From: Verrucomicrobiaceae bacterium
GTDB lineage: Bacteria > Verrucomicrobiota > Verrucomicrobiia > Verrucomicrobiales > Verrucomicrobiaceae
Direction of reading: 5' to 3'
Assembly (NCBI GenBank): GCA_019694165.1
Contig: JAIBCL010000003.1
Span: forward strand, 1 to 64,000
Length of the DNA: 64,000 bases
This document shows positions 1 through 64,000 of this stretch, piece by piece. The position numbers and the translations under genes were made by a program. A model generated the notes under the pieces. It made no database searches. It saw nothing but the letters and a program-made list of their open reading frames with translations, and was not told the origin of the DNA. How positions within the stretch are numbered: the stretch's first letter is position 1; every line of letters starts with the position of its first letter.

Positions 1-78
1 CTTGCCCGCCGCGGTGAGTGCTTCGAGTTCCTGTCGTTCCTCAACGCCGAGTTTGATGCGATGTTTTTTATGGGCCAT
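1..78 (-). CDS. IS630-family transposase, N-terminal fragment (runs off the window)
   Basis: Reading the minus strand from the ATG at 76-78 gives MAHKKHRIKLGVEERQELEA followed by LTAAGK. This matches the usual start of IS630-family transposases (a basic start, then V/L-x-L-x-x-EER-x-x-L, then a GK helix), the DNA-binding part of the protein. Only 26 residues are inside the window, so the DDE catalytic domain cannot be checked. The gene points away from the HNH gene and marks a mobile element directly at the edge of the Ro/tRNA locus. The 3' side (79-130) holds a short palindrome, CCACTAGTGG, at 121-130 that might belong to the element end. No terminal inverted repeat could be confirmed. Confidence 0.6.
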   Translation of the reverse strand, partial: MAHKKHRIKLGVEERQELEALTAAGK

Positions 79-143
79 CCATGCTCAACGGTCCCAACCC
101 ATCACTTCTCGTGGACTTAACCACTAGTGGTGCGTGGCAGCAA

Positions 144-224
144 GGTTGATGGGTTGCAAGCATGGGGCGCGGCCGTCTCGGCTGCGCGAACAGGCGGGAC
201 GCCTGTTCCCCATGCCCATCAACC
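144..224. repeat. Nested palindromic intergenic element (REP-like)
   Basis: The outer arms GGTTGATGGG...CATGGGG (144-167) and CCCCATGCCCATCAACC (208-224) are complementary. Inside lie two smaller hairpins: a GCGC-GCCG...CGGC-GCGC arm at about 167-187 and AACAGGC-GGGAC-GCCTGTT at 189-207. The element sits between the transposase fragment and the end of the HNH gene. It could act as a 3' structure for the minus-strand HNH transcript or be a dispersed repeat. Confidence 0.6.
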
Positions 225-245
225 GTGCTGGAATGACCCACCAGG

Positions 246-851
246 TCAAAACTCCACCACACCACCGCCGCCGACGAGGAACATCTCCCAGTCGCGCACT
301 TCGTGCTGGTTCTTGATGAGTTCGCTCACGGGCATCTCGCGCGGTGCCTTCGGCTGGCGGAGCAGCGCGAGTCCGGCTTCGTGGGGAAGCTTGCTGCCTT
401 TGCGGCTGTTGATGCGCTTGTCGGCGAGCACGCAGTTTTCCCAGTTCGTTTTGCCGCCGCGCGAGAGCGGCACGATGTGATCGATGTTGCCCTCGTGCGG
501 ACGGAGTTTGCGACCGGTATACTGGCAGGTGCCGCCGTCTCGCTCCCAGATGGCTTTGGCGCAGAATTTCGGCCGGCGCTTTGGCACTTTGTCGAAGCGG
601 GCGAGCACGAGCACGGTGGGCACGCGAATGCGACGGCTCACAGTGCCGATGGAGTTGTCGCCCTCGCGCACGGGGAGCTGCACCCAGTCTTCCCAACGAA
701 CGGGCTGCATGTTGTCGTTGCCCATGATGTCGAGCGCTGTGGCTGCGCCGGTGGCCATCATGCTGAAGGCGTCGGCAGCGGTCTTCACGTCGATGGCCTG
801 CCAGTTCCGGTTGAGCACCAGAACGGTGGCTTTGTTCAGCACGTCGCTCAT
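246..851 (-). CDS. HNH endonuclease
   Basis: 201-residue HNH-family nuclease of the common stand-alone bacterial type (COG1403-like). The N-terminal part (about 1-100) is the family's usual beta-rich region. The nuclease motif follows: Cys109 in CQYTG, Asp124-His125 in the IDH segment, then Asn139 and Cys140 in NWENC and Asn148 in KRINSRKG. These are the residues expected for a metal-dependent beta-beta-alpha-metal fold acting on DNA or RNA. The start at 851 is the first in-frame ATG. It lies downstream of the Ro60/TROVE gene on the same strand, separated by about 450 bp that include a probable terminator, so it may be transcribed separately. Whether it cuts nucleic acid as part of the Ro/tRNA locus is inference from position only. 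Confidence 0.85.
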   Translation of the reverse strand: MSDVLNKATVLVLNRNWQAIDVKTAADAFSMMATGAATALDIMGNDNMQPVRWEDWVQLPVREGDNSIGTVSRRIRVPTVLVLARFDKVPKRRPKFCAKAIWERDGGTCQYTGRKLRPHEGNIDHIVPLSRGGKTNWENCVLADKRINSRKGSKLPHEAGLALLRQPKAPREMPVSELIKNQHEVRDWEMFLVGGGGVVEF

Positions 852-1221
852 AAGATCTGTCTCCTTTTTGAAAAACTGAGGCCTGTCCCGGAAGGTGGAG
901 GCGTCAGCGGTGTTCGTTCTCTGATGACGGGCCGGAAGGTTGGTTAAGCGGCCGATTTGGACAACTGAAATCTTTGCGGAGTGTCGCGCTCAGTAGTCGA
1001 GCGCGACACCGACACCTCGCGCGCGGCTTCGCTTCACGCGGCTTTGGGCTCGGGCGAGCAGGGCGGCGTGCGGGCGACGCACGGGAAGGATGGCGCACGA
1101 GTTCAGCACGGCGTGCGGCATGGTGGGGCTCACATTGCGCGGTGGGCGGAAGTGAGCGGGAAGGGGACGAAGAAGATTCATTTGGAAAAAGGTGTGTGGG
1201 TGTTGAGGGAAAAAAGAGAAA
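852..1221. other. Gene-free GC-rich spacer between HNH and TROVE genes; possible ncRNA site
   Basis: No coding frame here looks like a protein. The stretch is GC-rich with many short complementary segments (for example around 990-1060 and 1085-1115). In other bacteria Y RNAs are often encoded next to the Ro gene, so this spacer is one place to look for a Y-like RNA. I could not identify a Y RNA stem or a tRNA-mimic module in it. Confidence 0.3.
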
Positions 1222-1254
1222 GGCGCAGCCAGTTTCCGAAGAACTGACTGCGCC
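1206..1254 (-). terminator. Rho-independent terminator of the TROVE gene
   Basis: On the minus strand, 52 nt after the TROVE stop, GGCGCAGTCAGTT (from 1254) pairs with AACTGGCTGCGCC across a CTTCGGA-type loop, with one mismatch. A pyrimidine-rich tail, TTTCTCTTTTTT, follows at 1221-1206. The tight UUCG-type loop and U-rich tail are typical of an intrinsic terminator. Confidence 0.8.
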
Positions 1255-1305
1255 CGTTGAGTGAGCGGAACAAGACGCCGCGCGTGACGTTGTGGTCACC
1301 TCGCT

Positions 1306-2733
1306 TCACAGCGGCACGGCCTCGATCTGGCGGATCAGCGCGCCTGGATCGGCGTCGAGCTGCTTCAGCGTGTCCAGAGTCTTGTCGGAGAAACCGGCCA
1401 GGCAGTAAACCTGGCGCTCTGGGAACTGAAGCGTGCCGTAGCCTTTCAGGTCGAAGCTGAAGACCTTTGGATCGCAACCATGCTGCGCCTTCCACTTCTG
1501 AAAGGTGGCGACTGGCGATGTGTGGCCGATCCAGCCCTGCATGTCGGACAGGATGATCACGCGATCATACGCGCGGCCGGCCGTGTGGAAGATGCAGTGA
1601 AAATCCGTGCCCGCCGCCTGAGCCTGGCTTTGCAGCCACTTCGCGAGCGAGAGTGTGGAGTCGTACTTGTTCAGCGTGACGTATTTCGCGCCGTCGCTGA
1701 AAAGCATGACATCACACACGCCGGCCTTTGCCAGTGTGGCGGCAAAGAGCGAGCCGATCTGCAGCGGACGACCAACCATGGAGCCGGAGCCATCCAGCGC
1801 GATGAGCGTGCGGCCCGGGAACGATGGGACGTTCGCGAGCGACTTCTCCACGGCCTCGCTGAGTGCAGCGAGCACATCGCCCGCGCGAGGCAGGCTGGTG
1901 GACTGCACGGCATCGAGCGCGGTGAGGAAGCGGAACGGCAGCACGAGCGAGCGGCGGATGGGTTTTTCATCCACCAGCATCTCGAGCGCCGCATCCAGCA
2001 CCTCGGGCGCGCTTTCGAGCACGTTGCGCAGGTTACGCAGCAAAGCGAAGTAGCCGATCTTCCGCGAGCGGATCAGTTCCGACCATGCCTCGCGTTTGAG
2101 GTCGGTCAGTTCATCATCGCTCTGCGCCGCAGCACCTGCCTGCGTGAGTTTGGTTTCCCACGTTTCAGCAGGCGCGAGCGTGCCTTTGACCAGCTTGCTC
2201 AGTGCTTCGGTCGCCGGAGGGTGAACGAGGTTCACCACATCGACGAGCGAGAGATCGGCACGCGCCTTGCGATACTTCGAGAGCTGATGCTCATCGAAGC
2301 GCGCCAGCGCACGACCGAGGCCTTTCTTCAGCGAGTTCGGAATGACCTTGCCGTGTGTGCCGCGATAGCACGCGAGGATCTCGATCGCATCATCCGGGCG
2401 ATGCACGACACGGTCGTAAAACCGCGCCGTCCAGTCCGCGCCTTTGACGCTGTTCGCCAGCTCGGCGGCGGTGAGGTGCGTGATGCTCCTCATGCCAGCC
2501 TCTTTGCGCGCGTAGATCGCGGCCTTCGCCACGAAACGCTTGTCGCTCATGCCGGCGATGAGCTGCTTCAATCGCGCAGCCGTCGCATCCGCGCTGCGAT
2601 AGAAATCATCCTGCAGCGTGGAGGTGAGCATGATGGAAGCCAGCTCGAGCTTTGGAGTTTCGACAAACGCCTCGCCACCCGCGAGGTTGAGCGTGTCAGC
2701 GCGAGGACGTTTCTTGAGGAAGTTGAATTTCAT
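1306..2733 (-). CDS. rsr: Ro60-like TROVE domain ribonucleoprotein (Rsr)
   Basis: 475-residue TROVE/vWA protein, the bacterial counterpart of the Ro60 autoantigen. The N-terminal two thirds form the helical TROVE ring that in known homologues binds misfolded RNA ends and Y RNA. Recognisable stretches include ASIMLTSTLQDDFYRS near residue 30, the IYARKEAGMRSITHL segment near 85 and the LVDVVNLVHP region. The C-terminal third is a von Willebrand A domain with an intact MIDAS motif, DGSGS, at about residues 314-318. I prefer the start at 2733 (MKFNFLKKRP) over an upstream ATG at 2778, because homologues begin close to this point. Known bacterial Ro proteins work with Y RNAs that can mimic tRNA, and with PNPase or RtcB. 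Here the neighbour is a large tRNA-like array on the same strand instead of rtcBA. A terminator follows at 1206-1254. Confidence 0.93.
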   Translation of the reverse strand: MKFNFLKKRPRADTLNLAGGEAFVETPKLELASIMLTSTLQDDFYRSADATAARLKQLIAGMSDKRFVAKAAIYARKEAGMRSITHLTAAELANSVKGADWTARFYDRVVHRPDDAIEILACYRGTHGKVIPNSLKKGLGRALARFDEHQLSKYRKARADLSLVDVVNLVHPPATEALSKLVKGTLAPAETWETKLTQAGAAAQSDDELTDLKREAWSELIRSRKIGYFALLRNLRNVLESAPEVLDAALEMLVDEKPIRRSLVLPFRFLTALDAVQSTSLPRAGDVLAALSEAVEKSLANVPSFPGRTLIALDGSGSMVGRPLQIGSLFAATLAKAGVCDVMLFSDGAKYVTLNKYDSTLSLAKWLQSQAQAAGTDFHCIFHTAGRAYDRVIILSDMQGWIGHTSPVATFQKWKAQHGCDPKVFSFDLKGYGTLQFPERQVYCLAGFSDKTLDTLKQLDADPGALIRQIEAVPL

Positions 2734-2896
2734 GTGTGTTGTTGGGTGGGTTGGTTGTTGGGAGGAAAAAGTAGTCATGCGCTTCAGCGCGTGACCGTGT
2801 GCTTCGGCTTCAGCGAGACCTTCTCGGTCTCGCGCGTCCGTGCGGGCTAAAGCCCTACACTACTTTTGAATTGGGGAGAAAAGTGACCGGAGAAAT

Positions 2897-2953
2897 CCAG
2901 CCGCAGGCACACCCGCCCGCCGCCAGAACGCTCTACCACTGAGCTATTGGCCC
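2897..2953 (-). pseudogene. tRNA 5'-half fragment next to the TROVE gene
   Basis: On the minus strand GGGCCAA-TA-GCTC-AGTGGTA-GAGC (2953-2930) is a canonical acceptor 5' strand and D-arm with the normal GG. The expected anticodon arm, T-arm and 3' acceptor strand do not follow; the sequence becomes GC-rich and unrelated. It is the array member closest to the TROVE start, about 160 nt upstream. Confidence 0.6.
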
Positions 2954-2961
2954 ACGTTTGC

Positions 2962-3033
2962 AGACCATGCCGGATTCGAACCGGCGACCGTTTCGTTAAC
3001 AGCGAAGTAACTCGAGTCTCACTGCCCCAAAGT
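2962..3033 (-). pseudogene. tRNA-Asn(GUU)-like 3' half with shared leader block
   Basis: The anticodon arm TTCG-CTGTTAA-CGAA (3006-2992) gives GUU, and the T-arm GCCGG-TTCGAAT-CCGGC (2985-2969) is fully canonical. No D-arm is present. In its place is a block, GGGGCAGTGAGACTCGAG followed by TTACTTCG (to about 3033), that recurs at three other places in this region. No encoded CCA. Confidence 0.6.
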
Positions 3034-3100
3034 TGTGGCATGGGCTTTTCAGCCCGTGCGTGTTTGAAAAGAATCGCGGAGAAAAGCAGACAGGCTCTAA

Positions 3101-3211
3101 CTGAGGAGCCGGGACTCGAACCCGGATCTGGCTTTCGCCGAACCCCTGCTCATGGGCACCGCACTTCAGTTTGTCGTGTTGGAGCGAAGAAATCCTGTCT
3201 TCACTGCCGCG
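3101..3211 (-). pseudogene. tRNA-like element (GCG-type loop) with shared leader block
   Basis: The T-arm CCGGG-TTCGAGT-CCCGG is canonical. The acceptor ends CTGA (near 3169) and TCAG (near 3101) pair partly. The best anticodon arm is GGTT-CGGCGAA-AGCC (loop reading GCG), with U33 missing. The leader-like block GCGGCAGTGAAGACAGG plus ATTTCTTCG lies upstream at about 3211-3183. No CCA end is encoded. Confidence 0.5.
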
Positions 3212-3301
3212 AAATGGAATGACCAGGCGAGCTGTCGCATCGCCGGATCGAAAAGGGAAAAGAACCGGGGAGGAAAACCGGCAAGGGGTTTCATCCGACG
3301 A

Positions 3302-3361
3302 GCGGATGACGGGATCCGAACCCGCGATGACCACGAAGTAACCCTCGCCTCGCTGCCCCGG
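3302..3361 (-). pseudogene. tRNA T-arm fragment with shared leader block
   Basis: The T-arm GCGGG-TTCGGAT-CCCGT (3325-3309) and a 3' strand CATCCGC are visible, but no anticodon arm could be placed. The leader block GGGGCAGCGAGGCGAGG plus GTTACTTCG (3359-3333) runs directly into it. Confidence 0.45.
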
Positions 3362-3364
3362 AAA

Positions 3365-3415
3365 GGGTGAAAGGGAAAAGGCGCGCGGCATGACGAACGG
3401 GCCATGCCGCGCGCG
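3365..3415 (-). terminator. Strong hairpin after the 271-residue gene, probable terminator
   Basis: On the minus strand GCGCGCGGCATG (from about 3414) pairs over 12 bp with CATGCCGCGCGC around a loop of about 10 nt, followed by CTTTTCCCTTTC. It begins about 25 nt after the stop of the gene at 3439-4254. It would end that transcript or separate it from the degenerate tRNA elements and the TROVE gene. Confidence 0.6.
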
Positions 3416-3438
3416 AGTTTGAGTGAACGAGCTTTGAA

Positions 3439-4254
3439 TCAATCGAGGAACGCCAGATTGTTCCGAGATGGAGCGCGGTGTTCCTCATTGATCAGCACGC
3501 GATGCCAGTCGTGCAGCACGATCGTGGCGTGGTCCGGATGACGGACGGCGCCTCGTGCGAACACTCCTGGATTGCGACGCATCTGACGCCACACCAGCTT
3601 CTTGGCGGCAGGTTTGCGCTGGATCAGCTTTTCATACTGCTCCTGCGTGATGCCCTGCGGATGCTGGCGATTGACGTAAACGATCTCGCCGCCGGTGCGA
3701 TAGAGCTGCTCGACGTAGTGCGGCTTGCTGCCGCCTCCACGTGAGATGGGCTCCCAGCGCAGGATAAGCTTCGGATCGACGGCCAGGGATTGCTCCACTG
3801 GCACGAAGAACCACTCGCCCTGTCGGCGGAAAGCTGCGTTGCGACGTCGCGCTGCGTTCCGTGCGCTCAAGTGCTTGCGCGCCTGAGCTGCGCGGACGGG
3901 CTCCGGCTTCAGCGCTTCCTTTGCCTGCATCACGGTGGATGCCGAGCCAGGAATCGCCGCCACGAACCATTCACGTTCGTCGTGACCGCAAAGGAACTTG
4001 TCTTTGCGGGTGCCGTCGGCGCTCTTCGCGAGGAGGAGCAGGTGACGGTCTTCCTTCACCTTGTTCAGGAGGAGGAATTCGACGCTGGCGAGACTGGCGT
4101 CGTCGCCACGCAGTGAGAAGAACTGGCCGTCGCGGTCACGACCGATGTCGATCGCGTAGCCGCTGGCGGGTGCTCCCCAGATGCGTCGTGGTGGCTCCAC
4201 TCGGAGCCGCGCGCCGATGGATTCAAAAGCGCGTTCAAGATGTTCGAGTTTCAT
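3439..4254 (-). CDS. Conserved-looking hypothetical protein in the Ro/tRNA locus
   Basis: 271 residues starting MKLEHLERAFESIG. I do not recognise a named family. The N-terminal half is mixed alpha/beta with segments such as GYAIDIGRDRDGQFFSL and KDKFLCGHDEREWFVAAIPG (about residues 100-125) that look like a folded globular domain with conserved C, H, D and E residues. The middle (about 130-165) is strongly basic with RKHLSARNAARRRN and could bind RNA. There is no signal peptide or membrane helix. It is transcribed in the same direction as the TROVE gene and sits between two groups of tRNA-like elements, so a role with those RNAs is a reasonable guess, not a demonstrated one. Confidence 0.75.
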   Translation of the reverse strand: MKLEHLERAFESIGARLRVEPPRRIWGAPASGYAIDIGRDRDGQFFSLRGDDASLASVEFLLLNKVKEDRHLLLLAKSADGTRKDKFLCGHDEREWFVAAIPGSASTVMQAKEALKPEPVRAAQARKHLSARNAARRRNAAFRRQGEWFFVPVEQSLAVDPKLILRWEPISRGGGSKPHYVEQLYRTGGEIVYVNRQHPQGITQEQYEKLIQRKPAAKKLVWRQMRRNPGVFARGAVRHPDHATIVLHDWHRVLINEEHRAPSRNNLAFLD

Positions 4255-4461
4255 AATGGAATCTTCGAATCATCACCCGTGCCATTTGCTCCCGAAGGAG
4301 CGCGCTGGACGGGCGTGACAGCGATCTTCCAGATGATGTGACGCCAGCGGGAAGATGCGCTGGCTAGCTGGTGGGTTGCTTCATGATGTTGGGATGGTTT
4401 GAGTTTGAGAAAGGGAATTGCGGAGAAAGCCGGCCGGAGAAATGACGCGCCGGTTGCCCGG

Positions 4462-4553
4462 CGAGTCGGCGGGATTTGCACCCGCTACACCTTGGTTCTA
4501 GCAAGTGCTCTACTGAATGAGCTACGAAGTAACTCCGGCCTCACTGCCGCAAA
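4462..4553 (-). tRNA. tRNA-like gene, AGA anticodon (Ser-type), with shared leader block
   Basis: D-arm GCTC-ATTCAGTA-GAGC (4522-4507), anticodon arm CTTG-CTAGAAC-CAAG (4505-4491, reading AGA) and T-arm GCGGG-TGCAAAT-CCCGC (4485-4469) are all clear. The variable loop is short, unlike a normal serine tRNA. The 5' acceptor strand is displaced: the shared block GCGGCAGTGAGGCCGGAG plus TTACTTCG precedes the D-arm directly, and only GAGTT/GACTC can pair. No CCA end follows. The T-loop already has G at position 55, like the dense array. Confidence 0.6.
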
Positions 4554-4576
4554 GGGCTTGGGAAAAGGATCGCCAA

Positions 4577-5113
4577 TCAGTCGTCGCGCAGACGAGCGTA
4601 GAGGCGGCCATCGAAAGTTTGGCCATCGCGCCGATACTCTCGGCGGAGAAGCGGGGCCTCGACGATGAAACCGTTCTTCTCGAGCACGCGAGCCGATGCG
4701 CTGTTCAAGACGAAGACGTGCGCCGTGATGCGCTCGAGGGCGAACTCGCGAAAGCCGAGCCGCACGACATATTGCACCACCGCGCTCATGATGCCACGGC
4801 CCCAATACGGTTTCGCCAGCCAGTAGCCGATCTCCGACGCGTGCTCTCTGCCGCGCCCACCCGGAGCCAGCTCGATGGTGCCAATCATCCGCTCCGTCTC
4901 ATCGCGAATGGCCCAGATCGTCTCGCGACCATTTCGCGACACATCGTCAGCAACACTCGCGATCCACTCATCCGCCAGCGCGGGCGGATACGGATATGGC
5001 ACCACCCGCGTGTAGCGACTGAGTTCGCGATCCTGCGAATGCGAGATGATGTCATCGCGATCCGCAGGAGCGATGGGGCTGAGGTGAATGGTTGGTGTGA
5101 CTTGGTGGATCAT
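4577..5113 (-). CDS. GNAT acetyltransferase (RimJ/RimL-like), array-embedded
   Basis: 178 residues from MIHQVTPTIHLSP, an N-acetyltransferase using acetyl-CoA. Family signs are the EIGYWLAKPYWGRGIMSAVV segment (the Q/R-x-x-G-x-G/A acetyl-CoA loop, here WGRGIM) and the late ITAHVFVLNSASARVLEKNGF segment typical of RimJ/RimL-type enzymes, ending LYARLRDD. An upstream ATG at 5239 is in frame, but it would overlap the tRNA-Lys gene, so the start at 5113 is chosen. The usual substrates of this family are protein N-termini or amino groups of small molecules. Some GNATs acetylate aminoacyl-tRNA, which makes its place in a tRNA array interesting but proves nothing. Confidence 0.85.
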   Translation of the reverse strand: MIHQVTPTIHLSPIAPADRDDIISHSQDRELSRYTRVVPYPYPPALADEWIASVADDVSRNGRETIWAIRDETERMIGTIELAPGGRGREHASEIGYWLAKPYWGRGIMSAVVQYVVRLGFREFALERITAHVFVLNSASARVLEKNGFIVEAPLLRREYRRDGQTFDGRLYARLRDD

Positions 5114-5215
5114 GCTGATGTGAATGTGAGATCGAAAAGGATGGTGAGACGATAGCATGGAGCAAGGAGCGTGGAGGAGCTTCAGACTCCCATGCTCCTC
5201 GCGCCCTGCCGAAGC

Positions 5216-5290
5216 TGGTCGGCCCACAGGGACATGCACCCTGCTCCGCCGGTTAAAAGCCGGCTGCTTCGCTGTCTAAGCTTTGGGCCG
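5216..5290 (-). tRNA. tRNA-Lys(UUU), non-canonical elbow
   Basis: Acceptor CGGCCCA/TGGGCCG pairs perfectly. Discriminator A, encoded CCA at 5216-5218. The D-loop lacks GG. Anticodon arm GCCGG-CTTTTAA-CCGGC. T-arm CAGGG-TGCATGT-CCCTG has G55. It lies between the upstream GNAT gene and the divergent lipoprotein gene. Confidence 0.88.
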
Positions 5291-5341
5291 AAAAAGGGAA
5301 CTGACTTGTGTCGCGTGCGTGAACTGCATAGGCTTGCGCGC

Positions 5342-5707
5342 ATGAATGCCATTCGCTGGTCGCTGATGATGGTCGTGGCTCTGTTCACTGTCGGCTGCAC
5401 AAACCCAGAACTCGTTTACAAGGTGCCGCCTGCGAAAGACGGAACGGTTTTGGTGTTGGGCTGCGTGAAAACACAAGGACAGCAGCCCTGGCATCGAGGT
5501 CTCACGGCTAGGCGAGCCATCGAGCTGGCCGGAGGGTTTGACCTGTTTGCCAACCAGAGGCGAGTGCGGATCATCTCGCGCATCATCGAGCGTTCAGAAG
5601 GCGAGCCCATGACCGCGCGTCGTGTCGATCTTCGTGAAAATCATTCGGATTATCCGCTCCAGAATGGTGATGTTGTGATCGTCCAAGAGAAAGTGCCGGT
5701 CTTCTGA
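5342..5707 (+). CDS. Small SLBB-like lipoprotein
   Basis: 121 residues from the ATG at 5342. The start gives a lipoprotein signal, MNAIRWSLMMVVALFTVGC, with Cys19 as lipid site. The mature part resembles one SLBB/soluble-ligand-binding module of polysaccharide-export proteins: a GTVLVLGCVKTQG strand pair, TARRAIELAGGF, then VRIISR and a final YPLQNGDVVIV. Known SLBB proteins act at the outer membrane in capsule or exopolysaccharide export, but this copy stands alone with no Wza-type partner. It is the only plus-strand protein gene inside the array. An upstream in-frame ATG at 5171 would run through the tRNA-Lys gene and is rejected. Confidence 0.75.
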   Translation: MNAIRWSLMMVVALFTVGCTNPELVYKVPPAKDGTVLVLGCVKTQGQQPWHRGLTARRAIELAGGFDLFANQRRVRIISRIIERSEGEPMTARRVDLRENHSDYPLQNGDVVIVQEKVPVF

Positions 5708-5726
5708 TAATGGCGGTTAACTAATC

Positions 5727-5802
5727 TGGTGCTCATGGCAGGAGTCGCACCTGCACTGGCGACGCCCTCGACGTCGTGTCTCTGCTGTTGGGCTACGTGA
5801 GC
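5727..5802 (-). tRNA. tRNA-like, GAG anticodon (Leu-type), non-canonical elbow
   Basis: Acceptor GCTCACG/CATGAGC (6 of 7 pairs), A73 and encoded CCA at 5727-5729. D-loop AACAGCA. Anticodon arm CGACG-TCGAGGG-CGTCG reads GAG but lacks U33. T-arm GCAGG-TGCGACT-CCTGC. The variable loop is 5 nt, whereas a normal leucine tRNA has a long variable arm, so the amino acid identity is uncertain. Confidence 0.8.
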
Positions 5803-5812
5803 GAAATGAAAT

Positions 5813-5889
5813 TGGCAACCCTGGCGGGATTTGAACCCAGCGTTGTCCGCTTGAAAGGCGGGTGTCCTGTCCAATTAGACGACAGGGTC
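5813..5889 (-). tRNA. tRNA-Glu(UUC), canonical elbow
   Basis: Acceptor GACCCTG/CAGGGTT, G73 and encoded CCA at 5813-5815. The D-loop keeps GG (ATTGGAC). Anticodon arm CCGC-CTTTCAA-GCGG. T-loop TTCAAAT is canonical. It is one of only two dense-array members with a normal T-loop, and it also keeps the normal D-loop GG. Confidence 0.88.
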
Positions 5890-5906
5890 GTGTCTTGAGA
5901 AGAAAA

Positions 5907-6000
5907 TGGCGGAACCCCGAGGACATGCTCCTCATGCCGCGCTGTGGCGGCACGATCTCTTTAGCAAAGAGTCCCGGCTCGCTGGTCCGGTTGGCGTTCC
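5907..6000 (-). tRNA. tRNA-Ser(GCU), non-canonical T-loop
   Basis: 94 nt. Acceptor GGAACGC/GGGTTCC, G73 and encoded CCA at 5907-5909. Anticodon loop TTGCTAA. Long variable stem TGCCGC/GCGGCA as expected for a serine tRNA. T-arm TGAGG-AGCATGT-CCTCG with A54, G55 and U58. Confidence 0.85.
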
Positions 6001-6009
6001 TTGATGAAT

Positions 6010-6086
6010 TGGCACTCCCGGAAGGACTTTCGCCTCCAACCTCCGCGTTCGAAGCGCGGCGCTCTATACATTGAGCTACGGGAGCG
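6010..6086 (-). tRNA. tRNA-Arg(UCG), non-canonical elbow
   Basis: Acceptor GCTCCCG/CGGGAGT, G73 and CCA at 6010-6012. D-arm GCTC-AATGTATA-GAGC has no GG. Anticodon arm CCGCG-CTTCGAA-CGCGG. The T-loop CGAAAGT is the only one in the array without C56. Confidence 0.87.
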
Positions 6087-6091
6087 TGAAG

Positions 6092-6234
6092 TGGTGCCCC
6101 TGGCAGGAGTTGCGGCTCCTGCCGCCGTGCCAAGTCTGCTCCGCGCCTCACGACGACGCGCTATAGCGCTTTGGCGCTGCACCCGCACTAGACCGCTTCT
6201 GAGGCGGTTGTCTCTGCGTTGGACTACAAGGGCA
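6092..6234 (-). tRNA. tRNA-Leu(CAG) with large insertion in the variable region
   Basis: 143 nt. Acceptor TGCCCTT/AGGGGCA, A73 and CCA at 6092-6094. Anticodon arm ACCGC-CTCAGAA-GCGGT (6208-6192). The stretch between the anticodon stem and the T-arm (about 6123-6191) is 69 nt and contains the palindrome AGCGCTATAGCGC, related to the insertion in the member at 6938-7075. The T-arm GCAGG...CCTGC has a 10-nt loop, AGCCGCAACT. The gene may be inactivated or may carry a structured variable arm. Confidence 0.7.
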
Positions 6235-6240
6235 TGAAAA

Positions 6241-6315
6241 TTGCGGCCCTGGATGGGCTCGCACCATCAACTCTGCGCTTCAAAGGCGCATGCTCTCACA
6301 TTGAGCTACAGGTCT
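6241..6315 (-). tRNA. tRNA-Gln(UUG), non-canonical elbow, CAA end
   Basis: Acceptor AGACCTG/CAGGGCC has two mismatches. G73 is followed by CAA instead of CCA. D-arm GCTC-AATGTGA-GAGC, anticodon arm TGCGC-CTTTGAA-GCGCA and T-arm GATGG-TGCGAGC-CCATC are intact. Confidence 0.78.
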
Positions 6316-6319
6316 GAAT

Positions 6320-6420
6320 GAGCGAAGGGCTAAGGGTGAAGAGCAAAGAGGTCCGAAGACCGCGTCGCGTGCTTTTGCGATGCTTTGGACTCTTCGCTCT
6401 TTGCCCTCTGCTCTACGCTT
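6320..6420. repeat. Imperfect inverted-repeat element inside the array
   Basis: Arms of about 34 bp (6320-6354 starting GAGCGAAGGGCTAAGGG, and 6387-6420) are imperfectly complementary around a 32-nt centre. It interrupts the otherwise tight tRNA-Gln to tRNA-Met spacing and looks like a small palindromic insertion. Confidence 0.7.
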
Positions 6421-6426
6421 CTGAAT

Positions 6427-6502
6427 TGGTCGGTCCGGCTGGATTTGCACCAACATCTTCCGGGTTATGAGCCCGACGCTCTTGCTGTTAAGCTACAGAC
6501 CT
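6427..6502 (-). tRNA. tRNA with CAU anticodon (Met-type), non-canonical elbow
   Basis: Acceptor AGGTCTG/CGGACCG (A1-G72 mismatch), A73 and CCA at 6427-6429. D-loop AACAGCA. Anticodon arm CGGG-CTCATAA-CCCG. T-arm GTTGG-TGCAAAT-CCAGC. CAU could be elongator Met, or Ile after lysidine modification. Confidence 0.87.
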
Positions 6503-6511
6503 TCATTGAAA

Positions 6512-6589
6512 TGGCGCTTCCGCGAGGACTTGCACCTCGAGCCTCCACCTTCGCAGAGTGGCGTGCATGGACTCTTACACCTCGGAAGC
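6512..6589 (-). tRNA. tRNA-Arg(GCG), non-canonical elbow
   Basis: Perfect acceptor GCTTCCG/CGGAAGC, G73, CCA at 6512-6514. D-stem GTGT/GCAC. Anticodon arm CCACT-CTGCGAA-GGTGG. T-arm CGAGG-TGCAAGT-CCTCG. The spacer to the next gene is 4 nt. Confidence 0.88.
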
Positions 6590-6593
6590 AAAG

Positions 6594-6669
6594 TGGACGT
6601 GCGCCCCGGACTTGCACCGGGTAAGGTGGACTTGCGAACCACTGGCTCGGCTTCTTCGCCTTGCGCACG
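6594..6669 (-). tRNA. tRNA-Cys(GCA), non-canonical elbow
   Basis: Perfect acceptor CGTGCGC/GCGCACG with U73, the cysteine discriminator, and CCA at 6594-6596. The anticodon arm GTGG...CCAC holds the loop TTCGCAAGT with GCA. T-arm CCCGG-TGCAAGT-CCGGG. Confidence 0.84.
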
Positions 6670-6679
6670 ATGTTGAAAT

Positions 6680-6754
6680 TGGGCTTCCCAGCCGGTTCCG
6701 CCCCGGCTCCGTCTCCTTCACAAAGAGAAGTGCTGCTGTTACACCATGGAAAGC
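6680..6754 (-). tRNA. tRNA-His(GUG) with G-1, non-canonical T-loop
   Basis: The 5' end has the extra G (position -1, at 6754) opposite C73, the hallmark of histidine tRNA. Acceptor CTTTCCA/TGGGAAG, CCA at 6680-6682. D-loop AACAGCA. Anticodon arm TCTCT-TTGTGAA-GGAGA. T-arm GCCGG-GGCGGAA-CCGGC, with G54, G55 and G58. Confidence 0.88.
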
Positions 6755-6767
6755 ATCTTGATTGAAA

Positions 6768-6843
6768 TGGGGCCTCCGGTGGGTTTCGCACCCACATCGA
6801 CCTGTTTACAAAACAGGTGCCTTTCTGTGTCGGCCACGGAGGC
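6768..6843 (-). tRNA. tRNA-Thr(UGU), non-canonical elbow
   Basis: Perfect acceptor GCCTCCG/CGGAGGC, C73 (unusual for Thr) and CCA at 6768-6770. Anticodon arm CCTGT-TTTGTAA-ACAGG. T-arm GTGGG-TGCGAAA-CCCAC. The D-loop has no GG. Confidence 0.86.
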
Positions 6844-6849
6844 GTGAAA

Positions 6850-6923
6850 TGGTGCGGCCAGCCGGAGTTGCACCGGCATCTCAGCCTTGGCAAAGCAGTG
6901 TCCTGCTGTTGAACGATGGCCGC
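6850..6923 (-). tRNA. tRNA-Gly(GCC), non-canonical elbow
   Basis: Perfect acceptor GCGGCCA/TGGCCGC, A73 (Gly usually has U) and CCA at 6850-6852. D-arm GTTC-AACAGCA-GGAC. Anticodon arm CTGCT-TTGCCAA-GGCTG with one mismatch. T-arm GCCGG-TGCAACT-CCGGC. Confidence 0.85.
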
Positions 6924-6937
6924 ATTGAGTTGACGAA

Positions 6938-7075
6938 TGGTGCGCCATGCCGGTTCTGCCCCGGCGTGTCGAGTTTGGGTATGCGGCGCGATAGCGCTAC
7001 TCAAGGGGCGCGGAGCACTGACTGCATCAGCGCGGGAGCGCCAACACTCACATGTTGCTGTTACATCAATGGCGC
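6938..7075 (-). pseudogene. tRNA gene with about 64-nt insertion in the anticodon loop
   Basis: Perfect acceptor GCGCCAT/ATGGCGC, A73, CCA at 6938-6940. D-arm ATGT-AACAGCA-ACAT and T-arm GCCGG-GGCAGAA-CCGGC are intact. The anticodon stem TGAGT/ACTCG (7050-7046 and 6974-6970) encloses 71 nt instead of 7, including the AGCGCTATCGCGC core of a repeat also present in tRNA-Leu(CAG). The original anticodon is lost. The 3' loop bases and A73 would allow Val, which is otherwise lacking as an intact gene. Confidence 0.8.
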
Positions 7076-7079
7076 AAAC

Positions 7080-7154
7080 TGGCCGCCGGAGTTGGAATCG
7101 CGCCAACCTCTGCGGGTCTTCGGCCCGCCGCTCATCTGTCTGAGCCATCCGGCG
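7080..7154 (-). tRNA. tRNA-Phe(GAA), non-canonical elbow
   Basis: Perfect acceptor CGCCGGA/TCCGGCG, G73 (Phe usually has A) and CCA at 7080-7082. D-arm GCTC-AGACAGAT-GAGC. Anticodon arm GCGGG-CCGAAGA-CCCGC, with C at 33 instead of U. T-arm GTTGG-CGCGATT-CCAAC. Confidence 0.84.
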
Positions 7155-7165
7155 ATGAAAATGAA

Positions 7166-7239
7166 GAGTCCCTCCGCGTGGTGACGCTCCGCGGTCTGCC
7201 GGTTATCGACCGGCTGCTGTGCTGTTGAGCTACGGAGGA
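7166..7239 (-). tRNA. tRNA-Ile(GAU), non-canonical elbow, CTC end
   Basis: Acceptor TCCTCCG/CGGAGGG, A73, then CTC where CCA is expected. Anticodon arm GCCGG-TCGATAA-CCGGC. T-arm CGCGG-AGCGTCA-CCACG with one mismatch. The D-stem is shortened and the loop starts AACAGCA. Confidence 0.77.
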
Positions 7240-7245
7240 TGAAGA

Positions 7246-7318
7246 TGGCTCCCCAGCATGGACTTGCACCATGACGTTCGGTTTAACAGACCGACAGGCT
7301 CCTTTACCTCACCGGGGA
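7246..7318 (-). tRNA. tRNA-Asn(GUU), G55 T-loop
   Basis: Acceptor TCCCCGG/CTGGGGA, G73 as in asparagine tRNAs, CCA at 7246-7248. D-arm AGGT-AAAGGA-GCCT retains GG. Anticodon arm TCGGT-CTGTTAA-ACCGA. T-arm CATGG-TGCAAGT-CCATG. Confidence 0.88.
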
Positions 7319-7328
7319 AAACCAAAAG

Positions 7329-7410
7329 TAGTGCCCGCACCAGGATTTGAACCTGGAACCGCGGCCGTTAGAAGCGGCGCATGCAAAATGATCCGTTACA
7401 CCTTGCGGGC
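7329..7410 (-). tRNA. tRNA-Arg(UCU), canonical elbow, no encoded CCA
   Basis: Perfect acceptor GCCCGCA/TGCGGGC, A73, then CTA instead of CCA. D-loop with GG (AACGGATC). Anticodon arm GCCG-CTTCTAA-CGGC. T-arm CCAGG-TTCAAAT-CCTGG. It looks like an ordinary cellular tRNA sitting within the array. Confidence 0.88.
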
Positions 7411-7422
7411 GAAATAGGCTGA

Positions 7423-7950
7423 TCAATTACGCAACCGCGCGAAAATGAGATCGTCGTAGAACTTCCCGTCGCAGATCACGGCATCGCGCAGCCGCCCCTC
7501 CATCACGAACCCGGCTTTTTCGAGCACACGAATGGAACGCTCATTCAGTGAGTACACCTCGGTCTCCATGCGATGGAACTCCAGATCTCGGAGGACGCGA
7601 TCTGACACGAGGCGAACAGCTTCCGTCATGATGCCGCGACCCCAAAACGGCTCGGCGAGCCAATAACCGAAATGACAAGTGTGACTGCGCTCAAACTTCC
7701 CTGGTCGCAGTCCAAGTGTGCCGACAAGTTCACTGCGAATTTCGATGGCGAACACATGGCCGGCAGCACCGGACGCGCACTTCTCCAGAAATGATCGCCC
7801 GTCAGACCCGGTGTAAGGGTGCGGAAACCTTCCCATGAGAAAACGGGCAACGCTGGCGTTGTTGGCACAACGGACGAGATCGTCTAGATCGGACATCTGG
7901 ATCGGGCGAAGACGACCGCTGCACTGGGGAAGCGTGAGTTCAGAGAACAT
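7423..7950 (-). CDS. GNAT acetyltransferase (RimJ/RimL-like), second array-embedded copy
   Basis: 175 residues from MFSELTLPQCSGRLRP. It has the same architecture as the GNAT at 4577-5113: a HFGYWLAEPFWGRGIMTEAV acetyl-CoA loop (WGRGIM), then METEVYSLNERSIRVLEKAG and a FARLRN end that mirrors the other copy's LYARLRDD. The two are clearly related but diverged. I chose the start at 7950 over an upstream ATG at 7986, because homologues start near this point. The gene lies between tRNA-Arg(UCU), 12 nt away, and a tRNA remnant, on the same strand as the tRNAs, so it is probably on the array transcript. The substrate is unknown. Confidence 0.86.
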   Translation of the reverse strand: MFSELTLPQCSGRLRPIQMSDLDDLVRCANNASVARFLMGRFPHPYTGSDGRSFLEKCASGAAGHVFAIEIRSELVGTLGLRPGKFERSHTCHFGYWLAEPFWGRGIMTEAVRLVSDRVLRDLEFHRMETEVYSLNERSIRVLEKAGFVMEGRLRDAVICDGKFYDDLIFARLRN

Positions 7951-7998
7951 AATGCTGAAACGAAATGTGAGTCGCTCAATGCACATTAGGAGCGCTGA

Positions 7999-8058
7999 TG
8001 GTGCAATCGCCTTGGTTGCCGGCGATCGGGCGAAAGCCAGTGACTTGCGACACCTTGG
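7999..8058 (-). pseudogene. tRNA remnant upstream of the second GNAT gene
   Basis: It has a 3' end CGATTGC-A-CCA (CCA at 7999-8001), and its 5' side follows the usual TTTC spacer after tRNA-Pro. No matching 5' acceptor strand or anticodon arm could be drawn; only a CGCC/GGCG stem is visible. It is best read as a decayed array member. Confidence 0.35.
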
Positions 8059-8064
8059 TGAAAC

Positions 8065-8139
8065 TGGTCGGGCACCCCGGTTACGCTCCGGGTGTCTCTC
8101 GGTCCCAAGCCGAGCGGATTCCTATCTTCCTCGTGCCCG
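8065..8139 (-). tRNA. tRNA-Pro(UGG), non-canonical elbow
   Basis: Perfect acceptor CGGGCAC/GTGCCCG, A73, CCA at 8065-8067. Anticodon arm CTCGG-CTTGGGA-CCGAG. T-arm CCCGG-AGCGTAA-CCGGG with A54, G55 and U58. The D-arm is short. Confidence 0.85.
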
Positions 8140-8146
8140 ATGAAAT

Positions 8147-8222
8147 TGGCGGTCGCGACGGGTGATGCTCCCGCTCTCTCTTGCCTGACAAGCAAGCGAG
8201 TCTGCTGTTCCTCTTCACGACC
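8147..8222 (-). tRNA. tRNA-Asp(GUC), non-canonical elbow
   Basis: Acceptor GGTCGTG/CGCGACC, G73, CCA at 8147-8149. D-loop AACAGCA. Anticodon arm CTTGC-TTGTCAG-GCAAG. T-arm GCGGG-AGCATCA-CCCGT. Confidence 0.87.
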
Positions 8223-8228
8223 TGAAAA

Positions 8229-8313
8229 TGGTGCGGCGTCACGGTAACGCTCCGTGCCGGTCAGTGACTCCTGCTTTACAGGCAGGCGCGTGTCTTTAAC
8301 GCTCTACCGCCGC
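8229..8313 (-). tRNA. tRNA-Tyr(GUA), non-canonical elbow
   Basis: Acceptor GCGGCGG/ACGCCGC (one mismatch), A73, CCA at 8229-8231. Anticodon arm CCTGC-CTGTAAA-GCAGG. The extended variable arm with GTCA/TGAC is expected for bacterial tyrosine tRNA. T-arm CACGG-AGCGTTA-CCGTG. Confidence 0.86.
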
Positions 8314-8317
8314 GAAA

Positions 8318-8385
8318 TGGTGGACCCGGACGGTAATGCTCCGTCACCTGCTGCGTGCAACGCCATGCGCGACAGCTCAATTCAC
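8318..8385 (-). pseudogene. Degenerate tRNA, UGC-type loop (Ala-like)
   Basis: The 3' side is intact: T-arm GACGG-AGCATTA-CCGTC, CGGGTCC, A73 and CCA at 8318-8320. The anticodon loop is probably GTTGCAC (reading UGC) on a weak stem. The expected 5' acceptor strand GGACCCG is not found. With A73 this would fit alanine. Confidence 0.5.
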
Positions 8386-8387
8386 TG

Positions 8388-8452
8388 TGGTGCGGAGCAG
8401 ACTTTGCACAGTCGGAGGGCGGCAATACAGCCAAGCATCCCTTCTACACCGC
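8388..8452 (-). pseudogene. Degenerate tRNA-like gene, anticodon unclear
   Basis: Acceptor GCGGTGT/GCTCCGC (6 of 7), A73, CCA at 8388-8390. The T-arm is shortened to GACT-GTGCAA-AGTC. The D-arm is truncated and the anticodon arm GGC-TGTATT-GCC has a 6-nt loop. At 65 nt it is about 10 nt shorter than its neighbours. Confidence 0.5.
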
Positions 8453-8500
8453 GAGTGCGTTTGGCTGCTGACTCATGAGTCCACGCAGCCGCTGATAAAA

Positions 8501-8576
8501 TGGCACGGCGGGCGGGTAATGCTCCCACATCGACGCGGGTTTGGAGTCCGCCGCATTGCTTGTCTGCCACCGCCGT
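8501..8576 (-). tRNA. tRNA-Trp(CCA), non-canonical elbow
   Basis: Perfect acceptor ACGGCGG/CCGCCGT, G73 as in tryptophan tRNA, encoded CCA at 8501-8503. Anticodon arm GCGGA-CTCCAAA-CCCGC. T-arm GTGGG-AGCATTA-CCCGC. It is the first clear member in the direction of transcription. Confidence 0.86.
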
Positions 8577-8594
8577 GTTGTTGAAAAAAATTGA

Positions 8595-8717
8595 ATTGAG
8601 GCGGTCAGCCGCACAGGAACACAGAGAACGCAGCACCACACAAACCACGGGCCATTGCTGCCACCTCGCGCACCGCTTTGCGCCCTCTGTGCTCTTCTGC
8701 GGCTGGACCGCCTCAAT
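8595..8717. repeat. Imperfect palindromic element (MITE-like) upstream of the tRNA array
   Basis: The arm ATTGAGGCGGTCAGCCGCA (8595-8613) is matched by its complement at 8698-8717, with further partial pairing inwards. A related start, ATTGAGGCGCTCAGCCGC, occurs at about 54952 in another intergenic region, so this is probably a dispersed genomic repeat. Confidence 0.65.
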
Positions 8718-8734
8718 AAAGAACGAACACCGCT

Positions 8735-8815
8735 GCCACGCCTGGTTCGGCGTCGCACCCGCAGGTTGTTTCAAGGCGGATGTTTCGGTGTTTGTGGCAC
8801 ACCTCCCGGAAGGCC
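8735..8815 (-). pseudogene. Possible decayed tRNA (Val-like CAC loop)
   Basis: The hairpin GGTGT-GCCACAA-ACACC resembles an anticodon arm reading CAC, and a GGTGCGAC T-loop-like motif follows. Acceptor strands and CCA cannot be placed. Low confidence, reported because valine is otherwise missing as an intact member. Confidence 0.25.
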
Positions 8816-9154
8816 CTTGATAAGTTGAAAGCTTGTTTTGTTGATTGGAACCAGGCATAGGACACCCCACGTCGTCCAAGTTCGAACTTAGATTGACTTA
8901 ATCGGCCAGAGAAGGTCTGAATGGCTTGATGCTTCCGTCGATGGAGGCCATTCTTATGGCACTCGCAACTCACGGTGTCCAAGTCCTGATAATTCGTCCT
9001 GTGTGCCGGCCTCCGCCTCGGTGCCAATGACAGTTGGCGCCGGGGCGTGTTGGTTTTGGGGCATGTCATGTCAGTTGGGTGTCATTCTGCTGATGGGTTC
9101 CTCCTTGTGGTTCTGGATTTGTGTTGATCTGTCAGGGGCCGTGCGTCCCAAACG

Positions 9155-9190
9155 AAAAGCCCTGCTGCCTTCGTGGGGCGAGCAGGGCTT
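9155..9190 (-). terminator. Rho-independent terminator
   Basis: On the minus strand AAGCCCTGCT (9190-9181) pairs with AGCAGGGCTT (9166-9157), followed by TTTTCGTTT. It ends a short transcript that begins at the promoter at 9394-9422. Between here and 8820 I see no gene. Confidence 0.8.
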
Positions 9191-9229
9191 CTGAAAAGCT
9201 TGGCTATGTCAGCCGGCGGAATCTCCGCC

Positions 9230-9367
9230 CTACTCGCGCACCTCCTGTTCGGGGTTGCTCCAGTCATGTCCCATGGTTGGGACCGCGGCATAACCGGCGC
9301 AAAGCAATCCTCTCGAACGCAGTGCCTGCGTCTCGATAAAGGATTTGATTGTCCGGTTTGATTTCAT
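9230..9367 (-). CDS. Small ORF in a free-standing short transcript (45 residues, hypothetical)
   Basis: The ATG at 9367 opens a 45-residue frame, MKSNRTIKSFIETQALRSRG onward, ending NPEQEVRE. It lies between a good promoter (9394-9422) and an intrinsic terminator (9155-9190), so a transcript of about 230 nt is expected. No Shine-Dalgarno motif is visible before the ATG, and I do not recognise the peptide. The transcript may be a small protein gene or a non-coding RNA that happens to contain a frame. It lies directly upstream of the tRNA array on the same strand. Confidence 0.45.
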   Translation of the reverse strand: MKSNRTIKSFIETQALRSRGLLCAGYAAVPTMGHDWSNPEQEVRE

Positions 9368-9393
9368 GGCGAGTCGTTTTGAACTTGGCCGCG

Positions 9394-9422
9394 ATCTTAA
9401 GGCACCGCGTTTACCGCGTCAA
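9394..9422 (-). promoter_or_regulatory. Sigma70-like promoter
   Basis: On the minus strand TTGACG (9422-9417) is followed after exactly 17 nt by TAAGAT (9399-9394). This matches five of six and four of six consensus positions with ideal spacing. It would start RNA near 9387, reading into the 45-residue ORF. A perfect inverted repeat, CTAAGTCA-CCA-TGACTTAG (9461-9479), lies about 40 bp upstream. Confidence 0.6.
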
Positions 9423-9528
9423 ACAGAAAGTTATCTTTCTTCAAACTGCGCGCCTCCAAACTAAGTCACCATGACTTAGCTGAGCTATGATTGCGTGAGC
9501 CCGAGCGGCTGACAGGCCGATGTTCAGA

Positions 9529-10458
9529 TCACGGGAACGCATTCTCGATTCCCTCCACGTTGGCCTTCATGATCGAGAGGAAATCTCCCTTTTCCGGATT
9601 GTTGGCGCACGGATCGAATACCACGCCCTGAAGACCCACCCTTTTGATTTTCTCCGCGCCTTCCTTCGCCGGCACGCCTTCCCAGACCATCCACTTCGCT
9701 TTGTGCGTGGCGAGCAGGGCCTTGAGTTCCTCCATCTGCTTGTCCGTGGGCGCCTCGTCCGGCTCCCAGAGGACGGACTTTAGATTGATGCCATAGCGGC
9801 GCGCCCAGTATTGAAAGACGGGATGCGATGCCACCACGGGCTGGCCGTTCATTCGTTTGCCCACGGCGAGCATCCGGTTGTCCAACCGCCCCAACTCAGC
9901 GGCGAGCCGTTCCGTGTTTGCATCGATGGTCCTCGCGTCATCGGGCCTCACTCGGGAGATGCCCGCGCGCACGGCCTTCGCCTGCGCGATGGCCTGATAG
10001 AAGTCGATCCACGTCGTGAAGGCGATGCCGTTGTGCGAGTGCTCGCCGCCCGGGCCGTGGCTGTGAGTGATCGCGCCTTTCTCTTCGATGAAGGTCGATT
10101 GGAAGCTCGAGGACGTATCCACGATCTTCGAAGCCGGCAACGTGACCTTGTCAGTCCACTTCGAGTAGCTTGCACCGTTCATGAGGATCAGGTCGGCCTT
10201 CTGGAACTGCGAGATCGCATTGTCGTCCGGCTGCCAGAAGGCGGGATCTTCGTTCGCCGGCGCGGGGAACCGAACATCGATCAACTCGCCGCCGATCTGC
10301 TGGGCGAAATACTTGAGCGGGTAGTTTGCCACGAGAATGACGGGCTTTGCTCGCGGGGTCGTGCCGGCGGTCGATGCGGCGGCTTCGTCCCGTACTCTGC
10401 CACATTGCACGAGGCACAAGGACACGATGGAGGAGATGACCAGCAGGCTGATTTTCAT
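9529..10458 (-). CDS. znuA: ZnuA-like zinc/manganese ABC transporter binding lipoprotein
   Basis: 309 residues. The lipoprotein signal MKISLLVISSIVSLCLVQCG puts the lipid on Cys19. The mature protein is a cluster A-I (ZnuA/TroA-type) metal-binding protein: VANYPLKYFAQQIGGE near residue 45, a His-rich flexible loop HSHGPGGEHSHNG near 135, and SHPVFQYWARRYG near 220. It would capture Zn or a similar metal at the outside of the inner membrane. The start at 10458 is chosen for the signal peptide; the frame stays open upstream without a better start. No ZnuB permease or ZnuC ATPase gene lies next to it, so the partners must be elsewhere. Confidence 0.85.
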   Translation of the reverse strand: MKISLLVISSIVSLCLVQCGRVRDEAAASTAGTTPRAKPVILVANYPLKYFAQQIGGELIDVRFPAPANEDPAFWQPDDNAISQFQKADLILMNGASYSKWTDKVTLPASKIVDTSSSFQSTFIEEKGAITHSHGPGGEHSHNGIAFTTWIDFYQAIAQAKAVRAGISRVRPDDARTIDANTERLAAELGRLDNRMLAVGKRMNGQPVVASHPVFQYWARRYGINLKSVLWEPDEAPTDKQMEELKALLATHKAKWMVWEGVPAKEGAEKIKRVGLQGVVFDPCANNPEKGDFLSIMKANVEGIENAFP

Positions 10459-10631
10459 GATGGTGATCGTGGAGATGCCACGCGGAGACAGGCGAAGGGA
10501 AGACAGAGTTGCAATATGGGGTGTTTCAGGGTACGAAGCCAGCCAATCATCCGCAGTAAAGTTTGCCGGCACGCCCGCCACAGTGATCACAAGGCATCCG
10601 GCTCCGCAAGGATGCAGCCAAACCGCTCCAC

Positions 10632-11960
10632 ATGAACCTGACAATGCGCCTGAAGCTGTCCATGCTTGACGGCATCCGCCACTCCCGGGTGATGCGGGGA
10701 CTGGCCGCGTGGATGTGCCTGGCGCGGGCCTGGGCGTCGCCTGACGTCGCACGCTGCGGGGCGCTGCTGACGCGAGCACTCGAACTGTCGGACTCTTTCC
10801 GTGTGCTCGACGGCGCGAATGCCTTGCTCGCCAGACGCGCGCCGGTCGGGGATGTGATGCTTTGGAGCAAGGTGGTGTCCTCGCAGCCGCGCTACGCACG
10901 CGCGCTGAGGGAGGACAAGACACTCTCGCGAAGCATTGTGCTGAAGGCGCCTGGTGCCGGCGGAGAAAAAGGCGTGCTGCTGATGACCTTCGAATACAAC
11001 TGGGCGCGGCTGCTGCTCGGCATTCCCGACGAGGAGTTCCATTGGATCGACGAGGAGTATGACCTTGTCTTCTCCGCGAGCTGGTCCGCCACCGACTACG
11101 CGGTGCTGGCGCTGGCCGCGTCGAAGGTGCGCGGAACCGTTTTCGTGCAGAGCTGCAACTACGAGGAGGTGGCGCGCATCGAGCGCTTTCATCCGCGCCT
11201 GAAGTGCCTGCCCACTCTGCCATGTGACTGGATCAATCCCGTGCTCTACCAGCCGAAGCCTTTTGCGGACCGCACGAAGGACATCGTGATGGTGGCGAAC
11301 TGGGGCGAATTCAAGCGGCACTGGGACTTGTTCCGGGCGCTGGCGCAGCTTCCGCCCGGTCTGAAAGTGGTGCTCATCGGCCAGAAGGAAGGGGGACGGG
11401 ACAAGGAGTTCATCCGCAGGCTCGCCCGGGAGTTCGGAGCGCGGCAGGAACTGGAGATTCATGAGTCCATCCCGATCCACGCGGTGGCGGCCCATCAGTG
11501 CGACGCAAAGGTCTCCGTGATCATGAGCCGCCGCGAGGGCTGCTGCGTGGCCGCTGTGGAGTCGCTCTTCGCCGGCTGCGCGCTCGCGATGCGGGCGGAT
11601 GCGCACGTCGGGCCGCTGGCCTACATCAACGAGCAAACGGGCGCGCGGCTGAGGCCGGGACGCATCGCTGAGGATTTGAGCTCGCTGCTCGGGCGTGCGG
11701 GTCAACTGCACCCCCGTGAGTGGGCAGTGAAGAATCTGGCCTGCCATGTCTCGCACGCGAAGGTGAATGCCGTGCTGCGTGACGAGACGCTCCGTGCCGG
11801 CCGGCCGTGGACGCGCGACATCGTGCTGCCGCAGTGGCGTCCGCATCCGACCTTTGCCAGCCGGGACGAACAGGAGGCCATGCGCCCGGCGTATGATGAG
11901 CTGCACGCGAAGTGGCCGCACGTTTTCTCCCCGGACCTGTGGTCGGAAAGCTGGCGGTAG
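10632..11960 (+). CDS. Glycosyltransferase family 4-like protein
   Basis: 442 residues with a GT-B-like C-terminal half: the ILVANWGEFKRHWDLF-like segment (residues about 220-235, here DIVMVANWGEFKRHWD), then LKVVLIGQKEGGRD, and a late SRREGCCVAAVESLFAGCALA motif (about 295-315) equivalent to the E-x7-E donor-binding helix of GT4 enzymes. The N-terminal 100 residues are unusual and helical. It probably transfers a sugar to a lipid or surface glycan in the cytoplasm. It faces a UDP-sugar dehydrogenase gene tail to tail, 9 bp apart, fitting a surface polysaccharide role. The acceptor and donor are not predictable. Confidence 0.7.
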   Translation: MNLTMRLKLSMLDGIRHSRVMRGLAAWMCLARAWASPDVARCGALLTRALELSDSFRVLDGANALLARRAPVGDVMLWSKVVSSQPRYARALREDKTLSRSIVLKAPGAGGEKGVLLMTFEYNWARLLLGIPDEEFHWIDEEYDLVFSASWSATDYAVLALAASKVRGTVFVQSCNYEEVARIERFHPRLKCLPTLPCDWINPVLYQPKPFADRTKDIVMVANWGEFKRHWDLFRALAQLPPGLKVVLIGQKEGGRDKEFIRRLAREFGARQELEIHESIPIHAVAAHQCDAKVSVIMSRREGCCVAAVESLFAGCALAMRADAHVGPLAYINEQTGARLRPGRIAEDLSSLLGRAGQLHPREWAVKNLACHVSHAKVNAVLRDETLRAGRPWTRDIVLPQWRPHPTFASRDEQEAMRPAYDELHAKWPHVFSPDLWSESWR

Positions 11961-11969
11961 GCACGGGTG

Positions 11970-13271
11970 CTACCAGCACAGCCCTTCGTAATGCCACGGC
12001 AGCGCAGAGAGTTCACGCCAGCCGTTGACGTCGATCACGATCTGATCCGCAGCCGCCACCGATCGGAGTTCGTCCACGGAAACGCACCTTTGCGAAGCGA
12101 CGACGATCTCCGCCGCAGCCACCACTTCCTGCGCCGTGGGCCGCAGCAAGGACGAAAGATGCGGCATGCGGCGCTGGATTTCCTGCTCATTGGAGCCGAT
12201 GAGCCGTGAGAGATTGAGCTGCGGATCGTAAATGCCCACCTCGTAGCCGCGGCCGATCAGCGTCTCGGCCAGCGCCACCATGGGGCTGCCGCGCAGATCG
12301 TCGGTATCCGCCTTGAAGGCGAGGCCGAGCAGGCCGATGCGGCGCTTCTCGCGCGCGGTGATAAGATGCACCAGCAGGCTGAGGTGCGCATCGTTCGTCT
12401 CCATCGTGTGCTCCAGCAACGGCAGGGACACTCCATCACGCCGTGCCATCGAGAGCAGGGCGCTTACGTCCTTTGGCAGACAGGAGCCGCCGAAGGGGTT
12501 GCCCGGCTTCATGTAGTAGCGCGAGATGTTCAGCCGCGTGTCCTGGCATACCACGTCCATCACGCGTGCTCCGTCTTCCCCGACGTGCTTGCACAGGCGG
12601 CCGATCTCGTTGGCGAAGCCCACCTTCAGGGCGTGGAAGTAATTGCAGGCATACTTGATCATCTCGGCGCCTTCCCATCTGAGGATGGCGGGGTTTCCTC
12701 CGAGCAGTTGGCGCGCTTCTTCCCCGGTGGGTGCCGCACCGTCAGGTGTGCCGATGACGGCCAGCGAGGGGTCGCGAAAATCGGCGACCGCCGTACCCTC
12801 GCGCAAGAACTCCGGACAGTAGTACACCCTCAGCGTGCCGTCCGCCGCCAGATCCGAGAGATAGTCGGCCACGAGGTGCCTCGTGCTGCCCGGGAGCATG
12901 GTGCTGCGGAAAATGATGACGTGCCTCTTCCTCAAGCCGCGCACCACGTCGGAAATCTGGTGCGTGACCTTGCGCACGTAATCGAGATTCAACCTGCCCG
13001 ACGGCGCGGATGGCGTGCCCACGCAGATGATCGACACGTCGGAGTCCCGCACGGCATCCTCCGCATTCGTTGTGGCAGAAAGCCGGCCCTCGCGCCTCGC
13101 GGTGCGGAGCAGTTCCTGAAGCCCGGGCTCGATGATGGGTGACACGCCTTCACCAAAGGCCGCCACCTTTGACGCCTGCACGTCCACACCGATGATGACG
13201 TGACCCGCCTCGGCCAGGCATCCGGCCGTCACCGCGCCCACATAGCCCAATCCAAAAACACTGACTCTCAT
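11970..13271 (-). CDS. UDP-glucose/GDP-mannose 6-dehydrogenase
   Basis: 433 residues from MRVSVFGLGYVGAVTAG. It converts an NDP-hexose to the uronic acid with two NAD+. Visible features are the Rossmann GLGYVG loop at residues 7-12, the STMLPGSTR segment, YCPEFLREG, and the catalytic cysteine in NPFGGSCLPKDV (about residue 265). The C-terminal GLAFKADTDDLRGSP region is typical of the whole family and closest to the GDP-mannose (AlgD) branch. Length is normal. The in-frame ATG at 13394 would add an unrelated tail, so 13271 is preferred. Confidence 0.9.
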   Translation of the reverse strand: MRVSVFGLGYVGAVTAGCLAEAGHVIIGVDVQASKVAAFGEGVSPIIEPGLQELLRTARREGRLSATTNAEDAVRDSDVSIICVGTPSAPSGRLNLDYVRKVTHQISDVVRGLRKRHVIIFRSTMLPGSTRHLVADYLSDLAADGTLRVYYCPEFLREGTAVADFRDPSLAVIGTPDGAAPTGEEARQLLGGNPAILRWEGAEMIKYACNYFHALKVGFANEIGRLCKHVGEDGARVMDVVCQDTRLNISRYYMKPGNPFGGSCLPKDVSALLSMARRDGVSLPLLEHTMETNDAHLSLLVHLITAREKRRIGLLGLAFKADTDDLRGSPMVALAETLIGRGYEVGIYDPQLNLSRLIGSNEQEIQRRMPHLSSLLRPTAQEVVAAAEIVVASQRCVSVDELRSVAAADQIVIDVNGWRELSALPWHYEGLCW

Positions 13272-13378
13272 ATGAATGACCGCGCCTTTCTCGCAGCGAT
13301 CCCCCGCCTTGAAAAGCAGATTGTTCATGATCGGCACACAGGCGGCCTCCCTCTCCCCCGATCGCCGACCGGCAAAAG

Positions 13379-13534
13379 TGCAGGGCTTGCGCATGAACCG
13401 AAAGCGAAGGCCTCAAATCCAGGATTTGCCCGGATCCAGGATTTCCACAGATGGGTTCAGAAGAAGTTCAATCCGTGGTCGTCCTGAATCCGTGGGAATT
13501 CACTCAGAAGCAATTCATGCGCAAGCCCTGGCAA
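13379..13534. repeat. Inverted repeat element upstream of the dehydrogenase gene
   Basis: CAGGGCTTGCGCATGAA (13380-13396) has its complement TTCATGCGCAAGCCCTG at 13516-13532. Between them a GGATTT-type motif is repeated directly (near 13415 and 13436). It fills much of the 332-bp gap between the divergent genes ending at 13271 and starting at 13604. No promoter was identified with confidence. Confidence 0.55.
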
Positions 13535-13603
13535 AAGTGCCTCCGCCACATTTGAGCGCTTGTTAGACCGGCCTCCGCGTGGCAGTCTGCCGGTCACGTT
13601 CAG

Positions 13604-14767
13604 GTGAAGAAACCTCGTTCCATGCCCCGACAGTCAGGGAGAGCCGAGTATGGTCTCCTTGCCGCACTGCTTGTTCTGGTGGGATCGGTCGGTGGCGTCA
13701 TCTGGTTTGTCGTCAAGAACCATCGAGAGCGGCTGCCCGTGGCGGTGGACCGACCGCAGAAGAACAGGACCATCGAAAGGCCTCCGCTGGCCCCCGTGAA
13801 GCCACCGCCGCCGGGGCTGACGAAATCGAGGTCTTCCGTCACCATCGTCGCTGATCCGAAGACGCTCGCCGCGCTCGATGCATTGCGGAAGAGCGCCGTT
13901 GATGACAGCAAGCCGCTCCGGATCACGAAGCGCACCGAGGAGTCTGCCGAGCAGGTAAAGAAGCCCGATTTTGCCGGGGAATTGCAGATCGACAGCAAGG
14001 AAATCAACGTCGAGTCTGCTGAGGTCCGGGCGTCCATCGACCTGCTGAAGAAGTACTTTGCAGCCACGAGTTGGAAGGAGAAGCTGCCCCAGGTGTATCA
14101 GTCAGCGGAGGTCGGTCCGCTCATGCACGAGTTCTACGGTTCCCAAGGCAAGGCCGACCCTGTGCTCACCGGCTTGATCAGCGCATCCAACGTGCGTGTC
14201 GGCGACCAGAAGGTGCTCTCGCTCGCCTTCGGCTGTAGCGACCGGCTCGACATGCTCGTGCGTGCGAACTTCCACCGCTGCCCGGAGGGACTGCGGCTGG
14301 ACTGGGAGTCATTCGTCGGCTTCTCCGGCAAGGAGATGAAGGAGTTCCGCGCAACCCGCAGCACCCAGCCCACCGTGTTTCGCGTGCTCGCCGTCTCCGA
14401 TGACTACTACAATTTCGAGTTTGCCGAGGCCGAAAAGCTCCTGAGCGTGCGCCTCTACAATCCCGCCGGTGACGATTACGTGCACGGCTATTGCGCACGC
14501 GACAGCGCCGAGGGCCGGAAACTCGTTCAGGTTCTTGGTGACTCATCCCGCTCCGTACCAGGCACAGCCAGTGGAAACGGCATGAGCCTGGAGTCCGGCG
14601 GCCATTTCCCCATCACTGTCGAAATTGCCTTCCCGGAGAAGGCGCAGTCAGACCGTTGCGTGCGCATCGACAAATTTGTGTCCGCGTGGTGGCTGGCTCT
14701 CGACGTGGAGAAACAGGCCACCGCCGCGCTCAAGCCGGTGGAATCACCAGTCTCAAAGACACAGTAG
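13604..14767 (+). CDS. Hypothetical single-pass membrane protein
   Basis: 387 residues, or 381 from the internal ATG at 13622. One membrane helix near the N-terminus (YGLLAALLVLVGSVGGVIWFVV) follows a short basic segment. A proline-rich linker (about 55-75) comes next, then an acidic and basic helical region and a C-terminal globular part (about 140-380) with many aromatic and charged residues. I do not recognise the family. The protein is probably anchored in the inner membrane with most of its mass in the periplasm. Its neighbours give no functional hint. Confidence 0.7.
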   Translation: MKKPRSMPRQSGRAEYGLLAALLVLVGSVGGVIWFVVKNHRERLPVAVDRPQKNRTIERPPLAPVKPPPPGLTKSRSSVTIVADPKTLAALDALRKSAVDDSKPLRITKRTEESAEQVKKPDFAGELQIDSKEINVESAEVRASIDLLKKYFAATSWKEKLPQVYQSAEVGPLMHEFYGSQGKADPVLTGLISASNVRVGDQKVLSLAFGCSDRLDMLVRANFHRCPEGLRLDWESFVGFSGKEMKEFRATRSTQPTVFRVLAVSDDYYNFEFAEAEKLLSVRLYNPAGDDYVHGYCARDSAEGRKLVQVLGDSSRSVPGTASGNGMSLESGGHFPITVEIAFPEKAQSDRCVRIDKFVSAWWLALDVEKQATAALKPVESPVSKTQ

Positions 14768-14811
14768 CGCGCCCCACGACGGCCGGAAGTCGATGTCGAA
14801 AGCGCCTGCTG

Positions 14812-15339
14812 CTACGACGGTCCCCAAAGATCGAGCAGCAGCGCCGCAGACTCCGCCACTCCGGTGGAGTGCGTGCGGATGGTGAGATCGACATCAACAG
14901 GCGGCTCGAAGGGGTCCTGAGTGCCCGTCATGCCCTCCATCTTTTTCTGACTGGCCTTCGCGTAGAGACCCTTCACATCACGGCCCACGCACACCTCGAG
15001 CGGGCAGTCCACATGCACGAGGCGCACGCCAGTGGACTCGAGAATGCCGCGCACAAGCGAGCGGTTCGCCTCCTTCGGCGTGACGAAAGCCGCGATGATC
15101 GTGTGCCCCTGCCCGGCCAGCAGCTTCGCGATGTGCGCGGAGCGGCGCAGGTTCTCAGACCGGTCCGCGTCACTGAAACCGAGGTCCGCATTCACGCCCG
15201 AGCGCATCTCGTCGCCGTCGAGGATGCAGACCGTGTGGCCCTTCCCGCGCAAGCCCTCGGCCACGGCGCGGGCGAGCGTGGTTTTGCCGGCGGACGGCAG
15301 ACCGAAGAGCCAAAGGACATGGGGGGCGGCGGCGGACAT
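14812..15339 (-). CDS. cysC: Adenylylsulfate kinase
   Basis: 175 residues. It phosphorylates APS to PAPS with ATP. The Walker A GLPSAGKTT is at residues 13-21, and the APS kinase signature DGDEMRSGVNADLGFSDADR is at about 41-60. The VHVDCPLEVCVGRDVKGLY segment and a late PFEPPVDVDLTI motif are also standard. Length is normal for a stand-alone kinase. No sulfate adenylyltransferase (cysD/cysN) is adjacent; in this setting PAPS might serve sulfation of surface sugars as well as sulfur assimilation. Confidence 0.93.
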   Translation of the reverse strand: MSAAAPHVLWLFGLPSAGKTTLARAVAEGLRGKGHTVCILDGDEMRSGVNADLGFSDADRSENLRRSAHIAKLLAGQGHTIIAAFVTPKEANRSLVRGILESTGVRLVHVDCPLEVCVGRDVKGLYAKASQKKMEGMTGTQDPFEPPVDVDLTIRTHSTGVAESAALLLDLWGPS

Positions 15340-15401
15340 AGGCGCGCATTGAAGGACGGAAGCACCGTCGCGTCAAACGGCGCGATCTCCGTCCGCCGCG
15401 C

Positions 15402-16316
15402 TCACGCGAAAAAAGGCCGCAGCACGTTCCGCGCGACCCGGAGCGCCTTCATGCGTCCTTCGAGCGTCCTGCCGAAAGTATCGTCCTCCACCTCGATGCA
15501 GAACGGTCCATCGTAGCCTGTACGCTGCACCTCCGCCATGAAGGCAGCCCAGTCGATCTCCCCATAGCCCGGAATGCGCGGCCGATGCCAGCGCAGCGGA
15601 AAATCGAAGCGGCCGGTCTCATTGAGCGCGGAGCGGTCGATCTGCACGTCCTTCGCGTGAATGTGGAAGATTTTCGCGCGGAATTCGGCCAGCGGGCCAA
15701 GCGGATCCATCCCCTGCAGCACGAAGTGCGACGGATCGTAGTTCAGCCCGAAACTCTTCGAGTCGATGTCGCTGAAAGCGCGCCGCCAGATGGAGGGCGT
15801 GGTCATCAGGTTCTTGCCGCCCGGCCACTCGTCCCGCGTGAAGAGCATCGGACAGTTTTCGATGGCGATGCGCACGCCGTTGTCTTCCGCGAGCTTGATG
15901 AGCGGCCGCCAGGTTTTCAAGAAACGCGGCCAGTTCTCGTCCACGGTTTTAGTCCAGTCACGTCCGATGAAGCCGGTGACGAGGTCGAGACCGAGGAGAG
16001 GCGCTGTCTTGATCACTTTTTTCAAATGTGTCACTGCTGCGGCGGCCACCTGCTTGTCTGGATCAAGCGCATTCGGATAGTAGCCGAGCGCGGTCATGCA
16101 AACGTCGTGTTCGCGGCATTGCGCGAGGATGTCCTCCGCCTTCGTGCGCGTGAGCGTCGTCACATCAATGTTCGTGATGCCGGCGTACTTGCGCTCAGCT
16201 TTCCCTACCGGCCAGCTGAGGGCCTCAAACGAACCGAAGCCTTCGCGCGCGGCGAACTTGAGGAGGTCTGTAAACGAATATTCCGGCAGGATGGCCGTGA
16301 CGAAGCCGAGTTTCAT
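15402..16316 (-). CDS. Sugar phosphate isomerase/epimerase family protein (AP-endonuclease-2-type TIM barrel)
   Basis: 304 residues from MKLGFVTAILPEYSF. It is a xylose-isomerase-like TIM barrel: GFGSFEALSWPVG (residues about 25-37), the middle IAIENCPMLF motif with the metal-binding Glu, SFGLNYDPSHFVLQG (Asp and His ligands), IFHIHAKDVQID, and PFCIEVEDDTFG with the last Glu. The ligand pattern indicates a divalent-metal isomerase or epimerase acting on a sugar or polyol. The start at 16316 is chosen because the barrel's first strand begins there. Substrate unknown. Confidence 0.88.
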   Translation of the reverse strand: MKLGFVTAILPEYSFTDLLKFAAREGFGSFEALSWPVGKAERKYAGITNIDVTTLTRTKAEDILAQCREHDVCMTALGYYPNALDPDKQVAAAAVTHLKKVIKTAPLLGLDLVTGFIGRDWTKTVDENWPRFLKTWRPLIKLAEDNGVRIAIENCPMLFTRDEWPGGKNLMTTPSIWRRAFSDIDSKSFGLNYDPSHFVLQGMDPLGPLAEFRAKIFHIHAKDVQIDRSALNETGRFDFPLRWHRPRIPGYGEIDWAAFMAEVQRTGYDGPFCIEVEDDTFGRTLEGRMKALRVARNVLRPFFA

Positions 16317-16582
16317 GAGGAGACGTACGGGAAATGGATGGCCGCGACGATGCCTCGTGCGCTTCATCAAAGCAAGTCGTGCACGAAGCTCATCCACGCC
16401 AGGCGCGAGGAAATCAACCCCCAGCCCTTGCTCGATGGGAGAAGCAGTCGATCTCACGTCGGCGACCCGAGTTCACCTGCGTCTTTACAATCTCGGCGGC
16501 CACGAAACCCTGGAGCAAAATCCCGGGAACGGGCGACTTCTCGAGCCAAGGTGGCGCGTCGATGTCGGGCAAGTGGAGCAGG

Positions 16583-18247
16583 TCACTCGCGTACCGGCAG
16601 GATCACGCGCGAGGCATGGGAGGCATCGTGCCAGATCGTGTTGGTGGCGGCGGGGCCGAGGGCGGTGACGAAGTGGGTGACGGGGCCGCCGGTCTGCGGA
16701 TTCGGCTCGTAGAACGGAGCACCGGTGCTGGCGATGGTAATGCGCACACGGTGGCCTTTGTTGAAGATGATGCTCGTCCAACCGATGTCCCAGGCGAGCT
16801 TTGCCACCTCGCCGGGCACGAGGAGCTTCTGATGGTCGAAGCCTTCGCGATACCGCGCGCGCAGCGGGTAATCCATGAGCAGGATGGAGCGTCCGTCGGG
16901 ATACACGTCGGTGACGCGGAGGACGAAGTCGGTGTCCTTCACGGTGGAGGAGGCGAAGATCTCGGCCTTGATGCGGCCGGTGACCTCGAGCGGCTGCTGG
17001 AGCACCTCGGAAGTCCAGGTGCGCACCTCCGCCTGTTCTTCAAAGCCGCGGGCGTCGCGCGCGCCGGGGAAGCCGGTGGCATTGATGATCATGGGATGCA
17101 CGGGATCGCTGAGGTAGGAAGTGCCCGCCTTTGCCGCGGACGGCTTGTTCTTTGCGAGCTTGCCGTCGGGCTGGAGGAACCAATCGACATTCGTCGCAGC
17201 AGGCGGGAAGTTTTTTGCCTCGCGCCAGACGTTGCCCGGCGCGCCAGGCTCGCCACATGCGCCCATGACGTAGTACTTCACCGCGGCGTCCTTCTCGACT
17301 CCGTTGTCCTCGCCTTTGAGGTGGTGATTGAACCAGCGCGTCATGTGCGGGTACACGTCAAAGAATGCGTTCTGGGGGAATTCGAGATCGCCGATCTTGT
17401 TCGACTTGGGATAGCCGCCGTGCAGCCAGGGGCCGATGATGAGCTGCTGCCTGCCGCGCGAGGCCGGACCGCCATGCTGATCACGCCCGATGAAGCTGGC
17501 CACGCTGCCCTGGCACATGAAGTCAAACCAGCTTCCGATGGTGAAACAGGGGTAGTTCATCTTGTCGAAGTGCAGCGAGGCGTCCTCGTCCTTCCAGTAG
17601 GCGTCGTAGTCCGGGTGCTGGTCCCATTCGCGCAGCAGATCGTCGTTGTCGGCCGGATTGCGCGCGATCTTCGCCTGCGTCTTGAAGCGCTCCGGCTTCG
17701 TGGCACCGCCGATGCGGTAGCCTTCGTGGTACAGGCTCAGGCCCGTGTCGGTCATGTACTGCGCCACGAGGTGCGGAGGCTGGGTGACGGCAAGATAATT
17801 CTGTGCGTAGCCGGCCTGGGAGCCGCCGTAGGTGCCGATCTTCCCCGTGCACCACGGCTGCACGGCGAGCCACTCGCAGACGTCGTAGCCATCGCGCAAC
17901 GGCCCCCACTGCAAGCCGCGATAGCCACGGTACACGCCCTCGCTCTCGTGCGTGCCGCGGTAGTTGACGAGGGCGATGACGAATCCGCTCTCCGCCCACT
18001 TCGCCGCTGCCTTGCGTGAGCCAGCACTGCTGATGTCGGCATAACGCTGCTCGAAAATGGCGGGCCACTTTCCTTCTCCCGGTGGAAAAAAGACGTAGGC
18101 TGAGAGCCGCACGCCGTCCCGCATGGGGATCATGAGATGCTCCTCCCTGATGGTGCCGAAGTCGAGTTTTGGGCCTTCGGCGGCGGTCAGTGAAACAGCG
18201 GATGAGAGACAGACGGTGAGCAGGGAAGCAAGGCGCATGCGACCCAT
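16583..18247 (-). CDS. CocE/NonD (X-Pro dipeptidyl-peptidase S15-like) secreted hydrolase
   Basis: 554 residues with a signal peptide, MGRMRLASLLTVCLSSAVSL then TAAEG. The alpha/beta-hydrolase nucleophile lies in GTYGGSQAGYAQN (about residue 150). The HLMIPMRDGVRLSAYVFFPPGEG segment and the GTHESEG motif are typical of CocE/NonD proteins, and the C-terminal third is the jelly-roll domain (WTSEVLQQPLEVTGRIKAEI). The family includes acyl esterases and peptidases acting on amide or ester substrates, so the exact reaction here is open. It is probably periplasmic or secreted. Confidence 0.9.
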   Translation of the reverse strand: MGRMRLASLLTVCLSSAVSLTAAEGPKLDFGTIREEHLMIPMRDGVRLSAYVFFPPGEGKWPAIFEQRYADISSAGSRKAAAKWAESGFVIALVNYRGTHESEGVYRGYRGLQWGPLRDGYDVCEWLAVQPWCTGKIGTYGGSQAGYAQNYLAVTQPPHLVAQYMTDTGLSLYHEGYRIGGATKPERFKTQAKIARNPADNDDLLREWDQHPDYDAYWKDEDASLHFDKMNYPCFTIGSWFDFMCQGSVASFIGRDQHGGPASRGRQQLIIGPWLHGGYPKSNKIGDLEFPQNAFFDVYPHMTRWFNHHLKGEDNGVEKDAAVKYYVMGACGEPGAPGNVWREAKNFPPAATNVDWFLQPDGKLAKNKPSAAKAGTSYLSDPVHPMIINATGFPGARDARGFEEQAEVRTWTSEVLQQPLEVTGRIKAEIFASSTVKDTDFVLRVTDVYPDGRSILLMDYPLRARYREGFDHQKLLVPGEVAKLAWDIGWTSIIFNKGHRVRITIASTGAPFYEPNPQTGGPVTHFVTALGPAATNTIWHDASHASRVILPVRE

Positions 18248-18343
18248 ACGCGCGATCCATCAGAGCTCGTTCATCAAGCGGAGAATGCGCCACAGGGTTT
18301 CCGCATCCAGGCATCCCTACGCAGGGCCGTGGGGCAAAACATA

Positions 18344-18375
18344 ACGCCCTGCCTCCAATTGCGGAGGCAGGGCGT
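18344..18375. terminator. Probable intrinsic terminator (bidirectional hairpin)
   Basis: A perfect 13-bp hairpin, ACGCCCTGCCTCC-AATTGC-GGAGGCAGGGCGT, lies 48 nt after the stop of the response regulator gene at 18423. There is only a weak T-tract on the minus side. Confidence 0.7.
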
Positions 18376-18422
18376 GATTGGTTGGTGTCTTGTCGGGAAA
18401 TTTTTGGCGGCCCCAGAAAGGG

Positions 18423-19073
18423 TCACTTTTCGACCCAACGGACTGCTTCCATGAGCAACTCGCGGGCAGATCCGAGGGAAAGCTTCTGGCGAATGTTGGC
18501 CTTGTGGGCATCCACCGTCTTGGCACTGAGTTCGAGCCTTTCAGCGATCTGGTGAGATCCCAGTCCGCGTCCGACCATCTCAAAGACCTCCAACTGACGG
18601 TCACTGAGCGAGCGACCAGGATCACCCCTCGAACCGATGGGGCCGGGCGTGCCCAGGCCCGCTCCGCCGACAATGCTGCCAAGCAAGGCTGCGCTGAAAA
18701 AGAAAGAACCGGAAATGATCTGGCGCAGACCCTGAAGAAGGCGTGCTGAGGACTCGCCTTTTGAAAGATAGCCCATCGCTCCGGCCCGCAGACAGCGCTC
18801 TGCGTAAACGTTCTCTTCGTGCATAGAATACACGAAGATGTTCACCTTCGGAAACTGGGCCTTCAGCTTCTTGATCAGGTCCACGCCGCTCCGGTCTCGG
18901 AGGGTAATGTCCATGATCACAATGTCTGGCTTGAGCTTGCCGATCTGCTGCACGCCCGCATTGGCGTCTTCGGCGCTGCCAACGACTTCCATGTCTGATT
19001 GAGCGTTGATGATCTGCTTAAGACCTTCAATCACGACAGGGTGATCGTCCAAGAGGTAGATTTTTTTCTTCAC
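18423..19073 (-). CDS. NarL/FixJ-family response regulator
   Basis: 216 residues. Receiver domain 1-120: acidic pair DD at 9-10 in YLLDDHPVV, phosphoacceptor Asp54 in DIVIMDITL, and Lys in YLSKGE. A glycine-rich linker (about 130-150) leads to a LuxR-type helix-turn-helix with SLSDRQLEVFEMVGRGLGSH then QIAERLELSAKTVDAHKANI. It should bind DNA as a dimer after phosphorylation. No histidine kinase gene is adjacent. It is preceded by a 100-nt spacer to the next gene and followed by a terminator. Confidence 0.93.
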   Translation of the reverse strand: MKKKIYLLDDHPVVIEGLKQIINAQSDMEVVGSAEDANAGVQQIGKLKPDIVIMDITLRDRSGVDLIKKLKAQFPKVNIFVYSMHEENVYAERCLRAGAMGYLSKGESSARLLQGLRQIISGSFFFSAALLGSIVGGAGLGTPGPIGSRGDPGRSLSDRQLEVFEMVGRGLGSHQIAERLELSAKTVDAHKANIRQKLSLGSARELLMEAVRWVEK

Positions 19074-19176
19074 TGCGTCCGAGTTTTGCTTGATGGCGCG
19101 GAGCTTGTCAATCGTTCAACGGCATTTTCTTTCTTAAGACAATGGGAAGGCTGCTGCGCCCCTCACCGGTCGGTTC

Positions 19177-20568
19177 TCACGCCTTTGCGTTCTTCTTCAA
19201 CGCATCAACCCCTTCCGACCACGGCACATCCTGTGGCAGGCGCTTCGATCTCGCCGCCAGCGCCGCCACTACGCCGGCGGCTTCACCCATCGCCACGGCA
19301 TTGCCTGTCACCCGGTAGCTCGCGTGTGCAATGAAGTCACCGCTGATGCACCGGCCCGCCATCATGAGGCCATCGACGTCTTTGGCGATGAGCGCGCGAA
19401 GCGGGATGTCGTAGGGCTTCACCTTGATGCCCTTGTCTTCCGTCGCGGCCTTCTTGTTGTGCTCGGCGCTCAATGCGTGGATGTCGACACCGAAGGTTGC
19501 CCGCACCACGGCATCTTCATGTCGCACGCCGGTCACAAGATCGCCTTTGCTGACGACAAAGCGTCCCGCGATGCGCCGCCCGTCACGCACGCCTATCTGC
19601 TCCGCCGTCACGGCGATCTGAATGCCCTCCCATGGACCGCCGAGCTTGCGCAGGCTGTTGACGATCTTGTTCAGTTCCGCCCGAGCGTGGACCGTGGCCT
19701 CGGTCACCTGCGCGGCATCGAAGGGCTTGACGCCAAATTCGTGGTTCATCATTACCAGCAGCAAATTATCGCGCACCTGCCAGAGTGTCGGGCCGCTGTA
19801 GGACGGGAAGTGCCCCGCGCGACCGATCTCTCTCAGGAACGCCTTCTTCGATTCGCCCACGGTCTTGTCCGGATCGGACACATGTATGAATTGCTTCAGG
19901 GCCGCGGCATCCTTCACCACGAGCAGCGCATTGAGCGACATCGGTTGGCACGGACAGTCCTTCGCTTCGCCGATTTCAAAATCACAGCCTGCGAGCGCGC
20001 CGAGATCACCGTCACCCGTCGTGTCGATAAAAACCGGCGCACGCCACGCCTGCCGGCCCGACTTGCTCTCGGTGACAAGGGTCGCCAGCCGCCGTCCTTC
20101 CAAATACGCGGCAGCGACACGCGTATGCAGTTGGAACTTCACGCCCGCCTCCGCGCACATGTCTTCGAGCAGGAGTTTCATGCCTTCCGGCTCGTAGCAG
20201 ATGCTGGTCGCACTCGTGCCGCGGCGGACATCTCGCTCGGCCAGCCGCGTCGCGATTTCCTTGGCGAAGCCCGGCTTGTTAAAGTCGAGCAGGTAACCCA
20301 GCAACCCCGCCGTCCATACGCCACCGAGACAGCCGCGCCACTCGAACAACCGCACCCGAGCCCCTGTCCGCGCCGCCGAGATCGCCGCCGACACACCGGC
20401 CGGCCCTGCACCACAGACGATGACATCCGCATCCTCGACCAACTGCAGCTCGCGCGCCGGCTCGGCGAAGGTCCCGGGTTTCGATGACCCGGCGGCGGTA
20501 ATCGGCAATGCAGCCGCCGAACTGCCGGCAGCGACGAGAGATGATCGGAAGAAGTGGCGGCGGTTCAT
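19177..20568 (-). CDS. Secreted FAD-dependent oxidoreductase (Tat signal)
   Basis: 463 residues. A twin-arginine signal, MNRRHFFRSSLVAAGSSAAA, sends the folded protein to the periplasm. The FAD-binding motif VIVCGAGPAGVSAAISAART is at about residues 49-68, GCLGGVWTAGLLGYLLDF follows, and DTTGDGDLGALAGC is the second FAD-contact region. The C-terminal AGRCISGDFIAHASYRVTGN is typical of the FAD_oxidored family (PF12831), common in Verrucomicrobia and Planctomycetes near sugar catabolism genes. Substrate unknown. It is followed 3' by the response regulator gene and preceded by a TauE-like gene. Confidence 0.88.
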   Translation of the reverse strand: MNRRHFFRSSLVAAGSSAAALPITAAGSSKPGTFAEPARELQLVEDADVIVCGAGPAGVSAAISAARTGARVRLFEWRGCLGGVWTAGLLGYLLDFNKPGFAKEIATRLAERDVRRGTSATSICYEPEGMKLLLEDMCAEAGVKFQLHTRVAAAYLEGRRLATLVTESKSGRQAWRAPVFIDTTGDGDLGALAGCDFEIGEAKDCPCQPMSLNALLVVKDAAALKQFIHVSDPDKTVGESKKAFLREIGRAGHFPSYSGPTLWQVRDNLLLVMMNHEFGVKPFDAAQVTEATVHARAELNKIVNSLRKLGGPWEGIQIAVTAEQIGVRDGRRIAGRFVVSKGDLVTGVRHEDAVVRATFGVDIHALSAEHNKKAATEDKGIKVKPYDIPLRALIAKDVDGLMMAGRCISGDFIAHASYRVTGNAVAMGEAAGVVAALAARSKRLPQDVPWSEGVDALKKNAKA

Positions 20569-20628
20569 GGTGGAGGGTGCAGGTCGGTCAACAGGAAAAC
20601 ATGGCTGCGGGCAGATTCATCCGGTGTC

Positions 20629-21009
20629 TCACGCCCTTCCCTGCCAGAGCATTCGCGCACCGAAGACGAGCAACACAAGGCCGAAGACGCGGGTGAGTGT
20701 ATCATTGCGCAGCGTAATGAGCAGACCTGAACCGAACCACGCCAGCAAAGTGGACGCGAGCGCGGTGAAGATCACGAGCTTCCATTGACCGGCGAGCAGA
20801 CCGTTCTTCGCATTCTGAATCGTCGTCACCAGCGCGGTGGGGATGATGACTGCCAGCGAAGCTGCCACGGCGTTCTTTTGCGCGAGGCCCAGCAGAATGA
20901 CGAACGCTGGCACCATCACTACGCCACCGCCTACCCCGCAAAGGGAGGCGATGATGCCGGCCAGCGCGCCGATGCCCATGGCTGTTAAAGTCTCAGAAGT
21001 TGTCATCAC
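20629..21009 (-). CDS. Half-length TauE/SafE-like permease
   Basis: 126 residues with about four membrane helices. The start MMTTSETLTAMGIGALAGII then ASLCGVGGGVVMVPAFVILL contains the G-x-GGG signature of the TauE/SafE (DUF81) family of sulfite or organic-anion exporters. Normal members have two such repeats (about 250 residues); this is one repeat, so two chains would have to pair. It is complete at both ends with no frameshift sign. Confidence 0.82.
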   Translation of the reverse strand: MMTTSETLTAMGIGALAGIIASLCGVGGGVVMVPAFVILLGLAQKNAVAASLAVIIPTALVTTIQNAKNGLLAGQWKLVIFTALASTLLAWFGSGLLITLRNDTLTRVFGLVLLVFGARMLWQGRA

Positions 21010-21116
21010 GGTTGCGACGAAACCACAATCCGGCCCGCTGACGAGGTTTTTCGTTTCATCTTGGTGCGACGCGTTGCCATGTTGTTTCGAGCCAAGACGT
21101 CCTTGGGCGGAGTAGA

Positions 21117-21216
21117 TAAACTAGGTAAAATGCCATTTTCAGGCTGTTTATAGAGTGGTATATATGATAAATATTGTATATTCTTTAATTTTGGCTAAAC
21201 TATCGAGTCGGAAACT
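21117..21216 (+). promoter_or_regulatory. AT-rich promoter region of the PEP-CTERM gene
   Basis: The 100 bp before the haloperoxidase-like gene are far richer in A and T than the surroundings, with stretches such as GGTATATATGATAAATATTG. TATATAT or TATTGT near 21160-21175 could be a -10 box. I cannot fix the exact elements. Confidence 0.4.
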
Positions 21217-22662
21217 ATGAAACTCAATATTCGCACCTCTTTTCTGGCCGCAGCCATCGTCTTGGCCGCCATACGCCCCCCGGTGCGTGCCGACATCGTG
21301 ACGGACTGGAATGCGCAGATCCTCAGTGCGGTGGATTCCCTCGGCGCGCAATCCCCTGACGCCGCCCGCGACATGGCGCTCTTGCACACGGCCATTTACA
21401 ACTCCATCGAGAGCGTCACCAACAACTACCAGATCTACTCTTACGGCAGCTACACCGGCCCTTCGGGCAGCGTTCCCGCGGGTCTCAATACCTCGGCAGC
21501 GGCGACATCGGCGGCCTATACCGTGATGCAGAGTCTTTTTCCAACCCTCGCCGGACCGGGTGGCGTGCTCGAAACCCAGTTCAACGCGCACATCAATGCA
21601 CTCGGCAGTTCCCAAGCCGTGACCGATGGCGTGGCGTGGGGTCAGACGGTTGCCAACGAACTCCTAGTCTGGCGGGCTGGCGATGGTGCGGCGGGGGCGC
21701 AATCGCCATACAATGTCTCGGGCTTGGGCCACTGGCAGCCGACGGGTGCATTGCAGCCGCTTTATCCTTCTTGGGGAGACGTGACGCCGTTTGCCATAGC
21801 AAGCGCCTCGTCGGTGCTGCCGACGACACCACCGGGCTACGATCCGAACCAGACGAGCACCACCACGCTGCCAGCCGTACTAAACAGCGCATCGAATGCC
21901 ACGCTCACTGGATACCTCACGACGACGACCTATGCGAACGACTACAACTTGGTAAAGAGCCTCGGTTCGCAGTCCAGCCTCACGCGCACGCCGGACCAGA
22001 CTGAGATCGCCTACTTCTGGGCGGGCCAGACGGGAACGGTCACACAGCCGGGCATGTGGAACCAGATCGCCAGTGACGTGGCCGGTGCTTTCAACTACAC
22101 GCTGGAGGAAGACGCGCGTCTCTTTGCCACGCTCAATGTGGCGCTGGCGGACGCCAGCATCGCGAGCTGGAAGGCCATGTATCAAACTGACCTGTGGCGT
22201 CCAGTGACCGCCATAGCGTTTGAAAGCGATATTTTCAGTCCGAACCTCGACAACAACCCTCTCACTGCTGGTGAAGCCGGTTGGACGCCTCTGATCGCCA
22301 CCCCCGACACGCCCGAGTACCTTTCCTCACAGGCCGCGTTTGCCTCTGCCGCGGCCACGGTACTCTCCCAGTTCTTCGGCAACAACGTAAATTTCTCCGC
22401 CGCCAGCGACATGTTCGGCGACGGTTCGCTCATCCTAAACCGCAGCTTCACCAGCTTCAGTCAGGCAGCGGACGAGGCAGGCATGAGCGGCATCTACGGG
22501 GGCAATCAATTCCTCAGCGCGGTCACCGACGCACAAGCCGTCGGTGCCACCATCGGCAACGACGTCTTCAACAACAACTTCACACCCGTTCCCGAACCGT
22601 CCGGCGCGATCCTTGTGGCCATTGCCGGCTTTGCGATTCTCCTTCGCCGTCGGACTTGGTGA
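21217..22662 (+). CDS. PEP-CTERM vanadium haloperoxidase-fold protein, probably without activity
   Basis: 481 residues. Signal peptide up to about residue 25 (VRADIVTDWN). The body is a vanadium-dependent haloperoxidase/PAP2-like helical fold. The C-terminus FTPVPEPSGAILVAIAGFAI then LLRRRTW is a PEP-CTERM sorting signal, so the protein is exported and anchored or released through the exosortase route. Compared with the family pattern, the vanadate pocket is altered. The segment WKAMYQTDLWRP has Met where the pattern W-x-x-K-x6-RP has Lys. TPDTPEYLSSQ replaces the usual PSGH. The RSF...GIYGGNQF region has Gln where the family His is expected. These readings are by eye against remembered motifs. 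Confidence 0.8.
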   Translation: MKLNIRTSFLAAAIVLAAIRPPVRADIVTDWNAQILSAVDSLGAQSPDAARDMALLHTAIYNSIESVTNNYQIYSYGSYTGPSGSVPAGLNTSAAATSAAYTVMQSLFPTLAGPGGVLETQFNAHINALGSSQAVTDGVAWGQTVANELLVWRAGDGAAGAQSPYNVSGLGHWQPTGALQPLYPSWGDVTPFAIASASSVLPTTPPGYDPNQTSTTTLPAVLNSASNATLTGYLTTTTYANDYNLVKSLGSQSSLTRTPDQTEIAYFWAGQTGTVTQPGMWNQIASDVAGAFNYTLEEDARLFATLNVALADASIASWKAMYQTDLWRPVTAIAFESDIFSPNLDNNPLTAGEAGWTPLIATPDTPEYLSSQAAFASAAATVLSQFFGNNVNFSAASDMFGDGSLILNRSFTSFSQAADEAGMSGIYGGNQFLSAVTDAQAVGATIGNDVFNNNFTPVPEPSGAILVAIAGFAILLRRRTW

Positions 22663-22694
22663 TCCTGTGCGCAGGGCGACATCGACGGGTGTTG

Positions 22695-24063
22695 CTATTC
22701 CGTCGCGCTCACCGCCTTGGCAAATTCCTCGAGCTTCGAGTAGTCGTGCTTCCATGTGGTGTACATGACGCCGATCACTCCCTGCACTTTTCTTGCCTCG
22801 GCCAGCCACAATCCGATCCGCAACGGGTCTCCGTCGTAATAGCCCGCGAGTACCTGCTTGTGCCCTCGCCCGGCGAAGAACGGCAGGCTCTCGTCGGCGT
22901 GGCCTGAGATCCAGTTGATGATCACCACCGAAGGCGGCAGCCCATCCCACGAGCCGCGCACGAGGTAGTAGCGCTCGACGGCGTTGTGGGCTGGATCGAA
23001 CATGTCGCTCCACACATGCACGCGGGCACCGGGCGCGATCTTCTCCAGGATGTCCACGCAAACGCGCGCATTGTCGGCGATGAGTTGTCCGGCGGCGAGG
23101 CCACGGTTCGTAGCTGCCGGCGTAGGGCTGGCTTCCCATCCGAGGATCGCTCACCGGCTCGAAGTCGGCACCGTCTTGCAAGAGGCGGCCGTCCTCAGTT
23201 TTCATCACGAGCGGGCAGCCGTCTCTGCGCAGTACGTTGACGAGTCCTTCTTCCTGGATCACGGCGTCATCCCACCAGATGGACCCCTTCGCCGCACCCC
23301 AGGATCCCATGCAAATGACGACGGCATCGGACTCAAGCGAGTTGAACGTCACCCGGTGCGTCGTCCAATCCTGCGTGGATTTCGCGCGCAGCCTCGTGTA
23401 GCTGAGCCGGCTCTCCCCGGGCACCAACGCCTTTGTCTCCGGCTCACCGGTGAAATTCTGCGTCTTGATACGCACGCTCGATGTGTAGTGGCGGTACCTC
23501 GACACCCTTACCGGCTGGCTGAATCTTGTATTGCCCTTCGGATTCGTCGCGCGCAGCGTGCCGTTTTCGGAAACCAGCTCGTCATCCACAAACTTCCACT
23601 TCTTCCGGTCCTCCATGTCCCCGCCCGGGAGGCTCACGGGCGGATCGGCCACCACATTGGCCTCACCGTTTCTCACCACGAAGAGTGCATTCTTCACCGG
23701 CAGCCCTTCGGCCAGATTCGGATTGCGATTCAACAGATCGTTCGAGTAGCCCATGCCAAAGAGCGCCGGTACGAACTCCAGCCCGAGCTTCTCCGCCGTC
23801 GCCTTCACATGGGCGCAGTTCCTGAAATAGCGCTCCGGCACGTCATGCAGGCGGCTGAACTTCGAGTCCACCAGCATCACATGCGTGTAGCCTGCCGCGC
23901 GACCGCGCGCAAATATCTCATCCGCTTCCTTCACGTTCGCATCCACCAGCAAGTTCGTGCTCAGGTAAATCCACCGCTCAAGCTCCGGCTCCTTTGCAGC
24001 TGCGGAACTGGCGTGAGTCAAGGTCAGGGCGACCACGGAGAGCAAACTGTGGAGCTTCATCAT
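22695..24063 (-). pseudogene. Secreted protein gene with a frameshift near 23108
   Basis: From MMKLHSLLSVVALTLTHASS (signal peptide) the frame reads well through residue 318 or so (PYAGSYEP), then turns into arginine-rich nonsense. Shifting one base at about 23105-23112 restores a sensible protein: NRGLAAGQLIADNARVCVDI then LEKIAPGARVHVWSDMFDPA, ending at 22695. The joined product would be about 455 residues. It looks like a TIM-barrel-type secreted protein with a carbohydrate-binding-like insert, but I do not recognise the family. This is either a true frameshift mutation or a one-base sequencing error. Confidence 0.7.
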
Positions 24064-24238
24064 GTTTGGTTCCTCAAAAGCAGACGACGCTGAAGTTGCA
24101 AGGCGTGAGGGAATGCCTCGTAGACTCAGAGCAAATGCCACCTGAGGCAGTGCTGACAGCGTCGCGTCGTCACGGCACGGGATTGAATACTTGCCAATTC
24201 GCCTCGTCAGTCCCAAAATGGGCACATTCGTTTCCGCC

Positions 24239-24520
24239 ATGAAAAACATCGTCATCGTCCTTTTGGTCTTCGCCTCGCTCGCTGGCCAAACACAACTTCA
24301 CGCGGGGCCGAAGCCGCGCCCCGGCACAAAGCCCCCTCCTTCGGGTGGAAACGAAGACTATTTTGGAGGTCCAAAGGCATGGTACCAGTCGGGCTATTCA
24401 CTTGGCAAGAAGGACCGCAAAGCTGGCTTGCCTCCAAATCCCGAGCGACACAAGGAGCACTTCGACAAGATCACGGCCAGCGAATTCAGACGCGGTTACA
24501 TGGAAGCCTATCAACGGTAA
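24239..24520 (+). CDS. Small secreted hypothetical protein
   Basis: 93 residues from the ATG at 24239. Signal peptide MKNIVIVLLVFASLAGQTQL HAG, then a Pro-rich stretch (KPRPGTKPPPSGG) and a short charged C-terminal domain with WYQSGYSLGKKDRKAGL and EFRRGYMEAYQR. The two Y-x-x-G or R-x-G-Y segments look like a small repeat. No family recognised. An upstream in-frame ATG exists, but the signal peptide supports this start. Confidence 0.65.
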   Translation: MKNIVIVLLVFASLAGQTQLHAGPKPRPGTKPPPSGGNEDYFGGPKAWYQSGYSLGKKDRKAGLPPNPERHKEHFDKITASEFRRGYMEAYQR

Positions 24521-24862
24521 CGAGGGGACACCGCCGCGAACATCCTGTACCGGTACCTTGATGCCCGCCCGACCCACGACAGGTCGGTTTTAGCTGCACT
24601 CTTGATGGTGTCCCCGTGACGCCGGGTTGATGACCATTGCTCGGCGAACTGCCGGGTTCGGTTGTGCTCTGCCCGCCCAAAACGAAGAGCGGATTCAGTT
24701 GCTGCGGAGATCGCATCGCCATGCTTGCGGGGGGCTTGGCCGACGCACGCAGATGCGTTTTTGCCAACCTCTCTTGATTTTATTATTTTAGAAATTTTAC
24801 ACAAAACGGTTGTTCCAACGTTTCGATTGTAATATATTAACCATAATTTCAATATTAAACCA
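24521..24862. other. Gene-free spacer with AT-rich promoter region before the secretin gene
   Basis: The first part contains an inverted repeat (GGGGACACC at 24525-24533 and GGTGTCCCC at 24607-24615). The last 90 bp (about 24772-24862) are AT-rich with TAATATATTAA near 24830 and probably hold the promoter of the secretin gene. No coding frame is convincing. Confidence 0.5.
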
Positions 24863-26929
24863 ATGCGCCTACCGCTCTCCGCCACCATCCTTCTCGTCCT
24901 CGGATGCCATTTCTTTGGGATTCCCCGGTCTGTGTATGCGCAGTCGTTCATGGACAACCAAAACCGCCGGATGTCGGCGGAGTACGAAGCCGAGGCCGCC
25001 CGCCTACGAAACGCCGAACCACAGCAGTATGACTTCTCCAAGGCCATGCTGTCAGACGTGCTACGCTTTCTGGCGACAGACGCCGGCATCTCGTTCTTTT
25101 CATTGCCGGACGACAGCCCGGTAGCCGGGCGGCTGATCACTTTCTCCATCAAGGCCAGTCCGTTTCAAGTGCTGGAGACCCTTTGCAAAGCAAATGAACT
25201 CTCCCTAATACCCGACAATGGCATCTGGTACATCCGACCTGCCGATGACAAGGAACTGATCGGCCGGTCCTACACGATCAGGCATAACGCGCTGGAACTT
25301 GTCGAGAAGGTAAACCTCGGCACCGGCAGCACCATGGCGTCAGGGGGTGGAAACGGTGCCCCTCCATCAGGACTCGATCTTCAAGGGGCGAAGGAAACCT
25401 TCAAGACGAACCCGAGCGCGATCATCAGGGACATCCGCTCCATCCTCGACCTCCCGCCTGACGACAAGGAAGACTCCGGCTCGAGCGGCGGTGGAGGAGG
25501 CGGCGGTTCGCCCTTCGCAGCGGCGGCATCAGGAGGCGGAGGCGATGCAAATGCTGCGGCGGCAGCCTCAAATTCCAACGAACTCAGTGCTAACCACAAA
25601 CCGAAGATCATCTGGAAATCCGACTCGAATACTTTATATGTCGTGGCCACGCGGCTACAGCACATGTGGGTCGAGGGCTATCTGGAGGCGGCTGACAAGG
25701 AGCAGAACATGATCGCCATCGAGGTAAAATTCATCGAGACGAGCAATGACCCGAAGCGCGAAATGGGCATCGACTGGTCCGGCACGCTTGGCGAGACCGG
25801 CACCTTCCGCAAAGTAACCAGCTATGCGACAACCCCGGCGACCGTTGATCCGACCACCGGCCTCGTCACCACACCCGCCACAACGCAAATAGAAACTGCC
25901 TCGGAAACGAACACCTCCGGTGGATTCCGCACCGATCTGTCGAATCTCAACCAGTTCGAGAACCTGACGAACTCCGCGAAAAACTTCGTCGCCCCGGAAC
26001 TCGGCATCCTCACGCCCCAGGACGTAAGCATCAAGCTCCGGGCGCTGCTGCGTGATGAAGACACCAAGACGGTCTCCTATCCACGCATGGTGACCATGAA
26101 CAACCGTGAGGTGGCCATGCGTAGCGTGGTGAACCAGCCTGTGCTCTCCGCCAGTTCTTCATCCAGCAGCGGCGGCGGTGCCACCACGGCCTCCCAAGTG
26201 GCCTATCTTCCCATAGGCACGGTGCTCAGCATCCTGCCAAAGAAAATGGCGGAAGACAAGGTGCTGCTGAACATTGCCGTCACACTTTCGAGCATCATCG
26301 GGAACGAAACCCTCCAGGGGAACCCCTACCCCGTCGCCAGCTCCCGCGTTTACAGTGCTCCCGTCGAGGTAAACTCGGGCTACACCGTCGCCATCGGCGG
26401 TCTGGATGAGGCCCGGGAGCGCGCCGGCGAGACGGGCGTACCCTTCCTGAGCCGCATTCCGGTCCTCGGCTGGGCGTTCAAATACAAGAGCAAAGAGCGC
26501 AACCACAAGAACCTCATGCTTTTCATCACTCCCTACCTCATCAACGCCAAGGACGGCGGCCTGCCCGATCAACCGCAGTCCATCATCCCGCAGAAGCCCG
26601 GCTCGAAGCTGGCGCGGCCAAAGATCGACGGCGCCACCGGCGCGCTCCTCGGAGGCGTCGGTGCGGTAGGACAGTCCGTCGAGTTTATGCGTGCCGAGTC
26701 CGACAAACTGTACAAAGCCGTCGATGAGGGCATCGCATTGCCCGAGGATGGCAAACGCCTTTCGGAACTCAAGACTGCCGTCACCCACCTCAGCGGCCAG
26801 GTCGATGCATTCAAGCACACCAACCCTGACCGCATCGTCGAACTGGACAAGGCCGATGCCGACCTCAAGCGCATCAATTCCCGCATCACCGAGGCGCAGC
26901 GGAAGATGTTCGCCAAGAAGTTCTTCTAA
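24863..26929 (+). CDS. Type II/III secretion-type secretin (GspD/PilQ family)
   Basis: 688 residues. Signal peptide MRLPLSATILLVLGCHFFGI then PRSVYAQ. An N0-like domain follows (SKAMLSDVLRFLATDAGISF, SIKASPFQVLETLCKANEL), then a Gly/Ala-rich low-complexity linker (about residues 205-240). The secretin pore domain is at about 270-560, with LGILTPQDVSIKLRALLRDED and the late GVPFLSRIPVLGWAFKYKS-type signature. A helical tail of about 120 residues (to 688), possibly coiled coil, is unusual. It should form a multimeric outer-membrane channel for type IV pili or a secretion system. No pilus genes are adjacent; a probable terminator follows. Confidence 0.88.
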   Translation: MRLPLSATILLVLGCHFFGIPRSVYAQSFMDNQNRRMSAEYEAEAARLRNAEPQQYDFSKAMLSDVLRFLATDAGISFFSLPDDSPVAGRLITFSIKASPFQVLETLCKANELSLIPDNGIWYIRPADDKELIGRSYTIRHNALELVEKVNLGTGSTMASGGGNGAPPSGLDLQGAKETFKTNPSAIIRDIRSILDLPPDDKEDSGSSGGGGGGGSPFAAAASGGGGDANAAAAASNSNELSANHKPKIIWKSDSNTLYVVATRLQHMWVEGYLEAADKEQNMIAIEVKFIETSNDPKREMGIDWSGTLGETGTFRKVTSYATTPATVDPTTGLVTTPATTQIETASETNTSGGFRTDLSNLNQFENLTNSAKNFVAPELGILTPQDVSIKLRALLRDEDTKTVSYPRMVTMNNREVAMRSVVNQPVLSASSSSSSGGGATTASQVAYLPIGTVLSILPKKMAEDKVLLNIAVTLSSIIGNETLQGNPYPVASSRVYSAPVEVNSGYTVAIGGLDEARERAGETGVPFLSRIPVLGWAFKYKSKERNHKNLMLFITPYLINAKDGGLPDQPQSIIPQKPGSKLARPKIDGATGALLGGVGAVGQSVEFMRAESDKLYKAVDEGIALPEDGKRLSELKTAVTHLSGQVDAFKHTNPDRIVELDKADADLKRINSRITEAQRKMFAKKFF

Positions 26930-26955
26930 TCCCCGAAACACAGCCCGAGCCCGAT

Positions 26956-26993
26956 CACAGAAGCCTCTGCGGGACACTGCGGGGGCTTCTGTG
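26956..26993 (+). terminator. Hairpin after the secretin gene, possible terminator
   Basis: CACAGAAGCC (26956-26965) pairs perfectly with GGCTTCTGTG (26984-26993), 26 nt after the secretin stop. The T-tract is weak, so termination is plausible but unproven. Confidence 0.5.
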
Positions 26994-26997
26994 CATC

Positions 26998-28050
26998 TTG
27001 GTTCGGAGCATCGAAGGGAGCCACGTTGCCACTCCCTCCGTTCTCGTTGAGCGTGCCGCCAGGACCCTGGGATCGCGGACTTGCAATTGTCTCTTGAGCC
27101 TGCCAGTCCGGAGTGTTCTACTCCGCGCTGTGCATCGTTTCCTTCGTGTCAGCCTCATCGTCGCTTCGTTGCCTCTGGTCCGTGGATGGTCGGCAGATCC
27201 CGTCACACCGACGCGTCGTGCGGACGCTGCCGCAGGCAGCGTCTGGGTTGCAAAGTCCTCCACTGGCGGCCGCCTCTACCTCTGCGGCACCATCCACATC
27301 CTCCGCCAGTCCGATTATCCCCTCGCACCCGCTTATGACGCTGCGTACGCTGATTCGCAAAAGCTCGTCTTCGAACTTCCACCCGCCGACAGCAAGGGAC
27401 CCGAGCTGAACTCCCGCATGCAGCAGCTCGCCGCCCTGCCCGCCGGCACTTCACTGGAGTCCCTCGTCGGCCAGGAACTCACCGATGCCGTCACAAAATG
27501 GGCTGGATCGCACGGCCTTTCCGCCGGTGCCATTTCGAAGTTTCAGCCTTGGTATCTCGCCCTGCTCATCGCCGCCTCCGAGTACAGCGCGCTCGGCGCG
27601 CAGCCTGACAAAGGAGTGGACAACCACTTCGAAGTCCGGGCCGCCAAGGACAAAAAGCCCGGCGAAGGCCTCGAGACCATCGATTTTCAGATCGGTCTTT
27701 TCACCCGGCTCTCCCCCGAGCGGCAGAAGGACCTCCTCAAGCAAACCCTCACCGAGGTGAAGACGCTCCCGGACGAATTCGCCAGACTCATCACCGCATG
27801 GAAGGACGGAGACCTCGACGCTCTCCACCAGATGCTCTACCGCGAAGCCGCTCAGTTCCCTGAATTGATGGACCTCTTCCTGCACGACCGGAACAAGGCA
27901 TGGGCCGAGCGACTCGATGCGAGCCTGAAAAAAGGCGAGCATGTCATGCTCCTCGTCGGTACCGGCCACTTCACCGGACCACAGGGTCTCATCGCCCTCC
28001 TCAAAGCCAAAGGCTACAGCGTCGAGCGCTACAAGAATGCGCCGCCTTGA
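26998..28050 (+). CDS. TraB/GumN family protein
   Basis: Up to 350 residues; the true start may be later, since the first 50 residues look untypical before the hydrophobic FLRVSLIVASLPLVRG export signal. The TraB/GumN domain has the GTIH motif (LYLCGTIHILRQSDYPL) near residue 98, a QKLVFELP strand, and the C-terminal HVMLLVGTGHFTGPQGL, whose GTGH motif is also characteristic. Family members are thought to be metal-dependent hydrolases or proteases; bacterial roles are poorly known. Probably exported. Confidence 0.85.
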   Translation: MVRSIEGSHVATPSVLVERAARTLGSRTCNCLLSLPVRSVLLRAVHRFLRVSLIVASLPLVRGWSADPVTPTRRADAAAGSVWVAKSSTGGRLYLCGTIHILRQSDYPLAPAYDAAYADSQKLVFELPPADSKGPELNSRMQQLAALPAGTSLESLVGQELTDAVTKWAGSHGLSAGAISKFQPWYLALLIAASEYSALGAQPDKGVDNHFEVRAAKDKKPGEGLETIDFQIGLFTRLSPERQKDLLKQTLTEVKTLPDEFARLITAWKDGDLDALHQMLYREAAQFPELMDLFLHDRNKAWAERLDASLKKGEHVMLLVGTGHFTGPQGLIALLKAKGYSVERYKNAPP

Positions 28051-28609
28051 TGCGCGCGATTACGCCCCGGCCACACCTGCGTCCATCTTCACTCCCCTTC
28101 CCCGGCAGGAGTCGCAGATCATCCAGCGTCAGCGCCATGGCAAAGCATTCCGGCACGCCTCGGCGCTCAACCTGCAGGCCAAGGCTTGCTTGCAACGGTT
28201 TTTGATCGCCTGCGCCTCGCGGAAGGCGTTCGCGTGCCACTGCCGGCCGCGTCAGCACGTCCTTCTGCGTTTTGCGGTTGGCAGTTGTCGATGAGCAAAA
28301 CGCAGGCGTCAGCCTCGGGCTTGCCCACGCGCCACGGTCCCACGCCTCGACCATGAATGCGGGGAAAATCGCGTGCCTTCGTAGCGCCAGTTGCCCCGCA
28401 CAGACTTCAGGCAAACGTCGAGCGACGGCATTTCTCCTTCGCCTGATCACTCGCACCCAGCCACGCCAGCGTCTGCAAGTACGGCGGAAGTGCCGCTTCC
28501 ACAGCAGCGAGTTCCTTCCGCCGGGCACATGGCAGCCTTTCATGCCGGTCCCTCGCGCAACGGAGTGGCAATTACGTCTGCCACTGCCATCGCGGAAGCC
28601 GCGCCGAAC
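28051..28609. other. Spacer of about 560 bp without a convincing gene
   Basis: Open frames exist on both strands, but none has the residue pattern of a real protein. A minus-strand frame with FMVEAWDRGAW and ALTLDDLRLLPG might be a decayed gene. I see no RNA gene or clear regulatory site. Confidence 0.4.
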
Positions 28610-28822
28610 TCACAGCAGCGTACTGTCGTCTGCACGCTCGAGCCGGCCTATCCTCTTCTTGATCGTCTCCATCTGCACGGTCATCTCGTGGAGGGCTTTG
28701 ATGCTCTCCTTCATCGTCTCCTCATCCTGCAAGTGCGGCAGCGCGGGATGAATCTTCATGAATTGAAGTGCGATGTTTTTGCAGGCTTCGCGGATTTGAT
28801 TGATGGCTGCGGGGCGTTCCAT
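28610..28822 (-). CDS. Small hypothetical helical protein
   Basis: 70 residues, MERPAAINQIREACKNIALQ to RLERADDSTLL. The composition is that of a real soluble helical protein, with a heptad-like stretch in the second half (MKESIKALHEMTVQMETIKK) that may form a coiled coil. It lies divergent from and about 100 bp upstream of the ferritin-like gene. No family recognised. Confidence 0.6.
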   Translation of the reverse strand: MERPAAINQIREACKNIALQFMKIHPALPHLQDEETMKESIKALHEMTVQMETIKKRIGRLERADDSTLL

Positions 28823-28919
28823 GGCGGCGCAGGATAACCGAGCGATGGAGTTTGTCAGCCGACATGCTGGCGGGTGGAGAGCGCGCGGTTATGATGCGCT
28901 CACAACCCGCGAAACATCC

Positions 28920-30365
28920 ATGAATCCCTCCGCCACCACCCCGCCGTGCTGCCAGCCATACAAGAACCTGCCGCCGCTTGCCGGCATCGCCACATTCGAG
29001 GAGGCTGCACGACCGGGCCTCTCCATCGACGAGTGCGTGGACCGCGTGAAGCGCTTTCACTTTGCCTTCAAGCGCCTCATGCAGATCCTGGAGGCGCGCC
29101 TCACCGCCGAGCCGGTTTACGAATTGAAAATGGCATTCAGCCTTCACGCCCACTACTGTGCAGAGCACTGCACGGCGATGCGCGAGCGTGTGGCGGAGAT
29201 GCGCACTCCACCGCTCGGGCTGGAAAAAATCCCCGACCCGCATCTCGACCGCTTCTTCCACGAAATCCAGAACGCGCCGACAACTGAGGAACTGGTCGCC
29301 GGCCTCTACGTTTTCGCGTTTCCCGCGCTCGAGCGCAGCCTGCGCCGGCATATCGAGGACACAAATCCACTGGCCGACCACCCGACCATCCGCCTGTGCC
29401 GCTTTGCGCTCGTCGAGATCGGCGAGGCCGTGCGCTACGGCGAGGCGGCAGTGCAATGCCTCGTCGATGACACGACCCGTGGGCACATGAAACCGTGGGC
29501 GGACCTGCTCGAGGCGCTGCTGCGCTCGGCGGGCGATCTCGATGGCTCGCAGCCGCACGCGCCCTGCGATCTGGCACCGGTGCATGGGGACAAACCCTTC
29601 GTCTTTGACAGAATCCCGAGACGCGATGCCCGCTTCCCTGATCCATACAACATGGGGGTGCATGCCGAAGAGTTCCTCTACGACCCGCGGTTCCGCTCGC
29701 GGGACAAGACGCTGATGATGTACTACAAGCGGCTGCGGGAGATCGACGTGCCTGAGATGATGGCGTCGATCCTCACCGAGACGCCCGACAAGCCCTGGGG
29801 CTACTACCGCGACATGACGCGCCAGCTCTGGGACGAGGCGCGGCACGCGATGATGGGCGAGGCCGGCTTCGTGAAGCTCGGCATCGACTGGCCGCGCCTG
29901 GTGATGGTGAACTTCACTTGGGCTCTGGGTCTGAACACGCAGTTGCGGCCCTGGGAGCGCCACGCCGTGCTCTACTTCATCGAGCAGGGTCTGATGACAA
30001 AAACCGGCAAGCGCTTCGAGTGGGAGGTGGGCTGCGAGTCCGGCGATCCCCTCGCGCGCACGTTCCAGGATTTTGACTGGGCCGACGAGGTGCTGCACGC
30101 CAGCATCGGCAGGGAGTGGTACGTCAGCGCCTTCGGCGATCAGAAGGAAGCCATCGACTACGGCAGCCGCTGCTGGAGCAAAGTGCTGCAAAACTGGAAT
30201 GACTGGCGCGAGGCGGGCAAAACGGAGCACCGCAACTGGTGGCCCGACCTTTACCGGGAGTTCTGTGCGCGCCACCACCTCACCCCCGATCCGCAGGCCC
30301 TCGAATTTCACACCACCTACGAGACCTCTCGGGCCGATCTGGAGCGGATGCCCGCGAGCGCATAA
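28920..30365 (+). CDS. Ferritin-like superfamily protein (putative di-iron)
   Basis: 481 residues from [20 protein letters not shown]. The protein is almost entirely helical and carries E/D-x-x-H pairs at helix positions typical of ferritin-like four-helix bundles: [18 protein letters not shown] (about 77-94), [30 protein letters not shown] (about 305) and [14 protein letters not shown] (about 395). These could hold a di-iron centre, so an oxidase or oxygenase role is possible. The upstream in-frame ATG at 28800 overlaps the opposite small gene and is not preferred. I do not recognise a characterised close relative. Confidence 0.6.
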
Positions 30366-30534
30366 TACCGCCGCGGACGGCGACCGTGCGTCGCTCGGTC
30401 TTACCCCCACCGACCGACGTGGCGCCGGCATTGTCAGATGTTCGATCGGTGTCCTTCGTGAATGCTGGAAAGAACCCATCTGCCGTCCCCGTCCACTTTA
30501 CCCACACACACATCGCTTTCCCCGCTGTCATCCA

Positions 30535-31536
30535 ATGTCCGATTCCGCCGCCGCCGCCGCTCTTGTTGATGGTTACAACCGACTCAAAACCGCTCTCGCC
30601 AAACGCATTGTCGGCCAGGAGGCCGTGATCGAGCAGGTCTTTATCGCGCTCGCAGCTGGTGGTCACAGTTTGCTCGAAGGCGTGCCGGGCCTTGCGAAGA
30701 CGCTGCTCGTGAAGTCGCTGGCCGATGCGATGCATCTGAGCTTTCGCCGCGTGCAGTTCACGCCAGACCTCATGCCTGCCGACATCACCGGCACGGAGAT
30801 CATTCAGGAAGATGCCGACACCGGCCGCCGGAAGCTCGTCTTCCAGCAGGGGCCGATCTTCGCGCAGATCATCCTCGCCGACGAAATCAACCGCACACCG
30901 CCGAAGACTCAGGCCGCGCTGCTCGAAGCGATGCAGGAAAAGCATGTGACCGTAGGCCAGGACACTTATGAACTGCCGAAGCCATTCTTCGTGCTCGCCA
31001 CGCAAAATCCGATCGAGCAGGAAGGCACCTACCCGTTGCCCGAGGCGCAGAAAGACCGCTTCCTCTTCCTCATCAAGATCGACTACCCCACTCGCGATGC
31101 TGAGCGCGAAATCGTGAATCGCACCACCGGCAGCGAATCGAGCACCATCGAGCCTGTCCTCACCGCTGAGGAACTCCAGGCCGCCCACACGCTCTCGCGC
31201 CGAGTGCCGGTGCCGGATCACGTCACCGATTTCGTCCTCGATCTCGTCCGCGCCACGCGACCGAACGAACCCGGCGCCTCAGACTATGTGAAGCAAATGA
31301 TCGGCTGGGGCGCAGGTCCGCGCGCGAGCCAGCAAATGGTCCTCGCCGCCAAAGTCCGCGCGCTTCTCCAAGGCCGCACACACGTCACCACCGACGACAT
31401 CGAAGCCCTCGCGCTTCCCGTTTTGCGCCACCGCATCGTGCCAACTTTCCACGCTGAAGCTGAAGGTCTGACTCCGGACATGATCATCGTGGAGTTGTTG
31501 AAGCAGACGAAGAAAGGCGCTGCGCGCGTTCTTTAG
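30535..31536 (+). CDS. moxR: MoxR family AAA+ ATPase
   Basis: 333 residues. Walker A GVPGLAKT at about residues 47-54, Walker B ILADEIN at about 108-114, the MoxR helix [20 protein letters not shown] and the [20 protein letters not shown] segment are standard. MoxR proteins act as chaperones with vWA-domain partners. Here it heads an operon-like series with DUF58, BatA-like and vWA proteins (to 38395), the usual arrangement, though a toxin-antitoxin pair separates it from DUF58. Confidence 0.95.
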
Positions 31537-31569
31537 TGCGGATATTTTGTCCACTCATTCCCGCACACC

Positions 31570-31788
31570 ATGAGCACAATCACGATCACTCCGGCGGAAT
31601 TGAAAAACCTCATCCAATCAGCCGTGGACGAGGCATTCGAGCGTCACGCCGCTGCGGTTCGTGAGGAGATGGAGTACGAGGAGGTCGTTGACCACAACCT
31701 GGGACGATTGGTGGACGAATGCCTGCGCGCGAATGAACCCACCACATCCGGCGAGGAGTTTCTCACTCGTCTAAAGGCCAGCCTGTGA
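31570..31788 (+). CDS. Putative antitoxin of a RelE/ParE-type pair
   Basis: 72 residues, MSTITITPAELKNLIQSAVD onward, acidic and helical with DECLRANEPTTSGEEFL. The size, charge and a 4-bp overlap with the following toxin-like gene point to an antitoxin. No standard DNA-binding motif is obvious, so it may bind only the toxin or regulate through an atypical fold. Confidence 0.7.
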   Translation: MSTITITPAELKNLIQSAVDEAFERHAAAVREEMEYEEVVDHNLGRLVDECLRANEPTTSGEEFLTRLKASL

Positions 31789-32051
31789 AATTCGCCACGA
31801 CCAGGTCATTCGACAAAGATGTCGATGCCATTCGCGACAAGAAGCTGCTCACTCGACTCGCAGCAGTGCTCCAGCAGATTGCCGCAGCCAGCTCGCTGAC
31901 CGATCTGCCTTCCGTCGTCGCTTTGTCTGGCTTCACCGGAATCTATCGCATCCGCGTTGGCGACTACCGCCTCGGCTGCTACCTCACAGGCAACACGCTC
32001 TTCCTTGCTCGTTTCCTCCATCGCAAAGAGATCTACCGCAAATTCCCCTGA
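31785..32051 (+). CDS. RelE/ParE superfamily toxin
   Basis: 88 residues. The pattern KFATTRSFDKDVDAIRDKKL ... LSGFTGIYRIRVGDYRLGCY ... FLARFLHRKEIYRKFP is the RelE/ParE fold: an early S/F-x-K-D helix, the YRIRVGDYR strands and the final H-R-x-E-I-Y. RelE members cut mRNA in the ribosome and ParE members poison gyrase; the sequence alone does not decide. The start overlaps the antitoxin stop. Confidence 0.85.
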   Translation: MKFATTRSFDKDVDAIRDKKLLTRLAAVLQQIAAASSLTDLPSVVALSGFTGIYRIRVGDYRLGCYLTGNTLFLARFLHRKEIYRKFP

Positions 32052-32066
32052 TCACTGGTCCTTCGC

Positions 32067-32963
32067 ATGGCATCAATCACCGACATCCTCCACCCGGAAG
32101 ACATCACGAGTCTTCAGCACCTGCAGCTCTTTGCTCGCACGGTGGTGGAGGGTTTCACGACGGGGCTGCACGCCTCACCACACAAGGGGTTCAGCGTCGA
32201 GTTCCGCCAGCATCGGCCGTATGTGCAGGGCGATGAGATCAAGCGGCTCGACTGGAAGATCTTCGGCCGCTCGGATCGCTTCTACATCCGCGAATACGAT
32301 GAGGAGACAAATCTCCGCGCCACCATCGTGCTCGATGCCAGCGGCTCGATGGACTACCGCGGCACGAAGGGCATTCACAAGTTCGACTACGCGCGCAAAC
32401 TCTCCGCCGCCATCGCCTACCTGCTCATGTCGCAGCAGGACGCGGTCGGGCTGGTGACGTTCGACTCGAAGCTCCGCGAGTTCATCCCAAACCGCACGCG
32501 CATCACGCATCTGCATCATTTGCTCGATGCCATGGTGAAGACGCATCCGGGAAAAGAAACCGGCCTCGCGAACGTGATCGAGTCCCTCGCCATGCGTCTG
32601 AAGCGTCGTGGACTCGTGATTCTCATCTCCGATCTCTTCGACGATGCGACTGCGCTGCTCCGCGCCATCGGCGTGCTGCGGAGGAAAGGGCACGAGATTC
32701 TCGTCTTCCAGCTCTGGGATCGCGATGAGATCGAATTCCCCTTCGGCAACTGGTCGCGCTTCGAGAATCTCGAAAACGACGAGGATTTCCTTCTCCTCGA
32801 CCCCGCCGTCGTCCGCCAGCGCTACATGGCCGTGCTCGAAGACTGGCGGAAGCAAATGAACGAAGGCCTGCGCAAACACGAAGTCGATGTGGTGCCGATG
32901 ATCACCGACGAACCGCACACGGAGGCGCTGAGGAAGTATCTGGCGCTGAGAATGAGAAGATGA
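32067..32963 (+). CDS. DUF58 domain protein
   Basis: 298 residues. The DUF58 signature is clear: FRQHRPYVQGDEIKRLDWKI then FGRSDRFYIREYDEETNL (about residues 50-88), followed by a vWA-like fold with DASGSMDYRG (about 91-100). It is a cytosolic partner of MoxR ATPases in the usual MoxR-DUF58-Bat operons. The start lies 15 bp after the toxin stop; its stop overlaps the next start by 4 bp. Confidence 0.93.
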   Translation: MASITDILHPEDITSLQHLQLFARTVVEGFTTGLHASPHKGFSVEFRQHRPYVQGDEIKRLDWKIFGRSDRFYIREYDEETNLRATIVLDASGSMDYRGTKGIHKFDYARKLSAAIAYLLMSQQDAVGLVTFDSKLREFIPNRTRITHLHHLLDAMVKTHPGKETGLANVIESLAMRLKRRGLVILISDLFDDATALLRAIGVLRRKGHEILVFQLWDRDEIEFPFGNWSRFENLENDEDFLLLDPAVVRQRYMAVLEDWRKQMNEGLRKHEVDVVPMITDEPHTEALRKYLALRMRR

Positions 32964-33454
32964 TGCGCTTCCTCATAGGCTTTGGTGTGTTGTTCATGCA
33001 GGTGGCTGCATCGCTGACTTGCTTCATTGTGCTCTATGTTGTGGGCGCGCTCGTTTTGATGATCTTCCTTGATCAAGGCTGTCCGTCTTGTCCGACATGG
33101 CACGAGGTCTATGCACACATGGTCGCGGTTACCGCTGCTCTCTACTTCAGTTTCCGCATGGGTTTTCGATTCGCACACCCTGCCCGTCCTACGACATGGC
33201 ATGATGCTCGGTTCTTGGCAAAGGTTGCGACGTCGCTGATCGGCCTTTGGCTGATGGTCTTTGCCGGTGCGTTTGATCTCGCGGTGTATTTCGCAAAAGC
33301 GATCCGCGCACCTCTCCGTTGCCCCGACGAATACGTGCCCGAACTTGAGGGCTTGGCTTGGATTAAGCCATCGATTTCATTGCCGCTGAGTCTCGTGTTG
33401 ATTGGGTTTCTTGGCCGTTGGTGTGTCGGAAGTGCCCACTTTAGAATCCGATGA
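32960..33454 (+). CDS. Small membrane protein in the MoxR operon
   Basis: 164 residues with about four membrane helices (LIGFGVLFMQVAASLTCFIV, HMVAVTAALYFSFRMGF, VATSLIGLWLMVFAGAFDLA, PLSLVLIGFLGRW). It is translationally coupled to both neighbours by 4-bp overlaps. Base composition is lower in GC than its neighbours, which may mean a later insertion. No family recognised. Confidence 0.75.
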   Translation: MMRFLIGFGVLFMQVAASLTCFIVLYVVGALVLMIFLDQGCPSCPTWHEVYAHMVAVTAALYFSFRMGFRFAHPARPTTWHDARFLAKVATSLIGLWLMVFAGAFDLAVYFAKAIRAPLRCPDEYVPELEGLAWIKPSISLPLSLVLIGFLGRWCVGSAHFRIR

Positions 33455-35598
33455 CCTTCCTGAACGCCATCCTCCTCGCGGGCGCTGCGGCGTTTCTTAT
33501 TCCGCTGATCATCCACCTGCTGAACAAGCGGCGGGTGCAGCGGGTGCGTTGGGGGGCGATGCATCTGTTGCACGAGGTGTTGCGACAGAAGAAGCGGCGG
33601 CTGCAGATCGAGCAATGGCTGCTGCTCATGACGCGAATCGCGATTCCGATCGTGCTCGCGCTTTGTCTCGCGAGGCCTGTGTTGTCGGCGCTGCGACAGA
33701 TTCCGGGCTTCGGCAAAACGTCGGCGGCGATTTTGCTCGATGACTCATTCTCCATGCGCGCGCCGAATCCCGCTGGCACGGCTGCCAGCCAGTCGCGACA
33801 GGACATCCAGCGCGTGCTCGACAATCTGCCGCGCGGCTCCGATGCGCAGGTGATTCTCGCGGGCGGCACGCCGCGGAAGCTCATGGATCAGGCCACGAGC
33901 GCGCTCGATCTGATCCCGAAGCAACTTGTCGATCTGCCATCGCAATCCGGCCCCGTGAACGCGAACGAGCTGTTCCAGACAGCGGGCGCGGCTTTGCAAA
34001 AGGCCTCCAATGCCGCGCGCGAGATCGTCGTGGTCAGCGACTTCCAGGAGTCCGACTGGAAGGTCATCGCCGATGGCGCGTCGCTGCCGGCGCTCGAGTC
34101 GATGATGAAGCAGGAGCCAAAGCCGCAGGTCACGTTTTATCGCGTGCCGACGGAGTTGAGCGAGAACCTCAGCATCGCATCGGCGGAGTTGTCCGCGCTT
34201 GTCGCGGCGGAGACACAGCCGGTCGGCCTGCGCGTGCGCGTGAAGAATCACGGCAAGCGACCGTGGCAGGATGTGGCTGTGCATCTCGAAGCCGACGGCG
34301 CGCGACTGCGCACCGCACGTGTCTCGGTGCCGCCGGAGGGCGAGGCATCGCTTTCCTTCACGCACGCTTTTGAAAAAGTCGGCGATCACACGCTGGCCGT
34401 GCGGCTCGAAGGCGATTCGTTCCCGGAGGACAACGCCTTCTACTCCGTCATCCAGGTGCGCAATCAGCTCAACACGCTGCTCATCGATGGCGATCCCGGC
34501 AACGAGCCGCTCGCTGGCTCTGCCGACTTCCTCGAAATCGCGCTCGCGCCGCATCAGTTGGCTGCCGCATCGCTGAAGGATCTCGTGCGCACGCAGAAGA
34601 TCGATTTCAAACGCCTGCGCGCCGACGACTTGCGCGGTCAGGAGGTCGTCGTGCTCGCGAATGTCGATCGCTTCAACCGGCTGCCGGATCTCGATCGCTT
34701 CGTCAAAGATGGCGGCGGACTTCTCGTGTTCGCCGGGCCGAAGTGCGACATCGACTGGTATAACCGCGAGTTCTTCAAAAACGGCAACGGCCTCTTCCCC
34801 TGTGCCGTGAAAGGCTACGGCCGCACTGAGAGCAGCGAGAATGCCGCGCGCGTGCTGCTCCAGCGACTCTCTCATCCATCCGTCGCCTACTTCAACGATC
34901 CGCGCAGTGGTCGGCTGCAGGACGCCGAGTTTCATCACTGGTTCCAGCTCGCGCCAGCGGACGATCAGACGCGCACACTGCTCTCGCTCGATCGCGGTGC
35001 GCCGCTCATCGTGGAAAAGAAGATCGGCCGTGGTCGCGTGATCGCCGTCGCCACCACGGCCAATCCCGAGTGGTCGAACCTGCCGCTGCAGCCCTTCTTT
35101 GTGCCGCTCGCGCAGCGACTCGTGACCTATCTCGCCACGCAGAGCACCACGCCCGCGTGGCAGTTCGTCGGCGCGCCGCTTCAGGTGAATCTGAAAAAGG
35201 AACAGGCCAATGTCGATTTCACACTCGCCGATCCGCTCGGCAAAACCGAGGACATCAAGTCGCGCAAGGAAGGCGAAGCCGCGCTGGTCGAGACAAAGCC
35301 GATCAACTCGCCCGGCGTCTACGAATTAAAGCAAAAGAACGCCGATGCAGCTCCCTCGCGCCTCTTCGCCTTCAACGTGAATCCCGCTGAGTCACAACTC
35401 CGCACGCTTCCATCCGAAGAAGTTCGCAAGATGGCCACACGCCTCGGCGCAGGCTTCGCCGAGTCATTCGACAGCTATGAAAAACTCGACCGCGAACGCC
35501 GCCACGGAGCCGAGTTCTGGCAGCCGTTCCTGCTCGCGCTGCTGGTGTTGTTGTTCTTTGAGGTGCTGTTGCAGCAGAGGATTGCGGGGAGGAGATGA
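33451..35598 (+). CDS. BatA-type N-terminal membrane/vWA protein
   Basis: 715 residues. The start MTFLNAILLAGAAAFLIPLI then IHLLNKRRVQRVRWGAMHLL is the BatA/aerotolerance N-terminal domain, with two membrane helices in the first 75 residues. A vWA-like part follows (TSAAILLDDSFSMRAPNPAG at about 90-109, with DDSFS in place of the usual DxSxS). A long extracytoplasmic beta-rich region comes next, and a C-terminal helix (FWQPFLLALLVLLFFEVLLQ). These proteins are thought to act with MoxR and DUF58 in envelope stress or complex assembly. Confidence 0.9.
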   Translation: MTFLNAILLAGAAAFLIPLIIHLLNKRRVQRVRWGAMHLLHEVLRQKKRRLQIEQWLLLMTRIAIPIVLALCLARPVLSALRQIPGFGKTSAAILLDDSFSMRAPNPAGTAASQSRQDIQRVLDNLPRGSDAQVILAGGTPRKLMDQATSALDLIPKQLVDLPSQSGPVNANELFQTAGAALQKASNAAREIVVVSDFQESDWKVIADGASLPALESMMKQEPKPQVTFYRVPTELSENLSIASAELSALVAAETQPVGLRVRVKNHGKRPWQDVAVHLEADGARLRTARVSVPPEGEASLSFTHAFEKVGDHTLAVRLEGDSFPEDNAFYSVIQVRNQLNTLLIDGDPGNEPLAGSADFLEIALAPHQLAAASLKDLVRTQKIDFKRLRADDLRGQEVVVLANVDRFNRLPDLDRFVKDGGGLLVFAGPKCDIDWYNREFFKNGNGLFPCAVKGYGRTESSENAARVLLQRLSHPSVAYFNDPRSGRLQDAEFHHWFQLAPADDQTRTLLSLDRGAPLIVEKKIGRGRVIAVATTANPEWSNLPLQPFFVPLAQRLVTYLATQSTTPAWQFVGAPLQVNLKKEQANVDFTLADPLGKTEDIKSRKEGEAALVETKPINSPGVYELKQKNADAAPSRLFAFNVNPAESQLRTLPSEEVRKMATRLGAGFAESFDSYEKLDRERRHGAEFWQPFLLALLVLLFFEVLLQQRIAGRR

Positions 35599-35629
35599 CA
35601 GGGCGTTATGCGTGATGGGCGAACAGTCA

Positions 35630-35958
35630 TGAAAGTAGTCCAGTCACTCCGTGACTGGAGTCGCTTCGACGAGGCGGCGCGTGAATTTGGCAATCAGTGG
35701 CCGAACGGAATCCTTCCCCCTCACCCCAGCCCTCTCCCCGTGGGAGAGGGAGTTGTCGGCGCTGCCGCGCCAATGGTAGTCCGGGCTATCCGTGATCGGT
35801 GTGATCGGTTCAAATTGCATTCGCCCATTTACTTTCATGTGGCACGCCAATCTCCATCGTCCCGCTCCAGTCACGGAGTGCCTGGACTACTTTCGCCAGC
35901 GGCGCGGAGCGCCATCGTCTCCCTCTCCCATTGGGAGAGGGCTGGGGTGAGGGGGACT
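35630..35958. repeat. Two interleaved inverted repeats in the 448-bp gap
   Basis: GAAAGTAGTCCAGTCACTCC (from 35630) has its complement near 35868-35897, framing about 265 bp like a MITE. A second pair, CTCACCCCAGCCCTCTCCC (about 35720-35738) and GGGAGAGGGCTGGGGTGAG (about 35933-35951), overlaps it. The latter is a widespread dispersed bacterial repeat motif. The spacer interrupts the BatA-like to vWA gene series. Confidence 0.7.
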
Positions 35959-36046
35959 TCATGTGCGACTTACCGTTCGCTCGACCTCACTTCTCTCCTG
36001 TCAATCCTGCCAATCCTGTAATCCTGTCCTGCCTCGACGCTCCCCC

Positions 36047-38395
36047 ATGAACCCCACCACCGAAACAACCCTTCGATTCACTGGCGACTGGCCGGTGTGG
36101 CCGGTTGTTGGCGTGGCGTTGGTTTTGTCGCTGCTGATGTTCGTGCTGTATCGGCGCGAGGTGAAGTTTCACGAGAGCCGGTTGTCACTGCTGCCGGCGA
36201 TTCTTCGTTCGCTCGCTGTCTTCATTCTCGTGCTCGCGCTAGCCGGACCGGTGATGCGGCATGTCACGACCTATCGCCAGCTCGGTCGCGTGATCATTGC
36301 CGCCGATGCGTCGTCGAGCATGAAGCTCACGGACGATCCCTCGAAGGCGAAAGCCGGAGCGAGCACCGCCAATGCCACCGCTGCTGCATCAGGCGCCTCG
36401 CGCTGGCAGCGGTTGGAGAATCTTCTTTTCAGTGGCAACACACCGCTGCTCGGCAAGCTCGCCGAGACGCAGGATGTGGAATTGACCGTCCTGCGCGGCA
36501 TGAATGCGCAGCGCGTGTGGTGGCGTCGACAGCAGGGCAGGGACACCTCGGGCGACATGCCGCGCAGCTTTGAGTTGCAACCGGATGCCGCGGTGACGAA
36601 TCTCGATCAATCGCTGCGCGATGCCCTCGGCCCCACCGCACCCGGCACCGCGCTCATCGTGCTCACCGACGGCCAGCACAATTCAGGCGGCTCGCCGGAG
36701 GAATTCGCCACGGCGATGCGCTCGGCTGGCACGCCCGTCTTCACCGTTGGCTTCGGCTCGGAAATTCCTCCCGCCGATCTGTCGCTCGTGGATGTGCTCG
36801 CGCCAGAGTCGGTGTTCAGCGAGGAGCAGTTCCAAGGCAGTCTCACGCTCAGTGATTCGATGCCGCCCGGCATTCCGGCGACCGTCCGCGTGCAGAGCCA
36901 GGGCAAGACCATGTGGGAGCAGAAGTTCACCACGAGCGGCAAGGGCGAGCGCCGCTTCGATTTCTTCTTCCCCGTGCGCGAGCTCCCCGCGCCACCGCCG
37001 ACGGAGCAGGACAAAACGCTGCGTCTTCTCACGGTGCAAATCGCCGCGTCAGGCGAGCAGGCATCCATCGAAAAGACGCGCGCCAACAACGGCCGCGAAC
37101 TCGCCGTGCATCTGCTCACGAAGAAGCGAAAGCTGCTCATCATCGACGGCCGTCCGCGCTGGGAGACGCGCTACATTCACAATCACTTCGATCGCGACGA
37201 GCGCTGGTCGGTGAAACTGCTCTTCGACGATTTCTCCGACGACGCCGCGAAAGGCGAGGTGCAGCAGGCCTTTCCGAAGACGCGCGACGAGTTGCTGACC
37301 TACGACCTCATCCTGCTCGGCGACTTGTCGCCCTCGCGATTCAAGCCCGAGCAGATCGACTGGCTCGTCGAGTTCGTCGAGAAACGCGGCGGCGGATTGA
37401 TCTTCATCGACGGCAGCCGCGGTCATGTGAACGAATGGGCGAAGATCAAATCGAGCGCGCTCCTGCCCGTCGAAGCCGTAGCGAAAGCCGCCAATCCAAA
37501 TCTCGTCACCTGGACATGGAATCTCGAAACCGACGGCGGCCGACTCGACGCGCTGCGCCTCAGCGAATCGCCCTCCGCGAACGCGACTCTCTGGCCCACG
37601 CTGCCAGCCGCGCATTGGGCCGCGAGCGTGAAGCCGCTCCCTGGTGCCATCACACTTGCGACGCTGCGGAACGAAGCCAGAGAGACGACGCCCGCGATGG
37701 TCTTCCGTCCCGTCGGCGCGGGCGCGGTGGTTTATCTCGCATCCGATGAATTGTGGCGCTGGCGTTATCAAGTCGCCGATTTGTATCATCAGCGTCTGTG
37801 GATGCAGCTCGCCTCATGGGTCGCCGCGCCGCCGTTCCAGGCTGAAGACAAAAAATTCTCGCTCGGCACCGATCATCTCCGCTACGCGAGCGGCGAACAG
37901 GCCGAGATCCGCGTGCGCATGAGAAACGAGCGCGGCGAGATGATCCTCGATGGCCAGCCGCGCGCGACCTTGCTCCATCAGGGCACCGAAGTCGCCACGC
38001 TCACACTCGAGCCCGATCCATCGCATGCCGGTGTGTATCGCGCGCTCACGCCACCGCTGAAGCCTGGCGGCTACGAGATCGCCGTCTCCGAGAATCCCCT
38101 CGCGCCGCCGACCAATCTCCGCCTCACCCTCCGCGTCGATGACACCGGCAACCAGGAACTCGCCAGCCTCACGATGAATCGCGCGCTGCTCGAAACGATG
38201 GCCAACAACTCCGGCGGCCGCTTCCTCCGCGAAGAACAAGCCGCTTCCGAACTGCCCAATCTCCTCCAGTCGCTCGATCGCGTGCAGACCGTGACGAAGG
38301 AAACCATCCTGTGGTCGAGCTGGTGGTGGTTCGGCGCGGTGATCGTGCTGCTCACCATTGAGTGGCTGTTGCGGAAGAGGTTGCGGCTGGTTTGA
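36047..38395 (+). CDS. Large membrane vWA-type protein of the MoxR operon
   Basis: 782 residues from MNPTTETTLRFTGDWPVWPV. Two N-terminal membrane helices (VVGVALVLSLLMFVLY and ILRSLAVFILVLALAGPVM) precede a vWA-like domain (VIIAADASSSMKLTDD, about 85-100). Further on, ALIVLTDGQHNSGGSPEEFA is the second vWA motif. A Rossmann-like middle part (LLIIDGRPRWETRYIHNHFD) resembles class I amidotransferase-fold modules of such proteins. A C-terminal helix is at WWWFGAVIVLLTIEWLL. It is the last gene of the MoxR/DUF58/BatA group and probably part of the same envelope complex. Confidence 0.85.
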   Translation: MNPTTETTLRFTGDWPVWPVVGVALVLSLLMFVLYRREVKFHESRLSLLPAILRSLAVFILVLALAGPVMRHVTTYRQLGRVIIAADASSSMKLTDDPSKAKAGASTANATAAASGASRWQRLENLLFSGNTPLLGKLAETQDVELTVLRGMNAQRVWWRRQQGRDTSGDMPRSFELQPDAAVTNLDQSLRDALGPTAPGTALIVLTDGQHNSGGSPEEFATAMRSAGTPVFTVGFGSEIPPADLSLVDVLAPESVFSEEQFQGSLTLSDSMPPGIPATVRVQSQGKTMWEQKFTTSGKGERRFDFFFPVRELPAPPPTEQDKTLRLLTVQIAASGEQASIEKTRANNGRELAVHLLTKKRKLLIIDGRPRWETRYIHNHFDRDERWSVKLLFDDFSDDAAKGEVQQAFPKTRDELLTYDLILLGDLSPSRFKPEQIDWLVEFVEKRGGGLIFIDGSRGHVNEWAKIKSSALLPVEAVAKAANPNLVTWTWNLETDGGRLDALRLSESPSANATLWPTLPAAHWAASVKPLPGAITLATLRNEARETTPAMVFRPVGAGAVVYLASDELWRWRYQVADLYHQRLWMQLASWVAAPPFQAEDKKFSLGTDHLRYASGEQAEIRVRMRNERGEMILDGQPRATLLHQGTEVATLTLEPDPSHAGVYRALTPPLKPGGYEIAVSENPLAPPTNLRLTLRVDDTGNQELASLTMNRALLETMANNSGGRFLREEQAASELPNLLQSLDRVQTVTKETILWSSWWWFGAVIVLLTIEWLLRKRLRLV

Positions 38396-38680
38396 TGCGA
38401 AGTCGTAGGACGGGTTTGTCCGGCGGACAGAAGCTTCGCAACCATCTCGATCCCCCACGCCGGACAATCCGTCCTTGCGGCGCGCGATCACGGCTCCGCT
38501 TGGGTTGCTGGAGGACGTCCGACAGCGGGCGGGCTGTTCCGCGGGTGTGCCGGGCTGATTGCGACGCATTTTGGCGCGGAACAAACCCGCCATACGATCT
38601 GCGGCGGCCGCAAATTCCGTGCAAGCTGGCGGTGGGTCCGTCGTTAAACGCACCCAACTCCTCAACCCCCAGCAAAACCC
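38396..38680. other. Spacer of 285 bp, nothing recognised
   Basis: Short frames only. GTCGTAGGACGGGTTTGTCC and CGGACAATCCGTCC form a loose inverted repeat near 38403-38474. Probably an intergenic repeat remnant and the promoter region of the DUF1501 gene. Confidence 0.4.
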
Positions 38681-40000
38681 ATGTCCTCCGCCCTCCATTC
38701 CCCGGCATCCGCCTTGCGAAGTGATGCCACGCGCCGTGAGTTCATCTCCGGTGCCGCCAAGACATTTCTCGGCGTAACCTCCGCCACTCAGCTTGGCGGG
38801 AAAGCATTCGCAGTGCCTGGAGAGAACACCAGTCCGCTCAAGCAGGTGCCCACCGCGCGCAATGTCATCTATTTGTACATGACCGGCGGCATGAGCCACC
38901 TGGACACCTTTGATCCGAAGCCGGACAATGCCGATGTGATGGGGCTGACGAAGACCATCAACACCAAGGTCGCAGGCATCCGCCTCAGCGAAAACATCCC
39001 GCTCATCGCACGGCAGGCGGACAAGCTGGCCATCATACGCGGCATGGTGTCGAACCAGGGAGCGCACGAGCAGGGGAACTACTTCATGCACACGAGCTAC
39101 ACGCTGCGCAGCTCCATCCGGCATCCGGCGATGGGCGCGTGGATGCAGAAGTTCCAGGACCGCGGAAATCCCTCGCTGCCGGGCAGCGTGATGATCGGAA
39201 ATGACAGCCGCCATCCGGGCGCGGGCTTCTTCGAGTCACGCTATTCGCCGCTGATGATCAATGACCCCGAGAGCGGCATCTCGAACGTGCGTGTGAACCA
39301 GTGGTTCACCCAGGAGCGCTTTGAGTCTCGTCTCGACGTGGCGAAGCAGCTCGACCGGAGCTTTGCCTCGAAGTACGACCTCAAGAACGTGCGCGCCTAC
39401 AGCGACATGTATGACGATGCCGTGAAGATGATGAAGAGCGATGAACTCAAGGCATTCGATCTCGACGACGAACCCGGTGCGCTGCGGGAGAAGTATGGCC
39501 GCGACCGCTTCGGCCAGGGCTGCCTGCTCGCGCGCAGGCTCGTGGAGCATGGCGTGCGCTTTGTGGAGGTCACCTTCGGGAGCTGGGACACGCACAATGC
39601 GAACTTCACGCGCGTGCCCGACCTCTGCGAGGAACTCGACGCCGGCATGAGCACGTTGCTCTCGGATCTGGAATCGCGCGGCCTGCTCAATGAAACCCTC
39701 GTCGTGCTCACCACCGAGTTCGGCCGCACGCCGGACATCAACGCGAACGACGGCCGCGACCATCATCCCGCGGGCTTCACCTGCGTGCTCGCCGGGGGCG
39801 GCATCCGCGGCGGACAGGTGCATGGGGCGACCGACGCGCGCGGTGACAAGGTGGCGGACGGCCAGGTGACCATCCCCGAATTCAACGCGACCATCGCCTA
39901 CGCGATCGGCCTTCCTCTCGACCAGGTGCTCTACAGTCCGAGCAAGCGTCCGTTCACCGTGGCGGACAAAGGCAAGCCCGTCGTATCGCTGTTCGGTTGA
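38681..40000 (+). CDS. DUF1501 family protein
   Basis: 439 residues. An exported protein with a Tat-like start (RSDATRREFISGAAKTFLGV). The DUF1501 (alkaline phosphatase/sulfatase-like) fold shows in VIYLYMTGGMSHLDTFDPKP (about 63-82), the middle GSWDTHNANFTRVPDLCEEL, and LVVLTTEFGRTPDINANDGR followed by DHHPAGFTCVLAGGG (about 345-385), with conserved Asp and His residues. In this phylum these proteins are usually paired with DUF1549/DUF1553 cytochrome-like genes; here it stands alone. Function uncharacterised. Confidence 0.93.
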   Translation: MSSALHSPASALRSDATRREFISGAAKTFLGVTSATQLGGKAFAVPGENTSPLKQVPTARNVIYLYMTGGMSHLDTFDPKPDNADVMGLTKTINTKVAGIRLSENIPLIARQADKLAIIRGMVSNQGAHEQGNYFMHTSYTLRSSIRHPAMGAWMQKFQDRGNPSLPGSVMIGNDSRHPGAGFFESRYSPLMINDPESGISNVRVNQWFTQERFESRLDVAKQLDRSFASKYDLKNVRAYSDMYDDAVKMMKSDELKAFDLDDEPGALREKYGRDRFGQGCLLARRLVEHGVRFVEVTFGSWDTHNANFTRVPDLCEELDAGMSTLLSDLESRGLLNETLVVLTTEFGRTPDINANDGRDHHPAGFTCVLAGGGIRGGQVHGATDARGDKVADGQVTIPEFNATIAYAIGLPLDQVLYSPSKRPFTVADKGKPVVSLFG

Positions 40001-40224
40001 GGGCCTGGATATCCGGACACGGAAAGGAGCCGGGCAGCTTGAGGGGCGGCTTCCACTGCGGTGATGCCGTTGTCGGGCTGCCCCGGACCGAAGTGAGCCT
40101 CGCCCGCGCAGTCGCAACCCGAGGCGCATGGACATTCGTGTCCGTGCTCGCTGATCGCTCGGCGCGCCCGCCTGCCGGCATTTTTTCGCTTGCCACGCAT
40201 CTCATCTCCCGACATTCCCGCGCC

Positions 40225-41178
40225 ATGAAATTCTTCCGTACCCCATGCACCCTCGCCGCCGCGCTGCTCTCTGTGATCGTGTCTTGCGACCGGCAGCCGA
40301 AACCGGTGGCGCCCGCCGCATCGAAGCCGGCGGCCGGACCATCGACGGCACCGGTCGCCGTGCCGCCGTCGCCTCCGATGCTGCTCGCCGCTCCGCCGCC
40401 CGAGAAGGCGCGCTGGACCAACGAGTCTGTGCAGGCCGAGATCAAGCGGCACAATCCAGCCTACCAGGGTGACGGCCAGGCGGAGCTCGACGACGGGGAG
40501 GTCGTCGTCGTCAGCTTGCGGGGTGCGAAGATCGACAACCTCGCCTTTCTGGAAAAGATGCGAGGCGTGCAGGCCATCGACATTGGCGATACGGGCGTGA
40601 CGAACCTGCAACCGCTCAAGGGGCTGAAGCTCGTGGAATTCTACATGGAGAACACGAAGGTGGCGGACATCTCCGCGCTGCGTGGAATGCCGCTGCAGAA
40701 GGTATACTTGAGCGCCGCGCCCGTGCGCGATCTCGGACCGCTCGAAGGCGCGCCGCTCACGGAACTGAATGCCGTGGGCATCCTCGCCACCGATCTCACG
40801 CCGCTGGCGAAGTGTCCCATTCAGATGCTCTGGCTGACCGGCACGCCCGTCGAAAACATCTCCGCGCTCAAGTCAATGCCGCTCGTGAGCGTGACATTGC
40901 ACCGCACGAAAGTGAAGGATCTCTCGCCGCTCTCCGGCACACAATTGCAGCGCCTTCACATCGCCGAGACGCCGGTGGAGGATCTGTCGCCGCTCAAGGG
41001 CCTGCCGCTCACGCGGCTCGTCTTCACGCCCGCAAACATCCGGCAGGGCATCGACGTGGCACGCTTCCTTCCCGTGCAGGAGATAGGCACGCGCTTCGAC
41101 GACGAAGCCAAAGACCTCATGCCCCCCGCGGCGTTTTGGGAGGCTTTTGATGCAGCGAAGGCCGGGGCCAAGAAATAG
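40225..41178 (+). CDS. Leucine-rich-repeat lipoprotein
   Basis: 317 residues from MKFFRTPCTLAAALLSVIVS with lipid site Cys21 (VSCDRQ). A Pro/Ala-rich linker (about 25-65) is followed by short LRRs of about 21-23 residues: VQAIDIGDTGVTNLQPLKGL, VEFYMENTKVADISALRGM, VYLSAAPVRDLGPLEGA, LWLTGTPVENISALKSM, VTLHRTKVKDLSPLSGT, LHIAETPVEDLSPLKGL. Such proteins are surface or periplasmic binders; the ligand is unknown. The longer upstream frame is rejected because it lacks a signal. Confidence 0.85.
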   Translation: MKFFRTPCTLAAALLSVIVSCDRQPKPVAPAASKPAAGPSTAPVAVPPSPPMLLAAPPPEKARWTNESVQAEIKRHNPAYQGDGQAELDDGEVVVVSLRGAKIDNLAFLEKMRGVQAIDIGDTGVTNLQPLKGLKLVEFYMENTKVADISALRGMPLQKVYLSAAPVRDLGPLEGAPLTELNAVGILATDLTPLAKCPIQMLWLTGTPVENISALKSMPLVSVTLHRTKVKDLSPLSGTQLQRLHIAETPVEDLSPLKGLPLTRLVFTPANIRQGIDVARFLPVQEIGTRFDDEAKDLMPPAAFWEAFDAAKAGAKK

Positions 41179-41364
41179 GCGGTCCGGCTTGTTCCGCGCC
41201 TTTTGAAGTCGAGGCCATCTTGGTCAACCGCAGCACCGTCCTGCCATCACCGCAAGTTCCCCGGCTCTGGTCGCCGGGGTCCGCACACTCGCACCCGCCT
41301 GCGGCGCAGCGAAATCCCCTGCACTGCTGCGGGATTTCGGAGCGGTTGGTGTTAGACTCTGTTC

Positions 41365-43407
41365 GTGAGACCCGGATTTCCAGTCCCATGGATTTGTGTC
41401 TGCGGCGCCGCGTTCGCCGCCCTCATCGCCACGCTCCCGGTGGCGGTGCCGTCGCAGGCGGCGGTGGTCGAGTACGAGCTGCACATTGCCGACACGATGC
41501 TGATGCCCGCCGGCACGATGCGCATGGCGATGACGATCAACGGCAGCATTCCGGGGCCGACGCTGCGATTTCGCGAGGGCGACACGGCGCGCATCCGCGT
41601 CTTCAATGACATGCATCACCACTCGACCTCCACGCACTGGCACGGACTGCTGGTGCCGGTGAGCGAGGACGGCGTGCCAGATGTCACCACGCCTCCGATT
41701 GAGCCGCACTCGTCGCGGCTCTTCGAGTTTCCGATCCGGCAGGCGGGCACCTACTGGTACCACTCGCACACACACCTGCAGGAACAGAGCGGCGTGTACG
41801 GCCCCATCGTCATCACGCCGCGCGGGGGCGAGACGGTGGAGGCTGACCGCGATCACGTCGTGATGCTCTCGGACTGGACGGATGAAAACCCCCACGAGGT
41901 GCTGCGCACACTCCTGCGTGGCAGCGACTGGTATTCGATACAGAAAGGCACCATGCAGTCCGTCACCGGGGCGATGCACGAGGGAGCGCTCAAGGATTTC
42001 TTCGGCCGGGAGTGGCAGCGCATGAGGCCGATGGACATTTCCGACATCGCGTACGATGCGTTTTTGATCAACGGCAGCCGGGAGTCACGCATCCCGGGCC
42101 GGCCAGGCGAGCGGATCCGCCTGCGGCTCATCAACGGCGGTGCGGGCACCTATTTTTTTGTCACGTCCGCCACGGGGCCGATGACCATCGTCGCCGCGGA
42201 TGGGCAGCCTGTGGAGCCGCTGAAAGTGGAGCGCCTGCTGATTGCGATCGCGGAGACGTATGACGTGATCGTGACGATCCCATCGTCCGGCGAGTGGGAG
42301 CTGCGCGCGACGGCCCAGGACGGGTCCGGCCACGCATCCCTGCTCATTGGCGCAGGCGTGCATCACACCGCGAGCGATCCGCCAAAAGCCGATCTCTACC
42401 GCATGGACCACATGCTCGACGGCGCGCTGGATGAAGGTGAAGGTCCGCACAAGGACAGACCGACCCCGCCTTATCCGCTGTTGCGCTCGACGAGGCGCAC
42501 CGCTCTGCCGGCGCACCTGCCCGTCCGCACCTTGCCGCTGCGGCTGACCGGCGACATGGAGCGCTACACATGGTCGATCAATGGCAGGACCATCGCGCAG
42601 GACGGCATCATCACCGTGCATCGCGGCGAGGTGCTGCGACTCGAGCTGACCAACGACACGATGATGCACCACCCGATCCATCTGCACGGCCATTTCTTCC
42701 GTGTGCTGAACGGGCAGGGTGCGCGCTCGCCGCTGAAGCACACCGTCGATCTTCCGCCGATGGGCCGGCGCACCATCGAGTTCGAGGCTGACGAATCGGG
42801 AGACTGGATGATGCACTGCCATGTGCTCTATCACATGATGGCGGGCATGGCGCGCGTGTTCAGCTACGACGACCAGGGCGCGGATCACCTCGTGAAGCTC
42901 GGAGAGCACGCGATGGAAATGTGGACCACCTTCGGCACAGCCGCCGTGGAATCGCATATGAGCGAGGGATCTCTCGTGGTGCGGCATCCGCGCCAAGAAT
43001 TCAGCGCCTCGTGGGAGACGGGCTGGGACCATGTGGACGCGTTCGAGTACGAGACAGATTTGGTCTATGACCGCTATTTCGGCCCGAACTTCAATGCCTT
43101 CGCAGGCGCGCGGCTCACGAACATCGCGGACACCGCGGACCGCGCCGTCGCCGGCATCAGCTGCCGCCTGCCGCTCATGGCGTGGGCCACCGCGCAGATC
43201 GACAGCGAGGGTGACGCGCGCTTCACGCTCGCGAAGCACCTCCAACTCACCCCGCGCCTCGACATCTTTGCCCGCGTCCAATACGACACGCGCACGCAGT
43301 GGGAGTGGACCGCCGGCCTGGAGCGTGTGCTTGCAAAGCCGCTTTCGATCATCGCCCAGTACCATTCCGACTACGGCGTGGGCGCGGGCTTCACAATTCG
43401 TTTTTGA
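41365..43407 (+). CDS. copA: CopA multicopper oxidase fused to a CopB-like outer-membrane domain
   Basis: 680 residues from the GTG at 41365. Signal peptide to about residue 32. The multicopper oxidase part (about 35-510) has all four copper-ligand motifs: STSTHWHGLLVP, YWYHSHTHLQEQSG, HPIHLHGHFF and WMMHCHVLYHMMAGM. A methionine-rich CopA insert is missing. Residues about 535-680 change to a beta-barrel-like pattern (WETGWDHVDAFEYETDLVYD ... YHSDYGVGAGFTIRF) matching the C-terminal part of CopB copper-resistance proteins. The fusion would couple periplasmic Cu(I) oxidation to an outer-membrane anchor or pore. A small metal-binding lipoprotein gene follows at 50 bp. Confidence 0.9.
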   Translation: MRPGFPVPWICVCGAAFAALIATLPVAVPSQAAVVEYELHIADTMLMPAGTMRMAMTINGSIPGPTLRFREGDTARIRVFNDMHHHSTSTHWHGLLVPVSEDGVPDVTTPPIEPHSSRLFEFPIRQAGTYWYHSHTHLQEQSGVYGPIVITPRGGETVEADRDHVVMLSDWTDENPHEVLRTLLRGSDWYSIQKGTMQSVTGAMHEGALKDFFGREWQRMRPMDISDIAYDAFLINGSRESRIPGRPGERIRLRLINGGAGTYFFVTSATGPMTIVAADGQPVEPLKVERLLIAIAETYDVIVTIPSSGEWELRATAQDGSGHASLLIGAGVHHTASDPPKADLYRMDHMLDGALDEGEGPHKDRPTPPYPLLRSTRRTALPAHLPVRTLPLRLTGDMERYTWSINGRTIAQDGIITVHRGEVLRLELTNDTMMHHPIHLHGHFFRVLNGQGARSPLKHTVDLPPMGRRTIEFEADESGDWMMHCHVLYHMMAGMARVFSYDDQGADHLVKLGEHAMEMWTTFGTAAVESHMSEGSLVVRHPRQEFSASWETGWDHVDAFEYETDLVYDRYFGPNFNAFAGARLTNIADTADRAVAGISCRLPLMAWATAQIDSEGDARFTLAKHLQLTPRLDIFARVQYDTRTQWEWTAGLERVLAKPLSIIAQYHSDYGVGAGFTIRF

Positions 43408-43456
43408 TTCGCGGCCCGGCTCAATGACACATTCTCATCACACACATCACACGACC

Positions 43457-43705
43457 ATGAAACACAAACTCGCCATCATCCTCTTCACCGCAGTGCTGAC
43501 CAGCGGCGTCACATCCTGCGCGTCCTCGTCACCCGGCGCGAAAAAGTATCCGCTGACCACCTGCATCGTCACCGGCAACGACCTCGGCTCGATGGGCACG
43601 CCAGTGACCACGGTGCATCAGGGCCGTGAGATCAAATTCTGCTGCAAATCGTGCGTCGCCAAGTTTGACGCGAACCCCGGGAAGTACCTCGCGAAGCTGC
43701 CATAG
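43457..43705 (+). CDS. Small YHS/TRASH-like metal-binding lipoprotein
   Basis: 82 residues. Lipoprotein signal MKHKLAIILFTAVLTSGVTS then Cys21. The mature part has the pattern YPLTTCIVTGNDLGSMG ... IKFCCKSCVAKFDANPGKYL, a YHS/TRASH-like heavy-metal-binding module (CxxTG, then FCCKSC). Placed directly after copA, it is probably a copper-binding accessory protein. Confidence 0.85.
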   Translation: MKHKLAIILFTAVLTSGVTSCASSSPGAKKYPLTTCIVTGNDLGSMGTPVTTVHQGREIKFCCKSCVAKFDANPGKYLAKLP

Positions 43706-43810
43706 GCACCGGGGCCATGGGGCAGGGACATGTATTGTCCCGTCGTATCTGCCTGACGCCCGAAGCGCGACGATTGCCTGACGAGACGGCAGCGTCCCAG
43801 CTTATCGTCG

Positions 43811-44722
43811 TCAGGCAGCAGCCGCCATCAACTGCTCAAACAGTTCGTCCACCTGCCGCTCCACTTCCGGCGTCATGTGCCAGCCGACGGGGCCGCGCAC
43901 GATCTTGTTTTTGAAGACGCCCTGTTTCACGAGCAGATGCTTCTCCACGGCTAGATACGCATCGAGCTTCGTCTGAATGCCGATGAGCGCGGCGAGCGGC
44001 TCGTGTATGCGACGTGCGTCCGCCGTGCGGCCGGCCTGCAGTGCGCGCCACAGGGGAACCAGCGCGCGGATGAGATCGGCGCCGGGCATGGTGCCGGCGA
44101 TACCGTGTTGGAAGGAATCCGCCAGCGCCACACCACCACTGCCCTCATAGACGACCGCCTGGTTTCTCGTGGCGGCGCGCAATTCGGCAAGCCGCTCCAC
44201 GAGCGGCGGCGCCTCGGGTTTGTAAAGACACCGGTCCGCGCCGAACTCATCGAGCAGCCGCGCCTGCATCGCGATGCTCATCGGCCGGCCGACATAGCTG
44301 CTGGCGTCCTGCACCACGACAGGGATGGAAATCGAGCGCAGCAGCCGGCGGTAGTAGCCAAGCAGCTCGTCTTCATCGAGCGCGACGGCAATCGGCGGAA
44401 TGGCCATCACCGCCGTCGCGCCAACACTCTCGGCATGTCGCGCGAGCTGCTCCGTCACCGCGCCCGACTCCGCGCCCACACTGATCACGCTTGTGCCCCG
44501 GCCCTGCGCGAGGCGGCAGATGAAGGTCGCCACTTCCTTCCGCTCCTCCGTCGAGAGCCGCAGCGTTTCAGACACCATCGCCATCACGATCCCGTCCGAG
44601 CCTTGCTGGAAGAGCCAGGCGATCTCGTGTTCGAGCGTGGCAAGGTCGATGGTTTCGTCCTCATGAAATGGCGTCTGAAAGACGGGCAGCACGCCGTGAA
44701 CTACGTGAAAAGGTATTTGCAT
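43811..44722 (-). CDS. Dihydrodipicolinate synthase family aldolase
   Basis: 303 residues from MQIPFHVVHGVLPVFQTPFH. A class I Schiff-base TIM barrel: GSDGIVMAMVSETLRLSTEE replaces the usual GTTGE, and the Schiff-base lysine is in CLYKPEAPP (about residue 160). ISIPVVVQDASSY is the usual sixth-strand region. The altered phosphate-like pocket (MVSET) argues against DapA itself and for a sugar-acid lyase (KDG, NanA-like or related). Substrate unknown. Confidence 0.88.
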   Translation of the reverse strand: MQIPFHVVHGVLPVFQTPFHEDETIDLATLEHEIAWLFQQGSDGIVMAMVSETLRLSTEERKEVATFICRLAQGRGTSVISVGAESGAVTEQLARHAESVGATAVMAIPPIAVALDEDELLGYYRRLLRSISIPVVVQDASSYVGRPMSIAMQARLLDEFGADRCLYKPEAPPLVERLAELRAATRNQAVVYEGSGGVALADSFQHGIAGTMPGADLIRALVPLWRALQAGRTADARRIHEPLAALIGIQTKLDAYLAVEKHLLVKQGVFKNKIVRGPVGWHMTPEVERQVDELFEQLMAAAA

Positions 44723-44760
44723 TGTTGAACCGGTTGAAGCGGGCAATCAGCAAGGCGCTG

Positions 44761-47700
44761 TCAAGGGCGCTTTGTCTTCGACCGCAGTTCTTCGAGCCAC
44801 TTCTTGTCGTCGTCACCAGAAATGGAATTTCCTTTGGCCAGGAAGCCCTCAAGAATGTCATGTGCACGCTGCCACCAGGTCGTGGCATCGTCTTTCTCCG
44901 ATTGCCCGGCGATCTCCGCCAGATGCGATGCGAGAATGACTTCGGATTGGACGATTGAAGCGTCGTTGGGATAAGCGAGCTGCATCTTGGCGGCTATTCC
45001 AAAGGCTTGCAAAAAGTGCTCCCCGGCTGCATCAAGCCTGCCGTGCTTGCGCGCGATGTTCCCGAGGCGCTCATGGGAGAAGGCAAGATCTGACGCGCAC
45101 TCATAGGACTTGGGATAGGTTTCGCAAAGTTTTGCCGCCAGTTCAAGTTCGCGCTCAAAAAGCTTGAGGGCGGCTTCCACATCACCGGGTTCATCGCGCC
45201 CGGCGAGGAATCCGCCCAGTTTCGTCAGGCTGGCCTGGACCTCTCTCACGGCCGGCCAGCGGTGCGGGCTGGCTTGCAGGTTTTTTTCGCGCATCTCCAG
45301 GCTGCGGGAATAGAACTTGAACGCGGTGTCGGAATCACCCGGCTGAGCGCGCTGGCAGAGAAAATCGCCAAACTGCCAGAGGCATGAATGCACGGCTTGC
45401 GCGGCATGATCGGAGCCAGGATTGGCACGGAGGAGTTTGTCGCGCATCTCCAGGCTGCGGGTGAAGAATCGAAAAGCCGTCTCGGTGTCGCCAGGTTGGG
45501 CGCGCAGGACCAGGAAGCCGGCAAGGTTGAGCAGGCTCTCATGCACATCCTCGTTGAGTTGCACGGACAAGGGATCGGCGCGCAGGAGGTTTTCGCGCAT
45601 TTCCAGGCTGCGCATGAAGTAACCGAATGCCTTGTCGGCATCTCCGGGCATCCCGCGCCGGTCGAAAAATGAGCCGAGAAACCACAAGGCGACATGCACA
45701 TCCTGTGCCGCTTGGACGGAGCCGGGGTTGTCGTGCAGAAGTTTCTCCCGCATGTCTAGGGAGCGGGTGAAATAGTTGAGGGCGGTGTCCGCATCATCGG
45801 GCTTGCCGCTTTGCGACAGCAGCACGGCCAGATTCCCGATGCTCACCGTCACATCACGGGCCGCCTGGGCCGAGTCGGGATTGTCCTGCAGTATCTTCTC
45901 CTCGATCTGCCTGCTCCGGTCGTAGCTCTCAAAGGCGTCCTGTGCCGAGGTGTGCGCCATCTGGAAGCCACCGAGCTTGTTCAGGCTCACCGCCACGTCT
46001 CGACTGGCCTCCGCGGAGTCGGGATTGGCGGCGCTCAATCTCTCGGCCGTCGAGACGCTGAACATGAAGTGGTGCAGTGCTTCATCGACATCGCCGGGAC
46101 GGCCACGTCGCCCGAGGAACTCGCCTCTTTTGTTCAACACCACGGACACATCACGGGCGGCCTCACGGGATTTTGGGTTGGCCATGAGCAGGCTCTTCGC
46201 GATGTCAAAACCGCGCGAATAGTACTCGAGGGCCTTGTCGGAGTCGCCGGCCTGATCGCGCGCCGAGAGGATGTCACCGAGGTTGTTGAGGCTGACCGTC
46301 ACATCACGCCGGGCTGTCGGGTCGTCAGGCGTGTCGAGCAGGAGCGCATCGGCCAGTTCCAGACTGCGCGTGCAATGCTTGAGCGCGAGATCAAGGTCGC
46401 TCGGCGAGCCCCGCCGCGCGAGAAATCCGCCGACATTGTTCAGACACACGGAGACGTCGCGCCGGGCTTCGGGAGAGCCTTCTTTCTTGAGCAGGCCTTC
46501 GCGGAGTTCCAGGCTGCGGTTCAAGTGTTTCAGCGCCATGTCCGCGTCTCCCGGCTGCCCGCGCGCGGCGAGAAAGTCCGCGAAACTGATGAGCGTCACC
46601 GAAACATCACGCGCAGCCACGCTGGAGGATGCATCTGCTTTGAGGACTTCTTCCTGAAGCTTCAGACTCCGGGTGTAATGCTCGAAGGCCAGCTTCAGAT
46701 CACCTGGTCCGGCGCGGGTTGCCAGATGCTCGGCGAGCAGGCCCAGACTCGAAGAGAGCAGACGCGGCACCCCGGGCATGTCGGAAGCTTCCGACGAAAT
46801 TTTTTCCGCCAGCAGCAGACAGTCCTCTGCGTCCTTGAGGGCGGCGCTGAACACACCGTGCCTTGCTGATTGAATGGACTGGTCGAAGAGAAACCAGGCA
46901 AAGTCCCACATGGCCTCCGACCATTCTGGATCAAGCTCGCGCAGTTGTTCGAACCCGCTGCGGGCGGCAGCCGTCTGTCCTTTGCTGGCGAGCAGGCGCG
47001 CCTCTTGCAGCAAGAGCTGCAGTTGGGCGCGAATCTCGTCTGCCTTTGATGATTTGATCGCGGCCGCCCGCGCCAGCACCGTGGCACGCCTTCCCTCGAT
47101 GTAGCTCAAAGCGGCATCCACGCCTTCCTCGCTCAGGATGCGCGTCATCTCCCTCAGCTCCTCTGTAGTGCCGGGCCTGCCTTCCAGACTGGCGATGCTC
47201 TTGGCGAGTTCGTCGATGCGGGCGAGACGGGTCTGGTGGTTGGCCTGCGCCTTGTTTCTGGCGCGCTGGCGGTCATCGGACTTCTTTTCCTGGTCCGCGA
47301 TCACGAGGTCTTCGGCGAGCGTGCGCTCGGATACCTCGCGCAGGTGGGTCTTTATGCGCGCGCTGTCGATGGTCTGTCCCGCCTTGATGTCGCCAAGGTC
47401 CTTGCGCATCAGCATTTGCATGGCGGCGATGCCGCCGCTCAAAACGAGCGCCAGGGCAAGGACGGTGAAAATGATTCTGGACCACGACCTGACCTGGTTC
47501 CGCTCAGCCACATGATGTTGCTGCAGGGCGATGATGGGCTCGCGCAAGACATGAATGCGGGCTCGAATCTGATCCTCATCGCCGGGAGACTCATACAGCC
47601 GGGGGCTTTGCAGCAGGCCGGCCCTGTGCGCCAACTGGAACGCCTTTTTGTCTGCTCCCTCTACGGCAGCCTGCAGGTAAGGGAAATCCTCCGGGCAAAC

Positions 47701-48033
47701 AAAAGTATAGACGCGAAAACCGGCATCACCCCGCTGTTGTTGAAGTTCACAGCCGATGTCGTACTCCATCTGCGTGTAGCTGCGTCGCGGAGTGCCGGCC
47801 GGCAGAGTGGCGGGATCAGGTTCCGCGCCATAACACATTCCGGCAATGTGGATGAGCGCCTGGCACCCTTCTATCCTCGACCGCAGCATATCCTGAACCG
47901 TGCGCCAGTCGGGCGGAAAGGTGGTTTGCTCGATTGGGAAGCATTCGATGGAGAGCAGGGCATCCCTGACGATCTGGCGGACGTGCCGCAGATCGCTGCT
48001 CGTGGCGGAAATGAAAACCTTGGGAGGGGTCAT
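44761..48033 (-). CDS. DUF4062-transmembrane-TPR protein
   Basis: 1090 residues from MTPPKVFISATSSDLRHVRQ. The N-terminus (about 1-160) is a DUF4062 domain (VFISATSSDL, WRTVQDMLRSRIEGCQALIH, SYTQMEYDIG), which is TIR/STIR-related. One membrane helix (IIFTVLALALVLSGGIAAM, about 190-208) follows, then a coiled coil, and from about 390 to 1070 a series of long tetratricopeptide-like repeats of about 57 residues, recognisable by FLxxRGxPGDxDxALxHxxR and SLELRExLL. DUF4062 domains recur in bacterial conflict and signalling proteins with NACHT or TPR parts. The repeats probably sense or assemble. The gene is monocistronic between an aldolase gene and a desaturase-like gene. Confidence 0.85.
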   Translation of the reverse strand: MTPPKVFISATSSDLRHVRQIVRDALLSIECFPIEQTTFPPDWRTVQDMLRSRIEGCQALIHIAGMCYGAEPDPATLPAGTPRRSYTQMEYDIGCELQQQRGDAGFRVYTFVCPEDFPYLQAAVEGADKKAFQLAHRAGLLQSPRLYESPGDEDQIRARIHVLREPIIALQQHHVAERNQVRSWSRIIFTVLALALVLSGGIAAMQMLMRKDLGDIKAGQTIDSARIKTHLREVSERTLAEDLVIADQEKKSDDRQRARNKAQANHQTRLARIDELAKSIASLEGRPGTTEELREMTRILSEEGVDAALSYIEGRRATVLARAAAIKSSKADEIRAQLQLLLQEARLLASKGQTAAARSGFEQLRELDPEWSEAMWDFAWFLFDQSIQSARHGVFSAALKDAEDCLLLAEKISSEASDMPGVPRLLSSSLGLLAEHLATRAGPGDLKLAFEHYTRSLKLQEEVLKADASSSVAARDVSVTLISFADFLAARGQPGDADMALKHLNRSLELREGLLKKEGSPEARRDVSVCLNNVGGFLARRGSPSDLDLALKHCTRSLELADALLLDTPDDPTARRDVTVSLNNLGDILSARDQAGDSDKALEYYSRGFDIAKSLLMANPKSREAARDVSVVLNKRGEFLGRRGRPGDVDEALHHFMFSVSTAERLSAANPDSAEASRDVAVSLNKLGGFQMAHTSAQDAFESYDRSRQIEEKILQDNPDSAQAARDVTVSIGNLAVLLSQSGKPDDADTALNYFTRSLDMREKLLHDNPGSVQAAQDVHVALWFLGSFFDRRGMPGDADKAFGYFMRSLEMRENLLRADPLSVQLNEDVHESLLNLAGFLVLRAQPGDTETAFRFFTRSLEMRDKLLRANPGSDHAAQAVHSCLWQFGDFLCQRAQPGDSDTAFKFYSRSLEMREKNLQASPHRWPAVREVQASLTKLGGFLAGRDEPGDVEAALKLFERELELAAKLCETYPKSYECASDLAFSHERLGNIARKHGRLDAAGEHFLQAFGIAAKMQLAYPNDASIVQSEVILASHLAEIAGQSEKDDATTWWQRAHDILEGFLAKGNSISGDDDKKWLEELRSKTKRP

Positions 48034-48074
48034 GGGATGATGATTGCAGCACCACAATGCAAGGCGGTCTACTC

Positions 48075-49511
48075 TCAAAAGACCACACGGCGCAGCACCG
48101 CATTCGCCGCATTGAAGCCGCACATGCCGTGGACGCCGCCGGCGGGCGGGGTGGAGGCGGAGCAGATGAAGAGCTTCGGATTCGGCGTCGAATACGGATT
48201 GAGCCGCGCGACGGGGCGGGTGAGTATTTGCGTCACATCGGCCATCCCTCCGACGATGTCGCCGCCAAGGTAGTTCATGTTGTAGGCCTCGACCTGCGGG
48301 CAGTTCATCGTGTGACGGGCGAGGATGGTGTCGCGGAAGCCGGGCGCGAAGCGCTCGATGTGCGACGTGATGCGCTGCTCCATATCGACCGTGGAGCCGG
48401 CGGGGACGTGGCAGTAGGCCCAGAGGGTGTGTTTACCAGCGGGCGCGCGCGTGGGATCAGCGAGCGATTGCTGCCCGACGAGGATGAAGGGGCGCTCGCT
48501 GTGCCTGCCCTCGAATGCATCGCGCTCGGAGGCGGCAATCTCATCGAGAGTGCCGCCGACGTGGACGGTGCCGGCTTTGCGACAAGCTTCATGCGTCCAC
48601 GGCACGGGCTGGCTGAGAGCGTAATCGACCTTGAAGATGCCGGGGCCGTGTCGATAAGCGGCGAGCCGCTGGCGATAGCCATGCGGAAGCGCCTCACCCG
48701 AGATGCGCGACATCACGGCAGGTGAGGTGTCGAACAAATAAGCGCGGGCAGCCGGCAGCTCGGCCATCGTTTTGACGGGCCAGCCGCAGACGATCTCGCC
48801 ATCGTGCTTCTTGAGCACAGATGCCAGCGCGCTGGCGATGCTCTGCGAGCCGCCTTCCGCGACGGGCCAGCCGACGGCGTGCGCGCTCAATTGCAGCAGC
48901 ACACCGATGGCGGAGGTGAGCAGGTGATGCAGCGGCAGCACGCAATGCGCGGCATTTCCCGCGAAGAGGGCGCGGGCTTCGTCGCTGGTGAAAAGCGAGC
49001 GCGCCAGCCACTCCGCCGGCATCGCGGCCGGGATGCCGAATCGCGCCATGAGCACCGGATGACGCGGGATGCCGATCGGCGTGAAGATGGAGGGATAGAG
49101 CACCTGCGCGTGCTCGACGAGCGACTCAAATAGCACGCGGTACGCGATGCGGTCACGACCGAGGCCATCCGCTGTTTCATCCAGCGAGCGATGGAGCACC
49201 GCCGCGCGGCCGCCATCGAGCGGATGGGCGAGCGGTACCTCGGGATGCATCCAGCGCAGGCCGTGGTCCTCCAGCTTCAGCGAGCGGAAGAATGGCGACG
49301 CGATGCCCGTCGGATGCACCGCCGAGCACACGTCGTGATGGAAGCCGGGCAGCGTCAGCTCCTTCGTGCGCGTGCCGCCGCCGATGGTGTCTGCGGCCTC
49401 GACGACCAGCGTCTTCCACCCTTCACGCGCGAGCGCGACCGCCGCCGACAATCCGTTCGGGCCTGAGCCGATGATGACGGCGTCGTATTCGGGACGTGTG
49501 GTGCGGGGCAT
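48075..49511 (-). CDS. Phytoene dehydrogenase-like FAD oxidoreductase
   Basis: 478 residues from MPRTTRPEYDAVIIGSGPNG. The FAD-binding motif GSGPNGLSAAVALAREGW is at about 15-32 and is followed by TLVVEAADTIGGGTRTKELT, typical of CrtI/NDP-type amine-oxidase-like proteins. The C-terminal FICSASTPPAGGVHGMCGFN then AANAVL is the second conserved FAD-contact segment. It belongs to the large desaturase/isomerase group that includes many non-carotenoid members. No carotenoid genes are adjacent, so the substrate is open. Confidence 0.9.
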   Translation of the reverse strand: MPRTTRPEYDAVIIGSGPNGLSAAVALAREGWKTLVVEAADTIGGGTRTKELTLPGFHHDVCSAVHPTGIASPFFRSLKLEDHGLRWMHPEVPLAHPLDGGRAAVLHRSLDETADGLGRDRIAYRVLFESLVEHAQVLYPSIFTPIGIPRHPVLMARFGIPAAMPAEWLARSLFTSDEARALFAGNAAHCVLPLHHLLTSAIGVLLQLSAHAVGWPVAEGGSQSIASALASVLKKHDGEIVCGWPVKTMAELPAARAYLFDTSPAVMSRISGEALPHGYRQRLAAYRHGPGIFKVDYALSQPVPWTHEACRKAGTVHVGGTLDEIAASERDAFEGRHSERPFILVGQQSLADPTRAPAGKHTLWAYCHVPAGSTVDMEQRITSHIERFAPGFRDTILARHTMNCPQVEAYNMNYLGGDIVGGMADVTQILTRPVARLNPYSTPNPKLFICSASTPPAGGVHGMCGFNAANAVLRRVVF

Positions 49512-49835
49512 GGGGCGGCGGGGGATCGGGATGGTTGAATGATGGAATGACGAAGCACGAATGTCGAATGGCGATGCAGACAAGACGCCGGCGGAGGGGA
49601 GCACCCGATGCAGGGGCACGCCGGCTGGCGATGCGGCCGCGCCGACAGCGAAGCGAAGCGTGCCGAGCGCCTCGCGGAAAAGCTGCGCGAGCTTGGCGTC
49701 GATGCTGATTCCGCCTGATCCGCTCTTGCCATGGCGCAGCGGAGGTTCGCCACGATCGACTGACGAGGACGAATGCCCGCCAGCATTCGGACATCGATGC
49801 GGCCGCACTCGGCCGTGCCGCCAGCCCGATGCCCG
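49512..49835. other. Spacer of 324 bp, nothing recognised
   Basis: Short frames on both strands but none convincing. It contains the start region of the dehydrogenase-like gene on its left, with GGGATCGGGATGG upstream, and the end of the small membrane protein gene on its right. No repeat or RNA gene seen. Confidence 0.35.
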
Positions 49836-50285
49836 TCACTTCTCCGGGCCGGGACTGCTCATCATCTTTTCCACGTTCGACTCCGTGACGTCGAATGTCC
49901 GGCGGATCAGCATTCCCATCCAGTACTGCACCAGGTAATAGGCAATGAAGCCGCCACAGATGCCGCCCCAGGTGTGAGCGTCCCAAGCTTGATCGAGCGC
50001 GGCGTCACTCACGTCGTCAATCCACGGACCGATCAAAAACACAACCACAGCCGCGGCAGCCAGCCCGGCACTTTGACTGGCCCAAAAAACCTTGTTTCTC
50101 GCGATGTCATCGCGATTCACGAAGACGTAGAGCGGAATCCAGCTCATGAAGAAACCGACGAAAAACACGGTCACGGTGAAGCGGGTTGGTTCATGAGCAG
50201 CCGTCCAGTACAGCAGCGGCAGCAGGACTGCATAGCTGAACACGAGCCAGACGAAGGCGGGCATCCATGCAGGGCGGCTTTTCAT
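49836..50285 (-). CDS. Small four-helix membrane protein
   Basis: 149 residues, MKSRPAWMPAFVWLVFSYAV onward, with about four membrane helices (the last around GGICGGFIAYYLVQYWMGML). No motif known to me. It is divergent from the acyl-CoA synthetase gene, 129 bp away. Confidence 0.7.
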   Translation of the reverse strand: MKSRPAWMPAFVWLVFSYAVLLPLLYWTAAHEPTRFTVTVFFVGFFMSWIPLYVFVNRDDIARNKVFWASQSAGLAAAAVVVFLIGPWIDDVSDAALDQAWDAHTWGGICGGFIAYYLVQYWMGMLIRRTFDVTESNVEKMMSSPGPEK

Positions 50286-50414
50286 GCACGCGAATATCCT
50301 CGGATCAGCACCCGTTTGGCAAGCCTGGATTTGATCAATGCCCGGCCTTGATCAAGCCACCTTTTCCCAATCTCGGTGGTGCGTACCTCATGGGACTTGC
50401 GCTAGTGGTTCGTC

Positions 50415-52547
50415 ATGTCGCTCGCCCCCATCTTCTCGCCCCGCTCCATCGCCGTCGTCGGCGCTTCTGATCGTGAGGGCAGCGTATCGCGGGCGGTGAT
50501 GGGGAATCTGGCTGCGTTTCCGGGCCAGGTTTTTCCGGTGAATCCAAAGCGCGCGGAGGTGCTGGGGAGGCGCTGTTTTCCATCGCTCGGCGCGATCGGC
50601 CAACCGGTCGATCTCGCGGTAATCATCACGCCGGCGACGACGGTGCCTGCGCTCATGGCGGATTGCGTGGCGGCGGGCGTGAAGGGCGCGGTCATCATCT
50701 CCGCCGGCTTCAAGGAGACGGGCGCACAAGGTGCGGAGCTGGAGCAGCAGGTGCTCTTGGCGGCACGGCGCAATGGACTGCGCATCATCGGCCCGAACTG
50801 CCTCGGCGTGATGGTGCCGCACGCGGGCCTGAACGCCACCTTCGCCGCCCAGATGGCCGGAGCCGGCACGGTGGCCTTTCTCAGCCAGAGCGGCGCGCTT
50901 TGCACGGCCATCCTCGATCTGAGCCTGCGCGAGAACGTGGGCTTCAGCGCCTTCGTGTCCGTCGGCTCGATGCTCGATGTGGGCTGGGGCGATCTGGTCC
51001 GTCATTTCGGCGACGATCCGCACACGCACAGCATCGTGATGTACCTGGAGTCGGTGGGAGATGCGCAGTCGTTCCTCTGCGCGGCGCGCGAAGTGGCGGC
51101 AAAGAAGCCGATCGTCGTGATCAAGGTGGGCCGCACCGCCGCCGCCGCCAGGGCCGCCGCCTCGCACACGGGCGCGTTGACCGGCAGCGATGCGGTGCTC
51201 GATGCCGCGCTGCGCCAGGCTGGCGTGCTGCGCGTGGACACCATCGAGGAACTCTTCGACGTGGCCGAGGTGCTCTCGAAGCAGCCGCTGCCGCGCGGCC
51301 CGCGGCTCGCAATCGTCACCAATGCCGGAGGACCCGGCGCGCTGGCCGTCGATGCGCTCGTCGGCCGCGGCGGAGCGGTGGCGGAGCTGGACGGGGCGAC
51401 GCTGGCAAAGCTCGATGCGCTGCTGCCGCCGCACTGGAGTCATGGCGATCCCGTCGATGTGCTTGGCGATGCGGACGCGGAGCGCTTCGCTTGCGCGCTC
51501 AAGATCGTGTCGCAGGACGACAGCGTCGATGGCCTCCTCGCCGTGCTCACGCCGCAGGCGATGACCGATCCGACCGCCGTCGCGGAGAAGATCGCGCCGC
51601 TTGCGGCGGAGTTCGGCAAGCCCCTGCTTTGTTCGTGGATGGGCGGCCATGCGGTGCGTGACGGCCGTCGCATCATGAATGCCGCGCGCATTCCCACGCA
51701 CGACTACCCTGACGAGGCCGCCCGTGCCTTTGTCTCCATGTGGGAGCGCAGGAAGCGCCTCGAGTGGCTGGCGGAAACCATGCGCGCATCAGCCCGGTGC
51801 ACGCCCGCTGCCACATCCGGCGGCGTTGACGCGATCATTGCCAACGCACGAGCATCCGGGCGCACGCTGCTGTCCGAGACCGAGGCCAAGAGCGTGCTCA
51901 AGGCATCGGGCATTCCCGTCGTCGAGACCTTCATCGCGACGAGCGAAGACGAAGCCGTCGCCCGCGCGGAGCAGATCGGTTTTCCCGTCGTGCTCAAGCT
52001 CCACTCGGCCACCATCACCCACAAGAGCGACGTAGGCGGCGTGAAGCTGAATCTGCATTCCGCCGATGCCGTGCGCACCGCTTGGCGCGACATCGCCGCT
52101 GCCGTGAGACCCGCGGACTTCGCCGGCGTGAGCGTCCAGAAGATGATCCGCGGCAAGGGCATCGAACTCATCCTCGGCGCCACGACCGATCCGCAGTTCG
52201 GCCCCGTGCTGCTCTTCGGCGCGGGCGGCACGCTGGTGGAGGTGCTTCAGGATCGCGCCCTCATCCTGCCTCCCGTCACGCGCGAGATCGCCCTGCGCTG
52301 GATCGCGGAGACAAAGATTCACAAGGCGCTGCGAGGCGTGCGCGGCCAGCGCGCGGTGGACATGGACGCCCTGGCCGACGTGCTGGAACGCTTCAGCGCG
52401 ATGGTGCTCGCGGAGCGGTCCATCGTCGAGGCCGACATCAACCCGCTCGTCGCCTCCCCCGCCGGCATCGTGGCGCTGGACGCTCGCATCGTGCTCCACG
52501 ATGCACGGGACGCCGATGCAGTGCCCGCGGCGTTTTGCGTATGCTGA
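50415..52547 (+). CDS. NDP-forming acyl-CoA synthetase (acetate-CoA ligase family)
   Basis: 710 residues. One chain contains the CoA-binding domain ([20 protein letters not shown] at residues 6-25; [28 protein letters not shown]), the flavodoxin-like ligase domains ([36 protein letters not shown]), and a C-terminal ATP-grasp domain ([20 protein letters not shown] then [24 protein letters not shown]). This is the fused alpha-beta layout of ADP-forming acetyl-CoA synthetases, interconverting acyl-CoA plus ADP and acid plus ATP. The acyl substrate cannot be read from sequence. Confidence 0.93.
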
Positions 52548-52818
52548 GAGAACAGGCGCGAGGAAGGAGGAGTGATTCTGCATTCGGAATTCGCTGCCCG
52601 CCGCGCATCCGACCGCTGGTCCGTCAAAGCACGCCTCCCTTGCTTGAATCCTCGCCATCGAATCCTCGCTTGATCCCTGGAATCCGATCCCCGCATCATT
52701 CACCCCTCCCCTTCCCTGCGCCGCCTCACATCGCACGCTCCGCCCGGCGAAATTTCCTGTTCCCATCCGCGCACCCTCTGCTCATAATGCGCGGCAATTT
52801 CCAACCCACAGCCCGACC

Positions 52819-54075
52819 ATGACCGACGCACACACAGACCCGGCAGTGAAGAACAAGCTCTTCCTGATGATGATCCTCGAAATCGCCATCTGGGGGGCGT
52901 GGCAGGTACAGATCTTCAACTACATGCCCATGCTCAAGTTCGAGGGCTGGCAGATGGATCTCGCGGGCAGCATGTTCGCCATCGCCTCCGTGGTCGGCAT
53001 CTTCTTCAGCAACCAGTTTGTCGATCGCAACTTCGCGGCGGAGAAGTTCCTCGCCCTCTCCCATCTCATCGGCGGCGCGGCGCTCGTCGGCACGGCATAC
53101 TCCAATTCATTCTGGCCGTTCTTCTCCTGCTTCCTGCTCTACGGCCTGTTTTATGTGCCGACGATTTCGGTGACGAACTCGCTCGCTTTCGCGAATCTCA
53201 AAGACCCGGCGCATGAGTTCGGCTTCGTGCGCATGGGCGGCACCATCGGCTGGATCGTCGTGTCGTGGCCGTTCATCTTCCTGCTCGGCGCAAAATCCAC
53301 CGTAGAGCAGATGCGCTGGATCTTCCTCGTCGGCGCCATCATCTCCTTCGTGCTGGCCGCCTTCAGCCTTGCTCTGCCGCATACGCCACCGAAGAAAGGC
53401 GGCGACGGCACCGACAAGCTCGCGTGGCGCGAGGCTTTCAAATGCCTCGGCTCCCCCTTCATCCTCGTGCTCTTCCTGGTCACCTTTCTCGACTCCACGA
53501 TTCACAACGGCTACTTCGTCCTCATCGGCGGCTTTCTCGACAAGGCCGTGAAGCTGCCGAACAACTGGATCATGACGATCACCACCATCGGCCAGGTGGC
53601 CGAGATCGTGACCATGCTCATCCTTGGCCGCGTGCTGGTGAAGATCGGCTGGAAGTGGACGATGATCCTCGGCATCCTCGGCCATGCAGCGCGCTTCAGC
53701 GTGTTCGCCTTCTTCGGCTCGCCCGAGTGGCAGTGGCTCATCATCGCCGTGCAGGTGCTGCACGGCATCTGCTACGCCTTCTTCTTCGCCACGCTCTACA
53801 TCTTCGTCGATGCCGTTTTCCCGAAGGACATCCGCACCAGCGCGCAGGGCCTCTTCAATCTTCTCGTCCTCGGCGTCGGCCTCGTCGTGGCGAACTTCTG
53901 GCTCGGCTCGCTTTCACGCACGCACTTGCTGCCCGACGGCACGGTGGACTATCACCGCGTCTTCCTCGTGCCGACCGGCCTCGCGCTCGCCGCCACCGTC
54001 CTGCTGCTGTTCTTCTTCAAACCGCCGACCGACAGGCCCGAAGAAGCGAAGCAAGGCGCTGGTGCGGCGCATTGA
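52819..54075 (+). CDS. MFS transporter, nucleoside:H+ symporter-like
   Basis: 418 residues with about 12 membrane helices. The pattern KLFLMMILEIAIWGAWQVQI at the start, GFVRMGGTIGWIVVSWPFIF after helix 4, and a second half with WKWTMILGILGHAARFSVFA fits the NHS (NupG/XapB) branch of the major facilitator family. It probably imports nucleosides or related compounds with protons. The gene stands alone after a 271-bp spacer in which I see nothing. Confidence 0.85.
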   Translation: MTDAHTDPAVKNKLFLMMILEIAIWGAWQVQIFNYMPMLKFEGWQMDLAGSMFAIASVVGIFFSNQFVDRNFAAEKFLALSHLIGGAALVGTAYSNSFWPFFSCFLLYGLFYVPTISVTNSLAFANLKDPAHEFGFVRMGGTIGWIVVSWPFIFLLGAKSTVEQMRWIFLVGAIISFVLAAFSLALPHTPPKKGGDGTDKLAWREAFKCLGSPFILVLFLVTFLDSTIHNGYFVLIGGFLDKAVKLPNNWIMTITTIGQVAEIVTMLILGRVLVKIGWKWTMILGILGHAARFSVFAFFGSPEWQWLIIAVQVLHGICYAFFFATLYIFVDAVFPKDIRTSAQGLFNLLVLGVGLVVANFWLGSLSRTHLLPDGTVDYHRVFLVPTGLALAATVLLLFFFKPPTDRPEEAKQGAGAAH

Positions 54076-54271
54076 TGCGGCGCTCGCGTGATGTCATCAA
54101 GTGGACGGTCACCCGGTGCATTGCACCCGGTGCCTTTGTCGTGGTGGAACTCGATGAGCAAAACAGCTTCTGCGAGTGCTGGAATGCAAGCTCGCGGTGA
54201 TCAAACCTCGTGAATGGGTGTGTCACAGCGCCAGCTCGCGACATTTCCTCGGTGCATCACACCCGCACACC

Positions 54272-54913
54272 ATGACCACACGCATCAGTTTCACCATCCT
54301 CATCGCCCTTGTGCTTCCCGGCCTCGCGCTCGCCGCGAAACCTGGCAAGGGAGGCAAGAAGAACTCCCACGCCGCCGGGCCGGCACTTGCAGAGCCGCTC
54401 AAAGCTTTTGACACGAACAACAACCAAAAGATCGACGGCGACGAGATCGCAGCGGCGAAGAAGGCGTTGGCCGAGAATCCGAAAGGGCCGCTGGCCGCGC
54501 TGGACAAGAACGGCAACGGGCAGTTTGAGGAAGGCGAGCTGGCTCCCTCACCCGCCGCCCTCGTCGCCTCCGGAAAGGCGGCGAATCCTCGAAAGGCGCT
54601 CAAGCGCGTGGACAAGAATGGCAACGGCAAGATCGACACCGACGAGGCCGCCACGCTGCGGAAGCGCTTTGAGGCCGATCCGAAGGGTGCGCTCTCATCC
54701 CTCGACCACAACAGCGACGGCAAGCTCGACGACGGCGAAATCGCCCGTCTGAACAAGCGCCTCGAAAAAGCTGCCTCCAAGCGCAAAGAGACCGCCCCGG
54801 CAAGCACGACGCCGACGCAACCCACCACGCCCGCAGACGCCAACAAGCCGGCGGAAACCTCGAAACCCGCCGATAAGACCGATCCCCCGAAACAGCCCGG
54901 GCCGCCGCAATGA
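54272..54913 (+). CDS. Secreted EF-hand protein
   Basis: 213 residues. Signal peptide MTTRISFTILIALVLPGLALA. Four short EF-hand loops are visible: DTNNNQKIDGDE, DKNGNGQFEEGE, DKNGNGKIDTDE and DHNSDGKLDDGE, each with the D-x-N/D-x-N/D-G pattern for calcium binding. The C-terminus is a Thr/Pro-rich tail (PASTTPTQPTTPADANKPAE). Such calcium-binding exported proteins are common in this phylum; partner unknown. Confidence 0.9.
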   Translation: MTTRISFTILIALVLPGLALAAKPGKGGKKNSHAAGPALAEPLKAFDTNNNQKIDGDEIAAAKKALAENPKGPLAALDKNGNGQFEEGELAPSPAALVASGKAANPRKALKRVDKNGNGKIDTDEAATLRKRFEADPKGALSSLDHNSDGKLDDGEIARLNKRLEKAASKRKETAPASTTPTQPTTPADANKPAETSKPADKTDPPKQPGPPQ

Positions 54914-54944
54914 ACGCGGCCCGCCGCCATTCGCGTTCGCGGGA

Positions 54945-55010
54945 AATTGATTGAGGCGCTCAGCCGCTCAACACCACAAGCAGAGCGCCCAGCCAAAGCT
55001 GACGGCACGC
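54945..55010. repeat. Intergenic repeat related to the element at 8595-8717
   Basis: ATTGAGGCGCTCAGCCGC followed by TCAACACC resembles one arm of the palindrome at 8595-8717 (ATTGAGGCGGTCAGCCGCA). The second arm is not clear here, so only a remnant or half-element may remain. Confidence 0.4.
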
Positions 55011-55078
55011 CTTGTTGTCGGCGGACCTTCGCTTGTTCCGCCCGGACCGCTGGTGAAGGACGCATCCTCTCTGGCGTC

Positions 55079-56227
55079 TTATTTCACCCGATAACCTCTC
55101 CACAGCCACTCCAGCGCCTGCGGAAGCACCTGAGCCTTCGCATTGCCGATGCCGTGACCAGCATTGAGGCAATAAACATACTGGTAGTGGTAGCCTTTCG
55201 CTTTGAGCACTTTCGCCATGCGATGGTTCGCCTCGACCCAGTCGTGCATGTCGTCGCGCATGACGTTTGGGTTGAGCAGGTCGCGATCGCCGACCGCCAT
55301 CCAGAGGCGGATGGGTTTGACGGGGCTGTTTGGGATCAGCTGGTCATGGAAGTCCCACGCGCCACCTGGCGTCTCGGGATTGAAGGGCCACTGCTGGTTC
55401 ACAAAGGTGCCAGAGGTGGTGAGCACGCGGTGATACAAATCGGTGCGATACCACGCCATCGCGAGCGCGCAGGAGCCGCCTGAACTGCTGCCCATCGTGG
55501 CGCGGCCTTCGGGGTCCTTGGTGAGTTTGACGCCTGCATTCTTCTCCACGAGCGGCAGCACTTCGTTCTCGATGAACTCGGCATAGAGGCCGGACATCGT
55601 GTCATACTCGCGACCGCGCTCATGGCCCTGCGCATCGCCGCCGCCACTGGATATCTGGATGGAAACCATCGCCGGCACGCGCTTCTGCGCGATCATGTTG
55701 TCCAGGATGTGTGGCAAGGTCATGTCCGGCTTCCCCCGCGGACCGTCATGCCCGACAATGAACGGTGCTTCCGTGCCAGCGACATATTGCGCGGGCACAT
55801 ACACCGTGATGAAGCGCTGGTAATCAATGGGGTGCGTCTCGACAATGAGCGTCTTCGGGTTCTTCGGATCCACGGTGCCAAAGACCTCGCGAGCGATGCC
55901 AGGGTTGAAGAGCTTGCAGTCCTTCGACTCCATCGTGAACTGCGTCACCTTCCCCTGCGGCACGCCTTCCACGACCTTTGCTTCGGGCGCGGTCGTATAG
56001 TCAGGGCCGATGACAAAATCGCCCTCGGCATCGACGGGCGGGTTCACGCCCGGCTTGCCATCGAGGCGGGTGAACTTCGGCGCGCTCGGTGCATCGAAGG
56101 CACGAGTGGGCGGCGTGGGACGATCGGGCTTCTTTTCTTTCTGTTTGTCGGCTGCGAGAGACGACAGTGCAAGGGAAGCAAGGCTGAGGAAGATAAAGCG
56201 GAAGCGATTGAGCGAAGTTGAGGGCAT
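55079..56227 (-). CDS. Secreted esterase (enterochelin-esterase-like alpha/beta hydrolase)
   Basis: 382 residues with a signal peptide (FRFIFLSLASLALSSLAA). The alpha/beta-hydrolase nucleophile is in ATMGSSSGGSCALAMAW (GSSSG, about residue 245). HDGPRGKPDMTLPHILDNMI forms the oxyanion-region loop, and the late LNAGHGIGNAKAQ supplies the catalytic His. The family (esterase D/Fes-like) cleaves varied esters, in this phylum often of polysaccharide side groups. The unusual N-terminal 60-residue Pro-rich segment may be a linker. Confidence 0.88.
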   Translation of the reverse strand: MPSTSLNRFRFIFLSLASLALSSLAADKQKEKKPDRPTPPTRAFDAPSAPKFTRLDGKPGVNPPVDAEGDFVIGPDYTTAPEAKVVEGVPQGKVTQFTMESKDCKLFNPGIAREVFGTVDPKNPKTLIVETHPIDYQRFITVYVPAQYVAGTEAPFIVGHDGPRGKPDMTLPHILDNMIAQKRVPAMVSIQISSGGGDAQGHERGREYDTMSGLYAEFIENEVLPLVEKNAGVKLTKDPEGRATMGSSSGGSCALAMAWYRTDLYHRVLTTSGTFVNQQWPFNPETPGGAWDFHDQLIPNSPVKPIRLWMAVGDRDLLNPNVMRDDMHDWVEANHRMAKVLKAKGYHYQYVYCLNAGHGIGNAKAQVLPQALEWLWRGYRVK

Positions 56228-56266
56228 AGAGATGTTTTTCTGAGGAGTGGGAAATGGAAGGCGCTG

Positions 56267-58786
56267 TCAGATCACAGGAACTTCAATCGGCACTGGCACT
56301 CGTGCCATGATCCGCATAGCCACCGGAGTATAAATGTCCACCTCCTGTCCGGGTAAATGAATGGACACGATCAGTGCATACCGAGTCCGTTTCTTCCATC
56401 TGCCCAGGTGATGTCTCTCGCGCCACCAGCCAATCGCCGGGTGGACAATGAGTCGATGCGAGTCTGCCAGAGCCGCAGCGGTGCCGGTCCAGATGTCCGA
56501 ATGAATGGAGCCGACATCCCGTAGTTCGCCAAGGGTCCAACGATCACTCGGAGCCTTGGTGCCTGGGCCGACCTTTGGATCATCCCGTTCTTTGGTATTC
56601 ACTCGCTGAACGAATTCTTCCTCCGATTCTCCGGGCGCGTTGAGATCAAAGCGCAGCGCATGAGAAGCGTATCGATACCGGTCGTTCCATCCGATTTCGC
56701 CGGGACTGGGCTCGATGAAATAGGAAAGCGTCACCCGCATCGTTACAGGAATCTCACCCAGCGCGAGCAGATCATCGGCAGGCCACGGCAGCCGATACAG
56801 GTGCATCTCCTTCGATTTGTAGCCTTTCTTCGTCTTCTCGAATGGCTGGATGGACTCTTGTGCTATCAAGGTGAGAACATTGCCAGCGCAGTAAAGCGCG
56901 CGCTCCAGATTGGGCACACCGTAGCCGCATACGCGAGCCAGATTGCAGAAGTCGTTCTTCTTGTCGCTTCTCAAAAAGCGGCGCTTTTGTGCAGGCGTCC
57001 ATTCTGCGGAATGAACGATGAGCGCTCGGACCGTTTCAGGCCAGGCATTGGGATAGGCCGCCTGGATCTTCGCCGCCATCCACGCGGCTTGTGCGGCGGC
57101 GGCGCTGGTTTGATCGAAGGCAGCGAACTGCTTCAACTGCGGAGCGTAGTGGGTGGACAACAAGCTCAGATGATCGTGCAGCGCGACCTCACCTGAGGTT
57201 TGATTTCGTGCTACGTTGCCGCCTTCAAAGAGCACCTCGGGCTTGATCGGCCAACGGTGGCGATTCCATGTGAGGGAAGTCGGGCTGAACGGAGAGAGAT
57301 CGCCTGCCGAAGCAACGGGTTCCCAGCCATTCATGTCAGGCTCAGGCAGCCTGGTCTTCGCAGTAAATGCTCCCACTGTCAGCGCGTTCCATGCCTGCGC
57401 TGGATCATGAACCTCGGCTGTCAGGTTTGATTCCGGGTATCTCCGCCAATCGCTCTCTTCATCGACATTACCTGCACTGATGACAATGAGCCGCCGGATA
57501 TCATCGTCATAGCCAGAAGCCATTTCATCGACCTTGGCTGACCAAGACGAGGGCCGTCCTCGATCCCTCGTCGCAAGCGATGTCACCGCCATGCAAATGA
57601 TGCGCTGACGGTTCGGCTTTTCAATCTGCGCGCGGCTTATGCCTTGAGCGGTGTAATGCCCCCACAGTTGTCTTGGATTTTCCGCCGGAGGCGGCGAAAG
57701 AATCTTGGCCGACTCCAAGCGATGGGTGAGACGCACAGGACCACTGCTTTGCATTACCTCCAGCAAGTCACCATACGCTGCCGTGCCAGCCATCAACGTC
57801 CCGTGCCCATGATGATCATGCTTGCCCCACGCCTCAATGACGGTGTGCCGATCCTCGTCAGCGAGCAGTGGCTCAAGCAATCGATGCCCATTGTTGACTC
57901 CATGATCGAGCACAAGAACCGCAACATCATTGCCCGGCTGAATTGCCACTCGCTCCAGCAGATGGCCGACCCAGTCTGCCTGCTCGCGATTGGATTCGTT
58001 CAGGAAGAACGAAGCCACTTCACGAGCTGCACGAAACTCTGCCACATCGGAAGAGTGCTCGATCAATTGCACCAGTTGTTCGCGACCCGCACAGATCAGA
58101 ATCACGGAACGCTCGGGGAACACCAGCTCGCCATCGCCAAGCCGAATCTCTAGCCTTTGGCACAACGAACGAAATCGCTCGATCGCCCCCAAGTCAGCGC
58201 TGCTTAACCAAGCTTCAACCCAGTCCGGCTTATCAGGAATCAGTTCTGGACTGTCTGTCCAGAATCCAGTCTCGAGCAGAGCCAGGCGAATCTCCGCGAT
58301 GCTGTTCACCAAGTCAGCATTCATGGGCTTCAGTTCTTGGTCCGTGATGCCTTTGCGTTCAAGAGCCGCGATGCTCCGCCGGCTGAACGTCGTTTCGTAT
58401 TCAGTCAGTTTGCGCAGAAAGTGAGCAGGCGCATGACCGGCGCTGGGAACAAAGATCGTTGCGCGAGTCACAGACTGGTTTGGCTCGCCGATCTCCTGCA
58501 CATTGACGAGGCGAATGCCGAGACGCTTTGCCTCCAGGCTCTTGGTCATCAAATCGAATCCGGGATCACTGGCGAAGGAAAGGTAGGTGCCATTTCGATC
58601 AGAAGCTGTTGCAACACGCAGTTCGCGATCTCTCTCGAAGCAATCGGCAAGGTCGCGCTTTAATTTTGCAGCATGTCCAGCTCTGTCCCGCAGACGCATG
58701 TATGGTCCGGAACCGCCGGACTGTGGGCTGGCAAATGCTCTCGTGTCGTCGGCACCATTGAGAAAGAGATGAGGAAACCGCGGCAT
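56267..58786 (-). CDS. ietS: IetS: subtilisin-like serine protease of an AAA/subtilase pair
   Basis: 839 residues. The S8 subtilase domain (about 285-620) shows the triad: Asp in VAVLVLDHGVNNGH, His in HDHHGHGTLMAGTAAYG, the oxyanion Asn in IVISAGNVDEE and Ser in FDQTSAAAAQAAWMAAKI. About 280 N-terminal residues form an unknown helical/beta domain and about 200 follow the protease. There is no signal peptide, so it acts in the cytoplasm. It lies 6 bp after the AAA ATPase gene. This pair and architecture match the described IetAS antiphage system; identification by family and arrangement, not by a search. Confidence 0.82.
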   Translation of the reverse strand: MPRFPHLFLNGADDTRAFASPQSGGSGPYMRLRDRAGHAAKLKRDLADCFERDRELRVATASDRNGTYLSFASDPGFDLMTKSLEAKRLGIRLVNVQEIGEPNQSVTRATIFVPSAGHAPAHFLRKLTEYETTFSRRSIAALERKGITDQELKPMNADLVNSIAEIRLALLETGFWTDSPELIPDKPDWVEAWLSSADLGAIERFRSLCQRLEIRLGDGELVFPERSVILICAGREQLVQLIEHSSDVAEFRAAREVASFFLNESNREQADWVGHLLERVAIQPGNDVAVLVLDHGVNNGHRLLEPLLADEDRHTVIEAWGKHDHHGHGTLMAGTAAYGDLLEVMQSSGPVRLTHRLESAKILSPPPAENPRQLWGHYTAQGISRAQIEKPNRQRIICMAVTSLATRDRGRPSSWSAKVDEMASGYDDDIRRLIVISAGNVDEESDWRRYPESNLTAEVHDPAQAWNALTVGAFTAKTRLPEPDMNGWEPVASAGDLSPFSPTSLTWNRHRWPIKPEVLFEGGNVARNQTSGEVALHDHLSLLSTHYAPQLKQFAAFDQTSAAAAQAAWMAAKIQAAYPNAWPETVRALIVHSAEWTPAQKRRFLRSDKKNDFCNLARVCGYGVPNLERALYCAGNVLTLIAQESIQPFEKTKKGYKSKEMHLYRLPWPADDLLALGEIPVTMRVTLSYFIEPSPGEIGWNDRYRYASHALRFDLNAPGESEEEFVQRVNTKERDDPKVGPGTKAPSDRWTLGELRDVGSIHSDIWTGTAAALADSHRLIVHPAIGWWRERHHLGRWKKRTRYALIVSIHLPGQEVDIYTPVAMRIMARVPVPIEVPVI

Positions 58787-58792
58787 GAGAGA

Positions 58793-59755
58793 TTAAGCAG
58801 GATGCTGCCCGCGACGATCATTCAAAGCCTTCATCAAGGATTCGATCTGAATGGTCTTTCGGTCTTGCAGGATCGCTTGCTTGATTGCATCACGAGTGGC
58901 GAGATCGATCTCGGCGTGGCTCAATCCGTGACTGGCGCGCACGATGCCCTTCATCGACATGGAGCGAGGTTTGAATGTGCCAAGCACGTTAGCAATGACC
59001 CGTGCTCGCTCACCTTCGCCCGGCAGTGAAAAATGCAACACGTCGTCAAAGCGACGAAAAAGCGCCTTGTCCACCAATCGCAAATTGTTGGTGGCACCGA
59101 TGATCAGACTGTCGGAGGAATCCTGCTCGATGAACTGGAGCAACGCATTCAGCACGCGACGCATCTCACCCACATCATTGTCCAGCGCTCTGTCGCCCGC
59201 GATGGCATCAAACTCATCAAACAAATACACACCTGGAACATCGCGAATGAGATCGAAGATCGTGCGCAGTTTGGCACCGGTCTCGCCCATGAACTTCGTC
59301 ACCATGCGATCCACCTGGATCGTGTGGAGCGGCATCCGCAGTTCGTGAGCCAGCACGCGGGCAGTCATGGTCTTGCCTGTGCCAGGAGGCCCGCTCAACA
59401 GCAGTTTGCGTCGCTGTTCCAGCCCGTGGTTCTTGAGCTTTTCTTGCTGCCGGTTCTCGAGAATCACCCGCTTGATCCGATCCAACATTGTCTCCGGCAC
59501 GACGAGAGCCGCCAGCGGCACCTCTGTCTTCTCCGTCAGAACCAAACCGCTCAACTCTTGCGGAAACTTGAGCAACACGTTAGGTCCGCGCTCGCGACGG
59601 GCCTTGTCCACTATGTCGCGAATGTCATGTGCAAGCGCACCGTGCCCTTGGACGGCCTCATGCGCGGCCACTTGCAATGCAACGGTCATGAACCGCTCTT
59701 CGTCGTCGCTTAGGTGACTGCGGATGAGTGATTTGAGTTGTTCAGCGGTTGCCAT
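58793..59755 (-). CDS. ietA: IetA: AAA+ ATPase of an AAA/subtilase pair
   Basis: 320 residues. Walker A GPPGTGKT (about 121-128), Walker B VYLFDEFDAIAG, sensor 1 IIGATNNLRL and arginine-finger-like ALFRRFDDVLHFSLP are complete. The helical N-terminus (1-80) probably contacts the partner. It is the first gene of the two-gene minus-strand operon with the subtilase. In IetAS-type systems the ATPase is thought to control or present substrates to the protease. Confidence 0.85.
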   Translation of the reverse strand: MATAEQLKSLIRSHLSDDEERFMTVALQVAAHEAVQGHGALAHDIRDIVDKARRERGPNVLLKFPQELSGLVLTEKTEVPLAALVVPETMLDRIKRVILENRQQEKLKNHGLEQRRKLLLSGPPGTGKTMTARVLAHELRMPLHTIQVDRMVTKFMGETGAKLRTIFDLIRDVPGVYLFDEFDAIAGDRALDNDVGEMRRVLNALLQFIEQDSSDSLIIGATNNLRLVDKALFRRFDDVLHFSLPGEGERARVIANVLGTFKPRSMSMKGIVRASHGLSHAEIDLATRDAIKQAILQDRKTIQIESLMKALNDRRGQHPA

Positions 59756-59928
59756 GCAGCGGTCTGGAAGCGATTGACGTTAGCGTGGGATCAATGCTTG
59801 TTAAAGTTCAAATCCGCAAACGCCAGAGGTCTGGTGCCAACGAAGAGAGTGTCCCTTATGCAAACCCTCACTTCGACGCATACCCTTTCCAAAGACACTC
59901 CACGATTCGCACTCCGCAAGTCACGACG

Positions 59929-60561
59929 CTACTTCACCTCCGCCACATCAGTCACATCCAGCTGAATGAACTGCCCGTTGTAAGGCTTCGGCGCGGGCGG
60001 GACTTCGGGGACGACGAGCTTGGAGAAGTTGGTGATCATGTGGCCGTTCTGGCCGTCGCCGTGGAGGGTGAGGGTGGCGCCGCCTTCGATCTCGATGGTG
60101 GCGGTGTAGTCGATGGTGAAGATGCGGTGGCCGACCTTGTCATCGCGATTGAAGAAGAAGTGCTGCGCGGGCGCGGACACACTGAGCTGGTAGATGTTGT
60201 AGGTCGCGTTGTTTGGCGTGCCACCGATGTAGAAGCGTTCGCCGACTTGCTGGCCGTCTTTGTACATCATGGGCTCGACGACGCCGCGCACGCGGAGCGT
60301 GACCTTGTAGCGCTTGCCCGGCTCGCCGCCGAAGGTTTTCACATCGGTGAACTTGTCGTTGGTCTTCGGATCATCCGTCATGCGCGCGGAGATGCCGTCG
60401 GCACCGGGCTTGGGATTCTCGGGCATCGGATCGCGGCAGGGGAACTCGAAACGGTAGCCATCGAGCGCGGCGGCGATGGATTTCAAATCATCGGCGGCTT
60501 GCGCCATTGGGAAGATCGAGATGCTGGCGAGAAGGCAGACAAGGAAGCGTGCGCAGTTCAT
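59929..60561 (-). CDS. Secreted hypothetical protein
   Basis: 210 residues from MNCARFLVCLLASISIFPMA (signal peptide ending QAAD). The mature protein is beta-rich with YKVTLRVRGVVEPMMYKDGQ and IFTIDYTATIEIEGGATLTL, resembling a jelly-roll or carbohydrate-binding-like fold. The longer frame from 60711 is not preferred because it lacks the signal at its start. No family recognised with confidence. Confidence 0.75.
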   Translation of the reverse strand: MNCARFLVCLLASISIFPMAQAADDLKSIAAALDGYRFEFPCRDPMPENPKPGADGISARMTDDPKTNDKFTDVKTFGGEPGKRYKVTLRVRGVVEPMMYKDGQQVGERFYIGGTPNNATYNIYQLSVSAPAQHFFFNRDDKVGHRIFTIDYTATIEIEGGATLTLHGDGQNGHMITNFSKLVVPEVPPAPKPYNGQFIQLDVTDVAEVK

Positions 60562-60761
60562 GGGTGTGTGTTGAGGCGGCCCGGAGTATGGAACAGGAAG
60601 CCGGTCGGCGTCGAGCACGTTGATTGGCCGTTTTCTTGCCATCAGCCCCCACGCTCGAACACCGCGAAGGCACGCTGGCTTCGGCGGCATTCCCTTTGCC
60701 ACGGATGACAATGCCGCGCAAAACCTTGAGCCGCCACACCGTGGCTGCTAGGCTCGTGGCC

Positions 60762-63182
60762 ATGCCGGTCGCACGCTTTGTCGCATCCCTGTTGTCCATC
60801 CTCGTCTTCCCGGCCCATGCGGCCGAAGGGTTGAGAGCCGAGCCCCTGAAAGCCGCGCTGACCAGAGCAATCGCAGACGGGCAGACTCCGGGTGCGGTGC
60901 TGCATCTGGAGCACGCGGGCGGATCGGTCCATTTCGCACTCGGCCAACGCGCGCTGGTGCCGGCGAAGGAGGACATGAACGAGGACACGATCTTCGACGC
61001 AGCGTCGCTGACGAAAGTCATCGCCACGACCACATCGGTGATGGTGTTGTTTGACGAAGGCAAGATCAGGCTCGATGCGCCGGTGAAAGCCTACCTGCCC
61101 GAGTTCACCGGCGATGGGCGCGATGAGGTCACGGTGCGCCATCTTCTCACCCATGTCTCCGGCATGCATCCATCGTTGCCGGCTGATCCGGCCAAGGCGG
61201 GACGGCCGGCCCGGTCAGCCGATGCGGGTGCGACCCGGCGGGCCGCGCCGCCACCGACCTGGAGCGGCTACGACACGGGGATCAGACTTGCGTGCGCCTA
61301 CGCGCCGGAGACCACGCCGGGAGCCGCCTTCCGCTACAGCGACATCAATTTCATCCTGCTCGGCGAGATCGTGCGGCGGGTGAGCGGGCAGACGCTCGAT
61401 GCCTTCGCGGCCACGCGCGTCTTCGCGCCGCTGAAAATGACATCCACTTCTTTCAAGCCCTCCGCCGTGTGGCTGCCGCGCACCGCCCCAACGGAGCAGG
61501 ATGAACATGGCGTGATGCTGCGCGGCACCGTGCATGATCCATCGTCGCGCCGCATGGGCGGCGTGGCGGGCCATGCGGGTCTCTTCACCTGCGCCGGCGA
61601 TCTCGCGCGATTCTGCCGCATGATCCTGAACGGCGGCGAACTGGATGGCGCGCGTGTTTTGAAAAGCGAGACGGTGAAGCTGATGACCGGCGTGCGGACT
61701 CCGGCGACCGTGCGCGAGCGGCGCGGACTCGGATGGGACATCGATTCCAGCTACAGCCGGCCCCGCGGCTGGCACCCAGACGACAAGACGAACTCACGCG
61801 CGCAATTCCCCCTCGGCTCGTTCGGTCATACAGGATTCACCGGCACGAGCGTGTGGATCGATCCGTTCTCGCGGTCGTTTGTCATCCTGCTGACCACGCG
61901 GCTGCACCCGAACGGCAAGGGCGACGTGCGCGACTTGTATTCGGAGATCGGCTCGCTGGCGGTGAAGGCCGTCCCGGATTTCGATTTCAAAAACGTGGCC
62001 GGCGCGCTCGCGTCGCGGGTGAAGGATGATGCGCCCACCGTGCTGAATGGCATCGACGTGCTGAAACAAAAAAACTTCGCGCCGCTCGCCGGACTCCGCA
62101 TCGGCCTCATCACGAATCACACAGGGCACGACACCACGCGCAACGCGACCATCGATCTGCTGGCCAGGGCGCCGGGCGTGAAGCTGCGCGCACTGTTCAG
62201 TCCCGAGCATGGCATCCGTGGCGCGCTGGACCAGGACAAGATCACCGACAGCAAGGATGCAAAGACCGGCCTGCCCGTCTTCAGCCTTTACGGCGAGCGC
62301 AAGGCGCCATCCGCCGAGCAGCTCAAGGAACTCGACGCGCTCGTCTTCGACATCCAGGACATCGGCTGCCGCTTCTACACCTACATCTCGACGATGCAGT
62401 TGGCGATGGAGGCGGCGGCGAAGAACGGGAAGAAATTCGTCGTGCTCGACCGCGTGAATCCCGTCGGCGGAATGAAGATCGAAGGGCCGGTGCAGCCGGT
62501 GAAGGAAAGTTTCGTCGCCTGCCATCCCATACCGCTGCGGCACGGAATGACCGCCGGCGAACTCGCCCGGCTGATGAACCATGAGCGCGGCATCGAAGCT
62601 GATCTCACCGTGATCGAGTGCGAAGGCTGGAAGCGCGGCATGTGGCTTGATGAAACGGGCCTGCCGTGGACAAACCCTTCGCCCAACATGCGCAGCCTCA
62701 CGGCGGCGCTGCTGTATCCTGGCGTCGGCTTGCTGGAGTCGGCCGTGGCGGTCGGCCGCGGCACGGACCGGCCGTTCGAGATCGTCGGCGCGCCGTATGT
62801 CGATGACCTGCGCTTCGCCGGCGAGATGAACAAGGCCGGGCTCGCCGGCGTGCGCTTCGTGCCCGTGCGCTTCACGCCGACGGCGAGCACGTTCAAGGAC
62901 AAACCGTGCGGCGGCGTGGAGATCATCGTCACCGACCGCGAAGCGCTGCGCGCCGTCGATGCCGGCATCGCGCTGGCGTGCGTGCTGCGAAATCTGTACG
63001 GAGACAAATTTGCCGCCAAGGATATGAGCCGGCTGCTGCTCGATGACGCGGCCCTGGCCGCGATCAAGGATGGCAGGCCGTGGCGGGAAGTGACGGAGAT
63101 GTGGAAGCAGCAACTCGAGACTTTCGAACTGAGAAGGCGCGCGTTCTTGATCTACGGCGAGGACGCAAGCGGCGCGAAATGA
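60762..63182 (+). CDS. Beta-lactamase-like / DUF1343 (NamZ-type) fusion protein
   Basis: 806 residues from the ATG at 60762, giving signal peptide MPVARFVASLLSILVFPAHA. The first half (about 25-420) is a serine beta-lactamase/esterase-type domain with the SxxK motif in AASLTKVIATT and the YSD-type RYSDINFILLGE; GHTGFTGTSVW is the third motif. The second half (about 425-806) is DUF1343: GLRIGLITNHTGHDTTRNAT, LFSPEHGIRG, VFDIQDIGCRFYTYISTM, NPVGGMKIEGP. DUF1343 includes NamZ, an exo-beta-N-acetylmuramidase. The fusion suggests peptidoglycan turnover in the periplasm. Confidence 0.9.
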   Translation: MPVARFVASLLSILVFPAHAAEGLRAEPLKAALTRAIADGQTPGAVLHLEHAGGSVHFALGQRALVPAKEDMNEDTIFDAASLTKVIATTTSVMVLFDEGKIRLDAPVKAYLPEFTGDGRDEVTVRHLLTHVSGMHPSLPADPAKAGRPARSADAGATRRAAPPPTWSGYDTGIRLACAYAPETTPGAAFRYSDINFILLGEIVRRVSGQTLDAFAATRVFAPLKMTSTSFKPSAVWLPRTAPTEQDEHGVMLRGTVHDPSSRRMGGVAGHAGLFTCAGDLARFCRMILNGGELDGARVLKSETVKLMTGVRTPATVRERRGLGWDIDSSYSRPRGWHPDDKTNSRAQFPLGSFGHTGFTGTSVWIDPFSRSFVILLTTRLHPNGKGDVRDLYSEIGSLAVKAVPDFDFKNVAGALASRVKDDAPTVLNGIDVLKQKNFAPLAGLRIGLITNHTGHDTTRNATIDLLARAPGVKLRALFSPEHGIRGALDQDKITDSKDAKTGLPVFSLYGERKAPSAEQLKELDALVFDIQDIGCRFYTYISTMQLAMEAAAKNGKKFVVLDRVNPVGGMKIEGPVQPVKESFVACHPIPLRHGMTAGELARLMNHERGIEADLTVIECEGWKRGMWLDETGLPWTNPSPNMRSLTAALLYPGVGLLESAVAVGRGTDRPFEIVGAPYVDDLRFAGEMNKAGLAGVRFVPVRFTPTASTFKDKPCGGVEIIVTDREALRAVDAGIALACVLRNLYGDKFAAKDMSRLLLDDAALAAIKDGRPWREVTEMWKQQLETFELRRRAFLIYGEDASGAK

Positions 63183-63350
63183 AACCGGACACCGGCATCA
63201 CGAGCATCACGATCCACGCTTTGTTCACCACGATGGCGGACGGCCAGAATCCGGGCACCTCCACACTGCCGGCCATGACGGACGATGCGCGGCAATCACA
63301 GACCTCTGCCTGGGCAAGGAACGACCGCAGTCTGTCGGCCACGGCATCGG

Positions 63351-64000
63351 TCACTGGCGCTCAAGGCGTGTGAGACGGATTCGTTCCGCGGCCTGTTGGA
63401 CGAGGTTGACGGCGTTGACGCGGGCGAAGACGTGCAGGGCGACGATCAGGAAGATCACGAGCGTGGAAAACATCGCCTCGCCGTGGAATCCAAAGTGAAC
63501 CGAGGCGCGGGCGACGAGGATGTAGAGCATGGCGAGGGCGGCGAACAGCCAGAGAACGCCGCGCTTGTTGATGCGCTGGAGCACGGCCATGCGGATGAGC
63601 TGCCGTCCGTCGCCATGGTACTCGCTGACGGAGATGAACGCCCATGTGATGATGGCACCGGGCAGCATCTCGATGTCGAATTCATGCCAGCCGTCGTCTT
63701 CGCGGAAGGCTGTCTTTTTCTCACGAAGCAGCGCGCGCAGAGAGTCGAGCAGCGCTTCGCGGCCGGAGCCGGTCTCGCTCCAGAACGCGGTCGAGGCGAC
63801 GCGGCGGGAGAACTTCCGCGGCCTGCGCGGGATGATGATCTCCGGCAGGCTGGGATGCCAGCTCGGGCGCGCGTGAAGGCGGATCATGCCGCGCAGCCGC
63901 GCCCACTCACGCACGACGGGCTGCAGCCAGCAGAGGCAGCCGAGGAGCATGCGCACGGTCACATCACGGGACGTGCCCGCGGAGAGGCCGCGCCGCCCCC
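63351..64000 (-). CDS. Partial glycosyltransferase-like membrane protein (C-terminal part)
   Basis: The frame stays open to the window edge, so this is the last 215 residues or so of a larger protein. The segment TSRDVTVRMLLGCLCWLQPV followed by VREWARLRGMI resembles the C-terminal region of family 2 glycosyltransferases fused to membrane tails. Two membrane helices (GVLWLFAALAMLYILVA and MFSTLVIFLIVALHVFA) lie near the end. The catalytic part is outside the window, so the assignment is only suggestive. Confidence 0.55.
   Translation of the reverse strand, partial: GRRGLSAGTSRDVTVRMLLGCLCWLQPVVREWARLRGMIRLHARPSWHPSLPEIIIPRRPRKFSRRVASTAFWSETGSGREALLDSLRALLREKKTAFREDDGWHEFDIEMLPGAIITWAFISVSEYHGDGRQLIRMAVLQRINKRGVLWLFAALAMLYILVARASVHFGFHGEAMFSTLVIFLIVALHVFARVNAVNLVQQAAERIRLTRLERQ

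Follow-up and report, generated by a model that had tools for sequence, protein, structure and literature searches.

Why does the gene for a Ro60/TROVE protein lie beside a dense array of tRNA-like genes? The question is raised by positions 246-8576 of the window, by which we mean the whole 64,000-nucleotide stretch of Verrucomicrobiaceae DNA that was analysed. The first-pass annotation had treated this region as a single minus-strand locus, and this holds for the TROVE gene (490 aa, clade A, matched by Pfam; 1306-2778), an HNH endonuclease-like gene (ORF and domain match; 246-851), the ORF of a 271-aa family named P271 (3439-4254), two GNAT acetyltransferase genes and the tRNA-like genes. It does not hold for an SLBB-domain lipoprotein-like ORF inside the array, which is on the plus strand (in ORF 5171-5707). 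Short SLBB matches (about 26 aa) at other loci proved to come from translating the tRNA-Lys gene. Loci of this kind recur across the Verrucomicrobiota, and one or more large phages have one too.

There are about 22 array units when counted by eye and with Rfam, and they span 8576 to 5220 and represent 18 amino acids; no Ala or Val tRNA was found in this window array. The structure finder and the covariance model both identify tRNA-Trp(CCA) (8505-8576; T-loop AGCATTA, with G55), tRNA-Asp(GTC) (8151-8222), tRNA-Pro(TGG) (8069-8139), tRNA-Asn(GTT) (7250-7318; T-loop TGCAAGT) and the final unit, tRNA-Lys(TTT) (5220-5290). ARAGORN and the structure finder identify tRNA-Tyr(GTA) (8233-8313; T-loop AGCGTTA), tRNA-Gly(GCC) (6854-6923), tRNA-Thr(TGT) (6772-6843) and tRNA-Met(CAT) (6431-6502), and ARAGORN and the covariance model identify tRNA-Gln(TTG) (6245-6315) and tRNA-Leu(GAG) (5731-5802). 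The covariance model also detects tRNA-Ile(GAT) (7170-7239) and tRNA-Phe(GAA) (7084-7154), whose anticodons were read from the sequence, and, together with sequence reading, tRNA-Cys(GCA) (6599-6668; U73). Structure likewise reveals tRNA-His(GTG) (6684-6753), with G-1 and C73 read from its flank, tRNA-Arg(GCG) (6516-6589; also Rfam) and tRNA-Arg(TCG) (6014-6085), an elbow variant with U19/A56 (CGAAAGT) whose type is shared by relatives. A standard TTC T-loop and a D-loop GG are present in tRNA-Arg(TCT) (7332-7410; Rfam) and tRNA-Glu(TTC) (5817-5889; ARAGORN and Rfam). Sequence reading adds a tRNA-Ser(GCT)-like unit (5908-6003), a tRNA-Leu(CAG)-like unit with an enlarged variable region or insert (6090-6233; partial match of covariance model R1 at 6166-6233) and a unit with an insert of about 70 nt (6932-7070). 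The last insert was considered as a repeat element and rejected, as it is present in a single copy in the genome. Two array units carry inserts, and some units look broken.

ARAGORN reports 8 tRNAs and Rfam 11 at its gathering score. A finder that uses structure alone gives 12 strict cloverleaves, against none in 10 block shuffles, and a trained covariance model recovers about 20 array units. Cloverleaf stems of 7/4/5/5 are present in the array units, which were picked by structure. Among ARAGORN tRNAs at the TROVE loci of two collections, 871 of 876 are on the strand of the TROVE gene, more than chance would give. The R1 score failed as a divider of array from standard tRNAs because the scores overlap. 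At 1e-14 this model misses arrays: those of genomes G001 and G009 were recovered at 1e-6, and G117 and G119 are unlisted though they have arrays. Array counts in TROVE-less genomes are therefore lower bounds, for which reason a Fisher comparison (23/23 versus 28/119) was set aside as evidence.

The most distinctive feature of the array tRNAs is their elbow. In nearly all of those in the window, A18/G55 replaces G18/U55 while G19 and C56 are retained, such that most units lack the canonical combination of G18-G19 and a TTC T-loop; G55 is found in 11 of the 12 strict cloverleaves. TTC is present in all 42 non-array tRNAs examined in the same genome, among which all 20 isotypes are represented. 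Across the Verrucomicrobiota, 803 of 952 distinct array cloverleaves carry G55-C56. Those with 7-base D-loops comprise 228 with A18/G55, 26 with G18/U55, 30 with G18/G55 and none with A18/U55, an association (p 1.4e-21) drawn from related sequences that are not independent. Both elbow states are seen in arrays for Glu, Met, Arg, Tyr, Asn, Pro and Ile. As read from the genes, this is a concerted swap of the inner elbow contact from G18-U55 to A18-G55. With this contact rewritten, the array tRNAs would be unable to carry pseudouridine 55, which the available text of PMC4810234 describes as a universally conserved feature of the tRNA elbow. Arrays beside Ro60 outside the Verrucomicrobiota have standard elbows, and thus Ro60 function does not include elbow recoding.

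The array units also carry the synthetase identity elements of canonical tRNAs. The discriminator base matches that of the unit's own genome in 448 of 540 cases (shuffled mean 221, maximum 246), and pair 1-72 is partly kept (284/540; shuffled mean 184). The G3:U70 pair is present in 23/23 array Ala units versus 5/517 others, and 13 of the 14 array His units that have C73 also have G-1. Arrays without TROVE show the same pattern (discriminator agreement 245/284; Ala G3:U70 12/13), as do three viral contigs (discriminator agreement 51/60). This persistence makes the array tRNAs look chargeable rather than like debris. Given the kept cloverleaf, anticodons, G19-C56 face and synthetase-read bases, they are probably charged and used in translation.

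The neighbouring protein is a member of the TROVE family (PF05731; 64.9 bits versus a cut-off of 23), and its profile finds Ro60 and Rsr chains of known structure. The Pfam vWA_Ro60 model is under its cut-off (19.1 versus 27.7), as is the NCBIfam Rsr equivalog NF041674 (14.3 versus 900 bits). Residues DxSxSM and SDMQ are conserved in TROVE group A1, and we take DxSxS to be the metal site of the C-terminal vWA-like domain.

Beside the TROVE gene, between 4554 and 2870 on the minus strand, are four Y RNA genes whose stem covaries and contains a bulged C, the hallmark of Ro binding. Y RNA gene 1 is at 2870-3032, gene 2 at 3073-3214, gene 3 at 3264-3363 and gene 4 at 4417-4554, the last with a D arm, an anticodon-like arm and a T arm within the Y stem. 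The closing stem is kept through compensatory change, as expected of Y RNAs: 61 of 83 closing stems are perfect and covarying, versus 9.2 with swapped arms. Rfam detects only one of the four, with a weak YrlA match to gene 1 (2927-2992; 33.7 bits versus a gathering score of 69). The tRNA-like matches nearest TROVE (2960-3027 and 4466-4527) were rejected as array tRNAs since they are parts of Y RNA genes. The proposal that the Y RNA has been replaced by a tRNA array is wrong because these genes are present. Some of the tRNA-like RNAs here are indeed Y RNAs, namely these four units, but the array as a Y substitute is not supported. RtcB is absent near the locus, the genome's RtcB match being on contig C7 and not C61, and so the arrangement of an RNA repair operon (rtcB beside rsr and a Y RNA) is not found here.

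The association between TROVE and arrays extends well beyond the window. Among loci with at least 3 kb upstream, 35 of 40 clade A TROVE genes from Verrucomicrobiota have a tRNA array beside them, as do 11 of 20 from other cellular sources. The pairing is found in 22/22 relatives in the order, with the Y motif in 16 of these 22 TROVE loci, and a second TROVE clade is at an array in 0 of 16 loci. The two parts are nevertheless separable. Arrays without full-length TROVE are found in at least 30 genomes. Elbow-recoded arrays are kept at 28 of 30 loci picked for lacking full-length TROVE and also in G001 and G009, and so a dependence of the array on Ro60 is not supported. When 28 arrays lacking full-length TROVE were scanned, no Y motif turned up on the strand of the array. 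Conversely, five Opitutaceae-type TROVE loci have no clear array (L099, L101, L103, L107 and L111), with 0-3 array tRNAs at the few loci of this sort. The refuting pattern named in the first-pass annotation is thus half seen: many arrays lack TROVE, yet the tendency of the two to share a locus is strong. The two need not work by a joint mechanism. Arrays with TROVE average 17.0 units versus 14.4 without, a difference that is not significant (p 0.098). In G001, which belongs to the same genus, HNH directly follows tRNA-Lys, leaving an empty site where the window has the block GNAT1-Y-P271-Y-Y-Y-TROVE (931-5217). The locus is a composite, with Ro60/Y as a module plugged into a tRNA set that is older and has the recoded elbow. 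The same kind of array is found with a Y motif, TROVE and HNH on a myovirus contig (L215). Of the 68 IMG/VR TROVE loci that have 3 kb or more of upstream sequence, 56 show fewer than three tRNAs there.

We give a probability of roughly 0.5 to the explanation that this is a reserve-tRNA array joined by a Ro60-Y quality-control module. The second, nearly complete tRNA set is probably a spare set for protein synthesis. It would most likely be made when standard tRNAs run short or are damaged, for example through translation stress, phage-triggered tRNA nucleases or competitor toxins. The rewritten elbow would let the array escape enzymes that read the standard T-loop or elbow; a CDI toxin that cuts a tRNA T-loop offers a precedent (available text of PMC9086364). 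The Ro60-Y particle may serve in quality control, decay or repair of tRNA-shaped RNA in the same situation, with Ro60 presumably scaffolded by its own tRNA-mimicking Y RNAs and not by the array.

A more tentative reading is that Verrucomicrobiota and some large phages hold tRNAs for nearly all amino acids in a parallel set that follows a second elbow code. This set would use the ordinary ribosome via G19-C56 and go unseen by T-loop readers, with Ro60/Y as its quality-control arm. Pseudouridine-55 synthase and T-loop-cutting nucleases would be blind to such an array, and translation could outlive the standard set.

It is unlikely that the Ro60 ring instead takes the array RNAs as cargo or as Y-like scaffolds, as the first-pass annotation had suggested. 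The near-obligate co-location in Verrucomicrobiota, the co-location in part of the other cellular loci and the tRNA-like domains on which Y RNAs are built favour this idea, but array units lack the bulged-C Ro-type stem of the four Y genes, and arrays persist with synthetase identity retained where Ro60 and the Y motif are missing.

Equally doubtful is the idea, proposed in print for Planctomycetes clusters, that the array came from a phage, now lacks a function and is decaying. In the TROVE tree, cellular copies fall among those from viral contigs, two window units have inserts, the array of G034 is reduced, and Planctomycetes clusters have been termed degenerate and possibly dispensable (available text of PMC4807772). 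However, elbow changes are compensated and identity elements kept phylum-wide, and the A18/U55 combination is missing from the 7-base D-loops.

A decoy or sponge for anticodon nucleases is a slightly poorer prospect still. Anticodon arms and U33 are conserved, although U33 is required by the structure finder and so is not independent evidence, and phages carry tRNAs against such nucleases (PMC10264068, in the text available). A decoy would not require the discriminator bases, Ala G3:U70, His G-1 or co-evolving elbow that the array has kept.

HNH was rejected as a specific partner because 115 of the 142 genomes have it, and many of these lack TROVE; it is a neighbour found order-wide. P271 has no Pfam match and no sequence match in PDB, phage or plasmid collections, and its family is linked to tRNA arrays and present in viral contigs too. 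Its predicted structure is confident (pLDDT 87.5) and gives no convincing match to PDB folds (best Foldseek E 0.39; best VIA-align Z 3.8, residues 1-103) and one nameless match in a viral library (E 3.8e-6). The GNAT genes (GNAT1, ORF and domain match, about 4577-5113; an accessory one within the array, ORF and domain matches, 7423-7986) are not supported as core parts, being found in only 5 of 22 relatives' TROVE loci. Because some arrays contain GNATs, one might suppose that aminoacyl-tRNAs from the array feed a process outside the ribosome, such as transfer by GNAT-fold enzymes. This is very unlikely in view of their rarity, the RimJ/RimL-type resemblance of both window GNATs and the presence of nearly all isotypes.

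The reserve-tRNA explanation can be compared with known systems, as far as the available texts of the cited sources go; the open-licence literature yielded no text that links TROVE with tRNA arrays or describes A18/G55 sets. The Anabaena PCC 7120 trn operon, whose 26 tRNA genes are repressed by TrcR and induced by translation-blocking antibiotics, likewise provides an additional, arrayed tRNA set on top of a full housekeeping complement, but its description mentions neither Ro60 nor Y RNA (PMC10272220). Mycobacterium array units are similarly dense and beside housekeeping tRNAs, with no elbow state or Ro60 link reported there (PMC5966550, PMC12803027). The 'degenerate tRNA gene clusters' of Planctomycetes, a phylum of the same PVC superphylum, also group odd-looking tRNAs and are described as partly degraded in a text without TROVE (PMC4807772), whereas what is odd in the present tRNAs is an elbow swap that is compensated and leaves the identity elements in place. 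Phage tRNA clusters, thought to replace tRNAs attacked by nucleases, are multi-isotype arrays that also occur in large phages; their reported changes are in the anticodon loop (PMC10264068), unlike the D/T-loop elbow altered here in nearly all isotypes. The bacterial Ro60 (Rsr)-Y RNA-RtcB operon shares TROVE and Y RNAs with tRNA-like domains (PMC7790460), but here there is a tRNA array and no RtcB nearby.

A natural tRNA set with a concerted elbow swap, present in chromosomes and phage, provides a direct test of the purpose of the elbow code, and the array offers ready-made elbow-orthogonal tRNAs. These findings suggest that tRNA clusters dismissed as degenerate may be functional, and Ro60, whose bacterial role is poorly known, gains a genomic context tied to tRNA supply.

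All genes named in the first-pass annotation are real and are encoded on the minus strand, comprising an HNH gene (246-851), a TROVE gene for Ro60 (1306-2778; PF05731 at 64.9 bits versus a cut-off of 23), an open reading frame for a 271-residue protein, termed P271 (3439-4254; no Pfam match), and two GNAT genes. The tRNA array on this strand (8576-5220) contains about 22 units representing 18 amino acids, as counted by reading the strand by eye together with ARAGORN, Rfam and a covariance model. ARAGORN reports 8 tRNAs in the window and Rfam reports 11 at its gathering score, with more at a relaxed score. No Ala or Val unit was found in the window array. Two units on the minus strand (about 7070-6932 and 6233-6090) carry inserts of some 70 nucleotides with GCGCTAT(A/C)GCGC palindromes, and the insert from the unit at 6932-7070 has no second genomic copy. 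An open reading frame resembling an SLBB-domain lipoprotein (5171-5707, plus strand) sits within the array in the opposite orientation. By consensus match only, a promoter-like site (9422-9394) precedes the array, and strong terminator-like hairpins lie 3' of the P271 gene (3414-3381, minus) and the TROVE gene (1255-1221, minus).

The array tRNAs are distinguished by their elbow, which is the contact between the D-loop and T-loop at positions 18/55 and 19/56. With a finder that considers only cloverleaf structure and requires U33, the window yields 12 strict cloverleaves, and 10 block shuffles of it yield none. There are 11 of these with G55, followed by C56 or, in Arg(TCG), by A56. None of the 12 carries TTC, which is present in all 42 examined non-array tRNAs of the same genome, together covering 20 amino acids. 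G55-C56 also occurs in 294 of 350 cloverleaves from the TROVE loci of 22 relatives. When TROVE loci are pooled with arrays lacking full-length TROVE, the 952 distinct Verrucomicrobiota cloverleaves include 803 with G55-C56, 95 with TTC and 54 others.

Pairs at 18/55 were counted only in D-loops of 7 bases, a length at which positions 18 and 19 can be assigned without ambiguity in standard tRNAs (GG in 15/15 of those from the own genome). The combinations are A/G (228), G/U (26), A/U (0) and G/G (30), with a Fisher p of 1.4e-21 that is indicative only, since the sequences are related. Both elbow states are known for seven isotypes (Glu, Met, Arg, Tyr, Asn, Pro and Ile), and the D-loop nearly always matches. 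Arg(TCG) units are altered at 19/56 too, several having U19 with A56, and positions 54/58 co-vary as T/A (308), G/G (95) and A/T (65) among 540 units. Thus, the elbow contact has been rewritten rather than lost. Seven cloverleaves from IMG/VR TROVE loci show a further, third kind of elbow, combining GG with CC at 55-56.

The discriminator base, G3:U70 of tRNA-Ala and G-1 of tRNA-His are established synthetase identity elements. In 448 of 540 G55 units the discriminator matches that of the standard tRNA of the same isotype in the same genome, versus a mean of 221 and a maximum of 246 under 500 label shuffles. G3:U70 is present in 23/23 Ala units versus 5/517 units of other isotypes, and G-1 is present in 13/14 His units with C73 and in 0/14 with A73 or U73. 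Pair 1-72 is partly free, because agreement there is just 284/540 (shuffled 184). Discriminator agreement is 245/284 in arrays without full-length TROVE, which also have G3:U70 in 12/13 Ala units, and 51/60 in three viral contigs with G55 arrays. By these sequence features, the array tRNAs look chargeable.

The proposal that the array takes the place of Y RNA genes is not borne out, as four such genes lie between the array and TROVE on the minus strand (4554-4417, 3363-3264, 3214-3073 and 3032-2870). They share the motif GGCAG(T/C)GA...TTACTTC or TTTCTTC. In each, a stem NNNNGG-C-AG pairs with a downstream CT-CC-NNNN, leaves one bulged C, and encloses a tRNA-like domain. A bulged C is a mark of Ro-binding stems. 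The window and the TROVE loci together contain 84 distinct units of the motif (69 from Verrucomicrobiota, 14 from IMG/VR and 1 other). The downstream CTCC is present in 83, and 61 of these 83 pair perfectly over the four variable stem positions, compared with 9.2 when 5' arms are swapped from one unit to another. The case for Y RNAs rests on covariation and position, because single-sequence folding energy is remarkable for only one window unit (z of -3.36; the rest 0.51, -0.96 and -1.65, with slightly different ends). With the Rfam YrlA model, one unit reaches 33.7 bits, which falls short of the gathering score of 69.

The suggested co-occurrence of TROVE and arrays stands within one clade only. 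With the window TROVE as query, the matches in 142 relatives fall into two clades, namely close orthologues (identity of about 54-84%) and a second, more distant clade at around 30%, which is common in the order. All 22 orthologue loci have 5-18 ARAGORN tRNAs on the same strand, and none of the 16 second-clade loci has an array (one has a lone tRNA). A named-genome survey kept 80 of 98 TROVE matches and counted loci with at least 3 kb upstream. At least three upstream tRNAs are found at 35/40 Verrucomicrobiota loci, the other five (L099, L101, L103, L107 and L111) including some with the Y motif, and at 11/20 others, including Saprospiraceae and an Acidobacteria MAG. Carriers of arrays linked to TROVE include the culturable Brevifollis gellanilyticus and Chthoniobacter flavus. 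Arrays adjoining TROVE outside Verrucomicrobiota have the standard elbow, and the recoded elbow is therefore a trait distinct from linkage to Ro60.

Arrays also persist where full-length TROVE is absent. A covariance-model search for arrays matched 30 genomes without a full-length TROVE orthologue, all of which were fetched, and 28 carry genuine G55 arrays, most of them with the gene order ZnuA-array-HNH preserved. One of the 28 (G008) holds a TROVE fragment. What is left in genome G034 is 40-residue TROVE remnants with four tRNA units, and in G100 a TROVE fragment with two weak tRNA units. The Y motif is absent from the array strand in all 28 arrays, versus its presence at 16/22 TROVE loci. 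In G001, from the window's genus, HNH follows tRNA-Lys by about 360 bases, and the block corresponding to 5217-931 (GNAT, four Y RNAs, P271 and TROVE) is missing. Thus, Ro60 and its Y RNAs come and go jointly, as one block adjoining the array's 3' end, the array itself being more stable.

There are 109 TROVE relatives in viral contigs, of which 80 were kept. In a FastTree phylogeny of 145 TROVE sequences, cellular groups are interspersed among viral-contig sequences, and Verrucomicrobiota TROVE forms one side of a weakly supported branch (67). Viral TROVE loci are mostly tRNA-poor nearby, with at least three tRNAs upstream in 12/68. One 225-kb contig (L215) carries 34 cloverleaves, 30 with G55-C56, for 19 amino acids, along with the Y motif, TROVE and, directly downstream, HNH, followed by a T4-like portal, baseplate wedge and tail fibre. 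G55 arrays are also present in the putatively viral loci L207/L208 and L213. A terminase is present in two records of 436 and 476 kb bearing window-type TROVE, and a 634-kb uncultured phage record encodes TROVE at 49% identity.

Seven full-length P271 relatives were found in viral contigs, where they too sit among tRNA genes, and for seven the tRNAs are no more than about 6 kb away. The array of one such contig (L304) mixes seven standard (GG/TTC) and seven recoded (AG/GC) elbows. P271 was found in 2/387 genomes of the phylum, both times at arrays, by a search whose initial pass scores few candidates. The family (window 3439-4254; L303-L309) has a confident predicted structure without a recognised fold, and is located at tRNA arrays in Verrucomicrobiota and large viral contigs.

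Each component alone, whether tRNA array, Ro60 or Y RNA, is already known. In searches of the open-licence literature, we found no full set of chargeable-looking tRNAs with a concerted A18-G55 elbow, no co-location of such a set with Ro60-Y, and no phage copy of it. Several published systems offer precedents. Antibiotics that block translation induce the Anabaena trn operon, which favours survival (PMC10272220). Anticodon nucleases are predicted to be evaded by phage tRNAs (PMC10264068), a contact-dependent toxin cuts a T-loop (PMC9086364), and tRNA-Pyl exemplifies activity without G18-G19/TPsiC (PMC7609411). The outer face G19-C56 is used by the ribosome and RNase P (PMC4810234). G19-C56 is kept in the array tRNAs, which fits with possible use by ordinary ribosomes. 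Most likely, the array is a reserve tRNA set that would sustain translation after cleavage of, or damage to, the standard tRNAs. The swapped elbow would let the array tRNAs evade enzymes that recognise the standard T-loop, and Ro60-Y may be a quality-control module related to tRNA.

What the first reader, a model, noticed from the sequence alone, without database searches (positions are those of the whole stretch)
5216..8576. A near-complete second tRNA set with encoded CCA ends in one array
Direct reading gives cloverleaf genes for 18 amino acids (Lys, Leu, Glu, Ser, Arg, Gln, Met, Cys, His, Thr, Gly, Phe, Ile, Asn, Pro, Asp, Tyr, Trp), plus a degenerate Ala-like and a Val-like remnant, with almost no duplication except Arg and Leu. 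tRNA arrays are known from phages, plasmids and some bacteria. A one-per-amino-acid chromosomal set with divergent structure, next to a Ro protein, is not something I know as described. It could be a decoy or back-up set against tRNA-cleaving toxins, a specialised translation set, or ligands of the Ro protein.
Basis: partly seen in the sequence, partly recalled or inferred. Interest (0 to 1): 0.95.

Follow-up and report, generated by a model that had tools for sequence, protein, structure and literature searches.

The report
Spare tRNA set with altered elbow
A bacterium of the Verrucomicrobia carries, next to its Ro RNA-binding protein, a second almost complete set of tRNA genes in which, as in hundreds of relatives in other Verrucomicrobia and large viruses, a supposedly universal contact that holds tRNAs in shape (G18 with U55) is replaced by another one (A18 with G55), which suggests a back-up translation set built to work without some normal tRNA modifications.

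Summary
The array is real. Twenty tRNA genes for 18 amino acids lie on the minus strand between 5216 and 8576, plus three disrupted ones (Ala, Gly, Leu). The host has a separate complete set of 45 housekeeping tRNAs, so this set is supernumerary. It belongs to the known 'tRNA array unit'/L-array kind (same HNH neighbour). Two features seem new. (1) 18 of the 20 intact tRNAs, and most array tRNAs in relatives, covering all 20 amino acids, have G55 instead of the near-universal U/psi55 in the T-loop, coupled to A18 instead of G18 (one sample: A18-G55 823, A18-T55 1, G18-T55 65; all 44 distinct housekeeping genes G18-T55). Stems vary by compensatory change and synthetase identity elements are kept, so these are maintained tRNAs. 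(2) A close Ro subfamily and 1-5 tandem Y RNAs lie on the array's strand, beside or within it, in many Verrucomicrobiota; in 388 phylum genomes this Ro was found only with an array (3 of 3). Similar arrays occur on large virus contigs. Best reading: a phage-type back-up translation module settled in the chromosome, used when housekeeping tRNAs are damaged, with Ro/Y RNA handling damaged tRNA. Function is inferred; nothing here shows expression or charging.

The parts
246..851 (-). HNH endonuclease (201 aa), conserved array neighbour
   Evidence: Pfam HNH_4/HNH/HNH_5; homologues beside many arrays, chromosomal, viral and plasmid; HNH embedded in mycobacterial arrays (PMC12803027)
1306..2778 (-). 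Ro/Rsr protein (490 aa; TROVE plus a weak vWA match)
   Evidence: Pfam TROVE 64.9 bits, vWA_Ro60 below cut-off; 51-76% identical to Ro beside other arrays, 45% to another virus-contig Ro
2885..3029 (-). Y RNA copy with tRNA-like D-arm and T-arm
   Evidence: Rfam YrlA 33.7 bits, below threshold, at 2927-2992; motif and fold
3074..3211 (-). Y RNA copy
   Evidence: motif and fold with closing stem
3265..3360 (-). Y RNA copy
   Evidence: motif and fold with closing stem
4420..4551 (-). Y RNA copy whose tRNA-like part has the array-type elbow (D-loop with AG, T-loop TGC)
   Evidence: motif and fold; Rfam tRNA match 4466-4527, 30.8 bits; sequence
3439..4254 (-). ORF of 271 aa, no Pfam match; homologue beside Ro in L030
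   Evidence: 71% identity
4577..5155 (-). GNAT acetyltransferase (Acetyltransf_3, RimJ/RimL-like)
5216..5290 (-). tRNA-Lys(TTT), A18/G55
5345..5707 (+). small SLBB-domain protein on the opposite strand inside the array; no homologue in the other loci
5727..5802 (-). tRNA-Leu(GAG), short variable arm, A18/G55
5813..5889 (-). tRNA-Glu(TTC), canonical G18/T55
5907..6003 (-). tRNA-Ser(GCT), long variable arm, G55, with CCA
   Evidence: hand reading
6010..6085 (-). tRNA-Arg(TCG), G55
6093..6233 (-). tRNA-Leu(CAG) interrupted by an insertion in the T-loop
6241..6315 (-). tRNA-Gln(TTG), G55, ends GCAA not CCA
6427..6502 (-). tRNA-Met(CAT), initiator-like (three G-C pairs in anticodon stem, no 1-72 pair), A18/G55
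6512..6589 (-). tRNA-Arg(GCG), G55
6594..6669 (-). tRNA-Cys(GCA), U73, A18/G55
6680..6754 (-). tRNA-His(GTG) with encoded G-1:C73, A18/G55
   Evidence: and sequence
6768..6843 (-). tRNA-Thr(TGT), A18/G55
6850..6923 (-). tRNA-Gly(GCC), A18/G55
6938..7075 (-). tRNA-Gly(TCC) interrupted in the anticodon arm
7080..7154 (-). tRNA-Phe(GAA), A18/G55
7162..7236 (-). tRNA-Ile(GAT), G55, no encoded CCA
   Evidence: match to L312 Ile
7246..7318 (-). tRNA-Asn(GTT), A18/G55
7329..7410 (-). tRNA-Arg(TCT), canonical T-loop TTC, no encoded CCA
7423..7986 (-). GNAT acetyltransferase inside the array; homologues in or at the start of arrays L031, L032, L197
8065..8139 (-). tRNA-Pro(TGG), A18/G55
8147..8222 (-). 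tRNA-Asp(GTC), A18/G55
8229..8313 (-). tRNA-Tyr(GTA), A18/G55
8316..8376 (-). tRNA-Ala(TGC) relic, 5' half lost
   Evidence: match to Prosthecobacter L290 Ala-TGC
8501..8576 (-). tRNA-Trp(CCA), A18/G55, first gene of the array

Best explanation
A long tRNA array (tRNA array unit/L-array) of the phage type, resident in the chromosome. It encodes a supernumerary, nearly complete tRNA set in one orientation with tandem Y RNAs, Ro and an HNH endonuclease. Most likely it is silent or low in normal growth and is transcribed when the housekeeping tRNA pool is damaged or translation is blocked (tRNA-cleaving toxins or defence nucleases, translation inhibitors, phage attack), so that translation can go on with tRNAs that do not share the weak points of the normal ones. 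The altered elbow (A18-G55 in place of G18-psi55, G19-C56 mostly kept, 54-58 partners changing together) removes the target bases of psi55 and Gm18 modification, in part also of T54, and changes the surface that many tRNA-binding enzymes read; using Arg-GCG in place of Arg-ACG also removes the need for A-to-I editing. Ro with its Y RNAs, whose tRNA-like part in some copies has the same elbow, would bind or deliver damaged tRNA to decay or repair. Shown: anatomy, supernumerary status, coupled substitution, maintained stems and identity elements, conserved gene neighbourhood, similar arrays on viral contigs. Inferred: transcription, processing, charging, use on the ribosome, induction by damage, the role of Ro and HNH.
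For: Supernumerary: 45 housekeeping tRNAs on other contigs or far away on this one, all 20 amino acids, all T54-T55. Elbow coupling: A18-G55 823, G18-T55 65, A18-T55 1, G18-G55 22; viral contigs: A18-G55 502, G18-T55 598, A18-T55 11, G18-G55 8; Verrucomicrobiota relatives 211/11/0/4. Selection: stem pairs changed on both sides and still paired versus not, 20:0, 30:2 and 14:2 in three genome pairs. Identity elements kept. Arg-GCG 53 versus ACG 4 in chromosomal G55 tRNAs, host housekeeping has ACG and no GCG. Neighbourhood: Ro on the array's strand in all listed loci, 8 of 14 long chromosomal loci, HNH in 10 of 14; Y RNA motif 1-5 copies at Ro/array loci, array strand, no hit outside Ro or array loci in 5.3 Mb. 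Close Ro subfamily (over 850 bits) in 3 of 388 phylum genomes, all three among the 14 with arrays (p about 4e-5 by my arithmetic). Precedents: Anabaena array of 26 tRNAs, silent and induced by translational stress, repressed by TrcR together with rtcB, an HNH gene and GNATs (PMC10272220); arrays described as putative antidefence (PMC12803027).
Against: No expression, charging or phenotype data. In this genome several units are damaged and Val and Ala are missing, so the set is not complete and may be decaying. Most array loci examined lack Ro within the stretch held, though many stretches are only 8 kb. Glu and Arg-TCT keep the canonical elbow, so the altered elbow is not needed for membership. 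Canonical arrays on Nostoc, Mycobacterium and Arthrobacter-type plasmids show that an array can be kept without A18-G55. About 23% of chromosomal G55 tRNAs lack U8, and His G-1:C73 is kept in only 25 of 43.
Confidence: 0.55

Rival explanations
1. Decoy/sponge set: the array tRNAs are made to be cut or bound by tRNA-targeting toxins or defence nucleases in place of the real tRNAs, and are not used in translation.
For: Altered elbow and redundancy with housekeeping tRNAs; Ro/Y RNA next door could dispose of cut decoys; a tRNA-like Y RNA domain has been suggested as a competitive inhibitor of an anticodon nuclease (PMC7790460).
Against: Acceptor-end identity elements that a decoy would not obviously need are kept: Ala G3:U70 49/50, Cys U73 50/50. 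Initiator-like Met is present. All 20 amino acids are represented across arrays.
Confidence: 0.15
2. Selfish or relic phage cargo: the array is a remnant of phage translation modules kept by transfer, with no benefit to the host.
For: Similar arrays and Ro on viral contigs; Ro inside a tRNA array in Arthrobacter phage Atuin; insertions break units in the window; G020 keeps only a few tRNAs beside the same ZnuA-type gene.
Against: Compensatory stem evolution between chromosomal copies; Ro and array kept together in several genera; the ZnuA-type flanking gene is shared by the window, G024 and G020, so residence there is old.
Confidence: 0.2
3. Non-proteinogenic tRNAs: charged tRNAs that avoid EF-Tu and feed amino acids to enzymes (like staphylococcal tRNA-Gly for cell-wall bridges), perhaps used by the GNAT enzymes inside the arrays.
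For: Staphylococcal tRNA-Gly genes of this known kind also have T-loop TGCAA with G55; two GNAT genes lie in this locus and GNAT2 homologues lie in other arrays.
Against: The staphylococcal genes have no G19 (D-loop AACTCTTA), unlike the array class, which keeps A18-G19 and C56. A set of all 20 amino acids with initiator-like Met fits translation. The GNATs match the RimJ/RimL-type Pfam family, not FemXAB.
Confidence: 0.08

Closest known systems
tRNA array units / L-arrays with HNH gene (Anabaena trn operon, mycobacterial plasmids and phages)
   Same: 17-30 clustered tRNA genes for most amino acids, supernumerary, short spacers, HNH gene of the same family beside or inside, found on phages, plasmids and chromosomes (PMC5966550, PMC12803027, PMC10272220).
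   Different: Known ones have canonical G18/T55 (almost every array gene; the Nostoc and Tolypothrix Ile-GAT gene is an exception) and I found no Ro annotated in the stretches read. Here nearly all tRNAs have A18/G55, most array Leu tRNAs in relatives have a short variable arm (78 of 110), and Y RNAs plus Ro belong to the unit.
Ro/Rsr-Y RNA RNA-repair operons (rsr-yrlBA-rtcBA of Salmonella; Deinococcus Rsr)
   Same: TROVE protein with tandem tRNA-like Y RNAs on one strand (PMC7790460).
   Different: RtcB is elsewhere in the genome. The Y RNAs score below Rfam's YrlA threshold here. The partner is a tRNA array.
Ro and tRNA arrays of large phages (Arthrobacter phage Atuin, HGTV-1, jumbo phages)
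   Same: Ro-like gene within an array of about 30 tRNAs in Atuin; HGTV-1 has TROVE, RtcB and several tRNAs in the stretch read; TROVE noted in jumbo phages (PMC7824862).
   Different: The Atuin tRNAs found are all G18/T55 and its Ro is only about 27% identical.
Staphylococcal non-proteinogenic tRNA-Gly
   Same: G55 T-loop.
   Different: Only Gly, no G19, peptidoglycan role (from general knowledge).

Membership tests
tRNA array unit / L-array | high-density cluster of many tRNA genes of different isotypes | tested here: met
   20 intact genes for 18 amino acids in 3.4 kb
tRNA array unit / L-array | supernumerary to a full housekeeping set | tested here: met
   45 housekeeping tRNAs elsewhere
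tRNA array unit / L-array | conserved HNH gene in or beside the array | tested here: met
   window 246-851, beyond Ro; same family beside plasmid arrays
tRNA array unit / L-array | mobile/horizontally spread | tested here: inconclusive
   gene order shared with viral contigs L070/L150 and L099, but the locus is old in this family
tRNA array unit / L-array | silent, induced by translational stress (Anabaena) | not testable with these tools
   no expression data
Ro/Rsr-Y RNA system | TROVE protein | tested here: met
   Pfam TROVE 64.9 bits against a cut-off of 23
Ro/Rsr-Y RNA system | adjacent Y RNA with tRNA-like module | tested here: met
   four copies by motif and fold; Rfam YrlA match below its threshold
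RNA-repair (rtcBA) operon | RtcB in the same operon | tested here: not met
   RtcB on contig C7, not in the window locus
Staphylococcal-type non-proteinogenic tRNA | D-loop without G19 | tested here: not met
   array D-loops keep A18-G19
Canonical tRNA | G18-U/psi55 elbow contact | tested here: not met
   18 of 20 intact window tRNAs have G55

The most novel reading that the evidence does not exclude
A second class of tRNAs exists across bacteria and their large viruses, covering all 20 amino acids, whose elbow rests on an A18-G55 contact. It needs no psi55 or Gm18 modification (and, by using Arg-GCG, no I34) and works as a modification-independent, nuclease-evading translation set coupled to a Ro/Y RNA quality-control system.
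Probability: 0.35. Interest if true: 0.93.

Novelty: new variant of a known kind. Interest (0 to 1): 0.8.

Why it matters
psi55 is called universally conserved in tRNA elbows (PMC4810234), and that review's reference list cites work titled to show that rapid translocation depends on the 18-55 pair. A large natural collection of tRNAs with a coupled A18-G55 exchange would give a ready experiment on what this contact and its modifications are for. If the array is an inducible back-up set, it is a translation-level stress or counter-defence system in chromosomes and viruses, and it would give bacterial Ro/Y RNA a concrete substrate. The arrays escape standard gene finders (ARAGORN finds 7 of 20 here), so their spread is underestimated.

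Tried and rejected
(1) 'These are simply the host's tRNAs': rejected, 45 others exist. (2) Random degenerate pseudogenes: rejected for most members by compensatory changes and identity elements, accepted for Ala, Gly-TCC and Leu-CAG in this genome. (3) Encoded CCA as the special feature: rejected, the housekeeping set has it too. (4) Chance match of the G55 pattern: in the stretches examined, loci without arrays gave at most one hit of the loosest form per strand, and the reversed pattern gave only 2 matches in 388 genomes. (5) The elbow as a general L-array trait: rejected, plasmid arrays are almost all canonical. (6) TROVE in general as the partner: weaker TROVE hits in G002, G012, G016, G018, G027 and G031 have no array beside them; only the close subfamily does. 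(8) A search for published 'A18-G55' found nothing relevant; I recall laboratory-selected suppressor tRNAs with altered D/T-loop contacts but could not check this.
Full report
What is there. On the minus strand, read 5' to 3', the array runs Trp, an unassigned degenerate piece, Ala relic, Tyr, Asp, Pro, a GNAT gene, Arg-TCT, Asn, Ile, Phe, Gly-TCC (interrupted), Gly-GCC, Thr, His, Cys, Arg-GCG, initiator-like Met, Gln, Leu-CAG (interrupted), Arg-TCG, Ser, Glu, Leu-GAG, an SLBB gene on the other strand, Lys; then a second GNAT gene, four Y RNA copies with a 271-aa ORF between them, Ro, and HNH.

Second set. Rfam finds 55 tRNA matches in the genome. The 45 housekeeping genes I read cover all 20 amino acids, all have T54-T55 and, for the 44 distinct ones, G18.

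The elbow. In canonical tRNA, G18 contacts psi55 and G19 pairs with C56 (PMC4810234). In the window, of the 16 genes found by the strict search, 15 are not T55: 14 have G55-C56 and Arg-TCG has G55-A56; 13 of the 15 have A18 by my D-loop rule, while Glu has G18/T55. Of the four others, Ile, Gln and Ser have G55 and Arg-TCT is canonical by sequence. Across Verrucomicrobiota relatives: A18-G55 211, G18-T55 11, A18-T55 0, G18-G55 4 of 258 distinct tRNAs; on viral contigs 502, 598, 11 and 8 of 1249; in the genome-contig loci 823, 65, 1 and 22 of 1070. The loci were picked by patterns that require G55 in two or three genes, so the G55 fraction is biased, but the patterns say nothing about base 18. 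The counts are not corrected for common descent; independence rests on all 20 isotypes and many families showing both states. Bases 54 and 58 also change together within the G55 class (mainly T-A, A-T, G-G, C-A).

These are maintained tRNAs. Between related genomes, stem positions changed on both sides stayed paired 14 versus 2 (G013/G003), 20 versus 0 (G010/G017) and 30 versus 2 (G359/G132). Identity elements are kept: Ala G3:U70 49/50, Cys U73 50/50, Asp G73 48/48, Asn G73 47/47, Ile A73 77/77, Leu A73 107/109; His G-1:C73 in 25/43. Gene order is conserved, for example the stretch D-P-N-E-V-I-F-G-R in L028, L029 and the viral L070/L150. So the second refutation condition (random decay, no conserved set) also fails, although the window copy itself is partly damaged by insertions.

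Distribution. A two-gene pattern hits 14 of 388 phylum genomes in several families. Only one of the 11 viral records tested has a match to the one terminase family tried, so some others may be host fragments.

Neighbourhood. Close Ro homologues lie on the array's strand in 8 of 14 long chromosomal loci, 12 of 82 short ones and 3 of 32 viral stretches; in L193, L217, L239 and L299 Ro lies within the array. In 388 phylum genomes the close subfamily (over 850 bits) is in G000, G215 and G113 only, and all three are among the 14 with arrays; the other three matches listed score near 110 bits. Y RNAs: the motif GG[CT]AG..GA...TT.CTTCG occurs 1-5 times per Ro/array locus (48 copies in the 18 loci folded), on the array strand, and not elsewhere in 5.3 Mb; in most copies it folds with a closing stem whose bases differ between copies while pairing is kept. 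Rfam's YrlA model sees one window copy below threshold and two copies above threshold beside the distant Ro of G016, which has no array. HNH of the same family is beside 10 of 14 long chromosomal loci and beside tRNA arrays on Nostoc, Mycobacterium and other plasmids, as published for mycobacteria (PMC5966550, PMC12803027). In Anabaena the repressor TrcR controls the array together with rtcB, an HNH gene and GNATs (PMC10272220).

How it probably works. By analogy with the Anabaena array, the unit is expressed when translation is hit, and supplies tRNAs in place of damaged ones. The altered elbow removes the substrate of TruB (present in the host) and of Gm18 methylation, and in members without T54 also that of T54 methylation; Arg-GCG replaces Arg-ACG (53 versus 4), so the set needs fewer modifications. 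Whether this is the purpose, or the purpose is to escape enzymes that read the elbow, is open. Ro and Y RNAs would handle damaged tRNA; in some Y RNAs the tRNA-like part carries the same elbow (window 4551-4420, L032 2609). All of this paragraph except the sequence facts is inference.

Known or new. The array as such is a known kind; the coupled A18-G55 elbow in a whole set, and the array/Y RNA/Ro unit in Verrucomicrobiota, I did not find described in the library searched, which lacks most subscription papers. Hence 'new variant of a known kind'.

Noticed in passing
L203 10715-10789 and L204 10306-10380 (Nostoc and Tolypothrix plasmid arrays): The last gene, an Ile(GAT), has the A18/G55 elbow with G54-G58 while the other genes found there are canonical; ARAGORN misses it in L203.
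   Followed up: partly
viral contigs, e.g. L092: A third elbow state, G18 with C55 (T-loop TCC), 22 distinct tRNAs on viral contigs.
   Followed up: no
L377 about 30182-30252 (HGTV-1): One Asp(GTC) tRNA of a haloarchaeal virus scores as A18/G55; the other three tRNAs found in the stretch are canonical.
   Followed up: no
window 6118-6150, 8386-8418, 6093-6233, 6938-7075: Palindrome-rich repeat-like inserts interrupt Leu-CAG and Gly-TCC; related inverted copies lie near the Ala relic.
   Followed up: partly
array Leu genes, e.g. window 5727-5802: 78 of 110 G55-class Leu tRNAs have a short variable arm, unlike the host's five Leu tRNAs.
   Followed up: partly
window 3439-4254 and L030 16322-17158: A 271-aa protein without Pfam match is 71% identical beside Ro in another genus.
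   Followed up: no
L199 (G020): A remnant array (Ile, Phe, Cys, Pro, Glu) lies beside the same ZnuA-type gene as in the window and L030, without Ro.
   Followed up: partly
L376 (LR745206.1, 634 kb phage): A Ro 49% identical to the window's, with no tRNA array found within 12 kb.
   Followed up: partly
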